A DNA stretch of 64,000 nt from Atribacterota bacterium (GTDB lineage Bacteria; Atribacterota; Atribacteria; Atribacterales; Caldatribacteriaceae), in the NCBI GenBank assembly GCA_039638595.1, contig JBDIWM010000004.1, forward strand, positions 1 through 64,000, given 5' to 3'. Positions 1 to 64,000 of this stretch are shown here, one piece after another. The position numbers and the translations under genes are program-made. The notes under the pieces were generated by a model that was not told where the DNA came from, made no database searches, and saw nothing but the letters and a program-made list of their open reading frames with translations. Numbering within the stretch: the stretch's first letter is position 1; every line of letters begins with the position of its first letter.

Positions 1-75
1 CTTCATAACACTGAAATTTAATCCCCAGATCAGAGAAACAAGAGAAAGCCACAGATGCGTTTTAGAGATATTCAT
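1..75 (-). CDS. 5' fragment of a possible EamA/DMT-type membrane transporter
   Basis: An ATG at 75-73 opens 25 codons that run off the left edge. The fragment is hydrophobic and ends WGLNFSVMK, which resembles the first transmembrane segment of EamA (drug/metabolite transporter) proteins, typically LWGxNFxxxK. An in-frame TAA four codons upstream fixes this start. There is no Shine-Dalgarno sequence. A TATAAC hexamer at 84-89 lies 8 nt before the ATG, so a leaderless message is possible. The fragment is not the start of RpoB, which usually follows rplL. With only 25 residues the family call is tentative. Confidence 0.4.
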   Translation of the reverse strand, partial: MNISKTHLWLSLVSLIWGLNFSVMK

Positions 76-99
76 AAAAAGAGGTTATAAATGCAAGTC

Positions 100-128
100 A
101 AGGGGCTAACAGACCTACGTAGCCCCTT
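100..128 (-). terminator. Hairpin following rplL, possible terminator
   Basis: Nine-base arms (AAGGGGCTA and TAGCCCCTT on the plus strand) flank an 11-nt loop, starting 12 bp after the rplL stop codon. On the minus strand the hairpin is followed by GACTTGC rather than a U-run, so it may be a weak terminator or an mRNA 3'-end stabiliser. On the plus strand the arm is followed by TT, but no plus-strand gene is present. Its position suggests the ribosomal operon ends here. Confidence 0.45.
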
Positions 129-140
129 TTGAAAAAACAC

Positions 141-518
141 TTACTTAATTTCGACTTCTGCTCCGGCTGCTTCGAGCTTCGCCTTGATTTCTTCTGCTTC
201 TTTCTTGCTGATGCCTTCCTTTACTGGTTTCGGAGGATTATCAACCAGGTCTTTTGCTTCCTTGAGCCCAAGGCCGGTGATAGCCCGCACTTCTTTGATA
301 ACCTGAAGTTTCTGAGCACCGGCACTCTTCAGAATCACATCGAACTCCGTTTTCTCCTCCACTTCTTCCACGACTGCCTGAGCTGCCGCTGGCGCCGCCA
401 CTGCTGCCACAGGCATTGCTGCCGATACTCCAAACTTCTCCTCCAGTGCTTTTACCAATTCTGCCAGTTCCAGAACGGTCATCTTTTCAATCGCTTCAAT
501 AATTTCTTCCTTGGTCAT
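141..518 (-). CDS. rplL: 50S ribosomal protein L7/L12
   Basis: A 125-residue stalk protein that binds L10 in multiple copies and recruits translation GTPases. The three usual parts are visible: an N-terminal dimerisation helix region (about 1-32), an Ala/Val-rich hinge (about 33-55), and the globular C-terminal domain with the conserved [15 protein letters not shown] block (about 73-87). Length is normal for the family. The ATG is preceded by a strong GGGAGG. It is the last gene of secE-nusG-rplK-rplA-rplJ-rplL, 18 bp after rplJ. The rpoB gene that usually follows is not here; a hairpin and an unrelated hydrophobic reading frame come next. Confidence 0.98.
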
Positions 519-536
519 GGAAATTCCTCCCTTTTA

Positions 537-1052
537 TTATTTCTTTTTCTCTTCAATCGCTCGTAAAACTCCTACCAGATTACGCAGGACACCCTGTAAA
601 ACAAATACCAGCCCCGCGATAGGTGCCTGAACTCTTCCCAAAAGCTGGGCGAGTAATTCCTCTCGTGAGGGAATTTCAGCCAGGCGTTTCGCCTCCTGAG
701 CCCCAATACATTTACCACCCAACCATCCACCTCTGGCTTCAAGCTGGGGAAACTTCTTATTGAAATCGCTCAGAACCTTTGCAGTCTGAACCGGGTCAAA
801 ATAGGAAAAAACAAAAGCATTCTGACCTTTTAGGAGCTCTTCACCAGAAACAACGTTTGTTTGAGAAAGAGCAAGACGCATCAACGTATTTTTCACAACC
901 TTCATTTCGCTTTGAGCACCACGAAGGCCTTTTCGAATTTGTTCAATATTCTGCACCGGTATACCAGAATAGCCGACCACAAAAATCGCCTGGCTTTTCT
1001 TGATCTTTTCACGAGTTTCTTCAACTATTCTTGTCTTGTCAGATTTCTCCAA
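537..1052 (-). CDS. rplJ: 50S ribosomal protein L10
   Basis: A 171-residue protein that anchors the L7/L12 stalk to 23S rRNA and, in other bacteria, represses its own message. The N-terminal RNA-binding domain shows the usual IFVVGYSGIPVQNIEQIRK and VVKNTLMRLAL blocks, and the C-terminal helix that carries L12 dimers is present. The start is TTG at 1052 (MEKSDKTR), 10 nt after GGGAGG; no in-frame ATG fits better. A leader of about 150 nt containing a terminator hairpin separates it from rplA, pointing to L10/L12-controlled attenuation. Confidence 0.97.
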   Translation of the reverse strand: MEKSDKTRIVEETREKIKKSQAIFVVGYSGIPVQNIEQIRKGLRGAQSEMKVVKNTLMRLALSQTNVVSGEELLKGQNAFVFSYFDPVQTAKVLSDFNKKFPQLEARGGWLGGKCIGAQEAKRLAEIPSREELLAQLLGRVQAPIAGLVFVLQGVLRNLVGVLRAIEEKKK

Positions 1053-1203
1053 ATATCTTCAACCTCCCTTCTTTTCCAGGATAAAAAAGAAGACTCCTCG
1101 GGAAGGAGTCTTCTCACTCAAAAACTCTTGCCTCCCCAGGATATTTCAGCTTGTCGCCCCTGGTTCTCAGGCCCTGTATGTTCCTCCACACCAAGAAGAA
1201 ACC
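1053..1203 (-). ncRNA. L10-type ribosomal protein leader (5' UTR of rplJ)
   Basis: This is the longest intergenic stretch in the window and lies between rplA and rplJ, where many bacteria carry an autoregulatory leader bound by L10(L12)4. On the minus strand a CCAGG...CCTGG pairing encloses about 18 nt, followed by a purine-rich GGGGAGGCAAGAG segment and then a strong intrinsic terminator. The position and terminator support a regulatory leader. I cannot confirm the kink-turn/bulge consensus of the known L10 leader family by eye; a covariance-model scan would settle it. Confidence 0.5.
1082..1113 (-). terminator. Intrinsic terminator/attenuator before rplJ
   Basis: A perfect 10-bp stem (GAAGACTCCT with AGGAGTCTTC, loop of 5) occupies 1089-1113. 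On the minus strand it is followed at once by a six-T run at 1088-1083. It lies about 30 nt upstream of the rplJ start. This is a textbook Rho-independent terminator inside an operon, so it should set the ratio of L10/L12 to L1/L11 or be controlled by L10 binding to the leader. Confidence 0.85.
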
Positions 1204-1920
1204 CTATGCCACCCTCTTTTCCATTCGAGCCAGAGCCCCATTCACATCGATAGGGATACCAGGACTCATGGTGGTCGACATCACAAGTTTTTTAATATAC
1301 CGACCTTTCGCCGCAGAAGGCTTCATACGGACAACGGCATCAAGTGCTGCATAGAAGTTATCAAGAAGCTGTTCCGCCGAAAACGAAACCTTACCCAAAG
1401 GCAAATGAACATTCCCATAGCGATCGTTACGGATCTCAATTCGACCTGCTTTGATTTCTTTTACCGTTTGAGCGATGTCAAAAGTGACCGTGCCAGTCTT
1501 GGCATTAGGCATGAGACCCCGAGGACCAAGTATTTTACCCAGTCGGCCCACCACCCTCATCATATCAGGAGTTGCCACAGCTGCATCAAAATCAACCCAT
1601 CCCTCCTGAATTTTGGTCACCAGCTCTTCTCCACCTACGTAATCAGCACCAGCCTCCTGAGCTTCTTTCGCTTTCTCACCCTGAGCAAAGACCAGAACTC
1701 GTACTTGCTTTCCAATCCCATGAGGAAGAGAAACCGTACCCCGGATCTGCTGGTCAGACTGTTTCGGGTCAATCCCCAGATTAAAGACGACCTCCACCGT
1801 TTCATCAAAGCGAGCATTTCCCACTTCTTTCAGAATCTTTATTGCTTCTTCCGGGAGATACAACTTCCCCACTTCGATTTTCTCCTTCAACGCCAAATAC
1901 CTTTTGCTTCTCTCAGGCAT
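1204..1920 (-). CDS. rplA: 50S ribosomal protein L1
   Basis: A 238-residue protein of the mobile L1 stalk near the E site. The family is recognisable from [18 protein letters not shown] (about 73-90), [21 protein letters not shown] (about 127-146) and the C-terminal [13 protein letters not shown] block. Length is standard. It lies 17 bp downstream of rplK and is followed by the rplJ leader. In other bacteria L1 represses rplK-rplA by binding the message; no separate leader is visible between nusG and rplK. Confidence 0.98.
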
Positions 1921-1937
1921 TCCTTATTCCCCCTTCT

Positions 1938-2366
1938 TTACCCTTCCACAACCTCAACACCCATGCTGCGCGCGGTTCCCTCGATAATGCGCATTGCTGC
2001 TTCAATACTGTTCGCATTGAGATCCGGCATCTTTTTCTCAGCAATCTCTCGAATTTTGGCACGAGTGATTTTTCCAACCTTGGTTCTATTTGGTTCCCCA
2101 GAACCCTTCTCTATGCCCAAAGCTTGCCGAATCAAAAAGGAAGCCGGAGGAGTCTTACACACAAAAGTAAACGACCGATCCGCATAGATTGTAATCTCTA
2201 CTGGAGTGAGTACCCCACGATCTTTCTCCGTTCGAGCATTGAACGTCTTGCAAAACTCCATAATGTTCACTCCATGCTGCCCTAAAGCAGGCCCTACAGG
2301 AGGAGCTGGCGTAGCCATTCCTCCCGGAATTTGCAGTTTTACTATTGCCACCACCTTTTTTGCCAT
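1938..2366 (-). CDS. rplK: 50S ribosomal protein L11
   Basis: A 142-residue protein of the GTPase-associated centre that binds the thiostrepton loop of 23S rRNA. The N-terminal proline-rich [19 protein letters not shown] (about 15-33) and the C-terminal RNA-binding domain ending [13 protein letters not shown] are both intact. Length is exactly typical. It sits between nusG (16 bp upstream) and rplA (17 bp downstream), the canonical order. Confidence 0.98.
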
Positions 2367-2381
2367 ACCCTGCCCACCTCT

Positions 2382-2906
2382 TTACAGTTTCTCTATATCT
2401 GAGAACTCCAACTCCACCGGCGTCTCCCGGCCAAATATGGATAGAAGAACCACAACCTTACCTTTCTCCTGGTCAACACTGTCTACGGTTCCCGTATAAT
2501 TGAGAAAGGGACCAGAAATCACCTTTACTGCTTCTCCTTTCTCGATATCCAGACGTGGTTTCCCCTTTTCGATACCGGTCTGACGAAGAATCACTTTGAC
2601 TTCTTCCTCGTTCAGCGGTTCAGGCTTCATACCCGAACCAACGAAACCTGTAACCCCCGGGGTATTGCGAACCACGTACCAGGAACGATCATTCATCACC
2701 ATTTCCACCATGACATAACCTGGAAACACTTTCTTCTTGGTAAACCTTTTCTTTCCTCTCTTAACTTCAATAGCCTCCTCCATAGGAACCACAACCCGAA
2801 AAATCTGATCCTGCATACCCATGGAGACAATACGGCGCTCTAAATTGGCCTTAACCTTGTGTTCACTCCCTGCCAGAGTGTGAACAACATACCATTTCTT
2901 TAGCAT
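2382..2906 (-). CDS. nusG: Transcription elongation/antitermination factor NusG
   Basis: A 174-residue NusG with an N-terminal NGN domain (WYVVHTLAGSEHKVKANLE, residues 5-23; later FPGYVMVEM and VRNTPGVTGFVG) and a C-terminal KOW domain (GEAVKVISGPFLNYTGTVDSV, about 124-144). It binds RNA polymerase and couples it to ribosomes or Rho. It lies 7 bp after secE, as in most bacteria. There is no large insertion of the kind found in Thermotoga NusG. Confidence 0.97.
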   Translation of the reverse strand: MLKKWYVVHTLAGSEHKVKANLERRIVSMGMQDQIFRVVVPMEEAIEVKRGKKRFTKKKVFPGYVMVEMVMNDRSWYVVRNTPGVTGFVGSGMKPEPLNEEEVKVILRQTGIEKGKPRLDIEKGEAVKVISGPFLNYTGTVDSVDQEKGKVVVLLSIFGRETPVELEFSDIEKL

Positions 2907-2913
2907 CGTCCAT

Positions 2914-3108
2914 CTACCTTAAATATGCTCCCATCAGAAAAGTTAAAAGCAAATCCACAACCCCCAGAAACACACCAATCACCACAATGACCACTACAAC
3001 CGTAACGGTACTATTCCACAATTCCTTCCTGGTCGGCCAGGTAACTTTTTTCAGCTCATACCACGCTTCCTGAAAATACCCCTTGAGAGACCGAAACCAT
3101 TTAATCAA
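2914..3108 (-). CDS. secE: Preprotein translocase subunit SecE
   Basis: A 64-residue minimal SecE: an amphipathic helix with WYELKKVTWPTRKELWNST (about 17-35) followed by one transmembrane segment (about 36-60). It stabilises the SecY channel. The start is TTG at 3108, with GGGTGAAGG just upstream; no in-frame ATG exists. It is the first gene after the strong promoter at 3156-3184. The rpmG and tRNA-Trp genes that often precede secE are absent. Confidence 0.93.
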   Translation of the reverse strand: MIKWFRSLKGYFQEAWYELKKVTWPTRKELWNSTVTVVVVIVVIGVFLGVVDLLLTFLMGAYLR

Positions 3109-3155
3109 AAACCTTCACCCATCCTTTACTCTGATTTCCGGCAATTCATTGAGGA

Positions 3156-3184
3156 ATTATATTTTTTTTCCCCATTTCTGTCAA
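3156..3184 (-). promoter_or_regulatory. Consensus sigma-70 promoter for secE-nusG-rplKAJL
   Basis: On the minus strand TTGACA (3184-3179) and TATAAT (3161-3156) are separated by exactly 17 nt, a perfect match to the housekeeping consensus. It lies in the 99-bp gap between the PAC2 gene and secE, about 48 bp upstream of the secE start, and should drive the whole ribosomal operon. Confidence 0.9.
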
Positions 3185-3207
3185 TCACACCACCACATTT
3201 TTCCCAT

Positions 3208-4068
3208 TTAGATTCGATCAATACCGTGGCGTCTTAACCATTCTCGGAATTTCGCCTCATCCCCAAAAATTTCCTGATCATAATTCTCTTCCAGTTTTCG
3301 AATCTGTTCCACCAAATCAGGGTGTTCATGAACCATTTTATCCACGCTGACCTCGAATTCATCGCACATCGTACTCAGGTCATCCAAAGGAAGAGTAAGA
3401 CCCAAAAGCGGTAAGAGTATTCGACAGGCAGACCGTATCCCTTTGGGGTTCGGTGCCTGAACATACATGGGAATCTCTACGACAATATTAATCATGTCCA
3501 CATTTTTCTTCTTTGCCAGAACCGTCAGAAAAGTGGTAATACTCGCCGGACCTTCATATTCACTGAAACGAACACCATAAGGGAGAAGTTCACTCTTTAA
3601 GGCCTCATTGGAAACCGAACAAAAAATTCTTGGTTCTCTGGTATGAGGAGTGAGACCGCTGAAACTTCCCACAAAATAGATCCGACTTACCTTGAACTCA
3701 TGAGCCAGAATAAAAAGGTTTTCTGCATATTCATGCCAGCGAATGTTTGGCTCTTTTCCAAAGAAAAGGATCAGATTCTCTCTCTCAGAGTAGAAAAAAT
3801 GATTCTGAGGATAATGAAACTCCTGCACCATTCCTCCCCGAATCAGGGTATAGGGACGGAATTGAGCAACTTCCTCCATACTCCCGGGAAAATTAAATAT
3901 GTAGAAATCCTGGGGTTCAATTTCAGCAAAAAACTGCGCTTTCAGCTTGTCCCGAAGATAGATCACCGTTCCCGTAGAAACACTTCCTCCATCCATCCAC
4001 CCGGTAAAACCGAGAAGCATTCTGGGTTCGTTGAGCTGTGGTCGCCGATAAACGATAAGCTTTCCCAT
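3208..4068 (-). CDS. PAC2-family protein
   Basis: A 286-residue soluble protein of the PAC2 (proteasome-assembly-chaperone-2-like) family. The N-terminal LIVYRRPQLNEPRMLLGFTGWMDGG, read in two parts, matches the conserved L..GF.GW.DAG opening, and GSFSGLTPHTREP and the EGPASITTFL stretch are also typical. Bacterial members have no settled function; ties to the proteasome cannot be assumed. The start at ATG 4068 (MGKLIVY) is preferred over ATG 4080 because GGAG lies at a proper distance from it. It follows dnaB directly and is the last gene before the secE promoter. Confidence 0.8.
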   Translation of the reverse strand: MGKLIVYRRPQLNEPRMLLGFTGWMDGGSVSTGTVIYLRDKLKAQFFAEIEPQDFYIFNFPGSMEEVAQFRPYTLIRGGMVQEFHYPQNHFFYSERENLILFFGKEPNIRWHEYAENLFILAHEFKVSRIYFVGSFSGLTPHTREPRIFCSVSNEALKSELLPYGVRFSEYEGPASITTFLTVLAKKKNVDMINIVVEIPMYVQAPNPKGIRSACRILLPLLGLTLPLDDLSTMCDEFEVSVDKMVHEHPDLVEQIRKLEENYDQEIFGDEAKFREWLRRHGIDRI

Positions 4069-4081
4069 TACCTTCTCCATC

Positions 4082-5422
4082 CTAAAAAGTTGGCTCTGGC
4101 GAGCGCCGCGAAAGATTCTCGAAACGGGCGTAATCCTTTTGAAAGAGCAGTTCTATGGTTCCTACTGGACCATTCCTCTGTTTTGCCACGATCACTTCGG
4201 CAACCCCTTTTTTGGAAGTATTGGGGTTATAGTACTCATCCCGATAGATAAGCAGCACCAAATCCGCATCCTGCTCAATCGCTCCGCTCTCCCGCAAATC
4301 CGAAAGTTGGGGGCGCTTGGGACTCCTTTGTTCAACCGCCCGACTTAATTGTGAGACGGCAATAACTGGAACATTCAACTCTCTGGCCATGGCCTTGAGG
4401 GAACGAGAAATTTCAGAGATTTCTTGTTGTCTGTTCTCAGCCCTTCCGAAACCTCGCATCAGTTGTAAGTAATCAATCACCACAAGACCAAGGTTCTTTT
4501 CTGCTTTGAGACGCCTGGCTTTTGCTCGTAACTCCAGTACCGAAATCCCCGGAGTATCATCAATAAAAATAGAAGCCCCAGCTAGCCTGCCGGCCGCGTT
4601 TGCCAGCTCCGACCAATCCCTCTCAGAGAGGTATCCCCTTCGTACGCGTTCTGCATCAATTTTGGCTTCACTACAGAGCATTCTCTGAGCCAGCTGATCC
4701 TTGGACATTTCCAGACTGAAAATCGCCACCGGAACCTTCCAATTAATTCCCACATATTGTGCCACGTTGAGGCAAAAACTGGTCTTACCCATTCCTGGAC
4801 GAGCTGCTACAACAATCAGATCGGAGGGCTGAAAACCAGCGGTTTTAGCATCGAGATCGACAAACCCAGAAGGAACACCGGTCACGTGGTCCTCTCGATG
4901 ATAGAGTTCGGTAATCCTCTCAAATGCTTCATCCACAACTTTCTTTAAAGGCACAAAATCGTACCGAATCCGTTTCTGAGAAAGCTGAAGAACCAGATTC
5001 TGAGCCCGATCCAGAAGTTCACTGGCTTCGGCTCCAGCTTCATAGCATTCCCGGATAACTCTGGTACATAGGTTGATAAGAGCCCGAACAATTGATTTTT
5101 CTTCCACGATACGGGCATAGTACTCAACGTTGGCTGCCGTGGGAACAACGTTGACGAGTTGCGCCAGGTAATCCATTCCTCCTACCACTTCCAATTTGCC
5201 TTTCTGACGCAATTTTTCAGCTAGGGTTACCAAATCACAGGCCTTATCCTCTTCAAAGAGTTCGACAATACTCTCGAAAACCATACGATGAGCATCATAG
5301 TAAAAATCTTCGGAACGCAAAATATCGAGTGCCTTTAAAAGAGCATCTCGCTCAAGAAGCATCGACCCTAAAGTTGCCTGTTCGGCTTCCAAGTTGTGTG
5401 GCGGAACTCTCTCAATGCTCAG
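4082..5422 (-). CDS. dnaB: Replicative DNA helicase DnaB
   Basis: The hexameric fork helicase that also loads primase. The N-terminal primase-interacting domain is followed by a RecA-like domain with Walker A ARPGMGKTS (about residue 207), Walker B LGLVVIDYLQLM and the conserved SQLSRAVEQR arginine-finger region. The nearest ordinary start is TTG at 5392, but it would cut the family signature RVPPHNLEAEQ. Those residues are encoded upstream, back to a CTG at 5422 that overlaps the rplI stop as CTGA, with AAGGAG 10 nt before it. I therefore call a CTG start (446 residues). The rplI-dnaB order is common in bacteria. Confidence 0.93.
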   Translation of the reverse strand: MSIERVPPHNLEAEQATLGSMLLERDALLKALDILRSEDFYYDAHRMVFESIVELFEEDKACDLVTLAEKLRQKGKLEVVGGMDYLAQLVNVVPTAANVEYYARIVEEKSIVRALINLCTRVIRECYEAGAEASELLDRAQNLVLQLSQKRIRYDFVPLKKVVDEAFERITELYHREDHVTGVPSGFVDLDAKTAGFQPSDLIVVAARPGMGKTSFCLNVAQYVGINWKVPVAIFSLEMSKDQLAQRMLCSEAKIDAERVRRGYLSERDWSELANAAGRLAGASIFIDDTPGISVLELRAKARRLKAEKNLGLVVIDYLQLMRGFGRAENRQQEISEISRSLKAMARELNVPVIAVSQLSRAVEQRSPKRPQLSDLRESGAIEQDADLVLLIYRDEYYNPNTSKKGVAEVIVAKQRNGPVGTIELLFQKDYARFENLSRRSPEPTF

Positions 5423-5907
5423 GATTCTTTCACTCCTTGTTTCTCGGTCGTTTCTTCAGGAAGAATATTCACGGTAATACTTGCAGAAATACCCTTTCCC
5501 AGATTTACTTTGACATTATGTTTTCTAAGGTCTTTCAGGGGTTCAGGTAACTCCAGATATTTACGGTCGAACTCAAAACCAACAAGGGTAGAAATAGCCT
5601 CAGCAATTTCCCTTGCCGTTACTGATCCATAGAGTTTCCCCTTTTCTCCCGCCCTTTTGGAAAAGGTCAAAACCATTCCCTCAATTTTATCCCGGAGCGC
5701 CTTTGCTTCTTCCAGTTCTTTTGCTTCCTGCATGGCTCTCTTTCGACGCAATTTTTCAATCTGCGAGAGATTACCGGGAGTCGCCTCAATGGCCATTTTT
5801 TTCGGAATGAGGTAATTCCGAGCGTACCCTTCCTTAACCTCGACGATGTCTCCTTCCTTCCCCAAATTTTTTACTTCCTGAATCAGAATAACCTGCACAT
5901 CTTTCAC
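5419..5907 (-). CDS. rplI: 50S ribosomal protein L9
   Basis: A 162-residue two-domain protein. The N-terminal domain carries the hallmark LGKEGDIVEVKEGYARNYL (about 15-33) and is joined by a long charged helix to a C-terminal rRNA-binding domain with KLYGSVTAREIAEAI (about 91-105). It is slightly longer than the E. coli protein because of a C-terminal tail. It overlaps the upstream membrane-protein gene by 4 nt and dnaB by a CTGA overlap, so it is probably translationally coupled to both. Confidence 0.97.
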   Translation of the reverse strand: MKDVQVILIQEVKNLGKEGDIVEVKEGYARNYLIPKKMAIEATPGNLSQIEKLRRKRAMQEAKELEEAKALRDKIEGMVLTFSKRAGEKGKLYGSVTAREIAEAISTLVGFEFDRKYLELPEPLKDLRKHNVKVNLGKGISASITVNILPEETTEKQGVKES

Positions 5908-6830
5908 TCTCCCTTCGAAATCCCACCTGAACGAAGTTTACGAAAGTCAAACCAGATATCAAAAACTCCCAGCCAGCTGAGTAAAGTTGAAAAAACCGGC
6001 TGAAAGAGCAGAAAGAAGAGAATAATTATTTTAATCATCCTAGAACGGATATAGCGACTCAAAAAATAGTATACCAGAGAAAGTCCATGAACCAAAAAAA
6101 GCATTTGAGTAACGATTTGCAGATTGACTCCCACCTTACCCAGAAAGGTATTACTTCCTATGAAAAGAAAAAGGAAGCTCAAAATAAAGGCCCAAAAAAC
6201 CGAACGAGGCATCTGCCACCGACTGAAAGCCGCAATTTCAGGAAAGCGAATCCCGACCCTTTGACCTACCAGACGCCCCAGAAGGAAGTTGAACGTGGTA
6301 TCAAACAGAGAAGCAATAATAAGCACTGCTGGTAAGGCCATTTTCATAAAGTCAATGATGCTCTGAATATTGGTCTCTCTCATGCCCTGGAATACACGAG
6401 AAACACTTCGTAAGGCTTCCTCCATAACAGCGATATTTTCAGCCAAAGGATTCTTTCCCAAAAGAAGCAACGCCACACCCACTAGAGCAAGCTTTGAAAG
6501 TAACGATACCACGGTATTCCAGGCAATCACTTCGAAAGCAGACCATCCCTTTTTAATCGTTATCCCCATGATGATTCCCAGAAGAGTAAAACCTAAAAGG
6601 CACGTCAAGGCCTGAATAACACCAGCAAAAGCGAAAACTACAAAGCTGGCAACCAGAGAAGTTAAAAAACCCACTTTCCAGTTCCACCGGATAACCAAAA
6701 ACATGACCGGTAAAGGGCACAAAAAACTCAAAATGATTCCCAAGATGGGGATGTATATAGAAGCAAGATAAAAAATGACCGTGAGGGCTGCCAGAAAGGC
6801 ACCCTCCACAGTCGGTTGTACTTTTTTCAT
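5904..6830 (-). CDS. DUF2232 (YybS-like) polytopic membrane protein
   Basis: A 308-residue protein with about seven or eight hydrophobic segments and the family's overall layout: early LSFLCPLPVMFLVIRW, a long middle loop (about 130-160) and closing segments around VHGLSLVYYFLSRY. In Bacillus the YybS gene sits next to rpsR/rplI in the same way, which supports the call. The biochemical role of the family is not established. It lies 6 bp after rpsR and overlaps rplI by 4 nt. Confidence 0.75.
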   Translation of the reverse strand: MKKVQPTVEGAFLAALTVIFYLASIYIPILGIILSFLCPLPVMFLVIRWNWKVGFLTSLVASFVVFAFAGVIQALTCLLGFTLLGIIMGITIKKGWSAFEVIAWNTVVSLLSKLALVGVALLLLGKNPLAENIAVMEEALRSVSRVFQGMRETNIQSIIDFMKMALPAVLIIASLFDTTFNFLLGRLVGQRVGIRFPEIAAFSRWQMPRSVFWAFILSFLFLFIGSNTFLGKVGVNLQIVTQMLFLVHGLSLVYYFLSRYIRSRMIKIIILFFLLFQPVFSTLLSWLGVFDIWFDFRKLRSGGISKGE

Positions 6831-6836
6831 AATAGC

Positions 6837-7088
6837 CTAATCAACGGTGTATGGCAAAAGAGCGATTTCTCGAGCCCGCTTTATTGCCTGCGCGAGTTCT
6901 CTTTGGTGCTTGGCACAGTTCCCGGTAATCCGGCGAGGAATGATTTTACCCCGCTCGCTCAAAAACCGTCCCAGATACTCAGCATCCTTATAATCAATGG
7001 TTGCTTTTCCCAAACAGAATACGCAAACCTTTCTCTTTTTACGGAAAAACTTCTTCCGTCCACCCAATTTATCTTCTCGCTCCACCAT
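6837..7088 (-). CDS. rpsR: 30S ribosomal protein S18
   Basis: An 83-residue small-subunit protein that pairs with S6 on 16S rRNA. The signature [19 protein letters not shown] (about 30-48) and [20 protein letters not shown] (about 53-72) are intact. A basic N-terminus ([14 protein letters not shown]) precedes a CVFC pair that is found in some S18 lineages. It follows ssb by 14 bp in the standard rpsF-ssb-rpsR order. Confidence 0.97.
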
Positions 7089-7102
7089 TTTCGATCCTCC
7101 CT

Positions 7103-7489
7103 TCAGGACAACTCAAAACTTCCGCCTTCCTTTCCGGCCTTCTTTTCTGTTCCTTCCCCCCGTTCCAACAAACGTCGCACTTCACTGGCCACAACTTCCC
7201 AGGCTTTCCTTTTCTGTCCACTTCCATCCTCATAGACGCGGACCTGCATTCTTCCCTCTATAAAGACCCAGTCGCTCTTTCTCAGATTTTCTCCACAAAA
7301 AAGGGCCAAGTCCTTCCATGCCACAACGTTGAAGTAGTCCACATACTCTTTTCCATCTTCAGCCACAACACCCCGGTACACTCCCAAGGGAAAGTTGACC
7401 ACCGGGGTACCACTGGGAACGTATCGCACCACCGGTTTCTGTGTGAGAAAACCAATCAAAAAAATCTTATTCAGACTGAGCTGAGGCAT
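7103..7489 (-). CDS. ssb: Single-stranded DNA-binding protein
   Basis: A 128-residue OB-fold protein between rpsF and rpsR, the canonical ssb position. Conserved features are [20 protein letters not shown] near the N-terminus (read as two adjoining blocks), the [23 protein letters not shown] core, and [14 protein letters not shown]. The start is ATG at 7489 (MPQLSLN); it overlaps rpsF by 23 nt. The protein stops soon after the OB fold in a basic, Gly-rich tail ([14 protein letters not shown]), so the long linker and the acidic DDDIPF-type tip that recruits partner proteins are missing. Confidence 0.93.
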
Positions 7490-7844
7490 CCCCAATCACT
7501 TCGTCACTTGGCGATTCAGGCGCTTTCTCTTCCTGAACCACTGAAGGGCGCTCTTGTTTTTTCTCCTCTTTTACCAGGATATGCCGTAAAATTCCTTCTG
7601 CAAGCCGCGCGACTCGGCTAATTTCTTCCACCTTGACCGGAGAAAGAAGAAAGCGGAAAAACACATAGTACCCTTCGTTGTGTTTCTCCACGGGGTACGC
7701 CAGTCTTCTCCGACCCCAGAGATTCACCGACTCTATCTCGCCTCCTTGCTCTGTAACAAGACTCTTCATTTTCTCCACCAGAGCATTGAGTTCTCCTTCA
7801 GAAAGAGTCGGCCTCACCACAATTCCCAGTTCGTAATGATTCAT
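7467..7844 (-). CDS. rpsF: 30S ribosomal protein S6
   Basis: A 125-residue ferredoxin-like-fold protein that binds 16S rRNA with S18. The opening MNHYELGIVVRPTLSE and the NLWGRRRLAYPVEKHNEGYYVFFRF block, read in two parts, are typical. A charged Glu/Ser-rich tail of about 30 residues extends the C-terminus. The start is ATG at 7844 with GGGAGG 8 nt upstream. It is the first gene of rpsF-ssb-rpsR and follows ahcY by 60 bp. Confidence 0.96.
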   Translation of the reverse strand: MNHYELGIVVRPTLSEGELNALVEKMKSLVTEQGGEIESVNLWGRRRLAYPVEKHNEGYYVFFRFLLSPVKVEEISRVARLAEGILRHILVKEEKKQERPSVVQEEKAPESPSDEVIGDASAQSE

Positions 7845-7904
7845 GGTATCAACCTCCCTATGGACTTTTGGTCTCACCCTTTCAGGCGAAACAGGGAAAA
7901 TCTT

Positions 7905-9161
7905 CTATGTTCCCTCTTCCCAGGAAGCAAGATATGCTTCCTGACGAGGAGTCATCTTCTCCAAGGTCACTCCCAAAAGAGTCAACTTTAAAGCAGCAAC
8001 TTCCTGGTCAATTTCAGGTGGAACCTTAAACACATCCTTCGCCATCATCGAAGCATTGTTTTTCAGATATTCCACCGAGAGTGCCTGATTGGCAAAGCTC
8101 ATGTCCATGACCGCCGAGGGATGACCTTCGGCACAGGCCAGGTTAACCAACCGCCCTTCACCAAGAAGATAGATCTGTTTGCCATTTTTCAGAGTATATG
8201 CTTCAACCAGCGGTTTCACGGTCCTTTTATCAACACTTAAACTTTCAAGTTCCTGAACGTCAATCTCCACATTAAAATGACCAGCATTAGCCAGGACTGC
8301 ACCGTCCTTCATGGCAACAAAGTGTTCACCTCGAATCACCGAGACATTTCCTGTGGCAGTAATAAAGAGCTCTCCCCACAGCGCCGCCTCACTCATGGAC
8401 ATAACCTCATAACCATCCATCAGAGCCTCAAGTGCTCGAACGGGGTCCACTTCCACCACTGCTACTCGAGCTCCCATGCCTTTGGTCCGAAGGGCTATCC
8501 CCCGTCCACACCAACCATAGCCAACCACTACCACCCTTTTCCCAGCAAGGAGAAAGTGGGTAACCCGCAAAATGGCTTCTACGGTACTTTGACCGGTGCC
8601 ATAACGGTTATCGAACATATGCTTGGTATCGGCATCGTTGACCGCAATAATTGGATACGCTAACTCTTTCGATCGCGCCAGGCTGCGCAGGCGGATAACA
8701 CCTGTGGTTGTTTCTTCCGTTCCCCCGATGATACCCTGAAGAATTTCACCTTTCAGGCGATGTGCCGAAGAAACAAGGTCTGCCCCATCGTCCATGGTTA
8801 TGTGAGGGCGGAACTGTAGTACTTCTTGAATGTGGGCATAATACGTATCCCGATTTTCTCCCCGAATAGCAAAAACAGGAACCCCATAGTCCTGAACTAA
8901 CGAAGCAGCCACCTCATCCTGAGTGCTCAGGGGGTTTGAAGCACATAACCGTATTTCTGCCCCACCCTCCTTAAGGGCAATCATCAACACTGCCGTCTCG
9001 GCGGTGACATGGAGACACGCTCCAATCCGTAATCCCCGAAGGGGTTTTGTTTGTCCAAAACGCTCTGCAATCCTTGCTAAGACTGGCATTTCCTTCAGAG
9101 TCCATTCAATTCTCTTCTTTCCTTCATTCGCTAAATCCGGTGAAGCAATATGACTCTCCAT
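7905..9161 (-). CDS. ahcY: S-adenosylhomocysteine hydrolase
   Basis: An NAD-dependent enzyme that splits S-adenosylhomocysteine to adenosine and homocysteine, removing the inhibitory product of methylation. Visible are the substrate-domain LHVTAETAVL (about 55-64), HITMDDGADL (about 120-129), the VNDADTKHMFDNRYGTGQS active-site region (about 175-193) and the Rossmann VVVVGYGWCGRG (about 210-221). At 418 residues it lacks the longer insert and the C-terminal PDHYRY tail of E. coli/human-type enzymes, which fits the archaeal/Thermotoga-like form. The start at ATG 9161 is preferred because an upstream ATG lies inside the GGGAGG ribosome-binding site. It lies 18 bp after metK, which supplies the same cycle. 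Confidence 0.95.
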   Translation of the reverse strand: MESHIASPDLANEGKKRIEWTLKEMPVLARIAERFGQTKPLRGLRIGACLHVTAETAVLMIALKEGGAEIRLCASNPLSTQDEVAASLVQDYGVPVFAIRGENRDTYYAHIQEVLQFRPHITMDDGADLVSSAHRLKGEILQGIIGGTEETTTGVIRLRSLARSKELAYPIIAVNDADTKHMFDNRYGTGQSTVEAILRVTHFLLAGKRVVVVGYGWCGRGIALRTKGMGARVAVVEVDPVRALEALMDGYEVMSMSEAALWGELFITATGNVSVIRGEHFVAMKDGAVLANAGHFNVEIDVQELESLSVDKRTVKPLVEAYTLKNGKQIYLLGEGRLVNLACAEGHPSAVMDMSFANQALSVEYLKNNASMMAKDVFKVPPEIDQEVAALKLTLLGVTLEKMTPRQEAYLASWEEGT

Positions 9162-9179
9162 ACTCCTGCCTCCCATTTT

Positions 9180-10376
9180 TTAAAGCCCTGCTAATTTGCG
9201 CAAGGCATCAGCCTTATCGGTCCGTTCCCAGGCAAAATCAGGATCATTGCGACCAAAGTGACCATAAGCAGCAGTCTTTTTGTAAATAGGGCGGCGCAGC
9301 TGGAGATCCTTAATAATAGCTCCAGGTCGTAAATCGAAGGTTTCTGCCACCAGCTTCAAAATCTCTTCATCAGGAATTTTCCCAGTTTGAAAGGTATCAA
9401 CCGACATGGAGACAGGCCTTGCAACCCCAATCGCATAGGCCACCTGAAACTCACATCGTTCAGCCAACCCTGCAGCCACGATATTCTTAGCCACGTATCT
9501 CGCTGCATAACTTCCCGAACGATCCACTTTCGTGGGGTCTTTTCCCGAAAAACATCCTCCACCGTGTTTTCCAATCCCACCGTAAGTGTCCACCATAATT
9601 TTTCTTCCAGTAAGTCCAGTATCTCCCTGCGGTCCACCAATAACAAACCTTCCGGTAGGATTGACAAAAATTCTGGTGCTCACATCCAGATATTCCGAAG
9701 GAACAATTGGTTTGATGACCTGTTCTTCGAGATCCTGACGAAGGGTCGCCAAAGAAATATCAGGATGGTGCTGAGCAGAGACAATAATGGTGTCAACCCG
9801 AACCGGTTTCCCATCTTCATAATCAACCGTAACCTGGGTTTTCCCGTCTGGACGCAAATAAGGAAGGATCCCCTTTTTTCGCACCTCTGACAGACGAAAA
9901 GCCAGGCGATGTGCAATAACAATCGGAAAAGGCATCAATTCAGGGGTTTCTTTGCAAGCGTATCCGTACATCATTCCCTGATCTCCGGCACCCAGCGAAA
10001 GATCTTCATCCTGAACTTCTTCTCCCATTTTGACTTCCAGACAACGGTTTACACCCAGAGCAATATCAGGCGACTGTTCATCGATAGCCGTCAACACTGC
10101 ACAGGTTTCAAAGTCAAAACCGTATTTCGCCCGAGTGTACCCGATATCCCGCACAGTATTTCGTGCCACTCTCGGTATATCAACATACGAGGTAGTGCTA
10201 ACCTGTCCCGCTACCATGATAAGACCAGTAGCAACCAGCGTTTCAACCGCTACTCTCCCGTAAGGGTCTTCAGCAAAAATGGCGTCCAAAATCGCATCTG
10301 AAATCTGGTCAGCTATTTTATCGGGATGGCCCTCGGTTACCGATTCAGAGGTGATTTGATACTTCTTTTTCGACAT
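9180..10376 (-). CDS. metK: S-adenosylmethionine synthetase
   Basis: Makes S-adenosylmethionine from methionine and ATP. All family blocks are present: [20 protein letters not shown] near the N-terminus, [12 protein letters not shown] (about 112-123), the P-loop-like [16 protein letters not shown] (about 255-270) and the C-terminal AYGHFGR. The ATG at 10376 ([11 protein letters not shown]) follows AAAGGAGG and is better than a GTG seven codons upstream. It lies next to ahcY. Upstream, a promoter (10447-10475) and a terminator-like hairpin (10404-10430) lie in that order, leaving a short leader of about 60 nt. Confidence 0.97.
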
Positions 10377-10403
10377 CAAGCTGCCTCCTTTCTCCACTCA
10401 TCC

Positions 10404-10430
10404 AAAAAAAAGAGCCTCCCCCTGGAGGCT
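10404..10430 (-). terminator. Terminator hairpin in the metK leader
   Basis: On the minus strand AGCCTCC-AGGG-GGAGGCT forms a 7-bp GC-rich stem (10430-10413), followed after a C by eight T's (10411-10404). It ends 27 bp before the metK ATG and lies downstream of the promoter at 10447-10475. It could stop read-through from rsfS, or act as an attenuator on metK itself. Confidence 0.8.
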
Positions 10431-10446
10431 GTAAACTCAGAAGGTG

Positions 10447-10475
10447 AATTTACCACAATTATGCCCCCGTGTCAA
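10447..10475 (-). promoter_or_regulatory. Sigma-70 promoter for metK
   Basis: TTGACA (10475-10470) and TAAATT (10452-10447) are 17 nt apart on the minus strand. The -35 box overlaps the rsfS stop codon. A start point about 7 nt past the -10 box would put the terminator hairpin at 10404-10430 within the first 35 nt of the metK message. Confidence 0.75.
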
Positions 10476-10846
10476 CCTATTTCACCCAGGAGATCTACCC
10501 GTTCTCTTTCCGAGTACACTAAGCGAGCCTGACGCCAAAGCTTCTCTAACTGGTAGAACACTCGCTCTTCTTCCCGGAAGATGTGCACCATAATATTTCC
10601 ATAATCAATGAGAATCCATTCGCCACTTTCCTCGCCCTCCACATGGAGTGGATATACATTTCCCGCCTTGGTTCGACGGATTACCTCCTCAGCAATCACT
10701 TTCGTTTGAATGAGCGAAGAACCACTACAGATAACCCAGTAGTCTGAAAACGGAAATAAACCCTTGAGGTCCAGAATAACCAAATCAAAGGCCTTCTTAT
10801 CTTCAACCGCTTTTTTGACTGCCATCAGGATCTTTTTGTTCTCCAA
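10472..10846 (-). CDS. rsfS: Ribosomal silencing factor RsfS
   Basis: A 124-residue RsfS/YbeB protein that binds L14 and blocks subunit joining when nutrients are scarce. The family signature is clear: AVKKAVEDKKAFDLVILDL (about 9-27), FSDYWVICSG (about 33-42) and EGEESGEWILIDYGNIMVHIF, read in two parts. The start is TTG at 10846 with AAGGAG 10 nt upstream. An ATG seven codons later would shorten the conserved first helix. It overlaps the LCP gene by 44 bp. The nadD-yqeK-LCP-rsfS order is common in Gram-positive-like bacteria. Confidence 0.94.
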   Translation of the reverse strand: MENKKILMAVKKAVEDKKAFDLVILDLKGLFPFSDYWVICSGSSLIQTKVIAEEVIRRTKAGNVYPLHVEGEESGEWILIDYGNIMVHIFREEERVFYQLEKLWRQARLVYSERERVDLLGEIG

Positions 10847-11732
10847 AGCTCTCTTTCTCCTTAGTCAGAAAATTTTGAATGAACTCACGAGCGGCACTCA
10901 AGTCTGGCTCCCAGAAACTGATACCATTGGCATAGATTGGCTTCCCCGGCATGGTTTCTGTGATCAACCTCTTCTCCTCCAGACCTCGAAACCATATGGC
11001 CAGCTGGACAATATCTTCGGAAGAAAGGTTCGTATTAACCGATTTCTTCAGCTCCTCTACAATGGTCGAAACGTTCATCAGTACAGAAGGGTCATTCACT
11101 TTGGTCAGAAGCGCCTGAATAAAGGTTTGCTGTCTTTTGATTCTTCCAATATCTCCCAAAGGATCGTGGCGAAAACGAACATACTGGAGTGCTTTCCTTC
11201 CATTGAGCACCTGTTTCCCCGCGGGAATGTTGATATACAGATCCTGAGCTTTATCCACATACCGGAGCGGTTTTTCGACTTCGATTTCCACTCCCCCCAA
11301 CGCATCAATGACTTTTTCGAAACCATCATAGTTGATTTCGACGAAATATGGGATTTCCAGCCCCAGAGCTTCTTCAACGGCCTTTTTCAAAAGAGCCACC
11401 CCTCCCCGCGCATAGGCATGATTCACTTTGTCTTGGCCAACACCAGGGATGGAAAGACGAGCATCTCGGGGAATGGAAAAAAGAAGAGCCTCTCCTATCC
11501 TGGTATTGATAAAAAGGAGCATTACGGTATCACTTCGTGCTGGTTTAATTCCATCCTGACCAACAACCAGAGAACAAAAAGTCTCTGGAAGAGTCTTGGC
11601 TACCGTATAATCAATCACTTTCTTCACCAAGCTCAAGCGGAAGGGATTCTCAATCCCAAAAAGCATAAAACCAAATAGAACCACTAATCCAATAAAAAAA
11701 CCAAGAAAAACATAAAAAACCTTCCATCTCAT
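10803..11732 (-). CDS. LytR-CpsA-Psr (LCP) family cell-wall glycopolymer transferase
   Basis: A 309-residue membrane-anchored enzyme of the family that moves lipid-linked glycopolymers onto peptidoglycan. One N-terminal transmembrane segment (about 4-26) leads to an extracytoplasmic LCP domain. Catalytic/lipid-phosphate-binding residues are recognisable in RSDTVMLLFI (about 68-77), FSIPRDARL (about 87-95), the YVRFRHD block and RIKRQQ (about 195-207). It overlaps yqeK by an ATGA junction and rsfS by 44 bp. Which polymer it transfers cannot be told from sequence. Confidence 0.88.
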   Translation of the reverse strand: MRWKVFYVFLGFFIGLVVLFGFMLFGIENPFRLSLVKKVIDYTVAKTLPETFCSLVVGQDGIKPARSDTVMLLFINTRIGEALLFSIPRDARLSIPGVGQDKVNHAYARGGVALLKKAVEEALGLEIPYFVEINYDGFEKVIDALGGVEIEVEKPLRYVDKAQDLYINIPAGKQVLNGRKALQYVRFRHDPLGDIGRIKRQQTFIQALLTKVNDPSVLMNVSTIVEELKKSVNTNLSSEDIVQLAIWFRGLEEKRLITETMPGKPIYANGISFWEPDLSAAREFIQNFLTKEKESFGEQKDPDGSQKSG

Positions 11733-12292
11733 CGGACCACGGTCTCCTTGTTCCAGGCCCTGAAACTCGCAGGATATATCGGTCTTTCCACAGAGAGGAG
11801 ATACTCCAGTTTCATTTTTAAAGCCAATCTATATCCCCCTTCCAGATCTTCCCAGGCCTTTTTCCGAACTTCCGAAGCCTCCGAAAAATTTCTCCCTTCT
11901 TCGCCAAAGTCAGCGACAAAAATTATTTTATCAAATCGAGACATATGCTCACAGGACGTCGCATGCCAGCGAACTGCGTGAAGAATCCTGTAATCCGATA
12001 TCCCTAACTCCTCCACAATGAGCGAAGGGCCGGCCAAGGCATGCCATATTCCGGGAATTGAATAAACTTCCTCCTCAACCCAAGAAGGAAGAAAACCTTT
12101 CAACATGCTCAGTTCCCGATCCCGAGCGTAATCATGGACTAGACCAGCAAGATATGCGTTCTCATGGTCTTCACCATAACGAAGACTGAGTTTTCTCGCT
12201 TCTTCAGCCACACGCAAGCAGTGAGCGAATCGATCTGGCGTAAGATATCTTTTGAGAATTTCAAAATAGTTTTTAAGTTCTGTATAGTCCAT
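11729..12292 (-). CDS. yqeK: YqeK-type HD-domain phosphohydrolase
   Basis: A 187-residue HD protein. The metal site is formed by H24 (FAHCLRVA), the HD pair in AGLVHDYARD (about 49-58), H85 and the later HAVRWHATS (about 105-113). Members next to nadD hydrolyse diadenosine tetraphosphate symmetrically and belong to the YqeK group. The gene overlaps nadD by 20 bp and the LCP gene by 4 nt, the order seen in Firmicutes. Confidence 0.87.
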   Translation of the reverse strand: MDYTELKNYFEILKRYLTPDRFAHCLRVAEEARKLSLRYGEDHENAYLAGLVHDYARDRELSMLKGFLPSWVEEEVYSIPGIWHALAGPSLIVEELGISDYRILHAVRWHATSCEHMSRFDKIIFVADFGEEGRNFSEASEVRKKAWEDLEGGYRLALKMKLEYLLSVERPIYPASFRAWNKETVVR

Positions 12293-12860
12293 TTTTGTAA
12301 ATGTAATGCTCCACTGCCTCGGGTAAAAGATATTTAATCGATTCCCCTTTTTTAACTCTGCGACGGATCTCAGAGGAAGAAATCGCCAGAGCTGATACTT
12401 CTATCACTTTGATTCTTCCCTGTAAGGAACTTTCCAGGCACAACCTGTAACCAGGACGAGAAGCAGCCACAAAGGTACAGAGGTTGAGCAATTCTGCAGG
12501 GTTATTCCAGTGAGAAATCTGCGCAAAAGCATCAGCACCGGTAATAAAGAAAATTTCAGTGTCCTCGCCCCACATAGATTTGAAATAGCGCACGGTATCA
12601 ATGGAATAGGATGGCCCAGGTCTTTCTATCTCCACCCGAGACACACGAAAGTATGGGTTTGTTACCGTAGCCAGCACCACCATGAGGTAACGGTGCTCGG
12701 GATCGCTAATCTCCTGACCGATCTTATGAGGGGGACGAGCAGAAGGGACAAACACCACCTCTTCCAGGTCAAAATAGTCCCGCACCTCCTCAGCAGTGAC
12801 CAGATGTCCATAATGAATTGGATCAAAAGTACCTCCCATAATACCCTTTTTCTTCGACAA
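12273..12860 (-). CDS. nadD: Nicotinate-nucleotide adenylyltransferase
   Basis: A 195-residue nucleotidyltransferase that makes nicotinate adenine dinucleotide from NaMN and ATP. The opening GIMGGTFDPIHYGHL (about 6-20) contains the HxGH motif, and the C-terminal AISSSEIRRRVKKGESIKYLLP block carries the ISSSxIR motif. The start is TTG at 12860, seven nt after AAAGGAGG; earlier in-frame starts would add residues that run through the end of proA and have no family match. It follows proA by 13 bp and overlaps yqeK. Confidence 0.94.
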   Translation of the reverse strand: MSKKKGIMGGTFDPIHYGHLVTAEEVRDYFDLEEVVFVPSARPPHKIGQEISDPEHRYLMVVLATVTNPYFRVSRVEIERPGPSYSIDTVRYFKSMWGEDTEIFFITGADAFAQISHWNNPAELLNLCTFVAASRPGYRLCLESSLQGRIKVIEVSALAISSSEIRRRVKKGESIKYLLPEAVEHYIYKNGLYRT

Positions 12861-12873
12861 ACCCTTTCCTCCT

Positions 12874-14124
12874 TTATTCCCGTACCTGTCCGCTACCATA
12901 AACCACAAACTTTGAAGTGGTCAACTCTCGAAGACCCATGGGACCACGGGCATGAAGTTTCTGAGTACTGATTCCAATTTCTGCCCCCATCCCAAACTCT
13001 CCTCCATCAGTAAAGCGGGTTGAAGCATTGACATACACTGCAGCCGCGTCCACTTCCTCCAAAAACTTCCGAGCCGTAGTATAGTCCTCGGTAACAATGG
13101 CTTCAGAATGCCGAGAACCATATTGATTAATATGGGCTATTGCTTCCTCCACATTCCGAACCACTCGAACCGCAATGATTAAGTCGAGATATTCAGTACA
13201 CCAGTCTTCCTCCGTGGCTTCCAAAACCTGAGGAAGGAGCTGGCAGGTTCTCGGACAACCCCTTATTTCCACTCCCTTTTCCTGCAAAACCTTTCCAATC
13301 CGGGGGAGAAATTGAGAAGCGACATCCTGATGCACAAGAAGGGTTTCACAGGCATTACACACACTGGGACGCTGTGTCTTGGCATTGACCACGATTCGCT
13401 CAGCCATGACGAGGTCCGCGCGAGCATCCACATAGACATGGCAATTTCCAACTCCAGTTTCAATCACTGGTACCCGGGAATTTTCCACCACGGCTTTGAT
13501 TAATTCTCCTCCTCCTCGTGGAATCACCACATCCACATATTCCCGGAGCGATAAAAGTGCGATGACCTCCTCATGGGTACCACTATCAAGAATTTGCACC
13601 GCGTCTTCTGGCAACCCACACGTTCGTAACACCGCTCGAGCTTCTTCAACCAGAAAGAAATTTGAGTTAAGCGTGGAACTGCTTCCTCGCAAAATCAGAG
13701 CATTACCCGATTTGATGCCCAACCCAACGCTATCAATAGTCACATTCGGTCTTGCCTCGTAGATAATTGCTACAACACCCAAGGGAACCCTGACTCGAGT
13801 GACAAGTAACCCATTTGGTCTTTTCGTTCCTTCAAGTACCTCTCCCACTGGGTCCGGTAGTCCTGCGATTTGCCTCAAACCCATTGCCATCTCCTTTATT
13901 CGCTTTTGGTTCAGTTCCAAGCGATCCAGAAGGGCTTTCTTCATACCCGAAGCAATTGCCTTTTCAAGGTCCATACGGTTCATACGAATAATTTCCTGCT
14001 CATTTTTTTCCAATCTCTCGGCAAGAGTATATAAAAAAGTATTTTTCAAACCGGTTGGCACGTTCATCAACAACAAAGATGCTCTTTTTGCTTTTTCTCC
14101 AACCTGGCGTACCTTTTCAATCAC
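12874..14124 (-). CDS. proA: Gamma-glutamyl phosphate reductase
   Basis: A 416-residue aldehyde-dehydrogenase-fold enzyme that reduces gamma-glutamyl phosphate to glutamate semialdehyde for proline synthesis. Landmarks are VPLGVVAIIYEARPNVTID (about 115-133), the NAxxLRGSSS stretch, the catalytic Cys in NAKTQRPSVCNACETLL (about 247-263) and FTDGGEFGMGAEIGIST near the C-terminus. It overlaps proB by 8 bp and is the second enzyme of the same pathway. Confidence 0.97.
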   Translation of the reverse strand: MIEKVRQVGEKAKRASLLLMNVPTGLKNTFLYTLAERLEKNEQEIIRMNRMDLEKAIASGMKKALLDRLELNQKRIKEMAMGLRQIAGLPDPVGEVLEGTKRPNGLLVTRVRVPLGVVAIIYEARPNVTIDSVGLGIKSGNALILRGSSSTLNSNFFLVEEARAVLRTCGLPEDAVQILDSGTHEEVIALLSLREYVDVVIPRGGGELIKAVVENSRVPVIETGVGNCHVYVDARADLVMAERIVVNAKTQRPSVCNACETLLVHQDVASQFLPRIGKVLQEKGVEIRGCPRTCQLLPQVLEATEEDWCTEYLDLIIAVRVVRNVEEAIAHINQYGSRHSEAIVTEDYTTARKFLEEVDAAAVYVNASTRFTDGGEFGMGAEIGISTQKLHARGPMGLRELTTSKFVVYGSGQVRE

Positions 14125-15268
14125 ATTCTACCCCTCCGTTTCCATCATCAAGAAGTACCAGATTATCAATATGAACGACTTCCTCTTCGGAACTCCGTTC
14201 GCCCAGTACTCTTTCTACTTCATTGGTGTGGAGTCCAAGAATTCGTTGCAATTCTTCCGCAGAATAATTAACAATTCCTCGAGCAATCACCCTTCCTTTA
14301 TTCCCAGTAATTTCCACACAATCACCAACTTCGAAATCACCGTACACTGCTTGAACACCAGCCGGCAAAAGACTCTTTTTTTCGTGCAGCGCCCTTTCTG
14401 CTCCTTTATCAATGGCAATCTTTCCTCGAGGAAGCATCCCAAAAGCGATCCAGCGCTTTTTGCTTTTTAGGGACTTTTCCCGAGGATAAAAAAAGGTACC
14501 CACTTCCTCGCCACGATAAATACGTGGCAAAATGGAAAAATCTTTTCCTGAAGCGATAACCACCCCAATCCCAGAAAGCACAGCCATCTTTGCCGCCATA
14601 ATCTTACTCCGCATTCCCCCAATCGCGATGCCAGAACCGGTATCTCCAGCCATTTTTTCAATTTCCTGATCGATGACCTTCACTTCCTTTACCAGAGAAG
14701 AAGAACCATCAAGGCGGGGATCAGAAGTAAAAAGACCTTCCACATCAGACAAGATGACCAAGAGTTCGGCCCCCCATAAAGATCCAACCAGAGCAGAGAG
14801 GCGATCGTTATCACCAAATTTGATTTCTGCCACTGCTACCGTGTCATTTTCATTCACAATGGGAAGCACGTCAAGGTCAAGCAATACCTGCAGAGTATTT
14901 CTGGCATTGAGATATTTGGTCCGATGATGGACATCTTCAGGAGCCAAGAGGACCTGAGCCACTTTTATTCCAAACTCAGCAAAGACCTGGCAATAACGCT
15001 GCATCAAAACCCCCTGTCCGATAGCAGCCATAGCCTGCTTAAAAGGAATGTCGTTTATCCTCTGAGTGATCCCCATGACACTCATTCCACAGGCCACCGC
15101 ACCCGAAGAAACCAGAACAACCTTTTTCCCTCGTTCGCGCAGAAATGCAATATTACAAGCCAAATCGCTCAAACGATTCATATCGAGCTGGAAATCACGC
15201 ACAAGGAGTGAAGAGCCAACCTTTATGACGATTCGCTCACTTTTTGCTATCAACTCTTTCCGCTTCAT
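14117..15268 (-). CDS. proB: Glutamate 5-kinase
   Basis: A 383-residue enzyme that phosphorylates glutamate as the first step of proline synthesis. The amino-acid-kinase domain (IVIKVGSSLL at 13-22, VLVSSGAVACG, NENDTVA, FGDNDRLSALVG, and LLVILSDVEGLF) is followed by a C-terminal PUA domain (about 275-355). The ATG at 15268 overlaps the end of obgE by 32 bp. No leader is present, so proline feedback is expected on the enzyme rather than the RNA. Confidence 0.96.
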   Translation of the reverse strand: MKRKELIAKSERIVIKVGSSLLVRDFQLDMNRLSDLACNIAFLRERGKKVVLVSSGAVACGMSVMGITQRINDIPFKQAMAAIGQGVLMQRYCQVFAEFGIKVAQVLLAPEDVHHRTKYLNARNTLQVLLDLDVLPIVNENDTVAVAEIKFGDNDRLSALVGSLWGAELLVILSDVEGLFTSDPRLDGSSSLVKEVKVIDQEIEKMAGDTGSGIAIGGMRSKIMAAKMAVLSGIGVVIASGKDFSILPRIYRGEEVGTFFYPREKSLKSKKRWIAFGMLPRGKIAIDKGAERALHEKKSLLPAGVQAVYGDFEVGDCVEITGNKGRVIARGIVNYSAEELQRILGLHTNEVERVLGERSSEEEVVHIDNLVLLDDGNGGVECD

Positions 15269-16520
15269 TGTCTTGCTTCAATCGTAACCCTTTTCCATCC
15301 CAAACAAAAATCCATTCCCCAACCTCGATTTCACTTTCGGGTTTTATCATCCGGAAATACCGTAAAAATCCAGATTCCCGTAACCGAAAATTTAGGAAAC
15401 CCTCATCGCGAACCCGTTCAGGACCAATTTCTTCCATGAATCGTACAAGATACTGAGAATTGAAACGGTACAGCAGCCGCTTCCTCGTTTTTCTTTCTGT
15501 TACTCCCGTACCAACCTCAATTTTTGGTTCCTCTTTCAATGTCCCCAATTTAGCAAGGACCATATCCAGAAGTTCAGGAATTCCTTCACCAGTTACCGCA
15601 GATATGGCTATTCCCTCCAAGTGATTTTGAGTCATGATGGCACGGAATTGTTCCCAGTTTTCTTTAGCACCAGTTACGTCGAGTTTGGTCCCCACCAAAA
15701 GAAACGGCTTCTCTACCAGCGCATGGCTATACTGAGCAAACTCTCGGCGCAGTATGGAAAAACTGTCCCAGGGGGAATTTTCCGAGAGGTCAACAAGACA
15801 CAAAAGGAGCTTCACTCGTTCAACATGCCGGAGAAAATCAAGCCCCAAGCCAGCTCCCTGGCTTGCCCCCTCAATGATGCCAGGGATATCAATCATAACA
15901 AATTTTTCCTCCCCATGGGTAACGACTCCCAAGGTGGGAGAAAGAGTTGAAAAGGGAAAAGGAGCAATACGAGGTTTTGCATCGCTCACCACTGAGAGCA
16001 AGGTGGATTTCCCCGCATTGGGTAACCCCGTCAAACCCACATCAGCAATAAGCTTCAACTCTAAGAGAATTTCTCGGACTTCCCCTTCTTCACCTCGTTC
16101 AGCAACTCGAGGAGCACGATTCAAAGAAGAAGCAAAAAAAATATTTCCCCTTCCCCCTTTGCCTCCCCGAGCCACCAGTACTTCCATTTCTGCATAAACC
16201 AAGTCAGCCAGAAGTTCTTTGGTTTTAAAGTCAAAAACCTGAGTACCAACCGGTACCTCGATTACCACATCTTTCCCCCTGGCACCACTTTTGTTTTTTC
16301 CCCCACCATTCTCTCCTGAAGAAGCCTGATAAAAGGGGTGTAAAGAAAGATCGTAAAGCGTCTTTTTTTGAGTGGAAGCTCGCAAAAAGACATTTCCTCC
16401 ATCCCCCCCTTTCCCTCCGTCCGGTCCCCCGTAGGGAACAAACTTCTCCCGGCGAAAATGGATTGCTCCGTCTCCTCCCTTCCCTCCCTGAACCTTGATT
16501 ATAACCCGGTCAATAAACAT
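15237..16520 (-). CDS. obgE: Obg GTPase
   Basis: A 427-residue ribosome-associated GTPase. The glycine-rich Obg fold (residues 1-158, with GGxGGDG and ENGGGKNKSGARGKD) is followed by the G domain (GLPNAGKSTLL at about 163, DIPGIIEGASQGAGLG, and TKLD at about 283) and the C-terminal OCT domain (about 350-415). It acts in 50S maturation and stress signalling. The rplU-rpmA-obgE order is widely conserved. The tail overlaps proB by 32 bp. Confidence 0.97.
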   Translation of the reverse strand: MFIDRVIIKVQGGKGGDGAIHFRREKFVPYGGPDGGKGGDGGNVFLRASTQKKTLYDLSLHPFYQASSGENGGGKNKSGARGKDVVIEVPVGTQVFDFKTKELLADLVYAEMEVLVARGGKGGRGNIFFASSLNRAPRVAERGEEGEVREILLELKLIADVGLTGLPNAGKSTLLSVVSDAKPRIAPFPFSTLSPTLGVVTHGEEKFVMIDIPGIIEGASQGAGLGLDFLRHVERVKLLLCLVDLSENSPWDSFSILRREFAQYSHALVEKPFLLVGTKLDVTGAKENWEQFRAIMTQNHLEGIAISAVTGEGIPELLDMVLAKLGTLKEEPKIEVGTGVTERKTRKRLLYRFNSQYLVRFMEEIGPERVRDEGFLNFRLRESGFLRYFRMIKPESEIEVGEWIFVWDGKGLRLKQDNEAERVDSKK

Positions 16521-16525
16521 GAACC

Positions 16526-16792
16526 CTAAGATGCCTGAGGCACTTCAGAATAGACTGAAACCCGCCTGCGGTCTTTTTTAGTTTCAAACACCACATAACC
16601 GTCCCGCAAAGCAAAGAGGGTATAATCCTTACCGACACCCACGTTATCTCCGGGCTTTAGGCGGGTACCCCGTTGACGCACCAAAATGCTCCCAGCTCGA
16701 ACGAACTGCCCGCTAAAAACCTTGACTCCCAAATATTTAGGATTGCTGTCCCGCCCATTACGAGCACTACCACCACTCTTTTTATGCGCCAC
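16526..16792 (-). CDS. rpmA: 50S ribosomal protein L27
   Basis: An 88-residue protein whose N-terminal tail reaches the peptidyl-transferase centre. The conserved [19 protein letters not shown] start is encoded from a GTG at 16792, so there is no cleavable N-terminal extension of the kind found in Firmicutes. In agreement, no prp (ysxB) protease gene lies between rplU and rpmA; only 10 bp separate them. A longer in-frame start upstream would overlap rplU and is unlikely. Confidence 0.96.
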
Positions 16793-16802
16793 CGAAATCA
16801 CC

Positions 16803-17120
16803 TCACTCTTCCACTTCGATTTTCTCAATCTTCACCAAAGAAATTGCCTGACGATGCCCTATCTTTCGCCTATAGTTTACTTTAGGCTTATACTTAAAAA
16901 CCAGGGTTTTTCTTCCTCTTTTTAACTGTACCACTGTACCCTGGACCTTTGACCCTTTTACATACGGTTTCCCCACCAGGATTTTTCCCCCATCTCGTAA
17001 AAGAAGAACCTGTTCAAAAATAACTTCGTCTCCTCTTTGACCCACCCAGGAATCGAGTGCAAGGAGTTTGCCTTCCTCAACCGGATACTGTTTGCCATTC
17101 GCTTCGATAATCGCAAACAC
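16803..17120 (-). CDS. rplU: 50S ribosomal protein L21
   Basis: A 105-residue 50S protein. The N-terminus reads [17 protein letters not shown], and the C-terminal [24 protein letters not shown] block is typical of the family's RNA-binding loop. The GTG at 17120 is preferred over a GTG nine bases earlier because GGGAGG overlaps the latter. It is the first gene after the promoter at 17153-17181. Confidence 0.96.
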
Positions 17121-17152
17121 CAAATTCACCTCCCGAAATAGAACGCTAAAGA

Positions 17153-17181
17153 ATTTAACATAGAACCCTTTATTTCGTCAA
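17153..17181 (-). promoter_or_regulatory. Sigma-70 promoter for rplU-rpmA-obgE
   Basis: TTGACG (17181-17176) and TTAAAT (17158-17153) are spaced by 17 nt on the minus strand, in the 68-bp gap between rng and rplU. It should start the unit that runs through L21, L27, Obg, ProB and ProA and possibly to rsfS. Confidence 0.65.
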
Positions 17182-17188
17182 ATCCTAC

Positions 17189-18670
17189 CTATCCTATCCT
17201 TTCGATTCTTTCCTTCACCTCTTCTCCACCGACCCCAGCGATAGCGTACCGGCGAGGAGGAAGATTTCCATCTATCTTCCAAACAATCTTTTTCCCGTAC
17301 AGCTTCTCAATGTTTTCCAAAACCCCATACGCTTCTTCATTGAGATATGCACCAAGTTCCTGTCCCACAGTAAAACCAACCACAGCCGAAGAAGCATGAC
17401 CACAAATTTCTTCAATCTTCCGCAGAAGATTAATGGCGATAGTCTCGAGTGAGGGCACTCGCCCCTCCCCATCACAACAACCGCACGGCTCACGCAATAG
17501 CGAATCCAGGCTTTTACGGACCCTTTTACGGGTCATTTCCACCAGCCCCAGCTCACTCATATCAATGACCGTACATCGAGTCCGATCATAGGAAAGAGCC
17601 ATTTCCAGTGTTTTGACCACTTGCTTGCGATGCTCTTTACGTCCCATGTCGATGAAATCAATGAGAATAATTCCACCGATATCCCGTAAGCGCACCTGTC
17701 GCGCAATTTCTTCAGCAGCTTCAAGGTTCGTTTTGAGAATCGTCTCTTGAAGGTCTTTTTTCCCTACGAATTTTCCTGTATTCACGTCGATAACCGTCAT
17801 GGCTTCAGTCCGGTCAAACACGAGATACCCTCCACTTTTAAGCCACACTTTTCGGCTGAGTGCCCGTTCCAGCTCTCGTTCCAGGCCAAAGTGCGCAAAA
17901 ATATTTTCTCGATTATCGAACCACTTTACCCGATTCACCAAGTTGGGAACAATCGAACCCACAAAATCCCGAAGCTTCTGATAACCAAAAAACGAGTTGA
18001 TCCAGATACTGTCAATCTCCTCACCCATCAAGTCTCTAACCAGGGTATACACCAAACTCGCTTCCTCATAAAGCAGAGCTGGAGAGGCGATAATTTCAGC
18101 CTTATGCACAATACGGCTCCATAGCCGAACCAGAGCTTCGATGTCCTCTTTGATTTCTTCAGCCGTTCTCCCTTCAGCTGCAGTCCTTACAATGATCCCG
18201 GTCTTTGCTGGCTTCAGCCTTTCTACCAGTTTTCTCAATCTTTCCCGCTCCTCAGTCGAAGCAATACGGTGTGACAATCCCATAGTATCCATACCGGGCA
18301 TCAACACCACATACCGACCTGGTAACGCCACCTTGGTTGTGACCCTTGCTCCTTTCGTACCCATCGGTTCCTTGGCAACCTGGACAATAATTTCCTCTCC
18401 AGGCCGAAACAAATCCTCAATCCTCCCCTTACCCTTCTCATCTAAAAGGGCATCACCAATGAAGAGAAAGGCATTTTTATCAAGACCAATGTTTACAAAA
18501 GCAGACTGAATTCCAGGTAATACGTTTTCTACTGTCCCCTTGTAAACGTTTCCCGCCAAACGGGATTCGTTGAAACGCTCGAAAAAAAACTCGACCACTT
18601 TACCATCCTCTAAAAGAGCGGCTCGAATCTCGACCTCCGACATATCGATGACGATTTCCTTTTTCAACAT
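17189..18670 (-). CDS. rng: Ribonuclease G/E family endoribonuclease
   Basis: A 493-residue RNase G-type enzyme that processes and degrades RNA. It has an S1 RNA-binding domain near the N-terminus (AGNVYKGTVENVLPGIQSAFVN, read in two parts, about 39-60), the catalytic core with VIDVNTGKFVG (about 305) and ILIDFIDM (about 345), and the zinc-link CGCCDGEGRV (about 405). It lacks the long C-terminal degradosome scaffold of RNase E. It lies 20 bp after the DUF2344/radical SAM pair, an association seen in other bacteria. Confidence 0.95.
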   Translation of the reverse strand: MLKKEIVIDMSEVEIRAALLEDGKVVEFFFERFNESRLAGNVYKGTVENVLPGIQSAFVNIGLDKNAFLFIGDALLDEKGKGRIEDLFRPGEEIIVQVAKEPMGTKGARVTTKVALPGRYVVLMPGMDTMGLSHRIASTEERERLRKLVERLKPAKTGIIVRTAAEGRTAEEIKEDIEALVRLWSRIVHKAEIIASPALLYEEASLVYTLVRDLMGEEIDSIWINSFFGYQKLRDFVGSIVPNLVNRVKWFDNRENIFAHFGLERELERALSRKVWLKSGGYLVFDRTEAMTVIDVNTGKFVGKKDLQETILKTNLEAAEEIARQVRLRDIGGIILIDFIDMGRKEHRKQVVKTLEMALSYDRTRCTVIDMSELGLVEMTRKRVRKSLDSLLREPCGCCDGEGRVPSLETIAINLLRKIEEICGHASSAVVGFTVGQELGAYLNEEAYGVLENIEKLYGKKIVWKIDGNLPPRRYAIAGVGGEEVKERIERIG

Positions 18671-18690
18671 GAAAACCTCCGTTCACCCTC

Positions 18691-19263
18691 CTACCTAAAC
18701 AGAACCCTTTCCTTGATTATTTTATCTGGAAGTGGATAATCATAGTTCTCTTCCAAGAACGAGGAAAATTTCAAAGGGCTAAAAAAAACTTTTGTATCCT
18801 GAAAGAGGAACCATACCCAGAGAGAATGTTCCTTTTGATACACATTTTGTATTTCTATACCTTCGGGAAGTAAAACACGATCCCAGGAAGAAACTCCGTA
18901 TAAAGAAAATGCGTAAACGATACCTTTTATTTCCTGCGTCAGAGAAAGTCTCGGTTGCTCAAGCATGATTACTTCCTCGACACGTAATTCCTCGGGAAGG
19001 TACCGATTCAGTTCCTCCTGCAATCGGAGACAGGAAATCTCTTCCCCCAAGAATATCTCCAGATACTCTGCCCTACTCTCCACACCTAGAGGCGTTGCCG
19101 GACCAAAAGAAATGAGAGGCCGAGGGTTAAACCCCTGCGAATAAAGAATCGGAATCCCGGACCTCCTTAGGGTTCGATCCCACAACCGGGCGATATCCAG
19201 CTGGGAAATAAGATGAAAAGGACTCATTTTTCTCTGCTTTATTCGGTAACGAAACTGGATCAC
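18691..19263 (-). CDS. DUF2344 radical SAM-linked protein
   Basis: A 190-residue protein of the radical-SAM-associated DUF2344 family. The conserved opening MIQFRYRIKQRKMSPFHLIS leads into LDIARLWDRTLRRSGIPI and the hallmark YSQGFNPRPLISFGPATPLG, each seen in full. The start is GTG at 19263, which overlaps the stop of the upstream radical SAM gene as GTGA, so the two are coupled and are fused in some other bacteria. The substrate is unknown; co-occurrence with rng and ribosomal genes suggests an RNA or ribosome target but does not prove one. Confidence 0.85.
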   Translation of the reverse strand: MIQFRYRIKQRKMSPFHLISQLDIARLWDRTLRRSGIPILYSQGFNPRPLISFGPATPLGVESRAEYLEIFLGEEISCLRLQEELNRYLPEELRVEEVIMLEQPRLSLTQEIKGIVYAFSLYGVSSWDRVLLPEGIEIQNVYQKEHSLWVWFLFQDTKVFFSPLKFSSFLEENYDYPLPDKIIKERVLFR

Positions 19264-21065
19264 GATAAACAGACCCCACAGCGAGAGCAATCAACCCCAT
19301 CCTGGCAGAAAGGAGTATATTGCGCTCTCTTCGCCTTTTCATATTCATTCCATAAAAATTCCCTACTCACACCACAGTCAATAAAATCCCAGGGAAACGA
19401 TGTAGCAAAAGGAAATACTTGATAAATGTATTCATCCAGAGAAAGACCCTCTTTTTTCAGTGCCATAAGCCATCTTTCGAAAGAAAAGAATTCCGTCCAG
19501 CCCTCCATAACGCCCCCACTCCGGTACACTCGTTCAATAACCTTACTCAACCGTCGATCACCTCTTGCTAACAGTGCTTCGATGGAACTCGTTTCAAAGC
19601 TCGACCAGTTAAAACGGACTCTTTTCCCCAGATTCCGTAACTGTGCAGAAAGCGTACGCATTTTTTCTTCCAGACGTTCCCGCCTCTCCTGAGGAACCCA
19701 CTGAAAAGGAGTATGAGGTTTGGGAATGAATGCCGCAATACTCAGGTGCACAGCAATCTGTTTTTGGTTTTTCTTTCCCACTGTTAGAATTTCCTTAACC
19801 AACCTGACGATACCATCCACATCTTCTTCTTTTTCTTCGGGGAGACCAATCATAAAGTACAACTTTACATCCTGCCAGCCGGAAGAAAAAACCTTCTCCA
19901 TAGTCAAAAGAATTTCCTGGTCAGTCAAATTTTTGTTAATCACCCGCCGTAACCGCTCTGTCCCGGCTTCGGGAGCAAATGTTAATCCACTTTTCCTCAC
20001 CCGCTGCAGACTCTTGGCAAGTTCCACTGAAAAGGTATTCATCCGCAAAGAAGGAAGCGAGATATTGACCCGCAACGGTAAAAGCATAAGTGACAAATCT
20101 CTGATGAGTACTTCAATCTGGCTATAATCGGTACTGCTCAAAGAAACGAGCGATACTTCCTCATATCCTGTATTTTTCACTAAAGACATGGTAAGGTCCC
20201 GAACCTTCTCCGGAGAGCGTTCTCGATGGGGCCGATAAATCACCCCCGCCTGACAGAAACGACAACCTCGGGTACAGCCTCGAGCAATCTCCACCGGAAT
20301 GCGGTCATGAACAATGCTTACATACGGAACCACAATCGCAGTAGGGTACGGAGCGCTATCAAGGTCTTTAACCCAACGTCTCTGTACCATTTGGTGAGAA
20401 TCACTTTCCTGTAACGCTTGTCCTAGAAACCGGGGTGAAAAAAGAGACGGCACATACACTCCTTCAATTTTTGCCAACTGAGCAAGAACCTCTTCTTTTT
20501 TCCTGCCCTTTGTAGCCACAAGCACGTCCACAATCTCCAACAAACCCTCTTCGGCTTCTCCCAAGAAAAAAAAGTCAAAAAATGGTGCCACCGGTTCCGG
20601 ATTAAAAACACACGGTCCGCCTCCCATTACCAGAGGGAAACGTTCGTCTCGCTCCCAGGCGTAGAGAGGAATACCAGCTAAATCTAGCATATAGAGAACA
20701 TTGGTGTAATTCAGCTCATGCTGCAAACTGAAACCCAAAAGGTCGAAAGAAACAATCGGTAATTTGCTCTCCAGAGAGTAAAGAGGGATGTTTTTGCGAC
20801 GCATCAACGCACCCATGTCCGGCCAGGGAGCAAAAACCCTTTCGGCTCGAATTCCAGGAAGGAGATTTAAAAGATGATAGAGAATTTTCATTCCCACATG
20901 GGACATTCCAATTTCATACGTATCAGGAAAAGCCAATGCCACTGATAGCCGAATCGGCCCTAACTTCACCACCGCGTTGATTTCTCTTCCGATGTACCTT
21001 CCAGGTTTTACCACAGAATAAATTTCCCGGCTATTGATCAGAGTGTCCAAATTTCCGTTTTTCAA
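19260..21065 (-). CDS. B12-binding-type radical SAM protein partnered with DUF2344
   Basis: A 601-residue protein of the radical SAM family that pairs with DUF2344. The N-terminal part (KPGRYIGREINAVVK, about 19-33, and SYEIGMSHVGMKIL-like segment) resembles a B12-binding Rossmann domain. It is followed by a radical SAM domain with the cluster motif RGCTRGCRFCQAGVIYRP (about 261-278). The C-terminal WxxFSSFE-type region and the Cys-rich end (CSRCGVCLS) may hold an additional metal site. The start is taken as TTG at 21065 after AAGGAG. It overlaps rodA by 35 bp. Function unknown. Confidence 0.85.
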   Translation of the reverse strand: MKNGNLDTLINSREIYSVVKPGRYIGREINAVVKLGPIRLSVALAFPDTYEIGMSHVGMKILYHLLNLLPGIRAERVFAPWPDMGALMRRKNIPLYSLESKLPIVSFDLLGFSLQHELNYTNVLYMLDLAGIPLYAWERDERFPLVMGGGPCVFNPEPVAPFFDFFFLGEAEEGLLEIVDVLVATKGRKKEEVLAQLAKIEGVYVPSLFSPRFLGQALQESDSHQMVQRRWVKDLDSAPYPTAIVVPYVSIVHDRIPVEIARGCTRGCRFCQAGVIYRPHRERSPEKVRDLTMSLVKNTGYEEVSLVSLSSTDYSQIEVLIRDLSLMLLPLRVNISLPSLRMNTFSVELAKSLQRVRKSGLTFAPEAGTERLRRVINKNLTDQEILLTMEKVFSSGWQDVKLYFMIGLPEEKEEDVDGIVRLVKEILTVGKKNQKQIAVHLSIAAFIPKPHTPFQWVPQERRERLEEKMRTLSAQLRNLGKRVRFNWSSFETSSIEALLARGDRRLSKVIERVYRSGGVMEGWTEFFSFERWLMALKKEGLSLDEYIYQVFPFATSFPWDFIDCGVSREFLWNEYEKAKRAQYTPFCQDGVDCSRCGVCLS

Positions 21066-22140
21066 CCTCTCTCCTTTTCGAATTGGCAATATTATATAAC
21101 AACCCCACCATAATCAGATTCACAAGGAGTGCGCTCCCCCCGTAACTAACAAAAGGAAGAGGGATGCCTGTAACTGGCATAACGCCCATATTCATTCCTG
21201 CATTGACAAAAAACTGAAAGCCAAAAACCAAACCAGTAAGTGCAGCAAAAACTTTTCCTTCCAAATCCAGAGCATTGCGTGCAATCCTCATTGACAACCA
21301 AACGAGTACCCCCATAAGAAGAAGAATAAGGGCTCCCCCTAGAAAACCTGTTTGTTCGCAAAAAGAAGCAAAAATAAAGTCGGTATGCCGGGCAGGAAGA
21401 AAGCGGAGTTGACTCTGTTTCCCCGAAAGCCATCCCTGACCAGTTAAACCCCCAGCACCGATGGCAATCTGTGACTGGAGAACGTTATAACCACTCCCCA
21501 AGGGATCTTTCCAAGGATTCAAAAAAGCCATGACCCTTCTCTTTTGATACTCCTTCAAAAATAACCACCCTGATGAACCCAAAGCCGCTAACCCTCCCAA
21601 TACAATCCCCATTTTTTTCCCACCAAAACCACAGACAAAAAGAGCCCCCAACCAAGTTACGAGAAGCACCATGGAAGTCCCAAGATCCGGTTCCACAAAC
21701 ACCAGGGCCACGGGCACAATAGAGAGCACACCACTTTTCAGCAATAAAGGATAAGAGTCAAAATCCTCCTTGCTTTCACTCATGTAAAAGCCAAGGAAAA
21801 GAATCAGAAATAACTTTGCAAACTCAGCAGGTTGTACAGACTGAGAAAAAAGCCACCTTCGAGCACCAGTTTCATCACCCGTGCCAAAAAGGAGCACTCC
21901 TACCAAAGAAAGGCACATAAGCAGGTAAAATAGCCAACCGCCTCTGGCAAGAAGACGGTAGTCAAGAAAGGCAAAAAACAAAAAAATAGACCAGCCAACA
22001 ATATTCCAGATAATCTGTCGTCCGAAGAAACTCCTCGTTCCCCATCCCTCCGTCCGTACGGGATCCACGCTGTATACCGCCAAAATACCCAAAAGACAAA
22101 GCGCAACCACAACCACAACCAAAATTCTATCTTCTCCCAC
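21031..22140 (-). CDS. rodA: SEDS peptidoglycan glycosyltransferase RodA
   Basis: A 369-residue polytopic protein with about ten transmembrane segments that polymerises lateral-wall peptidoglycan together with PBP2. Visible SEDS blocks are QPAEFAKLFLILFLGFYM, the FVEPDLGTSMVLLVTW stretch with the catalytic Asp, ARHTDFIFASFCEQTGFLGG (about 245-264) and TGIPLPFVSYGGSALL (about 327-342). The start is taken as GTG at 22140, which has GAGGTG six nt upstream. It overlaps mrdA by 14 bp. Confidence 0.94.
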   Translation of the reverse strand: MGEDRILVVVVVALCLLGILAVYSVDPVRTEGWGTRSFFGRQIIWNIVGWSIFLFFAFLDYRLLARGGWLFYLLMCLSLVGVLLFGTGDETGARRWLFSQSVQPAEFAKLFLILFLGFYMSESKEDFDSYPLLLKSGVLSIVPVALVFVEPDLGTSMVLLVTWLGALFVCGFGGKKMGIVLGGLAALGSSGWLFLKEYQKRRVMAFLNPWKDPLGSGYNVLQSQIAIGAGGLTGQGWLSGKQSQLRFLPARHTDFIFASFCEQTGFLGGALILLLMGVLVWLSMRIARNALDLEGKVFAALTGLVFGFQFFVNAGMNMGVMPVTGIPLPFVSYGGSALLVNLIMVGLLYNIANSKRREVEKRKFGHSDQ

Positions 22141-23884
22141 GCTCAACACCTCTTTTTTCCAGAAACCAATGAATCAGGTCTCTCGCCATACGAGCTGCCT
22201 CTCCACTTCCATCTCCTCCATTTTCAACAAACACCAAAAAAACAACTTCAGGGTCTTCCGCCGGAAAAAATCCTCCAAACCACGAATGGTCCTTCCCATG
22301 AGGATTTTGGGCTGTACCAGTTTTGGCTGCGAGTTTCACCGGAATATCCCGACAAGCATATCCGGTACCCTGGGTAACCACTCTTTTCATCCCATTCACA
22401 AGGAGATTCCAGGTACTTTCCTTTATTTTAATTTCCCGTTCGAGAACGGCCTTCTGTTCTCTGATCAATTTACCCTTACCGTCCAGAATCCCCTTGAGGA
22501 GATGTGGCTTATATATCTTACCCCTTGTAGCAATACCACATAACAGGCGATAGATTTCAAAAGGAGTCACCAAGAGATATCCCTGACCTATAGAAAGATT
22601 CAGTGTGTCTCCCGGATACCAGATTTCCCTTTTGGTTTGTCTTTTCCAATTTGGGGTTGGAAGAAATCCCTCTTTGATACCGGGCAGGTCAAAATCAGTC
22701 TTCACCCCCAAACCAAACTTCTGAGCATAACTGACTATTTTTTCTGGACCCAGCTTCAGAGCCAGATTGTAGAAAAAAACATTACAGGAATGAGCAATTG
22801 CCTTTTCTACGTTGACTGTTCCATGACCAGCCCGATTCCAGCAATAATAATGTTTACCACTATACTCCAGAAATCCCGGACAGAAAAAAGTGGTCTGAGC
22901 AGAAATAACTCCCTCTTCTAAGCCAGCAATGGCCACGAGCAATTTAAAAATGGAACCCGGAGCGTATGTCGCCTGTATGGCGCGATTCGTAAAGGGTCTT
23001 GCTTCGTCCTGAGCGAGCTCTGTCCATTTCTCGGTGCTCAGTCCTTCTACAAGGTCGTTGGGATTAAAACCAGGCTTGCTGACCAAAACAAGAATCTCAC
23101 CAGTCAAAGGTTTACCAACAATGATCGCCCCTCGATGATTGCCCAGTAACTTGTAACAGTATTCCTGAAAATCCCGATCTAGAGTTAAAACGATAGAATT
23201 CTCAAACCTGGCAGGATGGTTAGCGAGAACCTTTCTCACCTGACCCAAAGCATCAACCTCGACTCGACGATAACCTTTTCTCCCCCGCAACAAATCTTCG
23301 TAAAATAATTCTATCCCTCCTTTACCAACTCTGTCCCACACTTCATATCCCAAGGGTCCCAGAGATTTAAACTCTTCAGAAGTTATCTTTCCTACATATC
23401 CCACAACGTGAGAAAACACCTGAGAAACAGGATAGAATCGATGGGGATAGCTTTCTACCATTACCCCGGGAAGCTCTTCCTGAGCTTCCTCAATTTTAAT
23501 AACTTCTTCCAGAGACAAATTTTCCAGGAGGATAATTTCTCCAGGAGCGATTTCCCGAAATTCTGAAGCAAGTTTTCGCTGTAGAACTTTCTCCACCTTG
23601 TTCCTGGCTTCGTCGATTTGCATGCTCCCTTCCAGAAGCACGAGCCGGAAGCGAGGGAGGTCTTCCGCCAGAATTTTTCCGTTACAGTCGTAAACATTTC
23701 CCCGAAGCGCCTGCAGAGGAATCACTCTAATCCAGTTTCGCTCCGAACGTTCTCTGTACCAGTCTCCCTGCAAAACACTCAGATACCAGAGTCGTACAAA
23801 GAGAACCATGAGGAGCACAAATGAAACCCATCCTAAAATTCCAATGCGATGATATATCCTCTCTGCACTTTCCTTATCCCACAT
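22127..23884 (-). CDS. mrdA: Penicillin-binding protein 2 (elongation transpeptidase)
   Basis: A 585-residue class B PBP. One N-terminal membrane anchor (about 16-38) is followed by the dimerisation domain (from LRGNVYDCNGKILAEDLP) and a transpeptidase domain. The transpeptidase carries the catalytic serine in APGSIFK (about 314), the SCN motif in AHSCNVFFYN and KTGTAQNPHG (about 530). The start is ATG at 23884 after GGGAGGGG; it overlaps mreD by 11 bp. It works with RodA, MreC and MreD in cell elongation. Confidence 0.95.
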   Translation of the reverse strand: MWDKESAERIYHRIGILGWVSFVLLMVLFVRLWYLSVLQGDWYRERSERNWIRVIPLQALRGNVYDCNGKILAEDLPRFRLVLLEGSMQIDEARNKVEKVLQRKLASEFREIAPGEIILLENLSLEEVIKIEEAQEELPGVMVESYPHRFYPVSQVFSHVVGYVGKITSEEFKSLGPLGYEVWDRVGKGGIELFYEDLLRGRKGYRRVEVDALGQVRKVLANHPARFENSIVLTLDRDFQEYCYKLLGNHRGAIIVGKPLTGEILVLVSKPGFNPNDLVEGLSTEKWTELAQDEARPFTNRAIQATYAPGSIFKLLVAIAGLEEGVISAQTTFFCPGFLEYSGKHYYCWNRAGHGTVNVEKAIAHSCNVFFYNLALKLGPEKIVSYAQKFGLGVKTDFDLPGIKEGFLPTPNWKRQTKREIWYPGDTLNLSIGQGYLLVTPFEIYRLLCGIATRGKIYKPHLLKGILDGKGKLIREQKAVLEREIKIKESTWNLLVNGMKRVVTQGTGYACRDIPVKLAAKTGTAQNPHGKDHSWFGGFFPAEDPEVVFLVFVENGGDGSGEAARMARDLIHWFLEKRGVERGRR

Positions 23885-24377
23885 TGCGGTTCCCCTCCCC
23901 CCAGCACCAGAACAAAAAAAAGAATGCATTGGTGGGAATACTCAGGGTTTTGATCAGAATGAGTTCCCAGAAAGGCACATAGAGTCCTCGCACATACATG
24001 GAAACAGACTCTTCAACGAGAAGTTCTACAAAAGGAGCAAGCACAAAAAGAGAAAAAAGCGATGTTGGGGTTTCGGCAAAAATGTGTCTCCAGAGGGTAA
24101 CAAGAAGCAGTATGACACCCGTCAAAAAAAAGAAATAACCAAAAGGTGCAAAAGAAAAAAAATCCATAACCACACCCAGCCCCGAAAATGCTACCATTCC
24201 CCACCAGGGATTTCCGCGAACCCAAACCAGGAACACCGCCAGAGAGAAAAACAGGTTTAAACGAAGAAAGGCTGGAGAAAAACGAGCCAAAAAAACGTAT
24301 ATCATAAATTGTGCAACAAAAAGAAGAAAAAAATGAGGATAAAAAAATCGAAAATTTTCTGTCTCTTCATGCGGCAC
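23874..24377 (-). CDS. mreD: Rod shape-determining protein MreD
   Basis: A 167-residue hydrophobic protein with about five transmembrane segments, the size of MreD. Sequence conservation in this family is low, so the call rests on topology and on its place between mreC and mrdA. The GTG start at 24377 lies inside the end of mreC (11-bp overlap), without a clear ribosome-binding site, which points to translational coupling. Confidence 0.85.
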   Translation of the reverse strand: MPHEETENFRFFYPHFFLLFVAQFMIYVFLARFSPAFLRLNLFFSLAVFLVWVRGNPWWGMVAFSGLGVVMDFFSFAPFGYFFFLTGVILLLVTLWRHIFAETPTSLFSLFVLAPFVELLVEESVSMYVRGLYVPFWELILIKTLSIPTNAFFFLFWCWGEGNRNVG

Positions 24378-25164
24378 TTTTAATCACCAGCACCCGATCT
24401 AAAATTGAAAAATCACAACTTGGTTGCAGGATTGCTTCCTTAAACAAGCTTCCCTCTTCTTCCCTCACTTCCACTATTCTGCCCACCACAATTCCCCGGG
24501 GAGTTCCAGGACCTAAACCTGAAGTGACCACCAGGTCACCTCTCTGCAAGCTGGAAGCGCGGTAGATATACTTAATAACACAGAGACCATTACCATCGCC
24601 AACAGCAACTCCCAGATCCTTTGTTCGCTGTACCAGAACCCCTACGGCCAAAAAGGGGCTTAAAAGAAGTCGAACCACCGAATATGAATCATAGACTGCT
24701 TCAATTTTGCCAACCATCCCCTGGTATGTCACCACTATCATACCTTTTGCAACCCCATCCTTTTCTCCCCGATCGATTACTGCTTTCCCCAACCAATCAT
24801 AAGGGTCTCTTCCAATAACCTGGGCAGGGACTACTTCAAAACCAACCTCCTTTTCGAGTCTGCTGGCCTCTATTTCCATGCGCAACTTTTCCAACTCTCC
24901 TCGCAAAAGCGCATTTTCACTCGAGAAAACCCCCAGTTCTTCCCTTAATCGCTCATTCTCTTCGATCAACCGCCTCTTATCTCTTAACTCAGCCATTCTT
25001 CTTTCAACCATTTTTCCCAGAAATACACCACCCCGATAGAATGGTACTGCAATCCCCCGCAGTCTTCCCCCTAAACCCTCATCTGGTTTCCGCAAAGCAA
25101 AAAGGAGTACCTGGAAACCGATTGCCACTAAAACCACGAGAAAAACAGTCTTCTTGAACTTCAA
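24367..25164 (-). CDS. mreC: Rod shape-determining protein MreC
   Basis: A 265-residue protein with an N-terminal transmembrane anchor (about 7-24), a coiled coil (about 53-100, IEENERLREELG and following heptads) and a periplasmic beta domain with VIGRDPYDWLGKAVIDRG (about 116-133). It recruits PBP2/RodA. The mreB gene that normally precedes mreC is not next to it; apbE is, overlapping by 4 nt. Confidence 0.93.
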   Translation of the reverse strand: MKFKKTVFLVVLVAIGFQVLLFALRKPDEGLGGRLRGIAVPFYRGGVFLGKMVERRMAELRDKRRLIEENERLREELGVFSSENALLRGELEKLRMEIEASRLEKEVGFEVVPAQVIGRDPYDWLGKAVIDRGEKDGVAKGMIVVTYQGMVGKIEAVYDSYSVVRLLLSPFLAVGVLVQRTKDLGVAVGDGNGLCVIKYIYRASSLQRGDLVVTSGLGPGTPRGIVVGRIVEVREEEGSLFKEAILQPSCDFSILDRVLVIKSAA

Positions 25165-26180
25165 GGTTGCACCTCTTCTTCGGACAGGGAAACAAAGTTC
25201 TTTTTCATACTTCCCAAAGCGAATAATTCTCCTTTTGCATCAATGGTGAGAACAGCCACATCTCCAAATTGCTCCTGCACCAGCAAAAGAGCCTCATGAC
25301 CACCAGCCAAGATGGCCGTGGAAAGCACATCCGCTAAAACTCCACTTGGTGCAACAACGGTAACACTTCGAAAGTCATCTTCCGGATAACCAGTGAAAGG
25401 ATTGATCACGTGATGATACCGAACCCCACCTCGTTCAAAAAATCGAAAATAATCACCCGACGTGGAAACTGATCCATTTTCAATTATAATATATCCTGCT
25501 AACTTACCGGTAACTGGGTTAAAGATACCCACCTTCCACTCCGCACCAAAACCGAAGACTTGCCCCCCAGCATTAATCAGCGCCTTAGGTACCCCTTTAC
25601 CTTTTAACAGCGAAATCAGGGTATCCACCACATACCCTTTGGCAATCCCTCCAAGATCCAGTTGGCCCTTGCCCCGTAGAGAAACTCTTTGCCCTTCAAT
25701 AATAAGATCACTCTTTACAATTTCCTGTACCACTTCTTGTACCTCCTCTTTTTCTGGAACCCGAGGACTGCCAGAGAACCCCCACAGGTCAAGAATTGGA
25801 GCAATCAAAGGACAAAAAAAACCCCCTGTATCCCGAGAAAGTCGTACGGCTTTCTCCAAAATATCCAACGTATCGGCATCCACCTCACAGGATTTCGTAT
25901 GGTTTATCTTCCATACTACGCTTTCCGGAGAAAACCGGTTCCAGAGGTAATCAAAATGGGTGATGGTACGTTCAATATCCTTTTTTAAGGAAGAATACCG
26001 GTGAGGAAGAGTAACCTCAATTATGGTATCAAGGCCAAAAAAGGTATAATGATCCATAGTCATCCCTGCAGAGCGATAAAAAAAAGCCGTGACCAGGAAA
26101 AACGCTAAAAAAACAAAAAAATAAATAATCGTTCTCTTTTTCAATTGCAAAAATAAAGGCTGGTCTGACAAAATTGACAA
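25161..26180 (-). CDS. apbE: FAD:protein FMN transferase (ApbE)
   Basis: Transfers FMN from FAD onto a Thr/Ser of target flavoproteins outside the membrane. Family motifs are present: DLGGIAKGYVVD, INAGGQVFGFG, SVSTSGDYFRFF, HHVINPFTGYP and ADVLSTAILAGG. An N-terminal hydrophobic segment (IIYFFVFLAFFLVTAFF) serves as a signal anchor; there is no lipobox Cys. The start is uncertain: TTG at 26180 has AAAGGGG five nt upstream, while TTG at 26144 forms a TTGA overlap with the amrS-like stop. No NQR or RNF subunit, the usual target, is in this window. Confidence 0.92.
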   Translation of the reverse strand: MSILSDQPLFLQLKKRTIIYFFVFLAFFLVTAFFYRSAGMTMDHYTFFGLDTIIEVTLPHRYSSLKKDIERTITHFDYLWNRFSPESVVWKINHTKSCEVDADTLDILEKAVRLSRDTGGFFCPLIAPILDLWGFSGSPRVPEKEEVQEVVQEIVKSDLIIEGQRVSLRGKGQLDLGGIAKGYVVDTLISLLKGKGVPKALINAGGQVFGFGAEWKVGIFNPVTGKLAGYIIIENGSVSTSGDYFRFFERGGVRYHHVINPFTGYPEDDFRSVTVVAPSGVLADVLSTAILAGGHEALLLVQEQFGDVAVLTIDAKGELFALGSMKKNFVSLSEEEVQP

Positions 26181-27139
26181 CGTTTCCCCTTTAAGCCGAC
26201 AACGTTTACTTGGTAACCACTTCGCTTGACCAAAAGCCTTCCACAGGAGGGGCAAAAAGTAGAACTCCTTTCGGTATCATGAACATTCCCTAAATATACG
26301 AAATGAAGCTTTCTTTTAGCCACCGCAAAGGCCCTTTCCAGCACCGAGAGCGAAGTAGGAGGGGAATCGAAACGGTATGCCGGAAAACAACGGGAAAAAT
26401 GAAGAGGAATAGAAGGAGAGAGCCGGGCAATCCAGTCCACCAGCCTCTCTACCAGTTCCAGCTGATCATTCAAAGACGGAACAAGGAGATTGGTGATTTC
26501 CACATGCACACCGGCATGAAAAGCCATTTCAATGGTCGAAAGCACCACAGAAAGTTTTCCTCCACAGTAACGCTGATAGAATATTTCATCCATAGACTTC
26601 AAATCAATATTAGCAGCATCAATAAGAGGCAAGAGTTCCTGGAGGGGTTCTTTTTCAATGTACCCATTGGTTACCAGAACATTTTTGATTTTTTTCTCCC
26701 GAGCCAAAAAAGCGGTGTCATAAACGAACTCCCAGGAAACGAGCGGCTCATTATAGGTATAGGCAATGCCCACAGAACCTTTATTTATGGCCATTCCCAC
26801 GAGTTCTTCCCCAGACACATCCTGTAAAGGAAAATCTTGAAAACTCGCTTGAGAAATATGCCAGTTCTGGCAGAAGATACAGCGCAGATTGCACCCCACA
26901 CTCCCTATGGAGAGAATATTGGAACCAGGATAGAAATGATAAAGTGGTTTCTTCTCCACTGGGTCCAAGGCTAGCGCAGCAATTTTCCCGTAAGTCTGAG
27001 CATAGAGAATTCCACCCTGATTTTGCCGTACCCGGCAAATTCCAACCTGGTCTTCCGCAAGAAGACAGTGATGGGGACAAAGCAGACACTGAACTTGGTT
27101 CGTTTTTTCAATCCTTTCCCAAAATCTGGCTTTTCGCAC
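26141..27139 (-). CDS. amrS: AmmeMemoRadiSam system radical SAM enzyme
   Basis: A 332-residue radical SAM protein. The N-terminal CLLCPHHCLLAEDQVGICRVR holds a cysteine-rich site, here read in two parts, and the radical SAM cluster motif is GCNLRCIFCQNW (about 83-94). A Cys pair near the C-terminus (FCPSCGRLL, and CQFC) may bind another metal. The companion AMMECR1 gene lies 2 bp upstream. The third usual member, a Memo-family protein, is not in the window. The chemistry of this system is not firmly established. Confidence 0.9.
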   Translation of the reverse strand: MRKARFWERIEKTNQVQCLLCPHHCLLAEDQVGICRVRQNQGGILYAQTYGKIAALALDPVEKKPLYHFYPGSNILSIGSVGCNLRCIFCQNWHISQASFQDFPLQDVSGEELVGMAINKGSVGIAYTYNEPLVSWEFVYDTAFLAREKKIKNVLVTNGYIEKEPLQELLPLIDAANIDLKSMDEIFYQRYCGGKLSVVLSTIEMAFHAGVHVEITNLLVPSLNDQLELVERLVDWIARLSPSIPLHFSRCFPAYRFDSPPTSLSVLERAFAVAKRKLHFVYLGNVHDTERSSTFCPSCGRLLVKRSGYQVNVVGLKGKRCQFCQTSLYFCN

Positions 27140-27141
27140 CG

Positions 27142-27696
27142 CTATCCACTCTTTTCTTCCGTGAATCGTTCCACTGTAAAACGGTATATGATTACCGGTT
27201 CGCGAGGCCTGATCCCGGCTTTCCCCGTCGCAATGCGGAGCTGTTCCTCCACCGTATCAACCCCCTCAAGGTCCGGCAGAAGCAATCCTCTTTTCCAACC
27301 ACTTTCCACGAGCACCCCATATTTCCGAGGATCAAGCGATCTCGTATCGTGTACCAATTCCAGGGGAGAAAGCACATCGACCGAAATGGTGATTTCCGGC
27401 AACTCTGAATGTTGCACCGGTGGAAAGCGGGGGTCAGAAAACGCAGCACTCACAGCGTTATAGATAATTTCCTGAGCCAAATTTTCCCTTTGAGGGAGAA
27501 ACGTACCAATACACCCACGAAGCGATTTTCCTTTCTTGAGAGAGACAAATACACCACTCTTCATGCTCAAAAGCGTTGGAGAAAGAGAAGACGGCACAGA
27601 AAGATAATCGCCCGTCTTAAGATAATACTCAATAGCCCCACGAGCCAAAGAAATAATCTCCTGAGCTATACTTTTCCAATCCCTCTCGCTACTCAA
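27142..27696 (-). CDS. amrA: AMMECR1-family protein (AmmeMemoRadiSam protein A)
   Basis: A 184-residue AMMECR1 domain protein. The family signature [10 protein letters not shown] (about 59-68) is present, as are [27 protein letters not shown] (read in two parts) and the [16 protein letters not shown] stretch. The domain is conserved from bacteria to humans without an agreed biochemical activity. It sits between yqgF (8-bp overlap) and the AmrS-like radical SAM gene (2-bp gap), so the three are very likely co-expressed. Confidence 0.9.
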
Positions 27697-28108
27697 GCGC
27701 TGTATCCCCCTGATTTTTCAGGTACCTTCGACCAATAACCACCGCTTGCCAATCGTCATACGGACGACGGGGAAACAGGAAAGAAAGTGGTAGAATTTTT
27801 CTCCAAAAAGAAGGAAAAGACTCCTTAAAGTAAAGTTCTCGAGCTTCTTCAGAACTATACCGTTCGTCCACGAGCATTATTTCCAAACCCAATTCTTGGA
27901 GGATTTTAATAATCCGTTCTTTACCAGTACTTGCCCCCAGCACCGCTTTTTGGAAAGAAAATCGAGACCGAAGCCCTTCAATTTCCCGCTGGAAACCGGT
28001 AACACTCACAATCCCCATCCACTTTATTTTTCCTTCTTCAGAAAGAACCGCCATACCTACTTTTTCTTTTCCCGGATCAACGGCCAAAAAAAACTGCGTT
28101 TTTTTCAT
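27689..28108 (-). CDS. YqgF/RuvX-like RNase H-fold protein, divergent
   Basis: A 139-residue protein with the fold signature of the YqgF family: [14 protein letters not shown] (about 9-22, first acidic residue), [13 protein letters not shown] (about 78-90, the DERxST-type motif) and a terminal [13 protein letters not shown] (about 117-129). The spacing fits, but the middle is divergent and a typical yqgF is usually found near alaS. A 16S rRNA maturation or junction nuclease role is plausible only. A hairpin lies immediately upstream of its start and covers the likely ribosome-binding site. Confidence 0.65.
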
Positions 28109-28116
28109 AGTCCAAA

Positions 28117-28140
28117 GCCCCCCTTCCTTGGAAGGGGGGC
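28117..28140 (-). terminator. GC-rich hairpin between hydA and the YqgF-like gene
   Basis: Eleven-base perfect arms (GCCCCCCTTCC and GGAAGGGGGGC) meet around a 2-nt centre. On the minus strand the 3' arm is followed only by TTT and then GG, so intrinsic termination would be weak. The purine-rich GGAAGGGGGG in the 3' arm is the only candidate ribosome-binding site for the gene at 28108, so the hairpin may hide it. It ends the hydrogenase operon. Confidence 0.6.
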
Positions 28141-28151
28141 ACTCCTCTTAC

Positions 28152-29918
28152 TTACATTTTCTCGCGAAGTACATAATGAGTGTGCAGGAGGTGATGGGCC
28201 TTCTCACCGTTCGGTTCACCCAAAAACTCTTCATACAGCTTTTTGATCGCCGGATTTTCGTGCGATTTCCGCATCGGAAGATTTTTATCGACTTCATAAA
28301 TTGCTGCTATCCTTTTCATTCTGATTTCAAGATCCGTGGGAATGGGTTGTCCACCACCACCAATACAACCACCTGGACAGGCCATAATTTCAATAAAATG
28401 GTATTTGCTTTGACCAGCTTTAACCTGGTCAAGAAGCCGACGGGCATTCCCCAGACCATGGGCTACCGCAACATTCACTTCCATCCCGTTAATCTCCAGA
28501 GAAGCTTCTTTCACACCGTCAAGACCACGCACCTGGTAAAAATCGAGTTTCTCCAAGGTTTTCCCGGTTAAGATTTCGTAAACAGACCGCAAGGCTGCTT
28601 CCATGACCCCACCTGTAGCACCAAAAACAGCTGCCGCACCAGTGGAAATCCCCAGCGGATCATCGAAATCCTCTTCCGGCATCTCTTCCAGTCGAATTCC
28701 TTTTTCCTTCAACATCCTGGCTGCCTCTCGAGTAGTCAGCGAGAAATCCACATCCTGATAACCACTGGCACACATCTCATCCCGCTGACATTCAAACTTC
28801 TTTGCTGTGCACGGCATGATGGAAACCACCACCATATCTTTGGGGTCAATCCCTATCTTTTGAGCATAGTAAGTCTTGGTTACTGCTCCGAACATTTGTT
28901 GTGGTGATTTACAAGTGGAAACATGCTCCATCAATTCCGGATAAAAGTGTTCCATAAACTTAATCCACCCTGGGCTACAGGAGGTGATCAAGGGCAATTT
29001 GCCACCTTTTTTCACCCGACCAATGAATTCATGACCCTCCTCAATAATCGTTAAGTCGGCAGTAAAGTTTGTGTCAAAAACCCGATCAAATCCTAAACGA
29101 CGGAAGGCAGCTACCATTTTCCCGGTGGTAATGGTTCCTGCAGGAAGACCAAAAGGCTCGCCAATGCTGACTCGAACCGCGGGAGCGGTTTGCAAAACCA
29201 CAAATTTACTGGGATCTTCAATGGCATCCCAGACCATCTCCACGTGACTCACTTCCGATAGTGCCCCGGTTGGGCAGGCCAGGATGCATTGACCACAGTT
29301 AATACAGACACTTTCCCCCAAAGGAAGACCAAGGGAAGGGCTGATAAAGGTATCAAAACCCCTTTCAGCAAAATCGATAGCACATACACTCTGAACTTCT
29401 CGACAGGTTCTCACACATCGACCACAAAGAATACATCGGTTGGCATCTCTTTTCACCGAGGGGCTGCTCAAATCCACATCATAGATTTTGCGCTCTCCTT
29501 GGAAACGGATTTCGCGCACACCAAGCTCGTACGCCAATTCCTGCAATTCACAGAATCCATTCCGGTCACACAGCTGACAATCAAGGGGGTGATTGGAGAG
29601 CAAAAGCTCAAGGTTCGTCTTTCTAGCCTCTCGAACTGCTTTCGAAGACAATCTGATTTTCATGCCTTCTCTGACCGGGGTAACACAGGAAGCCACCAGG
29701 TTTGGCTGACCCTCTACCTCCACCACACAGATCCGACACCCCCCCCAAGGGCTCAATCCTTCCATATAGCAGAGTGTTGGTACATGAAAACCTTCCATTC
29801 GGCAGGCTTCAAGAATCGTAATTCCTTCGGGAACCCTCGCTTCCTTCCCATCAAGATAAATCGTGACTAATCTCGCTTTTTCCTGCACCTTTTCCATTTC
29901 TTTTAGTGTCTTAGCCAT
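28152..29918 (-). CDS. hydA: [FeFe] hydrogenase catalytic subunit (M3-type)
   Basis: A 588-residue cytoplasmic hydrogenase. It has an N-terminal [2Fe-2S] domain (Cys 50, 61, 64, 78), a His/Cys-ligated [4Fe-4S] site (His110, Cys114, 117, 123), a two-[4Fe-4S] ferredoxin domain (Cys 162-172 and 205-215) and the H-cluster domain. Its signatures are L1 TSCSPGW (Cys314), L2 MPCTAKKFE (Cys370) and L3 MACPGGCIGGGGQP (Cys514, 518). L1 reads TSCSP rather than TSCCP; this is a variant also found in natural enzymes. There is no C-terminal ferredoxin extension. With NuoE- and NuoF-like partners upstream it probably forms an electron-bifurcating or NAD(P)-linked hydrogenase. The HydEFG maturases are not in the window. 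Confidence 0.96.
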   Translation of the reverse strand: MAKTLKEMEKVQEKARLVTIYLDGKEARVPEGITILEACRMEGFHVPTLCYMEGLSPWGGCRICVVEVEGQPNLVASCVTPVREGMKIRLSSKAVREARKTNLELLLSNHPLDCQLCDRNGFCELQELAYELGVREIRFQGERKIYDVDLSSPSVKRDANRCILCGRCVRTCREVQSVCAIDFAERGFDTFISPSLGLPLGESVCINCGQCILACPTGALSEVSHVEMVWDAIEDPSKFVVLQTAPAVRVSIGEPFGLPAGTITTGKMVAAFRRLGFDRVFDTNFTADLTIIEEGHEFIGRVKKGGKLPLITSCSPGWIKFMEHFYPELMEHVSTCKSPQQMFGAVTKTYYAQKIGIDPKDMVVVSIMPCTAKKFECQRDEMCASGYQDVDFSLTTREAARMLKEKGIRLEEMPEEDFDDPLGISTGAAAVFGATGGVMEAALRSVYEILTGKTLEKLDFYQVRGLDGVKEASLEINGMEVNVAVAHGLGNARRLLDQVKAGQSKYHFIEIMACPGGCIGGGGQPIPTDLEIRMKRIAAIYEVDKNLPMRKSHENPAIKKLYEEFLGEPNGEKAHHLLHTHYVLREKM

Positions 29919-29957
29919 TTTCCCTCACTCCTTAGCTAACTTTTTCAAGAAACGTCT

Positions 29958-31592
29958 CTAACGAACTGTCCGCCGGGAAGACTTCAACTGGCAAACCCCC
30001 GCTGGACAAAACTTCTCTTTCACATGAACTTCAAATTCTTCCCGGAAAAATTCCAGACACCGCAACAGTGGATTGGGCGCAGCCTGTCCCAAACCACAGA
30101 ACGCGGTCATTTTCATATTTCTTCCAAGGTGTCGGAGTTCTTCTAAATGACCGACTGTCCCTTTGCCTTCGCTAATTTTTTCCAGAATTTCCACAATGCG
30201 CTTATTGCCAATACGGCAAGGGGTACATTTCCCACAAGATTCATGCAGGAAGAATTCTCCGAAACTCTTCACCACATCCACAATACAGTGGGTATCGTCA
30301 ATCACCGTCAGTGCCCCAGAACCAAGAGCAGAGTTGTACTTGGGAAGCGTATCGAAGGTCATCGGCACATCGAGGAGATCCGGAGTCATAGTTCCACCAG
30401 AGGGACCCCCAGTCTGAACCAGTTTTAAGCCATGACCACCCCGCACACCGCCTCCAATTTCAAATACCAGTTCTCGCAATGTAATACCCATAGGTACTTC
30501 AATCAATCCCAGATTGTTGACATTCCCAGTAAGGGTGAAGACCTTAGTACCCGGACAGGTAGGAGTTCCAATACTTTTGAACCACTCCGGTCCTCGCACA
30601 ATGATGGGAGGGATGTTAGCCAGAGTTTCAACGTTATCAATAACCGTCGGCTTCCCCCAGAGACCTTTTTGGGGTGGGTAGGGAGGCTTTACTCGGGGTT
30701 CTCCTCGCTTTCCTTCGATGGACTCAAGAAGAGCTGTCTCCTCACCACAAACATAGGCGCCAGCTCCTTTGCGAATCTTCACCCGGAAGGAAAACTGGCT
30801 TCCTAAAATGTTTTCTCCCAGAAAACCGTACTCTTCCGCCTGCCTGATTGCTTCTTCCAAATGCCGGATACTTTGGGGATACTCAGCCCTCACATAAATG
30901 TATCCTTCCCGAGCTCCTACGCTGTATCCAGCAATGGCCATCGCTTCAAGAATTGAATGTGGATCCCCCTCCAGAATCAATCGATCCTTAAACGTACCCG
31001 GTTCTCCCTCATCGGCATTACACACCACGTATTTTTCTTTCCCTTCCGCCTTATATGTAAATTCCCACTTAAGACCAGTAGGGAACCCAGCACCACCTCG
31101 ACCCAGGAGATTCGATCGCTTGACCACCTCAATAACCTCTTCCGGGGTCATCTCGGTGAGGACCTTAGCCAGAGCCATATACCCATCTCGGGCAATGTAA
31201 TCCTCGATGTTTAGGGGATCAATAAGACCACTGTTTCGCAACACCACTCGAGTTTCCTTAGCCAAAGGGAACGGGCATACGAACTCAGTTGTACCGCTTT
31301 CCATTCCCCCACAGACCATGAGATCTTTGACAATTCTCCCCTTTAAGAGGTGCTCTTCGACCACCCGACGAACATCCTGCACCCGCAATGGCGCGTACAC
31401 CACGTTGTCCGGATAAATCACCACAAAAGGAGAAGGTAAGGCGGCTCCGAAACTCCCAGTTTCCAGAACCTTGACCTCTTTTCCTAAACCCGCTTTCTCG
31501 ATTTCCTTTTCGAATGCTTCCTTTACTTGGGCCGCTCCAAAAGCGACCGAAGAGCTGGTCATCTCTACTAATACATGGGCACGATAAAACAT
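29958..31592 (-). CDS. hydB: NuoF/HydB-like flavin subunit lacking its N-terminal [2Fe-2S] ligands
   Basis: A 544-residue NuoF-type protein. The FMN/NADH region ([15 protein letters not shown] about 164-178, [35 protein letters not shown] in two parts) and the [4Fe-4S] site ([11 protein letters not shown], then FCGLGQ near 500) are intact. The N-terminal thioredoxin-like domain (about 1-90) is present, but its four cysteines are replaced: MTSSSVAFG and ETGSFGAALP stand where the paralogue at 32069-35155 has [10 protein letters not shown] and ETGCVGPC. The protein ends at FCPAGVCQL plus a short tail, so the C-terminal ferredoxin domain of typical HydB is absent too. It should pass electrons between NADH and HydA. 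Confidence 0.9.
   Translation of the reverse strand: MFYRAHVLVEMTSSSVAFGAAQVKEAFEKEIEKAGLGKEVKVLETGSFGAALPSPFVVIYPDNVVYAPLRVQDVRRVVEEHLLKGRIVKDLMVCGGMESGTTEFVCPFPLAKETRVVLRNSGLIDPLNIEDYIARDGYMALAKVLTEMTPEEVIEVVKRSNLLGRGGAGFPTGLKWEFTYKAEGKEKYVVCNADEGEPGTFKDRLILEGDPHSILEAMAIAGYSVGAREGYIYVRAEYPQSIRHLEEAIRQAEEYGFLGENILGSQFSFRVKIRKGAGAYVCGEETALLESIEGKRGEPRVKPPYPPQKGLWGKPTVIDNVETLANIPPIIVRGPEWFKSIGTPTCPGTKVFTLTGNVNNLGLIEVPMGITLRELVFEIGGGVRGGHGLKLVQTGGPSGGTMTPDLLDVPMTFDTLPKYNSALGSGALTVIDDTHCIVDVVKSFGEFFLHESCGKCTPCRIGNKRIVEILEKISEGKGTVGHLEELRHLGRNMKMTAFCGLGQAAPNPLLRCLEFFREEFEVHVKEKFCPAGVCQLKSSRRTVR
31144..31208 (-). repeat. 65-bp tract identical to 34701-34765 (NuoF paralogues)
   Basis: The stretch is identical base for base to 34701-34765, including third codon positions. 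It encodes the shared [17 protein letters not shown] segment. The two genes differ much more on either side, which suggests gene conversion or a recent duplication patch. Confidence 0.8.
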
Positions 31593-31604
31593 GGTATAAC
31601 CCCC

Positions 31605-32072
31605 TCACCGTCTGTAGAGAGCTAAAATCTCTCTCACTCTCTCATCGTTCAGATTACCATACGTGACATCGTTAATCATCATCGCCGGCGCAACACCGCA
31701 CACTCCCAGGCAACTCGTCACTTCTAAGGTAAACTTTCCGTCTTTACTGGTCTCGCCCTCCTTGAGGCCCAATTCTCGCTTGAGTACCTGTAACACATTG
31801 AAGGCCCCTTGAACATGGCAGGGGGTACTCTTACACACTCTGATGACATACTCTCCTACTGGATTGGTCTCAAGAAACGAGTAAAATGTTGCTACTCCAT
31901 ACACCGTACTTGAAGGAATGTCCATTTTCTTTGCGATGTACCCCAAAACATTCCGCGGAAGGTAGTGAAACTTTTCCTGCACTTCCTGCAAAATACTGAG
32001 CAGAGGCGTCGCTTCTCCTTTATATTTCTCTATAATTTCTTCGATATCCCGATATAAATTCTCTTCCATCAT
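31605..32072 (-). CDS. hydC: NuoE/HydC-like [2Fe-2S] subunit
   Basis: A 155-residue thioredoxin-like ferredoxin. The helical N-terminal half ([20 protein letters not shown]) is followed by the cluster domain with Cys in VCKSTPC (about 93-99) and SCLGVCG (about 129-135), the usual four ligands. It should link the NuoF-type flavin site to other clusters. It overlaps the NuoF-GltD fusion gene by ATGA and precedes the NuoF/HydB gene by 12 bp, giving a NuoE-NuoF-HydA trio. Confidence 0.94.
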
Positions 32073-35000
32073 TCAGTTCCCTCCTCAACAAGGACAGGCT
32101 CCTCCTGTTTCTTGAGAATTTTCTCTAGATCACATCGCAGACAACGCTCAGCTTCGTACCGAACATCATCTTCACTCAAACAAATCTTCACTTCAGAGAA
32201 ATTACAAATTCGCTCACGAACTGGAACCTCAGAAACCTGCACCCGAGGCATTTCTTTAACGACTGGCGGTTCCTCAATGATTCGGGGTTGCTCCGGCTGA
32301 ATCACGGTTCCTAACTCCTCCTGTTTTTGTGCTCGGAGATACTGGTGAATGCTAAAAGCAGCCTTCTTCCCCAGAGACATCGCATAAACCACGGTCGCCT
32401 CTCCACCAATGGCATCTCCTCCAGCAAACACTTTCGGGAGCGAAGAAGCCAGAGTATAAGGACTTACAGCAATATTTCCCTGATAATCCAATTGCAACCC
32501 CTGTGCAAATCCCTCCAAATCTGGTTTTTGCCCAATGGCCACCGCAACCATGTCACACTCTAAGAATAACTCTCCTCCCTCGATGGGAATAGGTTTCCGC
32601 CTTCCACTTCGGTCAAATTCTCCTAAACGCATGCGCTGTAAACGTAAACCCTTTACTTTGCCATCTTCTCCCACCACTTCAAGAGGTGCCATCAGGAAGT
32701 GGAAAATAATTCCTTCTTTTTCGGCGTCGTCGATTTCTTCAGGAATCGCTGGCATTTCACCTCTTGTACGGCGATACACCACATTCACTTCAAGAGCCCC
32801 CATACGAAGAAGGGTTCTTGCTGCATCCATAGCGGCGTTCCCCCCACCCACGACTACCGCCTTTCGAGGTACATTGATGGTTCCACCTAAGTTAATGTGT
32901 CGTAAAAATTCAAGCGCTGGAATGACACCTTCCAAGTTCTCTCCAGGAATACCAAGTGGTAAACTCTTCCATGCACCAATACCCAGAAATACCGCGTCAA
33001 ACTTCTCTTGAAGCTCTGCAAGGGTAAAATCACGACCTAAGGCCTTGTTACACTCAATCTTCACACCCATAGCTTGAATCTGTTTCAGATCGTATTCCAG
33101 AGCTTCTCGAGGCAGACGATATGCAGGAATACCAGCCGCAAGCATCCCCCCAGCTACCGGAAGTGCTTCAAAAACAGTTACCGAGTATCCGAACCGGGCC
33201 AAATAGTAAGCACAGGTCAAGCCAGCAGGACCAGAACCAACTACAGCTACTGACTCATCACGCTTTCTCTCCATCACTATCGGGAGGGCAATTTTGTTCC
33301 GTCGCGCATAGTCAGCCACAAAGCGCTTAATATCATCAATTGCCACCGGTTCATCCAGTTGTCCTCTTCGACATTTGCTCTCGCAGGGCCGGTGACACAC
33401 TCGACCACACACAGATGGGAGAGGGTTATCTTCCCTAATAACCCGGAGAGCCCCAATATAATCACCGTTCTTGACTAAAGAAACATATGCTGGAATATCA
33501 ATACCCAAAGGACAGGCATGCTGGCAAGGAGCCTGGAACATCGCTCGACAAACCACCGCCGGGCACTTCTGTTCCCGAATGTGCGCTTCATACTCCTCAC
33601 GGAAATAACGCAAAGTACTCAAAACCGGGTTTGGTGCAGTTTGCCCTAAACCACAAAGCGCACTGGCTTTAATCTGTTTGGCCAGGTCTTCCAGAAGCTC
33701 AATATCACCTTCCTTGCCCTCACCAGTCACAATACGATTCAAAATCTCCAGCATTCTTTTAGTACCAATACGACAGGGGGTACACTTTCCACAAGATTCA
33801 TCCTGAACAAACTCCAAAAAGAAACGGGCAAGGTCCACCATGCAGGTGTCCTCATCCATTACAATGAGACCACCCGAACCCATGATGGCTCCAAGTTCCT
33901 TGAGTGAATCATAATCAATCTTTACATTCAGGTACTGGATCGGGATGCACCCTCCAGAGGGACCACCGATTTGAACTGCTTTCAGCCGTTTCCCACCCCG
34001 GACTCCTCCGCCCAGGTCATAGATGATCTCCCCTAAACTGATACCCATCGGCACTTCTACAAGACCGGTATTGTTCACATCACCTGCCAGGGCAAACACT
34101 TTGGTTCCCTTGCTCTTTTCAGTTCCAATGCTACTGAACCACTCTGCACCGTGCAAAATAACGGGGGGAATGTTGGCGTATGTTTCAACATTATTAATCA
34201 CCGTTGGCTTTTCCCAAAGACCACTCTGGGCAGGAAAAGGAGGTTTGGGGCGAGGCATACCACGTTTCCCTTCTATGGAAGCAATGAGCGCAGTTTCTTC
34301 TCCACAGACAAAAGCTCCTGCTCCAATGCGAATTTCGATATCGAAATCAAAACCCAAACCCATGATATTTTTACCCAGAAGACCGTACTCCCGCGCTTGC
34401 TCGATGGCATGATGCAATCGTTCCACTGCCAGGGGGTATTCAGCGCGTACATAGATATATCCTTGTTTTGCACCAATAGCATATCCAGCAATAGCCATTG
34501 CTTCCAGAACTGAATGTGGATCCCCCTCCAGAATGCTCCGGTCCATAAACGCACCTGGATCACCCTCATCAGCGTTACAAATTACGAATTTTTCCATCCC
34601 CTCGGAACGGCGGGTAAATTCCCACTTAAGACCAGTCGGGAACCCGGCTCCTCCCCGACCCCGTAAGCCTGACCTCTTAATTTCCTCGATAACCTCTTCT
34701 GGGGTCATCTCGGTGAGGACCTTAGCCAGAGCCATATACCCATCTCGGGCAATGTAATCCTCGATATTCAGGGGATCAATAAAGCCGCTGTTGCGGAGTG
34801 CAATCTTCACCTGTTTCTCAAAGAAAGGGATTTCCCGTAAAAACTTCTTCCGCTCCTCAGTAGGAGGTTGGTATAGCAGGCGCTCAACCACCCTCCCTTT
34901 CAAAAGGTGTTCCTCAACTACGGTAGATGCATCTTCAGGTGTCAACTTCTGATAAAATACACCCTCGGGATAGATAATGGCCAGTGGTCCAAGGTTACAG

Positions 35001-35155
35001 GGACCTACGCAACCAGTCTCTATCAAACGGATTTCAGACTCAAGTCCGTGCTTCTGTATTTCTCGTTCCAGAGCTTCTTTAACTTTTAAAGCTCCAGAAG
35101 AAATACAGGCAGCGCCGGCACAGAGTAAAATCTGACTCCTTTCTATTTCAGCCAT
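32069..35155 (-). CDS. NuoF-GltD fusion flavoprotein (NAD(P)H-linked oxidoreductase)
   Basis: A 1028-residue two-part protein. Residues 1-545 are a complete NuoF: N-terminal [2Fe-2S] domain with CAGAAC and [15 protein letters not shown] core ([15 protein letters not shown]) and [4Fe-4S] site ([17 protein letters not shown]). Residues from about 550 form a GltD/NfnB-like module: [14 protein letters not shown] and [16 protein letters not shown] cluster ligands, the FAD site [19 protein letters not shown], the NAD(P) site [18 protein letters not shown] and the closing [10 protein letters not shown]. The last 80 residues are Pro/Glu-rich with ERCLRC. The layout suggests electron transfer between two nicotinamide sites and ferredoxin, as in bifurcating transhydrogenases; which cofactor goes where is not readable. 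It overlaps the next NuoE gene by 4 nt. Confidence 0.93.
34701..34765 (-). repeat. 65-bp tract identical to 31144-31208 (NuoF paralogues)
   Basis: Second copy of the identical tract, inside the NuoF half of the fusion gene. Two shorter matches of over 20 bp (around GAATGTGGATCC, and around CCCACTTAAGACC) lie nearby at equivalent places in both genes. Confidence 0.8.
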
Positions 35156-35170
35156 GACCCCACCCCCCTA

Positions 35171-35545
35171 CTATGACCGTCTCTCTGCGTGGACCACCCA
35201 GTCGCCAACAATTTGTCCGTTAACCAGGTGCGACGCTACAATCTGACGAACCTTCTCAGCAGTCAAATCACCATAGAGAACTTTTTCATCACCCTTCTCT
35301 ATTCCTACCAGAGGTTCCCGATCGCAGAGCCCAATACAGCCGGCCTGGGTTACCAAGACATTGGCCAGGTTTCTTTTGGCAATCTCATCGAGAAGCGCTG
35401 CCATAACCTGTCGAGCACCTGCGGCAATTCCACAGGTACCCATATACACCGTGACCTTATACTCAGACTGCCCTTCCCGAAGCATTGCTTTTTTCTTGGC
35501 TTCTTCTCTAATTTTTTTCAAATCTTCAATGCTTTCAATTCTCAT
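35171..35545 (-). CDS. Thioredoxin-like (2Fe-2S) ferredoxin
   Basis: A 124-residue protein with a charged N-terminal helix (about 1-27) and a thioredoxin-like [2Fe-2S] domain: MGTCGIAAGARQV (about 35-47) and QAGCIGLCDREPLV (about 67-80). It resembles the free-standing small ferredoxin of other hyd operons and the N-terminal domain of NuoF. It overlaps the ATPase gene by 11 bp and precedes the NuoF-GltD gene by 15 bp. It probably carries electrons to or from the NuoF-GltD protein. Only three ligand cysteines are obvious in the motif blocks. Confidence 0.88.
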   Translation of the reverse strand: MRIESIEDLKKIREEAKKKAMLREGQSEYKVTVYMGTCGIAAGARQVMAALLDEIAKRNLANVLVTQAGCIGLCDREPLVGIEKGDEKVLYGDLTAEKVRQIVASHLVNGQIVGDWVVHAERRS

Positions 35546-36086
35546 GAGAAGTTCCCTCCCGTAATTGATCTTCTTGACTTTGAAACCACTCCCTCAGATG
35601 GGGGTACATCAAACGCACTTCATTCTCATCCATTCCCGATACCAATTCTTTACTGTTAAAAGACCACCCCCGCCCATCAACCAGATGTTGCAAATCCCAT
35701 TCAATCTCGGGATGAGATACAATAAGAAGTGCCATGGTTTCGGGAATATTCCCTAAAGGAGGCAGATCAATGTGGGTTCGTGGCACTATTGCCTTCACCA
35801 AGGTCCCCTGACCCTGTTTGGAAGATATTTCTATCTTTCCCCCGCACTGCTCCACAACCTGAGCAAAAAGCGGCACTCCCAGCCCCACCTTCTTTTTTTG
35901 TCCCGAAAAAAAGGGATCCTGAATTTTTTGCAGCGTTTTTTCATCCATTCCTTCCCCATTGTCCTGAACGATGATTTCCAAAAGGTTTTCTGAAATCCGT
36001 TCAACGATAGAAAGTACAATCTTACTGGCCCGAGCCCGGACGGAATTCTCTACTAAATCCAAAAGGTGGAGCGCAAGCTCCTTCAT
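35535..36086 (-). CDS. Stand-alone GHKL (histidine-kinase-type) ATPase domain protein
   Basis: A 183-residue protein with an ATP-binding GHKL fold only: N box LLDLVENSVRARA (about 8-20), G1 box DNGEGMD (about 42-48) and G2 box GLGVPLFAQVV (about 68-78). There is no membrane segment, sensor or phospho-accepting histidine region. About 70 further residues follow the ATPase fold and match nothing I recognise. Similar solitary ATPases occur in hydrogenase operons between NuoE and the ferredoxin gene, here at the same place. Its role is unknown. Confidence 0.85.
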   Translation of the reverse strand: MKELALHLLDLVENSVRARASKIVLSIVERISENLLEIIVQDNGEGMDEKTLQKIQDPFFSGQKKKVGLGVPLFAQVVEQCGGKIEISSKQGQGTLVKAIVPRTHIDLPPLGNIPETMALLIVSHPEIEWDLQHLVDGRGWSFNSKELVSGMDENEVRLMYPHLREWFQSQEDQLREGTSHEN

Positions 36087-36087
36087 G

Positions 36088-36576
36088 TCAGGCGTAACTC
36101 TTCACAATGTCCATAATCTGTGAAGGACTCACCCTTTTATGGACATCGTTGTCAATCCTTACCACCGGTGCCAACCCACAAGCTCCAGCACATCGCATGA
36201 CCTCGAGAGAATACAGGCCATCGCTTGTAATCGAACCAATATCCACCTCAAGATCTTTCCTCAACCTGTCCAGTATGGCCTGTCCTCCCCGAACATAGCA
36301 GGCCGTTCCTAAGCAGACCTGAATCACGTGTTTACCCCGCGGCTTCATGGAGAAAAAATGATAAAAGGTAACCACCCCGTATATTTCGCTGAGGGGAATA
36401 TCCAGAACTTGAGCTACTCTCTTCAATGTCGCCCGCGGAAGGTAACCTAAAACATTCTGAACAGCGTGCAAAACCTGAATAAGCGCTCCCTTTTTTCCTG
36501 CATACTCTCGAAAAATCCTTTCCAGGGCTTCTTCTTGCTGGGGAGAAATGCTTTCTTCGGTGACTGCTTGAAACAT
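36088..36576 (-). CDS. NuoE-like [2Fe-2S] subunit, second copy
   Basis: A 162-residue NuoE-type ferredoxin with ligands in VCLGTACYVRGG (about 88-99) and RCAGACGLAPVV (about 129-140). It is the first gene of the hydrogenase operon and is distinct from the copy at 31605-32072. The start is ATG at 36576 behind GGGAGG; the longer frame from 36624 is ruled out because it begins upstream of the expected transcription start. It probably pairs with the NuoF-GltD protein, leaving the other NuoE for HydB. Confidence 0.93.
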   Translation of the reverse strand: MFQAVTEESISPQQEEALERIFREYAGKKGALIQVLHAVQNVLGYLPRATLKRVAQVLDIPLSEIYGVVTFYHFFSMKPRGKHVIQVCLGTACYVRGGQAILDRLRKDLEVDIGSITSDGLYSLEVMRCAGACGLAPVVRIDNDVHKRVSPSQIMDIVKSYA

Positions 36577-36612
36577 TACCCATCTCCTCCCAAAAGATAT
36601 ATTTTTACAAGT

Positions 36613-36641
36613 ATTATAAACCATCGATCCCAGTAACTCAA
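36613..36641 (-). promoter_or_regulatory. Sigma-70 promoter of the hydrogenase operon
   Basis: TTGAGT (36641-36636) and TATAAT (36618-36613) are 17 nt apart on the minus strand, between clpC and the first NuoE gene. Transcription should begin near 36606, giving a leader of about 30 nt with GGGAGG. Confidence 0.85.
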
Positions 36642-36673
36642 CGAAGAAGCCCGGAATAAATTAAACAGTTTTA

Positions 36674-39106
36674 TTAACGGATAGGAGATTCTTCCCTCAC
36701 TACCCGACGAAAGGCGATTTTTTCTCCTTCAAAGTATACCTCGATGCAATCTCCTGCCTGGAAAGTTCCTTTAATGAGTTCTCCGGAAAGCGGGCTTTCA
36801 ATTTCTCGCTGAATGAGCCTTTTCAAAGGCCGTGCACCAAAATCGGGGTCATACCCTCTTTCTGCTAGATACTCCCTCACCTCTTCACTCAGGACAATGT
36901 CCATGCGCTGCTCGTTTAATCTGTTTCGTAAGCGTGCGACGAAAAGGTCGACAATCTTTTTAATCTCTTCTTGACCCAGAGGAAGGAAAACGATAATTTC
37001 ATCAATCCGGTTAATAAACTCTGGCTTGAGATGAAGCTGGACTTCTTCTAAAACTTTTCTTTTTGCCCTTTCAACCTCCTCCTTATCCTGAGGCGTAACG
37101 CCACGGAAATAACGACTCCCAAGATTTGAAGTCATAATGATAACGGTATTTTTAAAGTCCACCGTTCGCCCCTGCCCGTCTGTCAGACGACCGTCATCCA
37201 GAACCTGAAGCAGGATGTTGAAAACATCGGGATGCGCTTTTTCAATTTCATCGAACAGAATTACCTGATACGGCCTTCTTCGCACTACTTCGGTCAACTG
37301 CCCTCCCTCCTCATATCCTACGTATCCGGGGGGCGCGCCGATGAGACGAGACACAGAGTGTTTCTCCATGTACTCTGACATATCAATCCGCAAAATGGCA
37401 TCCTCGTCACCAAAAAGGAATTCAGCCAGAGATTTGGCAAGCTCCGTTTTGCCTACCCCGGTCGGGCCTAAGAAAAGAAACGAACCAATGGGCCGCTTAC
37501 CTTCACCAATACCGGCTCGAGAACGACGAATGGCTTCCGAAACGGCGTGAACTGCCTCCTCCTGGTTGATGAGTCGACGATGGAGTTCTTCCTCCATGCG
37601 GAGGAGTTTCTCCCTCTCCTCTCCCAAAAGCTTCGTAACTGGAATACCCGTCCAGTGAGAGACAACCTCGGCGATGTCTTCCCCAGTTACCACTTCGCTG
37701 ATTTTTCTCTGACGCATCCATTGCTCTTTTTCTTCCTGATATTTCTTTTGCAGGGTTTCCGCTTCATCGCGAAGCAGTGCTGCTTTTTCATATTGCTGGG
37801 CCTGGACCGCAGCCATTCCTTCCTTGGCTAACTCCTGAAGCCTTCTTTCCATCTCCCGAAGCTCAAGAGGAACGCTCTCCACTTCCATCCGTTTCTTGCT
37901 GGCCGCCTCGTCCATGAGATCGATAGCCTTGTCGGGAAGAAAACGATCTGTAATATATTTACTCGATAATTCACAGGCTGCCTGAATCGCTTCATCGCTA
38001 ATTTTCACCCGGTGATGTGCTTCATACTTATCCCGTAAGCCATGCAAAATTTCCTGTGTCTCCTGAACGGTCGGTTCATTCACAAAAACCGGTTGAAACC
38101 GCCTTTCCAAAGCCGGGTCCTTCTCAATATACTTCCGGTACTCATCAAGGGTGGTCGCACCAATACAGCGCAGTTCCCCCCGAGCCAAAGCTGGCTTCAG
38201 AAGGTTCGCTGCATCAATAGCTCCCTCAGCTGCCCCGGCACCAACCACAGTATGCAACTCATCGATAAAGAGAATGACCTGTCCTGCGGATTTCTGTACC
38301 TCCTCCAAGACCGCCTTCAATCGCTCCTCGAACTCTCCTCGAAATTTGGCACCCGCCAAAATTGCTCCCATATCCAGAGCCACAAGCTTCTTGTTTTTCA
38401 AATTTTCCGGCACCTCACCCTGAACAATCCTCTGTGCCAGACCCTCAACAATAGCTGTTTTACCAACCCCGGGATCCCCAATAAGTACCGGATTATTTTT
38501 GGTCCGGCGGCTCAGAATCTGAATGACCCTTCGAATTTCTGTATCCCGCCCAATGACCGGGTCAAGTTTCCCTTCCCTGGCAATCTTAGTGAGATCCCTT
38601 CCGTACTTCTCCAGAGCCATGTATTTTCCTTCAGCGTAAGGATCATCGACTCTCCTCTGTCCCCGGATTTCTTGTAGAGCCCGGTACACTTTCTCCACAT
38701 CGATACCAAACGAACGTAAAATCCGATAACTTGCTCCATCTTCTTCCCGCACAATGGCAATAAAAAGGTGCTCCACTCCAACATAGGTATCTTTTAGCCT
38801 CTTGGCTTCCTCTTCAGCACCATCCAGGACTGACTTTGCCCGAGGAGTAAGATAAATCTGGATTTCCTGCGTCCCCTGATAGTAGACTTGAGGAAATCGC
38901 TTTAGGGCTTTTTCCAGCTCTCCTTTGACCACATCAGGACTCACCCCACAGCGACTCAGAATCTGAGAAGCCAGACCCTCCGGTTGACGCAAAAGAGCCA
39001 AAAGCAAATGTTCCACATCCAGCTGGTTATGATGGTACTCTATGATAATATCCTGAGCCAGAGAGACAGCCTCCTTGGCTTTTTCGGTAAATTGTTCAAA
39101 TTTCAT
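36674..39106 (-). CDS. clpC: ClpC-type AAA+ unfoldase without an evident ClpP-binding loop
   Basis: An 810-residue two-ring AAA+ protein. It has an N-terminal double Clp repeat (1-145), NBD1 with GDPGVGKT (about 207), a short UVR-like middle domain ([17 protein letters not shown], about 427-443) and NBD2 with GPTGVGKT (about 541). The short middle domain is of ClpC type, not the long ClpB coiled coil. Between TSNLGS and PEFINRIDE, where ClpC carries an (I/L/V)GF tripeptide that docks on ClpP, the sequence is shorter and reads [12 protein letters not shown] with no such motif. It is the last gene of the HspR operon and overlaps hspR by 11 bp. A disaggregase-like role is possible. Confidence 0.9.
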
Positions 39107-39398
39107 CTTTTTTCTCCTCCTGATGTAAAAGAGCCCTATTTTCCACTCGAAGTGCCTCGAGTTGCTCAGTCAATTTAAAAATCACTTCCACCCCCGCCAG
39201 GTTGACTCCCATGTCTTGCGTCAAAGTCTTAATTTTGATCACCGTCTCTATGTCTTCCCGTTTATACAATCGCATACCACCTTTACCACGCTCAGGCTTT
39301 AAAAGTCCAGCTTTTTCATAATAACGTAGAGTCTGCGGGTGGATTTTCGTCATTTCAGAAACCATCCTGATGGTAAAGTACTCTTTTTTACTTTCCAT
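39096..39398 (-). CDS. hspR: HspR-like MerR-family heat-shock repressor
   Basis: A 100-residue MerR-type regulator. The winged-helix DNA-binding part is clear: [19 protein letters not shown] and [20 protein letters not shown] (about 8-47), followed by a short dimerising helix. HspR uses DnaK as co-repressor and controls chaperone operons; its location between dnaJ and clpC fits autoregulation. The ATG at 39398 has AGAGGTG upstream. The palindrome at 40982-40999 next to the operon promoter is its most likely operator. Confidence 0.9.
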
Positions 39399-39411
39399 AC
39401 CATACACCTCT

Positions 39412-40464
39412 TCAAGCACTCAAAAGATGCTGGCGAGGGTTTTCCTTCCGAAGCATTGAAAACTCTTCCAAAAGTCTTTTTTCTCTTTCTGTCAATCCCT
39501 TAGGAATGACCACCTGAACCTTAACCAACAAATCTCCTCTACCCTCTCCTTTCAGTTTCGGGAAACCCAGTCCTTTTAAACGGAAAACCGTGCCATTCTG
39601 CGTTTCAGGTGGGACACGCATTTTAATCCTCCCCCCGAGAGTCGGAATTTCAATCTCAGTACCCAGAGCTGCTTCAGTCACGGTTACAGGAACTTCCAAA
39701 GTAAGGTTATCCCCATCCCGACCAAAGAATGCATGCGGTTTCACCCGTACTAAAAGATAAACGTCTTTCCCACCAACCATTCCCGGAATACGCAGGCGCA
39801 TATTATCACTCACTCCGGGAGGGATGTTGACGCTGACGACCTTGGAACGTTTCTGCACGCCACTCCCTTCGCAAGCTCGACAGACCTCCTGAACACCAGT
39901 TTTGCCCGTACCACCACACCGAGAACAAATCTCCCCGTATTCGATCCGAATACTGCGGGTAGTTCCTCGAAAACTCTCCTCAAGAGAAATTTCCACCTCC
40001 GCGTTCACTTCGACAGAACCCTTTCGAGAGGTCTTTCTCTCAGGCTCCTGGGAGAAACTAAAGTGAGAAGTTGTGCGACGGGAAGTCCCCTGCCAGAGAT
40101 CTCCAAAAAAAGCTTTAAAGAAATCACTAAAGCCACCAAGATCAAAACCAGATTCATACGTGGTGTACTGGTTCGACGCACCAGCACCATATTTTCGGTA
40201 AAAATCCCGCCAGAATTCTTCGGTATTTTCTCGTCCATAACTGCTCCAGGCCGCTCCGAGTTCATCGTAACGCCGTTTTTTCTCCGGGTCGCTGAGTACT
40301 TCATAGGCCTCGTTTATCTCCTTGAATTTTTGCTCCGCCTCTTTGTTTCCCGGGTTGAGATCCGGATGATACCGACGTGCCAACTTGCGGTATGCTCGCT
40401 TGATCTCCTGCTCAGTGGCGTTACGTCCCACTCCGAGGATCTGATAATAATCTTTAAATTCCAT
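39412..40464 (-). CDS. dnaJ: DnaJ-type co-chaperone with a half-length zinc finger
   Basis: A 350-residue Hsp40. The J domain (1-70) has the HPD motif in [11 protein letters not shown] Gly/Phe/Ser-rich linker follows (about 75-135). The two C-terminal substrate-binding beta domains are present ([15 protein letters not shown], and [14 protein letters not shown]). Where DnaJ has four CxxCxGxG repeats, only two are seen (CSRCGGTG and CRACEGSG, about 182-204), enough for one zinc ion. It is thus between DnaJ and CbpA types. dnaK and grpE are not adjacent. It lies between hsp20 and hspR. Confidence 0.92.
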
Positions 40465-40470
40465 ATCTTA

Positions 40471-40506
40471 CCACCGCCCCAAAGGGGTGGAAGACCCCAC
40501 CCCTTT
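40471..40506 (-). promoter_or_regulatory. Alternative hairpins between hsp20 and dnaJ
   Basis: On the minus-strand RNA AAAGGGGTGG (40506-40497) pairs perfectly with CCACCCCTTT (40490-40481) around a 6-nt loop. The second arm can instead pair with GGGGCGGTGG (40480-40471), leaving a one-base bulge. No U-run follows. The element may protect or process the hsp20 message or set the hsp20:dnaJ ratio. Confidence 0.5.
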
Positions 40507-40512
40507 CTTCCT

Positions 40513-40947
40513 CTACCCTTCCTGAACAAGAATCTTTCTTACTTTCCCTTCTTCAAACTTCGGCAAATGAATCTCCAAAACACCATTTTTGTAAGCAGCA
40601 ACAACCCGCTCAACGTCAATAGGCATTCTCAGAGAAAAGGAGCGACGAAAAGGACCAAAAGTTCGTTCCCGTCTCAAAAAACTTCCCTGAGTTTCTCCAG
40701 GTTTTCGTTCTCCACTTACCGTTAGACGATCTTCAGAAATAGTCACCTCAACTTCTTTCTGGTCTATCCCCGGTAGATCAAAATAGAGCACGATTTCCTT
40801 TTCCATTTCCACCACATCGACTCGTGGAAGCCATTCTCCCGATTCCCTCTTTTCCTCTCCAAAAGGAAATTTATCCTCCAGAGCTCGAATAACGCCTTCC
40901 TGAAACTCAGCCAATTCTTTCCATGGATTCCATCGTGGAATAACCAT
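40513..40947 (-). CDS. Hsp20/alpha-crystallin small heat-shock protein
   Basis: A 144-residue holdase chaperone. The alpha-crystallin domain begins at PRVDVVEMEKEIVLYFDLPG (about 41-60) and ends with VVAAYKNGVLEIHLPK, the typical A-x-x-x-n-G-v-L motif. The N-terminal arm (IPRWNPWKELAEFQE) is of the usual type. It is the first gene behind the operon promoter and operator candidate. A second Hsp20 lies at 55825-56247 and is only distantly similar. Confidence 0.95.
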   Translation of the reverse strand: MVIPRWNPWKELAEFQEGVIRALEDKFPFGEEKRESGEWLPRVDVVEMEKEIVLYFDLPGIDQKEVEVTISEDRLTVSGERKPGETQGSFLRRERTFGPFRRSFSLRMPIDVERVVAAYKNGVLEIHLPKFEEGKVRKILVQEG

Positions 40948-40981
40948 TATTCATGCAACCCCCTTTTTTACTTTTTTACCT

Positions 40982-40999
40982 TCTTTGACATTTCAAAGA
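40982..40999 (-). promoter_or_regulatory. Candidate HspR operator (inverted repeat)
   Basis: TCTTTGA-N4-TCAAAGA is a perfect palindrome with 7-bp arms. It starts two bases after the -10 box and covers the expected transcription start of the hsp20-dnaJ-hspR-clpC operon, so a bound repressor would block RNA polymerase. The Streptomyces HAIR consensus is CTTGAGT-N7-ACTCAAG; this site resembles it in outline but not in spacing. Confidence 0.55.
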
Positions 41000-41000
41000 G

Positions 41001-41029
41001 ATTATAAAGGCTTCTGCTGATTTTGTCAA
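41001..41029 (-). promoter_or_regulatory. Consensus sigma-70 promoter of the heat-shock operon
   Basis: TTGACA (41029-41024) and TATAAT (41006-41001) with a 17-nt spacer on the minus strand: a perfect match. A housekeeping-type promoter at full consensus next to an inverted repeat fits control by a repressor rather than an alternative sigma factor. Confidence 0.9.
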
Positions 41030-41051
41030 TAATCGTCAAAAAGCGAGCAAA

Positions 41052-41603
41052 CTATAACCCTAGGTCCTGGGCAATCTTTTGCATGGCTTGCAGAGAAATA
41101 CTGAGGAAATCCTCCAAGGGAAGCTCAAGCTGCGTACATGCCTTGATTTGGTCCCTTGAAGCTCCTCGGGCAAAACTCTTTTCCTTAAAACGAGAAAGCA
41201 AAAAAGGAAGGTCAAGCTTTCCTAACTTACGTTCTCTGTGAACCAAAGCACAAGCCACGATAAAACCGCTCGCTGGGTCAACGGCAAAGAGCGCAATCTC
41301 CATTTTTAACTGGGGCTTAAATCCAGTCATTTCGTTGTGAGAACGAACGGCACTGACAATGCAAAAAGGAAAACCAGCTTCCTCTAAGTACTGTGCTCCA
41401 AGAAGGCCATGCTGTTCTGGATGATCCTTTGTCTCTTCGTAATCAATGTCGTGGAGAAGGCCAGCGAGACCCCATTCCTTTTCGTTTTCACCAAAAAACA
41501 AAGCCAAGGCTCGCATAATCGCTTCGCAAGCCAAGCTGTGTTTCACGAGATTGGGGGCACGCAGATGTCGTCTTAGAAACTCCCAGGCTTCGTTTCTTTC
41601 CAT
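41052..41603 (-). CDS. HD-domain hydrolase
   Basis: A 183-residue HD/HDIG-type protein. Metal-binding residues are visible at H22 (VKHSLACEAIM), GLLHDIDYEETKDHPEQHG (about 48-66) and SAVRSHNEMTG (about 84-94). The extra H-x-x-x-H segment is typical of small bacterial HDIG proteins. It is unrelated in detail to the YqeK protein at 11729. The substrate is unknown. It is the last gene of the long run from the right edge, 4 bp after the LysM-M23 gene. Confidence 0.85.
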   Translation of the reverse strand: MERNEAWEFLRRHLRAPNLVKHSLACEAIMRALALFFGENEKEWGLAGLLHDIDYEETKDHPEQHGLLGAQYLEEAGFPFCIVSAVRSHNEMTGFKPQLKMEIALFAVDPASGFIVACALVHRERKLGKLDLPFLLSRFKEKSFARGASRDQIKACTQLELPLEDFLSISLQAMQKIAQDLGL

Positions 41604-41606
41604 ATC

Positions 41607-42983
41607 TTATTTTCTCAAAAATTGCAGAGGATCCATACATTTCCCATTCCTTCTTACCTCAAAATGAAGATGAGCAGTGGTGGCATTTCCAGTCCGGCCC
41701 ACTTTGGCAATCGGATCCCCCTGATTCACCCTTTGCCCCCTGGTAACCAAATTTACCGAGTTATGAGCATAAACGGTTTGCCACCCTCCAGGGTGGTCAA
41801 CAATCACAATACGTCCATATCCCCGCATCGTCCCGCTGAAAGACACCACACCACTCTGAGCAGCCCGGATCAGGGTTCCCGATGGAGCAATAATATCAAC
41901 CCCATTGTGGAAGCTCCTACCCCTCGGTCCAAACGTAGAGGAAATTCTTCCTCGAACCGGCCATAGAAAATTTCCCTGCCCATCAACCTTTACATACTGC
42001 CGTGGTAGCGATGATGGGATTTTAATTGCCTGACCAACCCGGAGCACACTCTTTTGGTTAAGACCATTGGCCTTTGCCAAAACATCAACCGCAATGCGGA
42101 AACGGCGGGAAAGGCTCCAGAGTGTGTCTCCTGGTTGAATACGGTAGATCTCATAGTTCTCCGCAGAACCAGAAGCCAACACCCGCCCGTCCGAAGAGGG
42201 AATTTTGATGGTTTGACCAACCCTTAAAATACTCTTTTCGGTAAGACCATTGGCCTCTGCCAAAGTGCTCACCGAAACCTGGAACCGACGGGCGAGTACC
42301 CAGAGGGTGTCACCTGGTTGAATGCAATATGTTGCATACTGCGTAGCGCTCCCCCTTGAAACTTCTGGAGTACTTGAGGTAACCCTGCTTACCGCAATTC
42401 CCGGTATGGCGAGCTTCATTCCCACCTGTAGGACACTGTGTTCATTCAACCCATTGGCATCCATGATTGACTTGATGCCGACACCATAGAAACGAGAAAT
42501 CAACCACAGTGATTCTCCCTGTTTGACAATGTGGACGATGGTCGTCGAAGTTTCGTTTTGTTGCATAGGGGCAGTCAAGGCAGTAGGCAAAAGAATTTTC
42601 TGCCCTATTTGGAGGACAGCATTTTCCTCCAGACCGTTGACTTCCATAATCGCCCGTACCGAGGTGTTCAATTTTCGCGCAATACTCCAAAGTGTGTCGC
42701 CCTTCTTAACCTCATAGTATCCACTAAAGCTTTGACTCGAAGGATTTTCCTCATCCTGATTTACCAGAATTTTCATTCCTGGTTGTAAAACGCTCTCTTT
42801 CGACAGGCCATTCATCTGAAGGAGCTTTGAGAGTGGAACCTGATAACGACGAGCAATGATCCAGGGATTCTCCCCTGGTTGCACTACATGGTACGTTGCT
42901 CCCCAGGCAAAAAAAGTTCCCCCACAGAAAAAAACGATTATCAGAACAGTCCCAAAAATAATTTTCCGTCCCTTTACCCTCAT
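41607..42983 (-). CDS. Secreted M23 murein endopeptidase with five LysM domains
   Basis: A 458-residue exported protein. A signal/anchor segment (about 8-28) is followed by five LysM repeats of about 45 residues, beginning YHVVQPGEN, YYEVKKGDT, VHIVKQGES, TYCIQPGDT and IYRIQPGDT. The C-terminal LytM/M23 domain (about 345-458) has the zinc ligands in FHNGVDI and AHLHFEV, plus VYAHN. It should bind glycan strands and cut peptide cross-links, or activate amidases as NlpD/EnvC-type proteins do when inactive; here the ligands look intact. It overlaps ileS by 4 nt. Confidence 0.93.
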   Translation of the reverse strand: MRVKGRKIIFGTVLIIVFFCGGTFFAWGATYHVVQPGENPWIIARRYQVPLSKLLQMNGLSKESVLQPGMKILVNQDEENPSSQSFSGYYEVKKGDTLWSIARKLNTSVRAIMEVNGLEENAVLQIGQKILLPTALTAPMQQNETSTTIVHIVKQGESLWLISRFYGVGIKSIMDANGLNEHSVLQVGMKLAIPGIAVSRVTSSTPEVSRGSATQYATYCIQPGDTLWVLARRFQVSVSTLAEANGLTEKSILRVGQTIKIPSSDGRVLASGSAENYEIYRIQPGDTLWSLSRRFRIAVDVLAKANGLNQKSVLRVGQAIKIPSSLPRQYVKVDGQGNFLWPVRGRISSTFGPRGRSFHNGVDIIAPSGTLIRAAQSGVVSFSGTMRGYGRIVIVDHPGGWQTVYAHNSVNLVTRGQRVNQGDPIAKVGRTGNATTAHLHFEVRRNGKCMDPLQFLRK

Positions 42984-45900
42984 GACCGCCTCCTTAAAGC
43001 AAAGATGATTCGCTTGCCGTCCAGCTGAAAGTCCTTCACCTGTTCAATACCTGACCATGTTGCCATTTCCTGAAAAATGATTGCTTCCGCCAGGACCTCA
43101 TTCTGGACCAGAGGTTGATATTTCATAAGGATATCCTTGAATTCCGGGTCGGTACCGGCAAGCAAATAGAGTTCAACCCGGTCCTCAACCTCGAAACCAC
43201 TTTCTTTACGCATCATTTGAACGGTATGAATAAAATCTCGTATGATTCCCTCTTCCTCGAGCTCCCGATTGAGCTTGATATCGAGGATCACTGCATATCC
43301 CTCTTCGCTTTCAATCGAGAAACCTTCTTTCGATCGGAGGATAATGTCCACTTCCTCCTTATCAAAGACCATTTCCTCCCCATTCAGAGCGACTGTCAAG
43401 TGTCCTTCCTCTAAAAGAGTTCTGCTTTTCTCTTGGTCACATGTACCCAAAAGCCGGGCGATTTCTTTCACCTTTTTTCCATAACGAGGACCCAAAAGAG
43501 CAAAACGAGGTTTTAGCTCAATGTCGATACTTTCCGGAAGATGGGTCACCCACTCCAGCTCTTTGACATTTAATTCTTCCTGAATGAACTCTGCCAGGGG
43601 TAAGACAAGCTCCCGTTCCTCTTCCCTTGGCACCACTAGAATGGCCTTCTTTAGGGGTTGCCGTAACTTAATGTTCGCCTTGCTCCGAACAGCTCGTCCC
43701 AGAGCAGCCAGTTTGCGGGCTAATTCCATCGCTCGGAGTAACACTGCATCGATTTGATGTTCGTCCGGCTCAGGGTACTCTTCAAGATGCACGCTCTCTT
43801 TTCCATAGTGGAATGGTTTGACCAAAACTCCGTACAGGATTTCAGAAACAAAGGGGATAAACGGAGCACACAATTTGGAAAGCCCTACTAGAACTTGGTA
43901 AAGCGTCTCATAGGCACTTTTCTTCTCTTCGTCCCATGCTGATTTCCAGAAGCGTCGGCGAGAACGGCGAATGTACCAATTACTCAATTCTTCAATCACA
44001 AAATACTCAACAACTTTGGCAGCCTTTGAAATCTCAAAATCATCCAAAAAATTTCGAACATCCCTCACCAGTTGATGAAAACGGGAAAGAAGCCATCGGT
44101 CAAAAAGATGCCGTTCGGCAAAGGAAAGATTCAAGGTGGGCGTAAAGTGATCGATATTGGCGTAGAGAATGAAGAAATTGCTCACATTCCATAAGGTGTC
44201 AAAAAATTTCCCGTACACCTCCCCTAAGGTAACCTGGCCAAAACGCTTGGGTACCCAGGGAGGAGAAACAGAGAACACGTACCACCGCAACACATCCGCC
44301 CCGTAATGCTCGATGAGATCCCAGGGATTCACCACGTTACCAACGTGTTTACTCATCTTCTGTCCTTTTTCATCAAGACCCAGTTCGGTGACCAGACAAT
44401 TTCGATAAGCAGGGCTTTCGAAAAGGATGGTAGCCAGAACGTGCAAACTGTAAAACCATCCTCTGGTCTGGTCGATGGCTTCACAAATGAAATCGGCTGG
44501 GAAATTTTTGAAAAAGTTCTCCCGGTGTTCAAAAGGATAGTGGAGTTGTGCCGCAAACATGGCTCCAGAATCAAACCAGCAGTCAATCACCTCGGAAACT
44601 CTTCGCATGATTCCCCCACAGGAAGTACATTCCATGGTGATCCGGTCCACATACGGACGGTGAAGCTCGATTTCGTCGATGTTTTCCAGAGCTCGCATTT
44701 TCAGCTCCTCGATGGAGCCAATGGCTTCCCGCCGACCACACTGTGCGCACTCCCAAATGTTGAGCGGTGTTCCCCAGTACCGCTCGCGAGAGAGTGCCCA
44801 GTCAACCACATTTTCCAGAAAATCCCCAAAACGACCATCACGGATATGTCCTGGATACCAGTAAATTCGACGATTATTCTCTAAAAGGGCTTCCTTAAAG
44901 GCCGTGGTACGGATAAACCAGCTTCCCTTTGCATAATAGAGCAAAGGCGTATCACATCGCCAGCAAAAGGGGTATGAGTGATGGTGGGTCTCCTGAAGAA
45001 AGAGCTTCCCCTCTTCGGAGAGATACCTGATGATCAGCGGATCCGCATCTTTCACCCACATTCCTTTCCAGGGAGTGACACGCTCATCATACCGCCCATC
45101 ACTTCCCACTGGATGGAGAACCGAGAGACCATATTTCTGGGCCATCTGCATATCGTCCTCACCAAAAGCTGGCGCGATATGGACAACCCCGGTTCCTTCT
45201 TCCACAGTCACAAATTCTCCGGAAAAGACTCGATATCCATTTTCAGCCAACAAAAATGGCATGAGTGGTTCATACTCCATGCCCAACAGTTCTTCCCCTC
45301 GATATGTTCGGACCACGGTGTAATCATCCTCATCAAACAAAACCGGAACCCGTGCCTTAGCTAAAATGAAACGCTCTTTGCTTCGCTTATCTTCTATTTC
45401 CAAATATTCAATGTGCTCCCCAACAGCTAAGGCGACATTCGCCACCAGAGTCCAGGGAGTGGTAGTCCAAACCAAGAAAAACCGCTTGGCTTCACCTTTT
45501 ATTCGAAACTTCACATAAATTGCCGGGTCATCGGTCTCCCTGTAGCCCAGAGCCACTTCGTGGCTCGACAACGAAGTCCCACAGCGAGCACAATAAGGCA
45601 ACACTTTATATCCCTGATAGAGCAAATCTTTTTCCCACAGAGATTTTAACATCCACCAAACTGTCTCGATGTAGTCGTTGCTACAGGTAATATAGGGATG
45701 TTCGAGGTCCATCCATATACCCAGCCGCTCGGTCAAGCGTTCCCATGCCCGAATATACTTGAAGACACTTTCCTTACATTTTGCGTTAAAATTTTCTACC
45801 CCGTACGCTTCAATATCTTTCTTTCCCGAAATTCCCAGTTCTTTTTCTACCTCAAGTTCTACCGGAAGTCCATGGGTGTCCCACCCTGCTCGACGAGGAA

Positions 45901-46135
45901 CGTAATAGCCACACATCGTTTTGTACCGAGGCACCAGATCTTTGATACTCCTTCCAATGACATGGCCAGCATGTGGGTAACCATTGGTGGTCGGAGGACC
46001 TTCATAAAAAATAAAGGAAGGGGAACCCTCTCTTGCTTTGACACTCCTCTCAAAAATAGCGTTTTCCTTCCAAAATTGAAGAATATTCTCCTCTTTTTTC
46101 GGCAATTCGGAGAGCTTACCCAGCGTCTCAAACAC
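42980..46135 (-). CDS. ileS: Isoleucyl-tRNA synthetase, T. thermophilus-like type
   Basis: A 1051-residue class I synthetase. The HIGH-type motif is PHAGHVIGRSIKDLVPRYKT (about 54-73), followed by RRAGWDTHGLPVELEVEK. The editing domain shows WTTTPWTLVANVA, and KMSKHVGNVVNP (about 603-614) is the KMSKS loop. This spelling follows the Thermus/eukaryote-like branch rather than the E. coli type, and there is no C-terminal zinc finger. The start is GTG at 46135 after GGAAGGTG. No T-box leader is present; only 14 bp separate it from tldE. Confidence 0.96.
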   Translation of the reverse strand: MFETLGKLSELPKKEENILQFWKENAIFERSVKAREGSPSFIFYEGPPTTNGYPHAGHVIGRSIKDLVPRYKTMCGYYVPRRAGWDTHGLPVELEVEKELGISGKKDIEAYGVENFNAKCKESVFKYIRAWERLTERLGIWMDLEHPYITCSNDYIETVWWMLKSLWEKDLLYQGYKVLPYCARCGTSLSSHEVALGYRETDDPAIYVKFRIKGEAKRFFLVWTTTPWTLVANVALAVGEHIEYLEIEDKRSKERFILAKARVPVLFDEDDYTVVRTYRGEELLGMEYEPLMPFLLAENGYRVFSGEFVTVEEGTGVVHIAPAFGEDDMQMAQKYGLSVLHPVGSDGRYDERVTPWKGMWVKDADPLIIRYLSEEGKLFLQETHHHSYPFCWRCDTPLLYYAKGSWFIRTTAFKEALLENNRRIYWYPGHIRDGRFGDFLENVVDWALSRERYWGTPLNIWECAQCGRREAIGSIEELKMRALENIDEIELHRPYVDRITMECTSCGGIMRRVSEVIDCWFDSGAMFAAQLHYPFEHRENFFKNFPADFICEAIDQTRGWFYSLHVLATILFESPAYRNCLVTELGLDEKGQKMSKHVGNVVNPWDLIEHYGADVLRWYVFSVSPPWVPKRFGQVTLGEVYGKFFDTLWNVSNFFILYANIDHFTPTLNLSFAERHLFDRWLLSRFHQLVRDVRNFLDDFEISKAAKVVEYFVIEELSNWYIRRSRRRFWKSAWDEEKKSAYETLYQVLVGLSKLCAPFIPFVSEILYGVLVKPFHYGKESVHLEEYPEPDEHQIDAVLLRAMELARKLAALGRAVRSKANIKLRQPLKKAILVVPREEERELVLPLAEFIQEELNVKELEWVTHLPESIDIELKPRFALLGPRYGKKVKEIARLLGTCDQEKSRTLLEEGHLTVALNGEEMVFDKEEVDIILRSKEGFSIESEEGYAVILDIKLNRELEEEGIIRDFIHTVQMMRKESGFEVEDRVELYLLAGTDPEFKDILMKYQPLVQNEVLAEAIIFQEMATWSGIEQVKDFQLDGKRIIFALRRRS

Positions 46136-46149
46136 TATTTTTCACCTTC

Positions 46150-47457
46150 CTACGCTTCAATCTCTATCGGTTCTACCAAGATGTAGGGTAGACGCATCTT
46201 TCCGTAAACCCAGCGATCATCCCGAGACAGCTCTTTTATGTCCTGCAGAGCACGGTACACATTACCACTGATCATCACATCTTTGACTCGCCCTTGAATC
46301 TCGCCACCCTTTACATAAAACCCCAGTTGTACTCCACAGGAAAAGGAACCCGAAGCAATGTTACTTTGCCCCAAGCCCAATACACTATCGACGATCAGTC
46401 CTTCTTCCAACTCCTCCACTAGCGTTTCTCTATCCCTCAAACCATTCTTAACCCTTAGAGTTCCAAAGCCAGGCTCTGGAAGATCCTGGTACGAAACTCT
46501 GAATCCATTTCCACATGGCGTCTTCTTAAGACGAGCAGCGCTCCACAAATCAAAAAACCCGTTTTCTAACTTACCGTTGTCTATGATATATTTTTCTTTC
46601 TGCGTTACGACTCCTTCATCATCGAAAGGACAAGTTCCCATGCTCCATGGTTCATGAGGCGTCTCCAGAAGAGAAAAGAGAGAGGAAAAAATGACCTTGC
46701 CAAACTTATCCCCCAGAAGCGATCGTCCAAAAACAATGTTTTTTCCATTCAATCCGTAAAAAAGGGGATACAAAAGCACCAAAGCCCCTTGAGGTGTAAA
46801 TATGACTGGATATTTCCCGCTTCGGACTGCATAAAGCCTTCTGGAGTACTCAATCTTCTGTTTCAATTCTTGCAGAAGGCCCTCAACATCCACATCCCGG
46901 TTACCCCAACCCCGCTCGGCATAAATCTCCAAAATATCATCCTCGGCGGTACGATTCACCACCACAGCGACCTGAAAGAAAGTTCTGGCAAAACTCAGTT
47001 TTTCCTCATGATGGTTATACAGTGAACGCTCTTCCTCCCCAGCGGTAATTTCAAGGTTTACAAGAACTTCGGGATATTCCTCTCGAATCTGCGCTACAAT
47101 ATAGTTGGCAAGTTCAACCATGTCCCGAACACCGATGTTTTCCACCCTCGGATCGACAAAATTTTTCCATTCTAGAACCGAGGGGTAAGAAGGAATCTCA
47201 AACCGCGCACCCTCCCCAAACTCGCTCATTTCTAGGGCTCTCTCAAAAAATTTCTCTCCCTCCATGGGACAATTGGAAGCGTAAAAGCCTATTTTACCAT
47301 CCTGGCGAATAACTCTTAGACCATAGCCGGTGGTTTCCTCTACCCTATACCCTTTGAATACCCCTCCTTCGTACTCAACGCCCTTCTCGTGAACTGCACG
47401 CACAAACAAGTCACCTTGAAGTCCATTTTTCCTTAACAACCTCACTGCCTCAAACAT
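46150..47457 (-). CDS. tldE: TldE/PmbA-family protease partner subunit
   Basis: A 435-residue TldD/PmbA superfamily protein lacking the HExxxH zinc motif, as expected for the TldE partner. Family traits are GYGLRVIRQDGKIGFYASN (about 44-62), the central FTPQGALVLLYPLF and a C-terminal FSCGVQLGFYVKGGEI and KDVMISGNVYRAL. With TldD it forms a heterodimeric metalloprotease that trims unfolded peptides and matures some RiPPs. It overlaps tldD by 8 bp; no precursor peptide gene is seen nearby. Confidence 0.93.
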   Translation of the reverse strand: MFEAVRLLRKNGLQGDLFVRAVHEKGVEYEGGVFKGYRVEETTGYGLRVIRQDGKIGFYASNCPMEGEKFFERALEMSEFGEGARFEIPSYPSVLEWKNFVDPRVENIGVRDMVELANYIVAQIREEYPEVLVNLEITAGEEERSLYNHHEEKLSFARTFFQVAVVVNRTAEDDILEIYAERGWGNRDVDVEGLLQELKQKIEYSRRLYAVRSGKYPVIFTPQGALVLLYPLFYGLNGKNIVFGRSLLGDKFGKVIFSSLFSLLETPHEPWSMGTCPFDDEGVVTQKEKYIIDNGKLENGFFDLWSAARLKKTPCGNGFRVSYQDLPEPGFGTLRVKNGLRDRETLVEELEEGLIVDSVLGLGQSNIASGSFSCGVQLGFYVKGGEIQGRVKDVMISGNVYRALQDIKELSRDDRWVYGKMRLPYILVEPIEIEA

Positions 47458-48826
47458 GTTTATGCCCTCCCACTAAAATTTCCCTCAATCGCACATGAGG
47501 ACTCCCCGTTGGTGTGGGAAGACCAGTTTGAGCCCCCTTTCCACAACCTCCTATCTGGGTCCAGCGAAAATCAGAAGCTACAGCGTCAATTTGCTTTAAG
47601 GTATGGAAGAGGTTTCCGCTCAAAACCACATCTTTAACCATTTCTCCTATTTTACCTTTTTCGATACGATATCCATAGGCTGCTGAAAAAGTAAAAAGCT
47701 CCAGCGCTGTATTACCCCCGATATATTCTACAGCATACAGACCATCGTCGATATCCCGAAACAAATCTTCCCTCTCGGTCTTGCCTTCTTCGATAGCCGT
47801 ATTACTCATCCTGACAATCGGTGCAAACTTATAGGAAATCGTCCGGGCGTTACCGGTGGGCTTTTCTTTCATGAGATATGCCGTTTCTCGAGAATGCAAT
47901 CGACCTGTCAGGAGTCCATCTTTGATGAGATAAGTTCGTTGGGTCCGCATTCCCTCGTCGTCATACTTCGAGGAACCACGCAAGCCCGGAATACCGCCAT
48001 CATCAAAGACACTCAAAATTGGGGAAGCGATTTCCTTTCCTAGGACCATCATTTTTTGCAACCGTTCATTCCGACTCAGAAAATCGGCTTCGCTTAAATG
48101 CCCAAAGGCTTCGTGAACGAAAACTCCAGCAAGTACCGGATCCAGAACAACATCACGCACACCCCCCTCAAAAGGAGGAGCTTCAAGAAGGTCTAACGCT
48201 TTCTGCGCCACTCCTTGTACCATTTCTTCTTTTCCCTGTACCACTTCGAAACCACCTTTTTCAGCCACCCCATTCTGGTACATCTCAATCGTGTCGTTCT
48301 TCTTGGCCACCGCTACAAACCTTAAATTGATATCAGGACTCTCCACCGATATCACCGAACCATCAGAATTGGCTATATACAATTCTCTCCACTCATCTTT
48401 ATATTCCACCGTGAAACTAACAAGGAGTGGAGACGCTTCTTTCACAATGCGAGCATAATAGAGAAGGAGATTGACCTTATCTTTCAGTGGCTTGAAACGG
48501 AAATCATCTTTCACCGAAATGGTGACTACATCACTAATTGGTTCTCCTCGCACCACTCCTCCATCACTTCGGGGCAGAAGCGAGGAGGAGTGGAGGGCTT
48601 CCTCCACTCTCTCCTTCAGGTTTTTCCACCCACTAAAAGTTGTAAACCACCATCCGGTATGTGGATTCAAGACCCGGACATATCCTCCTTCTTCTATACC
48701 CTGTCTTACTTTTTCTAAAAGCCCGTTCTGGAGACGAATGAAAGTAAACGATTTCCTCTCCAAACGAATTTCAAGGTACTCCCCTCGACTGGGAAACCTT
48801 ATCAGCCTCTGGAGCTCTTCTCTCAT
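47450..48826 (-). CDS. tldD: TldD-family zinc metalloprotease
   Basis: A 458-residue protein with the catalytic VFVHEAFGHLSEAD (HExxxH, about 247-260) and the later Cys-bearing GGCGKGAQTG near 433, the usual TldD zinc-site elements. Other family blocks are GLRGSSKYDDEGMRTQRTYLI (read in two parts) and the VKDVVLSGNLFHTL close. It is encoded directly upstream of its partner TldE and overlaps the parvulin gene by ATGA, so a shared role in protein quality control is possible. Confidence 0.95.
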   Translation of the reverse strand: MREELQRLIRFPSRGEYLEIRLERKSFTFIRLQNGLLEKVRQGIEEGGYVRVLNPHTGWWFTTFSGWKNLKERVEEALHSSSLLPRSDGGVVRGEPISDVVTISVKDDFRFKPLKDKVNLLLYYARIVKEASPLLVSFTVEYKDEWRELYIANSDGSVISVESPDINLRFVAVAKKNDTIEMYQNGVAEKGGFEVVQGKEEMVQGVAQKALDLLEAPPFEGGVRDVVLDPVLAGVFVHEAFGHLSEADFLSRNERLQKMMVLGKEIASPILSVFDDGGIPGLRGSSKYDDEGMRTQRTYLIKDGLLTGRLHSRETAYLMKEKPTGNARTISYKFAPIVRMSNTAIEEGKTEREDLFRDIDDGLYAVEYIGGNTALELFTFSAAYGYRIEKGKIGEMVKDVVLSGNLFHTLKQIDAVASDFRWTQIGGCGKGAQTGLPTPTGSPHVRLREILVGGHKHV

Positions 48827-49725
48827 TGCTGGGATTCCCCGTTATTTTCTCCTGATTCCGCTTTCGGTAAGTTTTCCTCTATTATGGCAATTTCTGACTT
48901 ATTTTTCAATCCTTCAATAAGCTTATCAAACGCTTCCTGCTGTTTTTGGGGTGTCAAACGGGTGATAATTTCTTCTTTGACTTCACCGAGCTCTTTTAAA
49001 CGGGGCTGCAAGTGTTCACTCACCAGGAAAATATGAAATCCGTAACCGGTTTCTACAACATCGCTGAAATTCCCTGGAGCTAAATCAAAAACCACCTTCT
49101 CAATTTCTGGATCAAGGTCTCCCCTTTTCACGTATCCCATCGCACCACCACTAACCGAATCAGGAGATTCCGACTTGCTCTTAGCTACTTCTTCAAATGG
49201 TTTACCACCCTTCAATTCTTCCAAAACCTCCTGGGCCTTCTCCTTGGTGCTAACCATAATGTGGCTGACTTTAACCTGTTCAGGTTCTGTGTACAGAGTA
49301 GGATTCGCATTGTACTCCTTTTCCACTTCCTCATCACTGACTGCGACTTTCTCCAAAATCTCTCTTTTAATGAATTCACTCACCAGAACCTGTTTCTTGA
49401 TGCTTTCTAACCTTTTCAATACCACGGGATCGTTTTCTAAATTATTCTTCTTTGCTTCCTGAACAATCAGAGCTTGTCGTATCAGTTGCTCCAGTAAGTC
49501 TTTCATACCTCCCGGAAATTGAACACGATAGGACTCAGGAAGGCTATTCCAGATTTCTTCCAACTCACTCAAGTAAATCGGTTCTCCATTGACCTGCGCG
49601 ACAATAGCTTGAGTTGCGTTCGCGCTCGAAGCACCAGAAGGATCGGGTTGTTCCTGAGCAAGAGCCAAAGCAGTAAATCCCAACAGCAAAATCAAAAGAG
49701 GAATCAAACTCTTTTTCCAGTTCAT
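48823..49725 (-). CDS. Exported parvulin-type peptidyl-prolyl isomerase (SurA/PrsA-like)
   Basis: A 300-residue secreted chaperone. An N-terminal signal peptide (KKSLIPLLILLLGFTALALA) is followed by a SurA-like helical domain (about 40-140), one parvulin domain (VKVSHIMVSTKEKAQEVLEEL, in two parts, then GGAMGYVKRGDL and TGYGFHIFLV) and a charged tail. No lipobox Cys is seen, so it is not a PrsA-type lipoprotein. ATG 49725 is preferred because AAAGGAG is too close to ATG 49731. It overlaps the small upstream gene and tldD. Confidence 0.9.
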   Translation of the reverse strand: MNWKKSLIPLLILLLGFTALALAQEQPDPSGASSANATQAIVAQVNGEPIYLSELEEIWNSLPESYRVQFPGGMKDLLEQLIRQALIVQEAKKNNLENDPVVLKRLESIKKQVLVSEFIKREILEKVAVSDEEVEKEYNANPTLYTEPEQVKVSHIMVSTKEKAQEVLEELKGGKPFEEVAKSKSESPDSVSGGAMGYVKRGDLDPEIEKVVFDLAPGNFSDVVETGYGFHIFLVSEHLQPRLKELGEVKEEIITRLTPQKQQEAFDKLIEGLKNKSEIAIIEENLPKAESGENNGESQQ

Positions 49726-49727
49726 TC

Positions 49728-49985
49728 TCATTCTCCTTTCTCTTCTTCCTTCTTCTCTCTTTGCAAAAGGCGAAAAGAAAAACGCTCTTCTATGGTTCCC
49801 CTACTTACATGCTCCCCCCCTTCATTCCCAGATTCGAGCAATGAAAACAGTTTCTTTTCCACCTCTTCCAACTTTTTCCCCACTTCTCGAACTAAAACAC
49901 TGACTTCCTTCAACTTCTCGTTCACTATCCAGAACAACAAAAGCCCGTAAAGAGTCAAAATCATAAGCAAAATTCCCAAAAGCAA
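49728..49985 (-). CDS. Small single-pass membrane protein with coiled coil
   Basis: An 85-residue protein: one transmembrane segment (about 2-20) followed by a likely coiled coil (NEKLKEVSVLVREVGKKLEE, about 22-41) and a very charged tail. It starts with TTG at 49985, eight nt after AGGGGG, and its stop abuts the parvulin start. I do not recognise a family. The strong ribosome-binding site and tight packing argue for a real gene; topology resembles small FtsL/SMI-like scaffold proteins but there is no sequence support. Confidence 0.6.
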   Translation of the reverse strand: MLLGILLMILTLYGLLLFWIVNEKLKEVSVLVREVGKKLEEVEKKLFSLLESGNEGGEHVSRGTIEERFSFRLLQREKKEEEKGE

Positions 49986-50012
49986 AGTTAAAACCCCCTA
50001 ACGTTCAGAACC

Positions 50013-51269
50013 TCAAACTATGACCGAACCACTTCGTATTTCCCTTAAACCCCCGAAACGTTCCTCGCTCACCCCGATACCCACAAGACAGTTACGGTGT
50101 ATGATACAGGAAGGAGGGATATGACTACCTTTGCCAACCAGATTGATTCCCCAACTCAAGAGTTCAGGGCGAACCAGGTTTGGCGTCATGTCCTCCCCAT
50201 ATCCGAGTACAGCTTCTTCCCCTACAATCACGTTTTTATCCAGAATACTCTGTATCACTCGAGCTTTCTTTTTTATCACTGCATTGTTAAAAACGATGGA
50301 ATCAATCACCTGGGCACCCTCTTCCACCACCACACCTGGAAAGAGCACCGAATGCAAAACATAACCTTTGATGAATGCCCCTTCTCCAATTATACTCGAT
50401 TGCACCAGCGATCTTGGGCAAATTCTCGTCGGTGGATAGGGAGGGCGATTGGTATAGATGACCCAGTCAGGGTCATAGAGATTAAAAGACGGAAGAGGCA
50501 ATAAGAGATGCATATTGGCTTCCCAGTAAGCCTTCACCGTACCGACGTCAAACCAAGAACCAGTATAAAAATATGCCTTCATTTTGACCCTACCAATACT
50601 CTCCTGAATGACATTCTGGACCAAGTCAAACTTCCCTTCCCGGGCATTTTCAGTCAACTTCTGCAAAAGGAACTCGGTTCGAAAAACATAGATACCCATG
50701 AAGACCACGTCACTCCAGGGTATGGATGGCTTTTCATCAAAACGAATGATGTTGTTTTGCTCATCCACCTCCACAATCCCAAATCGTGACGCTTCCTCCT
50801 TCTGGACTCTGGTAACCACGAGCGTCACATCCGCATCATGATCCAGGTGGTAGGTGAATAGTGGATTATAATCCATGAGGTACGCATGGTCGCCAGAGAG
50901 AACCAGAAGATGAGAAACCTTTTTACGAAGGATGATATTCATATTTTGATACAATGCATCCCCCGTACCCCGGTACCATCCACCTACCGTACGACTCAAA
51001 TAGGGCTGCAAAAGCTCAACCCCACCTCTTTTGCGATCTAAGTCCCAGGGCCGTCCCACTCCGATATGCTCAATGAGCGAACGAGGTTGATACTGAGTAA
51101 GAATTCCAATGTCGTAGATTCCCGAATTCACACAGTTACTGAGAGGAAAATCAATGAGTCGATAACATCCTCCAAAAGGAACTGCAGCTTTGGCTCTTTC
51201 CACAGAAAGAACACTGAGGCGATCTCCCTTCCCTCCCGCAAGAATCATCGCATACTTAATGGCGGCCAC
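50013..51269 (-). CDS. glgC: Glucose-1-phosphate adenylyltransferase, paralogue 1
   Basis: A 418-residue ADP-glucose pyrophosphorylase homologue with a nucleotidyltransferase domain (LAGGKGDRL at about 9-17; WYRGTGDALYQN; LSGDHAYLMDY; FDEKPSIPW) and a left-handed beta-helix. Compared with the second copy at 57818-59083, some normally conserved residues differ: FGGCYR for FGGKYR, AKAAVP for AKPAVP and YLMDY for YKMDY. The altered Lys lies at the site tied to activator binding in E. coli GlgC. It may be a GlgD-like regulatory partner. The start is taken as GTG 51269. It overlaps galT by 14 bp. Confidence 0.88.
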   Translation of the reverse strand: MAAIKYAMILAGGKGDRLSVLSVERAKAAVPFGGCYRLIDFPLSNCVNSGIYDIGILTQYQPRSLIEHIGVGRPWDLDRKRGGVELLQPYLSRTVGGWYRGTGDALYQNMNIILRKKVSHLLVLSGDHAYLMDYNPLFTYHLDHDADVTLVVTRVQKEEASRFGIVEVDEQNNIIRFDEKPSIPWSDVVFMGIYVFRTEFLLQKLTENAREGKFDLVQNVIQESIGRVKMKAYFYTGSWFDVGTVKAYWEANMHLLLPLPSFNLYDPDWVIYTNRPPYPPTRICPRSLVQSSIIGEGAFIKGYVLHSVLFPGVVVEEGAQVIDSIVFNNAVIKKKARVIQSILDKNVIVGEEAVLGYGEDMTPNLVRPELLSWGINLVGKGSHIPPSCIIHRNCLVGIGVSEERFGGLREIRSGSVIV

Positions 51270-52302
51270 AACGCTCACCCACTTTGGTATCAATCAGTTT
51301 TCGCAATATCGACGCCGCTTTTTCAGGTACCAGCGGGTTAATATAGAAACCGGTCCCCCACTCGAAACCGGCCATATGAACTGGAAAGGGTATAATCTCT
51401 AAATGCCAGTGGTAGACCCATCGGCAATCCTCATCCGCCGAGTCACGAGGATAAGGAGCCACGTGAAGAACAAAATTAAAAACGGGTTTCCCCAGGGCTT
51501 CCGCCAATGCCTGCAAAACCAGTTTGAGTATTTCTGCAAAAGAGGAAAGTCGCTCCATCTCGGTAAAGTAAGCGCAATGCTCAAGGGGTAAAATCCAGAC
51601 CTCATAGGAAAAACGAGCCGCATAGGGTACCAGAGCCAAAAAGTATCCATTTTTCAAAACCAGGCGCTTTTCCCTTTTCAACTCTTCTTCCAGAAGAGCA
51701 CAAAAAATACACCGCCGCTCACGAGCGTAAAAATCACGAGCCACAGTAAGTTCTTCTTCGACTCGCTTTGGGATTACAGGGGTAGCGATGAGCTGAGAAT
51801 GAGGATGGAACATCGAAGCCCCAGCCTGCATCCCTTGATTCTTAAAGATGAGACAGTAGCGTAAGTGTTTTTCTTGCTCCCAGAATTTCATTCGTTCCCG
51901 ATAAGCGTACACCACCCGTTCCAGCTGCTCCACAGGAAAATCGATAAAAGACAGGTAATGTTCTGGGGTTTCCACGATGACCTCATGCACCCCAAAACCA
52001 CCCATTCTCTCGTAAAACAAACCCTCTTTTTCCCAGCAGAACTTTTCTTGTGTCCCTAAAGCAGGAAACTTATTGGGGAAAACTCGAACCTGCCATTTTC
52101 CATTCTCATTTCTGAGACAGAATACTTCGTCTGGAGTGCAGGATTCCATACCCTCACAAAAAACACAGGGATAACTCTGACCCCGTTCTGATTTGACTTC
52201 AAAGTCGTACGGTCGATGGGACCTTTGTGGAGCAATGATTACCCACACTCCAGTGACCGGATCCCGTCTCCACTCCAACTCGTTAGGGAATCCACTCTTC
52301 AT
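51256..52302 (-). CDS. galT: Galactose-1-phosphate uridylyltransferase
   Basis: A 348-residue HIT-superfamily enzyme that exchanges UDP-glucose and galactose-1-phosphate. It opens with the typical ELEWRRDPVTGVWVIIAP, has a zinc-type CVFCEG pair, the nucleophile motif MFHPHSQLIATP (about 165-176), a second CIFC pair and HWHLEIIP near the C-terminus. The start is ATG at 52302; it overlaps the M42 peptidase gene by 20 bp. Next to glgC, a role on glucose-1-phosphate/ADP-glucose is an alternative. Confidence 0.9.
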   Translation of the reverse strand: MKSGFPNELEWRRDPVTGVWVIIAPQRSHRPYDFEVKSERGQSYPCVFCEGMESCTPDEVFCLRNENGKWQVRVFPNKFPALGTQEKFCWEKEGLFYERMGGFGVHEVIVETPEHYLSFIDFPVEQLERVVYAYRERMKFWEQEKHLRYCLIFKNQGMQAGASMFHPHSQLIATPVIPKRVEEELTVARDFYARERRCIFCALLEEELKREKRLVLKNGYFLALVPYAARFSYEVWILPLEHCAYFTEMERLSSFAEILKLVLQALAEALGKPVFNFVLHVAPYPRDSADEDCRWVYHWHLEIIPFPVHMAGFEWGTGFYINPLVPEKAASILRKLIDTKVGERCGRH

Positions 52303-53341
52303 CGCCTTCGATACTCTCCAGAAACAACACCAGTAACTGAACGGCACTATCAAGATCAGCGAGGTCCACAATCTCAACCGGGGTATGCATATACCGGTTC
52401 GGAATACCCAAAAGTCCCGTAACTACCCCGTCACGGGTAATCTGGATCGCATTGGCATCGGTACCAGTAGCTCTGGATTCAGCTTGAATCTGATAGGGAA
52501 TCTGATGGTTCTGAGCGACCTCAACCAATCTTTTAAAAATCTTGGGATTGACGTTCGGACCGCGGGCAATCACCGGTCCTTTACCTAAACCAATTTCTCC
52601 CACCCTTCGTTTATCAACATCCGGACAATCTGAAGCAAAAGTTACATCAATTGCAATCCCAATATGAGGAGCAACGCCAAAAGCACTGGTTCTCGCTCCC
52701 CGTAGACCCAGTTCTTCTTGAACAGTACTGACTCCATAAAGGGCACACCGAAGTTTTTCCTTGTTCACTCTTCGTAAAACTTCGGCAACCACAAAGGTTC
52801 CCACCTTGTCATCAAAACCCTTACCAGCAATCCGATTCCCCAAAAGTGGTTGAAAACCGACGTCAAAAGTAATCGGATCCCCAACATGAACTCTCTTCAG
52901 AGCTTCCTCCCGGCTCACAGCCCCAATGTCAACCCACTGCTCTTCAATTTTTGCCACCTTTTGCCTTTCCTTTTCTTCAATAAGATGAATCGGTTTTTTC
53001 CCGATTACTCCGGCAACTGGACCATCCATAGTATGAATGACCACCCGGGAACCAGGGGTGATATGAGGATCAACTCCCCCTACAGTGGAAAAATAGATAT
53101 ACCCTTGTTCATTCACATACTCAACCATAAATCCAATTTCGTCACAATGTCCTGCAAGCATTACTCTGAGCGTTAAGGAGGGATTAATAACCCCAAAAGC
53201 ATTTCCATGAACATCCTTATAAGAGGCGTCGACATGACCTTTCACCCGTTGCAAGAACAACTCCTGCACCTGTTCTTCAAAACCCGAAGGACTGGGTGTG
53301 GTAATTAAGGCTTTCAAGAACTCAAGCTGGTCTTGTTCCAC
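52283..53341 (-). CDS. M42-family metallo-aminopeptidase
   Basis: A 352-residue peptidase of the deblocking/glutamyl aminopeptidase (TET-type) family. Metal and catalytic residues are all present: AGHCDEIGFMV (about 67-77), GKGFDDKVG (about 173-181), TVQEELGLRG (about 207-216), GIAIDVTFASDCPD, and MHTPVEIVD near the end. TET peptidases form large dodecamers that finish off peptides made by ATP-dependent proteases. It lies directly after lon, which fits that job. Confidence 0.95.
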   Translation of the reverse strand: MEQDQLEFLKALITTPSPSGFEEQVQELFLQRVKGHVDASYKDVHGNAFGVINPSLTLRVMLAGHCDEIGFMVEYVNEQGYIYFSTVGGVDPHITPGSRVVIHTMDGPVAGVIGKKPIHLIEEKERQKVAKIEEQWVDIGAVSREEALKRVHVGDPITFDVGFQPLLGNRIAGKGFDDKVGTFVVAEVLRRVNKEKLRCALYGVSTVQEELGLRGARTSAFGVAPHIGIAIDVTFASDCPDVDKRRVGEIGLGKGPVIARGPNVNPKIFKRLVEVAQNHQIPYQIQAESRATGTDANAIQITRDGVVTGLLGIPNRYMHTPVEIVDLADLDSAVQLLVLFLESIEGDEEWIP

Positions 53342-53356
53342 CGGTTCTCTCCCCCT

Positions 53357-55828
53357 TCAACACGATTTTGCAACTCTCCTCTTCCGTTTATGACTCCTTC
53401 TTAAAGTAATCTCTAACGCCTCATCCAAATTGTCAACCAAAAAAACTTCGATTTTATCCTGTATTTCAGCCGGTAACTCTGACAGATCCTTTTGATTCTC
53501 TCTGGGTAGAATAATTCGGTACACCCCCACCCGATATGCAGCCAAAACCTTTTCTTTAATCCCCCCCACCGGGAGGACTCTTCCCGTCAGAGTAATTTCT
53601 CCAGTCATAGCAATGTCATGTCGCGCTGGTATTTTGGAGAGAGAAGAAACAATCGATGTGGCAATGGTTATTCCAGCCGAAGGGCCGTCCTTCGGGATGG
53701 CGCCAGCCGGCACATGAACATGAATATCATGTTTTTCGTGAAATTCTGGAGAAATATCCCAATCTTGTGCTCGTTCCCGCACACAGGAAAGAGCAATTTT
53801 CGCCGACTCCTGCATAATCTCTCCCATATTTCCGGTAAGAATCAAGTTCCCTTTTCCAGGTAATACCGCCGTTTCGACAAAAAGTATTTCTCCCCCGGTC
53901 TCAGTCCAAGCCAGACCCGTTGCCACCCCCACCCGATCTCGTCCCGCAGTAATTTCCTCATAAAAACGGCGGGGTCCCAGAAATTCCCGGAGCGTTACTT
54001 CGTTGATGGATAAAGGTGCCTTTTTCCCAGAAACAAGATATTTCGCCACTTTGCGACAAATAGCAGCGATATTCCGTTCCAGATTCCTGATCCCTGCTTC
54101 TCGAGTATACTCCCGGATGATCTTTCGAATCATTTCATCTTCGATCACGACGTCTTCAAGCTGGATTCCATTTTCTCGGCACTGCTTGGGTAGGAGATAT
54201 TGCCTGGCAATGATAATTTTATCCTGATCCGTATACCCAGGGATAGAAATGACTTCCATCCGATCAAGAAGAGCTGGGGGAATGGTATCAACAACATTGG
54301 CAGTAGCGATAAACAGAACCCGAGAAAGGTCAAATGGTACTCCAAGATAGTGATCCACAAAACTCGAATTCTGCTCTGGATCCAGAACCTCAAGAAGAGC
54401 GGCAGCCGGATCACCCCGGAAATCAAGACCCAGTTTATCAATCTCATCCAGCATAAACACCGGATTTTTGCTTTTCGCCTTGCGAATTCCCTGAATAATC
54501 CTTCCAGGCATGGCTCCTACATAGGTACGTCGATGTCCCCGAATTTCAGCTTCATCCCTTATACCACCAAGAGAAATACGCACAAACTTTCTACGGAGTG
54601 AACGAGCAATCGACTTCCCCAGAGACGTTTTTCCCACCCCGGGTGGACCCACAAAGCAGAGAATTGGTCCTTTAAGGTCTTTCTTGAGCTGGCAAACCGC
54701 CAGATACTCCAGGATTCGTTCTTTCACTTTTTCCAGATCATAGTGGTCTTCATCGAGAACTTTCTTTGCCAGTTCAATATCCAGAACGTCTTCAGTGTCC
54801 TGGTTCCAAGGTAACTCTACAATCCAGTCCAGATAATTCCTGATCACCGGATATTCAAAAGAAGCCACCGGAACTCGGGAGAGCCGTTCCAGCTCTTTCT
54901 CGGCTTCTTCTCGAACTTCTGCAGGAAGGTTAAGCATTTCAATCCGACGCCTTAATTCGTTGATTTCACTACTTTTCTCATCCAATTCACCAAGTTCCCG
55001 CTGAATGGCTTTCAACTGCTCTCTTAAAAAATACTCCCTTTGCGTTTTAGCCAGTTCTTTTTGAATCTGCGTCTGGATTTTGTTCCCAATCTGGAGGATC
55101 TCCAGCTCTCGTGAAAGATAGAAATTCACCTTTTTTAACTTTTCCAGAAGTTCAAAAACAGAAAGAATGTCCTGTTTCTGCTCGGTACTCAGGTTGAGAT
55201 TGGAAGCAACAAAGTGCGCAAGCCGGGAGGGTTTTTTAATATTCATCGCTGCCACAAAAGCTTCTTTAGGTAAATATGGAGCAAGTTCCACAACCTTCTG
55301 GAAAAGACTCAGAATACTGCGGGTCAACGCTTCAATTTCATCAGAACGAACTTCTTCTTCCTGGACTATTTCAATCCTGGCCACCGGATATGGTTCCCAC
55401 TGTATCCATTCCTTAACCCGGAACACGGCCAAACCAAACACCAGAATTTGTACCGCTTCCTCAGGAAGCTTGAGCATTCGCGAAACACGCCCAAGTACTC
55501 CTATTTCGTAAAAATCATCCTGGGAAGGCTCCTCCACATCATGACGCCGAAGTGTTACCGCCCCCAAAATTTTGTTCCCCAGTACCACGTCATTCACCAG
55601 TTGAACCCACTTGTCTCCCTGCACAAGAAGCGGCATGGCAATTTCGGGAAATAAAACATTGTCTTCCAGAGGCAAAATAGGAACTTCCTGAGGAAATTCC
55701 TTCTCTTTATTGCTATGGCCCTCTTGAGGTATCAATTCCTCATTGAGAACGCCTTCTCCCATGTCAAATTCTCCCAAAAGGGAAAACCAGTTTTCTCCTA
55801 CTTCCACTTTGCACACCTCATCCTTCAA
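53357..55828 (-). CDS. lon: ATP-dependent protease Lon (LonA type)
   Basis: An 823-residue LonA: N-terminal substrate domain (from EVPILPLEDNVLFPE at about 47), AAA+ module with GPPGVGKTSLGKS (about 391-403) and FMLDEIDKLG, and a serine-lysine protease domain with KDGPSAGITIATS (about 716-728). The first 45 residues are extra and acidic. The TTG at 55828 forms a TTGA overlap with the upstream hsp20 gene; later GTG starts are possible, so the exact N-terminus is open. Confidence 0.95.
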   Translation of the reverse strand: MKDEVCKVEVGENWFSLLGEFDMGEGVLNEELIPQEGHSNKEKEFPQEVPILPLEDNVLFPEIAMPLLVQGDKWVQLVNDVVLGNKILGAVTLRRHDVEEPSQDDFYEIGVLGRVSRMLKLPEEAVQILVFGLAVFRVKEWIQWEPYPVARIEIVQEEEVRSDEIEALTRSILSLFQKVVELAPYLPKEAFVAAMNIKKPSRLAHFVASNLNLSTEQKQDILSVFELLEKLKKVNFYLSRELEILQIGNKIQTQIQKELAKTQREYFLREQLKAIQRELGELDEKSSEINELRRRIEMLNLPAEVREEAEKELERLSRVPVASFEYPVIRNYLDWIVELPWNQDTEDVLDIELAKKVLDEDHYDLEKVKERILEYLAVCQLKKDLKGPILCFVGPPGVGKTSLGKSIARSLRRKFVRISLGGIRDEAEIRGHRRTYVGAMPGRIIQGIRKAKSKNPVFMLDEIDKLGLDFRGDPAAALLEVLDPEQNSSFVDHYLGVPFDLSRVLFIATANVVDTIPPALLDRMEVISIPGYTDQDKIIIARQYLLPKQCRENGIQLEDVVIEDEMIRKIIREYTREAGIRNLERNIAAICRKVAKYLVSGKKAPLSINEVTLREFLGPRRFYEEITAGRDRVGVATGLAWTETGGEILFVETAVLPGKGNLILTGNMGEIMQESAKIALSCVRERAQDWDISPEFHEKHDIHVHVPAGAIPKDGPSAGITIATSIVSSLSKIPARHDIAMTGEITLTGRVLPVGGIKEKVLAAYRVGVYRIILPRENQKDLSELPAEIQDKIEVFLVDNLDEALEITLRRSHKRKRRVAKSC

Positions 55829-56247
55829 CGAACCGGAATCTTTTTGGTTTCAGCCGTCCTTTTTTTGCATTCTACAATCAAAAAACCCCGACGATAGTAA
55901 GCCCGAGTTGTGTCAGGGTCAACGTTCTCCTGAAAATCGACCTCCCGATAAAAAGGACCAAAGTTGATCTCCATACGATAATAATCCTTCTTTAAGGGAA
56001 AAGGGACTTCTTTCCTTATTCCCTGCACAATCAACTTTTGTCCTCTAATAAGAATCTCCACATCGTCAAGATCAACCCCTGCCAGCTCCATGACCACCAC
56101 GAAACTTCCCTCAGTCTCAAAAACATCGCATGGAGGTACCCAGGCATCGTCCGAAATCAGGATAATACTGGACTTTGCCTTCAACACATGTTCCATAAAT
56201 TTCTGTATTTCCTGCTCAAATACCCAAATATTGGATCTCTCTTTCAC
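55825..56247 (-). CDS. Hsp20/alpha-crystallin small heat-shock protein, second copy
   Basis: A 140-residue divergent member of the family. The alpha-crystallin domain spans about PPCDVFETEGSFVVVMELAG (38-57) to YYRRGFLIVECKKR, where the usual A-x-x-x-N-G-v-L reads ARAYYRRGFLIV-like. It is encoded immediately upstream of lon with a 4-nt overlap, a holdase-protease pairing. It has no separate promoter in the 18-bp gap before it. Confidence 0.88.
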   Translation of the reverse strand: MKERSNIWVFEQEIQKFMEHVLKAKSSIILISDDAWVPPCDVFETEGSFVVVMELAGVDLDDVEILIRGQKLIVQGIRKEVPFPLKKDYYRMEINFGPFYREVDFQENVDPDTTRAYYRRGFLIVECKKRTAETKKIPVR

Positions 56248-56265
56248 GATGCATATCCTTCCCCA

Positions 56266-57801
56266 TTAAAAAACAACCATCATTCGCTGCAAAACATAGG
56301 TTGTTTTGCCATCCTGCGATTCCACCATAATGTTTATTCTGTTTTTTCCCAATTCCATTTGACCATCAAGGGCGATAATCTGCACATTGGCAGGGGTAAT
56401 CCGTCCTTCTCGTACCGTACCGGCAAAAACAACATGTCCATTGAGCAAAATCCGAATCGTTCCACTACCAAAAGCCTGACCCCAGAGGTAGAGTGCGCCG
56501 GAACGAAGTGGCTGGTGCATCAGAAAACCAGCTTCGAGGCTATCACCGGCATGCATCACCAGAGAATACATGGGGTTAACGGTGTGATTCACCTCAAAAC
56601 TACCCCGATACGTGAATTCTTCCATGTTCGTGTACGCCTTTCCTTCACTAAAGTCCACAAAGTAAAACCCCACCCCGGAATACACACCAGTCCCACTGAC
56701 AGTTCCATAACTCAGATCACTCGAGGGTAATAAATGACGTATCCCCTCAAAATAAGCCTTTATTTCTAATTCTCGGGAAACCTCTACCTGAGGAGCAAAG
56801 AAGCGATTTTTTGTCCTCCCGCTTGCATCCGTATAGGTCACTTCCCGTTCAAAACTCCCTCCGCTTGCCATCCAGCGAATACTTCGCCCCTCAACCGGCT
56901 TACCCCGCAGGTCTTTGAGCAGTGCTTCGAACTCCAGGGTTTCTCCTGAAGCAACTTGAAATGTTTTTGGAGTAAGCACCAAAAGAGTCTGCAATTTATC
57001 TGGATTTACGGTAAACGTTATCTCGGCATAGGAACCCCGGTACACCGTATCCCCCTCAAAACGAGCCGTAACCCGCACAGAGAAGGCATCGCTCGCTCGC
57101 GGGGCTGTATACCACACTTCCGCTTGACCAGCAGTATTGGTCAAGCTCTGATAATTCTCCAAAGTCCCATCGCTGACTTCCCACTGGATCCTACGCCCCA
57201 CCAAAGCGTTTCCGGCTTCGTCTGCAAGGAAAAGACTCAATTTTACCTTTCCTCCAGCAGGAACTTCAGCCGGTACCCGGTCAAACCGGAGGAAAGAAGA
57301 AGCCATTTGCCGTTCAGTAAGAACTTGAATAACCGCCTTCTGAGCATAAACCTCCTCACCCAGAATCGCCTTCATACGAGAAGGATACTTCATCGCTTCG
57401 ACCAGCAACCGATCAGGTAACACTTTTTTAGAGAGAATCAGAACGAATTTTTCCATGCCCTCTGGACCAGAAACCGTTCCATAAAGTTTCCTTTCGCTCT
57501 CCGCAACGATGGGTTCGTTATTTTTGATAATTTTTGCTTTTCCATCTGGAGTATAATTAAAGATACTGACATATCCACCCCGAGCGCTCCAGTAAGAGAG
57601 CACCAGATTGTCGCCAATGTAGTAGGTCCCGAAATTGCCCTTATCTGGAGTAAGGCGCAAAAAGGGAGAAACAAACATCTGATCAATACTGGCGATTTCT
57701 TGCGATGAGATCTCAAAAACAAAGGAACGAGCTAAACCCACACCAAAGCCCAACACGATAACAAAAATCATGGTGAACATTAAGACTTTTCCAAACCTCA
57801 T
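56266..57801 (-). CDS. Exported DUF4384-like and Ig-like domain protein
   Basis: A 511-residue secreted or membrane-anchored protein. After a signal-type segment (about 4-24) a DUF4384-like region follows (LVLSYWSARGGYVSIFNYTP, about 66-85). Two bacterial Ig-like (Big_1/invasin-type) domains come next: VPAGGKVKLSLFLADEAGN with WYTAP (about 180-260), and VASGETLEFEALLKDLRGKP with RFFAP (about 283-360). The C-terminal 140 residues look all-beta. I do not recognise the whole protein. It lies between glgC-2 and hsp20, unlike its cytoplasmic neighbours, so it may be a cell-surface protein. Confidence 0.65.
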   Translation of the reverse strand: MRFGKVLMFTMIFVIVLGFGVGLARSFVFEISSQEIASIDQMFVSPFLRLTPDKGNFGTYYIGDNLVLSYWSARGGYVSIFNYTPDGKAKIIKNNEPIVAESERKLYGTVSGPEGMEKFVLILSKKVLPDRLLVEAMKYPSRMKAILGEEVYAQKAVIQVLTERQMASSFLRFDRVPAEVPAGGKVKLSLFLADEAGNALVGRRIQWEVSDGTLENYQSLTNTAGQAEVWYTAPRASDAFSVRVTARFEGDTVYRGSYAEITFTVNPDKLQTLLVLTPKTFQVASGETLEFEALLKDLRGKPVEGRSIRWMASGGSFEREVTYTDASGRTKNRFFAPQVEVSRELEIKAYFEGIRHLLPSSDLSYGTVSGTGVYSGVGFYFVDFSEGKAYTNMEEFTYRGSFEVNHTVNPMYSLVMHAGDSLEAGFLMHQPLRSGALYLWGQAFGSGTIRILLNGHVVFAGTVREGRITPANVQIIALDGQMELGKNRINIMVESQDGKTTYVLQRMMVVF

Positions 57802-57817
57802 CACGATCACCTAACCT

Positions 57818-59083
57818 CTATTGTTCTAAGCTCTCTCCACTGGGAATAAAAGTCGAAGGAAAAGCTTCTCCTTCCAGATCCGAACCAATACGGCAATTGC
57901 GCCCTATGACGGTCTGGGGTGGGATACGGGTATTTTTTCCAATCACCGTGAGGCCACTCTGCAGCATTTGTGGAAACTTTCGATTGGGAGTGCCATCGTT
58001 CCCATACCCAACAAAGGCCTCTCTCCCAACCACCACCAGTTTATCCACAATCACCCGATCCAAAAATGCCTTATGTTCAATCGTCACATCATCCATCACA
58101 ATAGAATCCCGAATTTCAGCACCCTCGCTCACATAAACTCCGTTAAAGAGGATGGAATTGACCACCTTTCCGTTCACAATGGTTCCACTGCCCAGGATGC
58201 TATTTTCCACCATCGCTTCCTGCCCCAGCTTCACTGGGGGACGATCTTCAAGGGGGGTATATATGGGCCACCTCTCTTCGTGAAGATCAATAGGAGGATT
58301 GGGCTTTAAAAGTTCCATGTTCGCTTCCCAGTATGCATCCAGAGTCCCAACATCTTTCCAATAACCCTGGAAACGAAAGGCAAAAACCCGGCGCGTTCCA
58401 ATCATCCTGGGAATAACGTCTTTACCAAAATCAAAAGAACTTCCTGATCGTTGGGATTCTTCTTTGACTTCTTCCTCAAGAATTGCCCGATTGAAAACAT
58501 AAATTCCCATGCTGGCCAGGTTGCTCTTAGGATGCGCTGGTTTTTCTTCAAAATCAAAGACCCTTCCCCCAGCGTCAACACTGAGAATTCCAAAACGATG
58601 TGCTTCCTCCCAAGACACCTCAATCACCGAGATGGTAAGATCAGCTCCATTTCGCCTATGAAATTCAATGAGCACTCGGTAATCCATTTTATATATGTGG
58701 TCTCCTGAGAGGATGAGTACCAGTTCAGGGTTTTTCTCCCGAATAAAATTCAGATTCTGATAAATCGCCGCGGCAGTACCCCGATACCAATCCGTCAAAT
58801 CATCACTCACATATGGCTGCAACAGGAAAATACCTCCATTCACCCGATCCAGATCCCAGGCCTTGCCCGTACGAATATGGTCGTTTAGAGAACGGGGATT
58901 GTACTGGGTTAAAATCCCAATGCAGTAGATCCCAGAATGAACGCAATTACTCAAACAAAAATCAATAATCCGGTATTTTCCCCCAAAGGGTACAGCTGGC
59001 TTGGCCCGTTTTTCCGAGAGGATATCAAGTCTTCTTCCTTCGCCCCCGGCCAGAATCATCGCCACTATGTCTCTGGAGTCCAC
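57818..59083 (-). CDS. glgC: Glucose-1-phosphate adenylyltransferase, paralogue 2 (canonical)
   Basis: A 421-residue enzyme that makes ADP-glucose for glycogen synthesis. All usual blocks are intact: [20 protein letters not shown] (about 11-30), [33 protein letters not shown] (about 129-139), [18 protein letters not shown], and a beta-helix C-terminal domain ending near [12 protein letters not shown]. The GTG at 59083 has AGGAAAAG upstream and overlaps the GH57 gene by 19 bp. Its residues match catalytic GlgC better than paralogue 1. Confidence 0.95.
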
Positions 59084-60636
59084 ATCTTTTCCTCCTCAAA
59101 GGAAAGCTCATCCCGTAAGAGCCTTCCAATCCGAGTGATCAACGAGCAAAAATGATCCCAGAAAATGCTTTTTTGGGGTGAGGGGTGATCTTCCCCCAGC
59201 CACCAAAACCAGTCGCTCCCTTCCGCTTGATAGAACAGTTCTTCCACCATTTCTCTTACCTTTCGCGGCAAATGCATCTTCAAAGCCTCAAATCGCATGC
59301 GCATTCTACCCAGCTCTTCCCAGGCTCGGTTTTTCTCCCAGTGACCGATCCAGGTATCAAAATTACCAAAAATCCAGGAACCCGGCAAGACACGCTTCAA
59401 CTCAGGCAACCATCCATGCTTTGAAAGATAATAAGAAGGCGTCACAGTCTCCAGCTCAGAATCCTGAGACAAAAACCGATACAATTCGGAAAGAAACGGT
59501 AATCCATTGTCTACATAATACTCCCAGGCATTCTCTCCGTCAAGGACAATGCTGAGCACATAGGGCTTTTCTTCTTTCCCAAAAAGTCTTCGCTTGAGTC
59601 CTTCAATCCTTTGGATGAAATCGTTAACCGCGTTTTCGGTCGATTGACGATGGTACTCAAAACCAATCATATCAGAGATGACCCGATCACGGAAAAAAAT
59701 AGCCACCTTTCCATAACGATGAGGCAAATAGAGTTCATCCTCCAGTTCTTTTCCTAAAGACTTACTGAGAATCCCCTCATCGGTTGCCACCCAGGAAATC
59801 TGCTCTTCAGCAATCACCCCAAGGGCTTCCTCACTCAGCGAGCCCTCGGAAGGCCACATTCCCTTCATCGCCATTCCCCAGATCGATTCAGAAAGTTCTT
59901 TCCCTCTGCGCACCTGCATCTTAGCATCCTGAGGAAAGGCAAAACGAGTCTCTGGAAGAGAAATCCCGGGGTGGGCGGAACGAGCAATCTCGGTATCGAT
60001 AAGCAAAGGAAGAATAGGATGATAAAAAGGCGAAAAAGAGATTTCAATCTGTCCAGATTGAAGAAGTTTTTGGTACTGAGCAAAGATTTCCTGAAAAGTC
60101 TTCCGTGTTGCCTTCCACACAATCTCTTTATCCTCTTCCCGATAATTCCGACCCCTCTCTTTCAGAACTCGAAGACTTTCCTCCTGGAGAGAAAGTGGAT
60201 CAAACCAGATTAATTGGTACAGAATCTGTAAATCCAGCAAATCCTGAGTTTCGAAACCCTGTACCCCCAAATATGATTTTTCTTTCAACTCTCCGTAACG
60301 GGGAAACGCTGCGTAAGCGTTCGGAGGACCGACCCAGAAAAACTGCTCCAGAATATCTTGCTTCTCCTTTTCGGTAAGAAGCGAAGCGTTTTTCTTCGCC
60401 AAGAGCATGATACGATCCTCTTTGCCTTCCAGATAAAGTTGAATTTGACGAAGCAAAGAGGGAACAAAGTTAAAAGTGACCCGAACCCCTGGGAAACGTT
60501 CCAAGAGTTTACCCATAAAAAGGTAATCCTTGGTGGCGTGAGTTCGTACCCAGGGAAGCACGAAAGCCCCTTCTTCCTCACTAAAATAGTAAGGCTGATG
60601 CATGTGCCAAACGATATTCACATAGAGCTTGTTCAC
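59065..60636 (-). CDS. GH57-family glycoside hydrolase (alpha-amylase/glucanotransferase-like)
   Basis: A 523-residue cytoplasmic enzyme. GH57 regions are visible: HMHQPYYFS (about 11-19), [12 protein letters not shown] (about 205-216), [15 protein letters not shown] (about 262-276; the Glu is the expected nucleophile) and [10 protein letters not shown] (about 368-377; the Asp is the expected acid/base), then [16 protein letters not shown]. The family acts on alpha-glucans, with 4-alpha-glucanotransferase, amylase and branching types. It is adjacent to glgC-2, fitting intracellular glycogen turnover. There is no signal peptide. Confidence 0.92.
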
Positions 60637-60648
60637 AAAAGATTCACC

Positions 60649-61143
60649 TCAGTCCAATCGTACTAGTTCAACCTGCTGAATTTTACCATCTCGAACATCC
60701 AGATACGCAAAAGAAAAGAAAGGAGCAAACACAAAATCAGTGGGGCTTCCTGGGTTTAACCATACCGCGTTGTCAACTTTCTCAATACAGGGTTGATGCG
60801 TATGCCCATAGACGAGAAGTTTCAGATTCTCGCTTTGAAATGCCTCCTTCGCTCTCCGGCGAGTCTCCGCCGGAGACCCAAGGCCATGAATAAGACCAAT
60901 ACGAACTCCCTCCAGTTCGAAAACCTCCTTTTCGGGAAGCTGTTCCTTTATTTCGCGAGAATCCATATTGCCTCTAACCATCTTGAGTGGACCAAACTCC
61001 TTGAGTCTTTCTATGACCCACCATTCGGTAAAATCTCCAGCGTGAAGAATAAAGGAAGCTTTTTCTAATGCTTCGTACACTCTTTTCGGAAGGTCCTGAG
61101 CTCGTTCGGGAAGATGGGTATCAGAAAGAACCACAATCCTCAC
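60649..61143 (-). CDS. YfcE/MJ0936-type calcineurin-like phosphoesterase
   Basis: A 164-residue metallophosphoesterase. The dimetal ligands are in MRIVVLSDTHLPE (1-13), LHAGDFTEWW (about 33-42), VRGNMDS (about 56-62), IGLIHGLG and VYGHTHQP (about 110-117), closing with LNPGSPTD. The start is GTG at 61143, two bases before the folD stop codon in the direction of reading; the earlier in-frame start lies inside folD. The natural substrate of these small phosphodiesterases is not known. Confidence 0.92.
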   Translation of the reverse strand: MRIVVLSDTHLPERAQDLPKRVYEALEKASFILHAGDFTEWWVIERLKEFGPLKMVRGNMDSREIKEQLPEKEVFELEGVRIGLIHGLGSPAETRRRAKEAFQSENLKLLVYGHTHQPCIEKVDNAVWLNPGSPTDFVFAPFFSFAYLDVRDGKIQQVELVRLD

Positions 61144-61145
61144 GG

Positions 61146-62036
61146 CTATGCACCCGGGCAAAATTCCCCAGTTTGTTTGGTATAAAATCGCTCTGCAGCC
61201 TTTACGGTGTTCGCCATAAGCATAGCGATGGTCATGGGACCGACCCCACCTGGAACAGGGGTAATAAAAGAAGCCTTGTGGGAAACACTCTCAAACTCTA
61301 CATCACCGACGAGGTGATCTCCAACCTTATTGATTCCCACATCCACAACCACTACTCCTTCCCGGACCATATCTCCTTTAATCATCTCCGGCACCCCACA
61401 GGCAGCAACCAGAATATCAGCCCGGCGTGTGTATTCCAAAAGATTAGGAGTTCGAGTATGACAGATGGAAACCGTGGCGTTCGCCCCTTTTGCTTTCTGA
61501 ACTAAAATCATGGCTAAAGGTTTACCGACAATGTTGCTTCTTCCTACGATGACTACATTCCTTCCCTCCACGTCAATCTGCGAACGCAGAAGTAACTCCT
61601 GCACGCCCCATGGGGTGCAGGGAAGAAATACCGGGTCTCCAATCATGAGTCGACCAAGGTTATACGGGTGAAATCCATCAACATCTTTATCTGGAGAAAC
61701 CCGGTACAGCACTTCCTTCTCCAAGATTTGCGGTGGAAGCGGCAACTGAACCAGAATCCCGTGGACTCTGGTATCGTGGTTTAACCGTTCCACCAGGTCA
61801 AAAATTTCCTCTGGTCTGACGTCACCAGGTAAATGATATTTGAAAGAAGCAATTCCCAATCTGGCACAAGCCTTTTCCTTATTTCGTACATAGACTTGAC
61901 TCGCAGGATTATTGCCCACCAGAATAACAGCTAAACCCGGCTGAAAATCCTTCGCTGAAAGATAAGCAATACGAGACTTCAGTTCTTCCTGGATTTTCTC
62001 GGCAATTCCCTTTCCATCAATAATCAAAGGAGTCAT
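61146..62036 (-). CDS. folD: Methylenetetrahydrofolate dehydrogenase/cyclohydrolase
   Basis: A 296-residue bifunctional enzyme of one-carbon metabolism. Landmarks are LAVILVGNNPASQVYVRNKE (about 39-58, with the catalytic Tyr/Lys), VHGILVQLPLPP (about 92-103), PCTPWGVQELL (about 141-151) and VIVGRSNIVGKP (about 163-174), then TPVPGGVGPMTIAML. The ATG at 62036 after GGGAGAGG is preferred to an earlier in-frame start. It follows the PHP gene by 4 bp. Confidence 0.97.
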   Translation of the reverse strand: MTPLIIDGKGIAEKIQEELKSRIAYLSAKDFQPGLAVILVGNNPASQVYVRNKEKACARLGIASFKYHLPGDVRPEEIFDLVERLNHDTRVHGILVQLPLPPQILEKEVLYRVSPDKDVDGFHPYNLGRLMIGDPVFLPCTPWGVQELLLRSQIDVEGRNVVIVGRSNIVGKPLAMILVQKAKGANATVSICHTRTPNLLEYTRRADILVAACGVPEMIKGDMVREGVVVVDVGINKVGDHLVGDVEFESVSHKASFITPVPGGVGPMTIAMLMANTVKAAERFYTKQTGEFCPGA

Positions 62037-62040
62037 CTTT

Positions 62041-62766
62041 TTACCTCTCCCTTCTCTCTCGATTCTCAAGGAATCGAATCAAATTCTCGTAGGAAGCATT
62101 GAGGATTCTGTCTCTGGGGAACCCCGTTTCCTGAAGCATATTCAGAGCCTCACCAAATTCTCCCACTTCCTCACAAAAATGAGCATCGCTTGAAACCAAA
62201 ATCCATCCTTTTCGCTTTTCAACTTCCCGGGCAATTGTCCGACAATTTTCTTTACTTCCCTTTCGGCTCACTGAAAAAGAACTGTTATTGACCTCGATTA
62301 TTTTACCTCTGACCACGGTCTCTTCCACAACCCTATTATAGTCCAGAGGAAACCGGGGATTTCCAGGATGAGCTACAATATCAACCATAGGGTTCTCAAG
62401 TGTGCGGAGTAACGCCTCGGTATTTTCTTCTCTCGTGCCCCCACGGAAGACCTGAGGATGAAAAGAGACGATAACAAAGTCGAGCTTGCGTAGCACTTTA
62501 TCATCGAGGTCAAGTCTTCCGTCAAAATCAACAATATCAACCTCGGCCCCAAAATAAACTCGAATTCCTTCAATCTCCTTAGGAAAGTGGCCTCGCGCCT
62601 CAAAGTACAGTGGCGAAGGCCCACCAGGCATGCTGGGACTGTGATCAGCAATTCCCAAAACCTTAAGACCTTTTTTCAAAGCGACATGAACATTTTCAAG
62701 AACCGTGCTGTATCCATGGCCACTGGCGATAGTATGAACATGCAAATCACCCCAGATTCTGACCAT
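62041..62766 (-). CDS. PHP-domain phosphatase (YcdX-like)
   Basis: A 241-residue PHP-fold metal phosphoesterase. Metal ligands are visible in GDLHVHTIASGHGYS (about 6-20), GIADHSPSMPGG (about 38-49), GAEVDIVDFDGRLD, FVIVSFHPQVFRGG (about 97-110), DIVAHPGNPRF (about 130-140) and VSSDAHFCEEVG (about 190-201). This set of ligands matches the YcdX/HisK-like phosphatase group. The substrate is not known. It lies 17 bp after the PGI-like gene and 4 bp before folD. Confidence 0.88.
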   Translation of the reverse strand: MVRIWGDLHVHTIASGHGYSTVLENVHVALKKGLKVLGIADHSPSMPGGPSPLYFEARGHFPKEIEGIRVYFGAEVDIVDFDGRLDLDDKVLRKLDFVIVSFHPQVFRGGTREENTEALLRTLENPMVDIVAHPGNPRFPLDYNRVVEETVVRGKIIEVNNSSFSVSRKGSKENCRTIAREVEKRKGWILVSSDAHFCEEVGEFGEALNMLQETGFPRDRILNASYENLIRFLENRERRER

Positions 62767-62783
62767 TCTTCGACCTCCATATT

Positions 62784-63983
62784 TTACCTGTCTTTTTTAA
62801 GAAACTTTCTTACCATGCCTTCAAACCCCGAAATCGGCGGATCACTCAGCAAATCCAGGCCCCGTAACCAGGCATTATAACAAGCCCATTGATGGAAAAA
62901 AGCCACCATCTGTCCTACCATTTCCAAGCCACTCTGGTGATAAACAAGCTCGAGCCACGAAATTCCTGCTCCTTGCAATAGCGAAAGGAGTGCTAAATTT
63001 TCAGCCTGATGCAACCGACAAAAAGAAACCCGGTTTAAGAGAGCCCATTCCTCAAAAAAGAACTCTTCTTGAAGCTGAGGGGGAAACCGAAAAGGCAAAC
63101 ACTGTTTATCTCCTTCGCTACGGATAACCACAAAAAGTGTCGAAGCCGAATCCTCTTTCCAGAACGACCAATCTCGACACGTATCCCAAAAGAAGAGAGA
63201 ATCCCTTACCTTGAAACCCATACTTTTCTCCCCCCGGCAACTCTTTTCCAAAAGTGGCAAAAATGACTGCAAAAGCGTAAGGAGGAACTGATTATCAACC
63301 AGAAAACATACCTCTTTCCATCCCACCTCATTCCGCAACAAAAGAAGAGACATGAGCATCGCTTCTTCTTGGAGAAGAGGATATCCTGCAATCAATCCTT
63401 GCTCCAATTCTTCCACCCTGATTCCCAAACATAAAAGCGGAAGATACAGGAGCGCCCCTCGATGCCAGAAATAATGATACCCATCTTCAACAGGAAAAAA
63501 AGGGTAAAAAATGATTCTGGCTGCTTCAGCTAAAATCCCATGAGCACTGCCTAAAAAAACCCTTTTCCAGGGAAAAACAAAACTGAGAGTAAGAAACTTA
63601 AACTCCTCTACGCGCCGGGAAAGAATGACTCCTAAGGTTTCTGCTGGAGGAAGACTGGTAATCAGTTTTTCTAAAAGCACAAGATCAGAGTCACTACAGA
63701 AATAGAAAAACTGATCCCCATTACCAGAGAGAACATACTCCCGAAAAAAATTCTGCAAAAAAAGGATTATTTCGCTGCTTCCCAAAAAAACCACGTTCCT
63801 GGAAAGACGAAGGACAGCACGATGAAAGCTGGCTAATTGTTCCAGATTGACCACCATATCCCGAAAAGGAGGCACAGGAAAGGTATGGCGTAAATTTCCA
63901 GCCTCTTTTTTAAGTGCTTCCATAGCAGGAAGAACCCGGACAAATTCTACTCGTATCCTTTTTCTTTTTTTCTTTCTCTCCAT
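62784..63983 (-). CDS. Degenerate phosphoglucose isomerase-like (SIS-fold) protein
   Basis: A 399-residue protein that appears colinear with bacterial glucose-6-phosphate isomerase. NVVFLGSSEIIL (63-74) sits where Pgi has VVGIGGSxLG. SDSDLVLLEKLITSLPPAETLGVI (97-120, in two parts) with SRRVEEFKF follows, where Pgi has SKSGTTxE. EDGYHYFWHRGALLYLPLLC and GIRVEELEQGL (166-197) stand at GGRxSVxxxVGLLP. The end (MVGQMVAFFHQWACYNAWLRG, in two parts, then GLDLLSDPP) stands at LGINPFDQPGVE. The sugar-phosphate and catalytic residues are mostly replaced, so catalysis is doubtful. The comparison is from memory. The frame is open to the right edge, so the start at 63983 is provisional. Confidence 0.5.
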   Translation of the reverse strand: MERKKKRKRIRVEFVRVLPAMEALKKEAGNLRHTFPVPPFRDMVVNLEQLASFHRAVLRLSRNVVFLGSSEIILFLQNFFREYVLSGNGDQFFYFCSDSDLVLLEKLITSLPPAETLGVILSRRVEEFKFLTLSFVFPWKRVFLGSAHGILAEAARIIFYPFFPVEDGYHYFWHRGALLYLPLLCLGIRVEELEQGLIAGYPLLQEEAMLMSLLLLRNEVGWKEVCFLVDNQFLLTLLQSFLPLLEKSCRGEKSMGFKVRDSLFFWDTCRDWSFWKEDSASTLFVVIRSEGDKQCLPFRFPPQLQEEFFFEEWALLNRVSFCRLHQAENLALLSLLQGAGISWLELVYHQSGLEMVGQMVAFFHQWACYNAWLRGLDLLSDPPISGFEGMVRKFLKKDR

Positions 63984-64000
63984 AACCCGTACTGGATACT

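Follow-up and report, generated by a model that had tools for sequence, protein, structure and literature searches.

The question raised by this locus is whether an uncharacterised protein encoded at the end of the window (here, the whole stretch of 64,000 nucleotides that was analysed) is a glucose-6-phosphate isomerase (Pgi), a relative of Pgi that has lost its activity, or a protein with another task. An earlier note on this DNA had read it as a Pgi homologue without an active site, encoded by an intact gene. The gene is indeed an uninterrupted open reading frame that starts at ATG and encodes 399 aa. We file the protein and its homologues as a pseudoenzyme family of Pgi descent, called pseudo-Pgi below. 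The gene and its immediate neighbours are as follows.

62784..63983, minus strand: pseudo-Pgi gene (399 aa), intact frame, ATG start
63947..64000, minus strand: 3' end of cimA (citramalate synthase, TIGR00977), a gene that runs past the window end; it overlaps the start of pseudo-Pgi by 37 nt
62041..62766, minus strand: PHP-domain gene, directly downstream of pseudo-Pgi

The pseudo-Pgi protein gave no Pfam or NCBIfam match, even at E = 10. The gathering score of PF00342 is not reached by the window protein, and 2 of 21 homologues match this model weakly (best E 0.07). An AlphaFold model made from two sequences had a pLDDT of 31.7 and did not confirm a double-SIS fold, and a scan of contigs with the protein as sole query returned the sister genome only. 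The 21 homologues that are complete or almost complete were aligned into a family profile (A1), and hhalign was used to compare this profile with true isomerases collected in sets from the same genomes. In this profile search, which the earlier note had proposed, A1 matched diverse Pgi with a probability of 98.2% over 312 columns and Tal-Pgi-type Pgi with 94.6%, and controls in which the profile on either side was reversed gave 0.1-0.4%. No significant match was found between A1 and the PGI/PMI group (1.5%) or, taken alone, the long "classic" Pgi from a different family within the phylum (0.8%). When the PDB (177,635 sequences) was searched with A1, four chains were found at E <= 10, all of them glucose-6-phosphate isomerases (best E = 1e-4). 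A wider genome search brought up Pgi of ~400 aa from another phylum, which match A1 at up to 2e-30; BLASTP of one of these against one pseudo-Pgi member gave E = 1.6e-18 over 337 residues, in a small database. Judged by the hhalign, PDB profile and BLASTP matches, the pseudo-Pgi protein is a homologue of Pgi, and the order of Pgi motifs that the earlier note had described was reproduced by a computed joint alignment.

Among proteins whose active site is intact, the ~400-aa Pgi of the other phylum are the nearest relatives of pseudo-Pgi. A tree of 48 proteins placed the pseudo-Pgi family and these short Pgi on one side of a branch with support of 100/99, and the other Pgi and the Tal-Pgi type on the opposite side. 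The branches are long and may attract each other, and we treat the apparent kinship with the short Pgi as a lead. The short Pgi themselves (L126:8195-9397, L127:7894-9099, L156, L158 and L159) carry the motifs GNGGS, ISKSG(N/D)T, HES, ESQHH and QPQVE, with 11 of 11 active-site residues in the two that were checked. Their nearest NCBIfam model is NF003016, their NCBIfam scores lie far below the cut-offs, and they may form a group without a name so far.

The active site of Pgi comprises (rabbit numbers) Ser159, Ser209, the loop 210-214, Arg272, Gln353, Glu357, His388, Gln511 and Lys518 (PMC9436075, PMC2176064). The residues at these positions were tallied from a joint alignment of the 21 homologues and 14 Pgi, short Pgi included. 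All 14 Pgi keep 11 of 11 active-site residues, whereas the homologues keep 0-4 and the window protein keeps 1 (S122), so that the loss claimed in the earlier note is borne out by a computed alignment. The aligned segments are these.

63768..63785, minus strand: LGSSEI, residues 67-72, aligned with the Pgi GxGGS loop (GIGGSA)
63594..63620, minus strand: SRRVEEFKF, residues 122-130, aligned with the phosphate-binding loop SKSGTTxET, (S/T)KSGxTxET
63465..63479, minus strand: YHYFW, residues 169-173, aligned with GGR(F/Y)S
63240..63257, minus strand: PLLEKS, residues 243-248, aligned with Q-L-x-A-E-S
63180..63188, minus strand: W266-T268, aligned with the QHS motif (ring-opening His388)
62820..62843, minus strand: DPPISGFE, residues 381-388, aligned with QPGVExxK

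The residues that replace those of Pgi are regular. At the GxGGS position the Gly-Gly-Ser is gone and the third Gly is Glu or Asp in 19 of 21 homologues; Ser159 is Ile in the window protein. In the phosphate loop, K210 is R and T214 is E, each in 19 of 21, and the window protein has SRRVEE in place of the pattern (S/T)-K-(S/T)-x-x-T. The Ser that follows Arg272 is Trp in all 21, and Arg272 itself is retained in 9. At the position of the catalytic base, Glu357, the homologues have E, R, K or Y, preceded in all 21 by an acidic residue; in the window protein the base is Lys247, and Gln353 is Pro243. The column of His388, in the region where the alignment is least safe, contains no His in any of the 21. 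Gln511 is Asp or Glu in all 21 and Lys518 is Asp or Glu in 19. Altogether, Ser159, Thr214, Gln353, His388, Gln511 and Lys518 are gone from 21 of 21 homologues. For the catalytic residues Glu357, Arg272, His388 and Lys518, whose mapping the earlier note had called for, the window protein has Lys, Tyr, Asp and Glu. The most divergent members, L022 and L023 (genomes G016 and G014; 28% identity), carry His in place of Lys518 and are without the DPP motif.

Two minor details of the first reading needed correction: the SKSGTT loop is replaced as described, but its first serine is kept in the window protein as S122, and the terminal GxxxxxxP segment is a conserved region, but one that corresponds to G357...P382. 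The Pgi segment GLLPAAxxGIxIxEL is aligned with LLYLPLLCLGIRVEEL in the window protein. Binding of another sugar phosphate, which had also been suggested, appears less likely because the phosphate-binding Ser and Thr residues are gone and the loop carries acidic residues. To judge from these substitutions, pseudo-Pgi almost certainly no longer performs the glucose-6-phosphate isomerase reaction.

Selection has nevertheless kept the gene. Informative genome pairs gave dN/dS values of 0.08-0.19 for pseudo-Pgi versus 0.04-0.06 for cimA, and purifying selection therefore acts on pseudo-Pgi. When 61 related genomes were searched, 22 matches were obtained; one is truncated at the end of a contig, the other 21 are complete or almost so, and the gene is always single-copy. 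By this search it occurs in 22 of the 25 genomes of one order of Atribacterota, or in 23 when G005 is counted, where its first 36 codons lie at a contig end; the absence from G005 was only apparent. The two genomes of the order without it are G010, a 60%-complete assembly, and G012, the sole genome of family f2. It was not found in the 25 genomes from the rest of the phylum, and viral contigs, scanned with the 21-homologue profile, yielded no relative. With dN/dS far below 1 and occurrence throughout the order, the view that the gene is not decaying has held. We infer that the class of sugar fermenters reported in PMC11227167 is the counterpart of this order. The catalytic motifs are gone and the gene is under purifying selection, which is what defines a pseudoenzyme.

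The position of the gene is also fixed. In all 21 loci cimA lies directly upstream, and pseudo-Pgi starts inside its end, with an overlap of 22-38 nt counted from the first ATG; in one locus the overlap is 58 nt from a mechanically called TTG start and 22 nt from the first ATG. The PHP gene comes next downstream in every homologous locus whose sequence covers that flank. The gene order is HAD - cimA - pseudo-Pgi - PHP - folD, then mostly yfcE - GH57 - glgC. NCBIfam identifies citramalate synthase, a HAD-IIA phosphatase, a PHP domain, YfcE and GlgC among these neighbours; the putative GH57 gene, which has no NCBIfam match, was labelled by reading its sequence. The genes further down (folD, yfcE, GH57 and glgC) are almost as constant as cimA, and an old operon alone may explain the order of pseudo-Pgi and cimA. 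In the JS1-side genomes checked, a CimA search gave distant, LeuA-like matches only; the co-occurrence of pseudo-Pgi and CimA is confounded with phylogeny and linkage and carries little weight. Just past the window end on the same contig (C4; L025:6500-9430), three genes that are intact in G014 are each interrupted by one frameshift: those for a SorC-type regulator, a dehydrogenase and a DapA-like protein. They represent a sugar-acid cassette in decay, unless the frameshifts are errors of assembly.

What the protein now does may be approached through the residues that it conserves. The eleven invariant columns in A1 are all Gly, Pro or hydrophobic/aromatic, and there is therefore no invariant candidate for a catalytic residue. 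The positions of E246 and D381 are acidic in 21 of 21 members, there is almost no variation at R123, E127, R156 and R374, and conservation reaches 90% or more for several charged residues. In eleven columns, 85% or more of the members have an acidic residue, and five of these columns are among the 28 that represent the Pgi active site (hypergeometric test, P = 4e-4, a post hoc value, framed after the substitution counts and with columns taken from known Pgi motifs). Conservation is higher up to three positions away from the active-site columns than elsewhere, to a degree matched by 5 of 399 circular shifts. The clustering of acidic columns at the former active site and the highly conserved charged residues would suit a new enzyme, in which E71, E126/E127, E246, D381 and E388, together with R123/R374, make up a rebuilt site, catalytic or metal-binding, that serves another substrate. 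However, no charged or polar column is identical in 21 of 21 members, whereas the active-site residues of Pgi are kept in 14 of 14 Pgi, and an invariant His, Cys or Ser is absent. We regard a new enzyme as the chief alternative to the reading preferred below, though rather unlikely.

The same genome was found to encode two other predicted isomerases, as the search for a second pgi suggested in the earlier note had anticipated: a Tal-Pgi-type Pgi of 562 aa with the intact loops SKSGNT, GGRYS and QPNVE (contig C5), and a PGI/PMI-type protein (PF10432; contig C82). Pseudo-Pgi is therefore not the sole isomerase candidate of the cell, and judged by its sequence it is no candidate. It might be a subunit that pairs with one of these true isomerases and alters its activity, since the active sites of Pgi are located close to the interface of the dimer (PMC9436075) and other enzymes are known to be activated when they form a heterodimer with an inactive homologue (PMC10211241). 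A PF00342 protein is also present in 18 of the 22 genomes matched, the other four being drafts that are 75-92% complete. This proposal seems quite unlikely, as the pseudo-Pgi gene is tied to cimA and to neither isomerase gene, and the protein groups with the short Pgi of another phylum and not with the Tal-Pgi type. It is highly improbable that pseudo-Pgi is itself still an active glucose-6-phosphate isomerase with shifted catalytic residues. Members from family f3 do retain Arg272 and have Glu at the base position, a state that may be an intermediate, but six active-site residues are gone from every homologue, the window protein lacks the base and Arg272 as well, and other isomerases exist in the same genome. 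The chance that the gene is a decaying pseudogene is practically negligible: its sequence diverges more quickly than those of the neighbouring genes (77% identity with the sister genome versus 91% for cimA) and three genes slightly further upstream are frameshifted in this genome, but the gene is intact in 21 genomes, single-copy, fixed in place and regular in its replacements, and the dN/dS values contradict decay.

The best reading, to which we give a probability of roughly 60%, is that pseudo-Pgi is an ancient Pgi-derived pseudoenzyme that serves as a non-catalytic partner or regulatory protein. This role is preferred because the family has no strictly invariant polar or charged residue and because its gene starts within cimA in every locus; we infer, in line with the earlier note, that the protein may be a "regulatory pseudoenzyme". 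It would descend from a glucose-6-phosphate isomerase whose length was probably close to 400 aa, as in the short Pgi. Isomerase activity would have been lost in the pseudo-Pgi lineage, presumably along with any other activity; the former active-site loops have been rebuilt in a conserved acidic and aromatic form, and selection maintains the protein. With its start codon inside the cimA frame, pseudo-Pgi would be produced together with citramalate synthase and would serve as a scaffold, a regulator or a partner protein. A metal, a cationic group or a partner's side chain might now occupy the old pocket as the putative ligand. That the pocket has become an acidic cation- or metal-binding site, either in a new enzyme or in a sensor that controls citramalate synthase, is a more specific idea that we consider doubtful; if the sensor were real, it would link hexose metabolism with isoleucine synthesis through control of citramalate synthase.

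Pgi is among the best-studied glycolytic enzymes, yet an inactive relative that extends across an order is unrecognised by Pfam and NCBIfam, and no Pgi-derived pseudoenzyme was found in the open-access papers searched. The conserved charge reversal of the old pocket and the fixed place behind cimA lead to clear, testable predictions.

Among known systems, bifunctional PGI/PMI is an isomerase of the SIS fold, and the PGI/PMI of this genome belongs to a group whose profile match to pseudo-Pgi is only 1.5%. The Tal-Pgi-type Pgi (NF007080-like) is, like pseudo-Pgi, a Pgi homologue, and differs from it in its length of 562 aa and its intact loops. The glucokinase regulatory protein GKRP, a double-SIS regulatory protein, is a precedent for a non-catalytic SIS protein. 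However, GKRP binds fructose 6-phosphate, whereas the phosphate loop is gone in pseudo-Pgi, and a GKRP-like role as a phosphate sensor was set aside for that reason. The short Pgi of another phylum (~400 aa; PF00342) have their length and motif order in common with pseudo-Pgi, and the C-terminal segments are alike (YLAVYSSLLREVNPFDQP in a short Pgi and YLACYSAWLREVDIFSEP in the pseudo-Pgi member L013); the two differ in the active site, which is intact in the short Pgi and gone in pseudo-Pgi.
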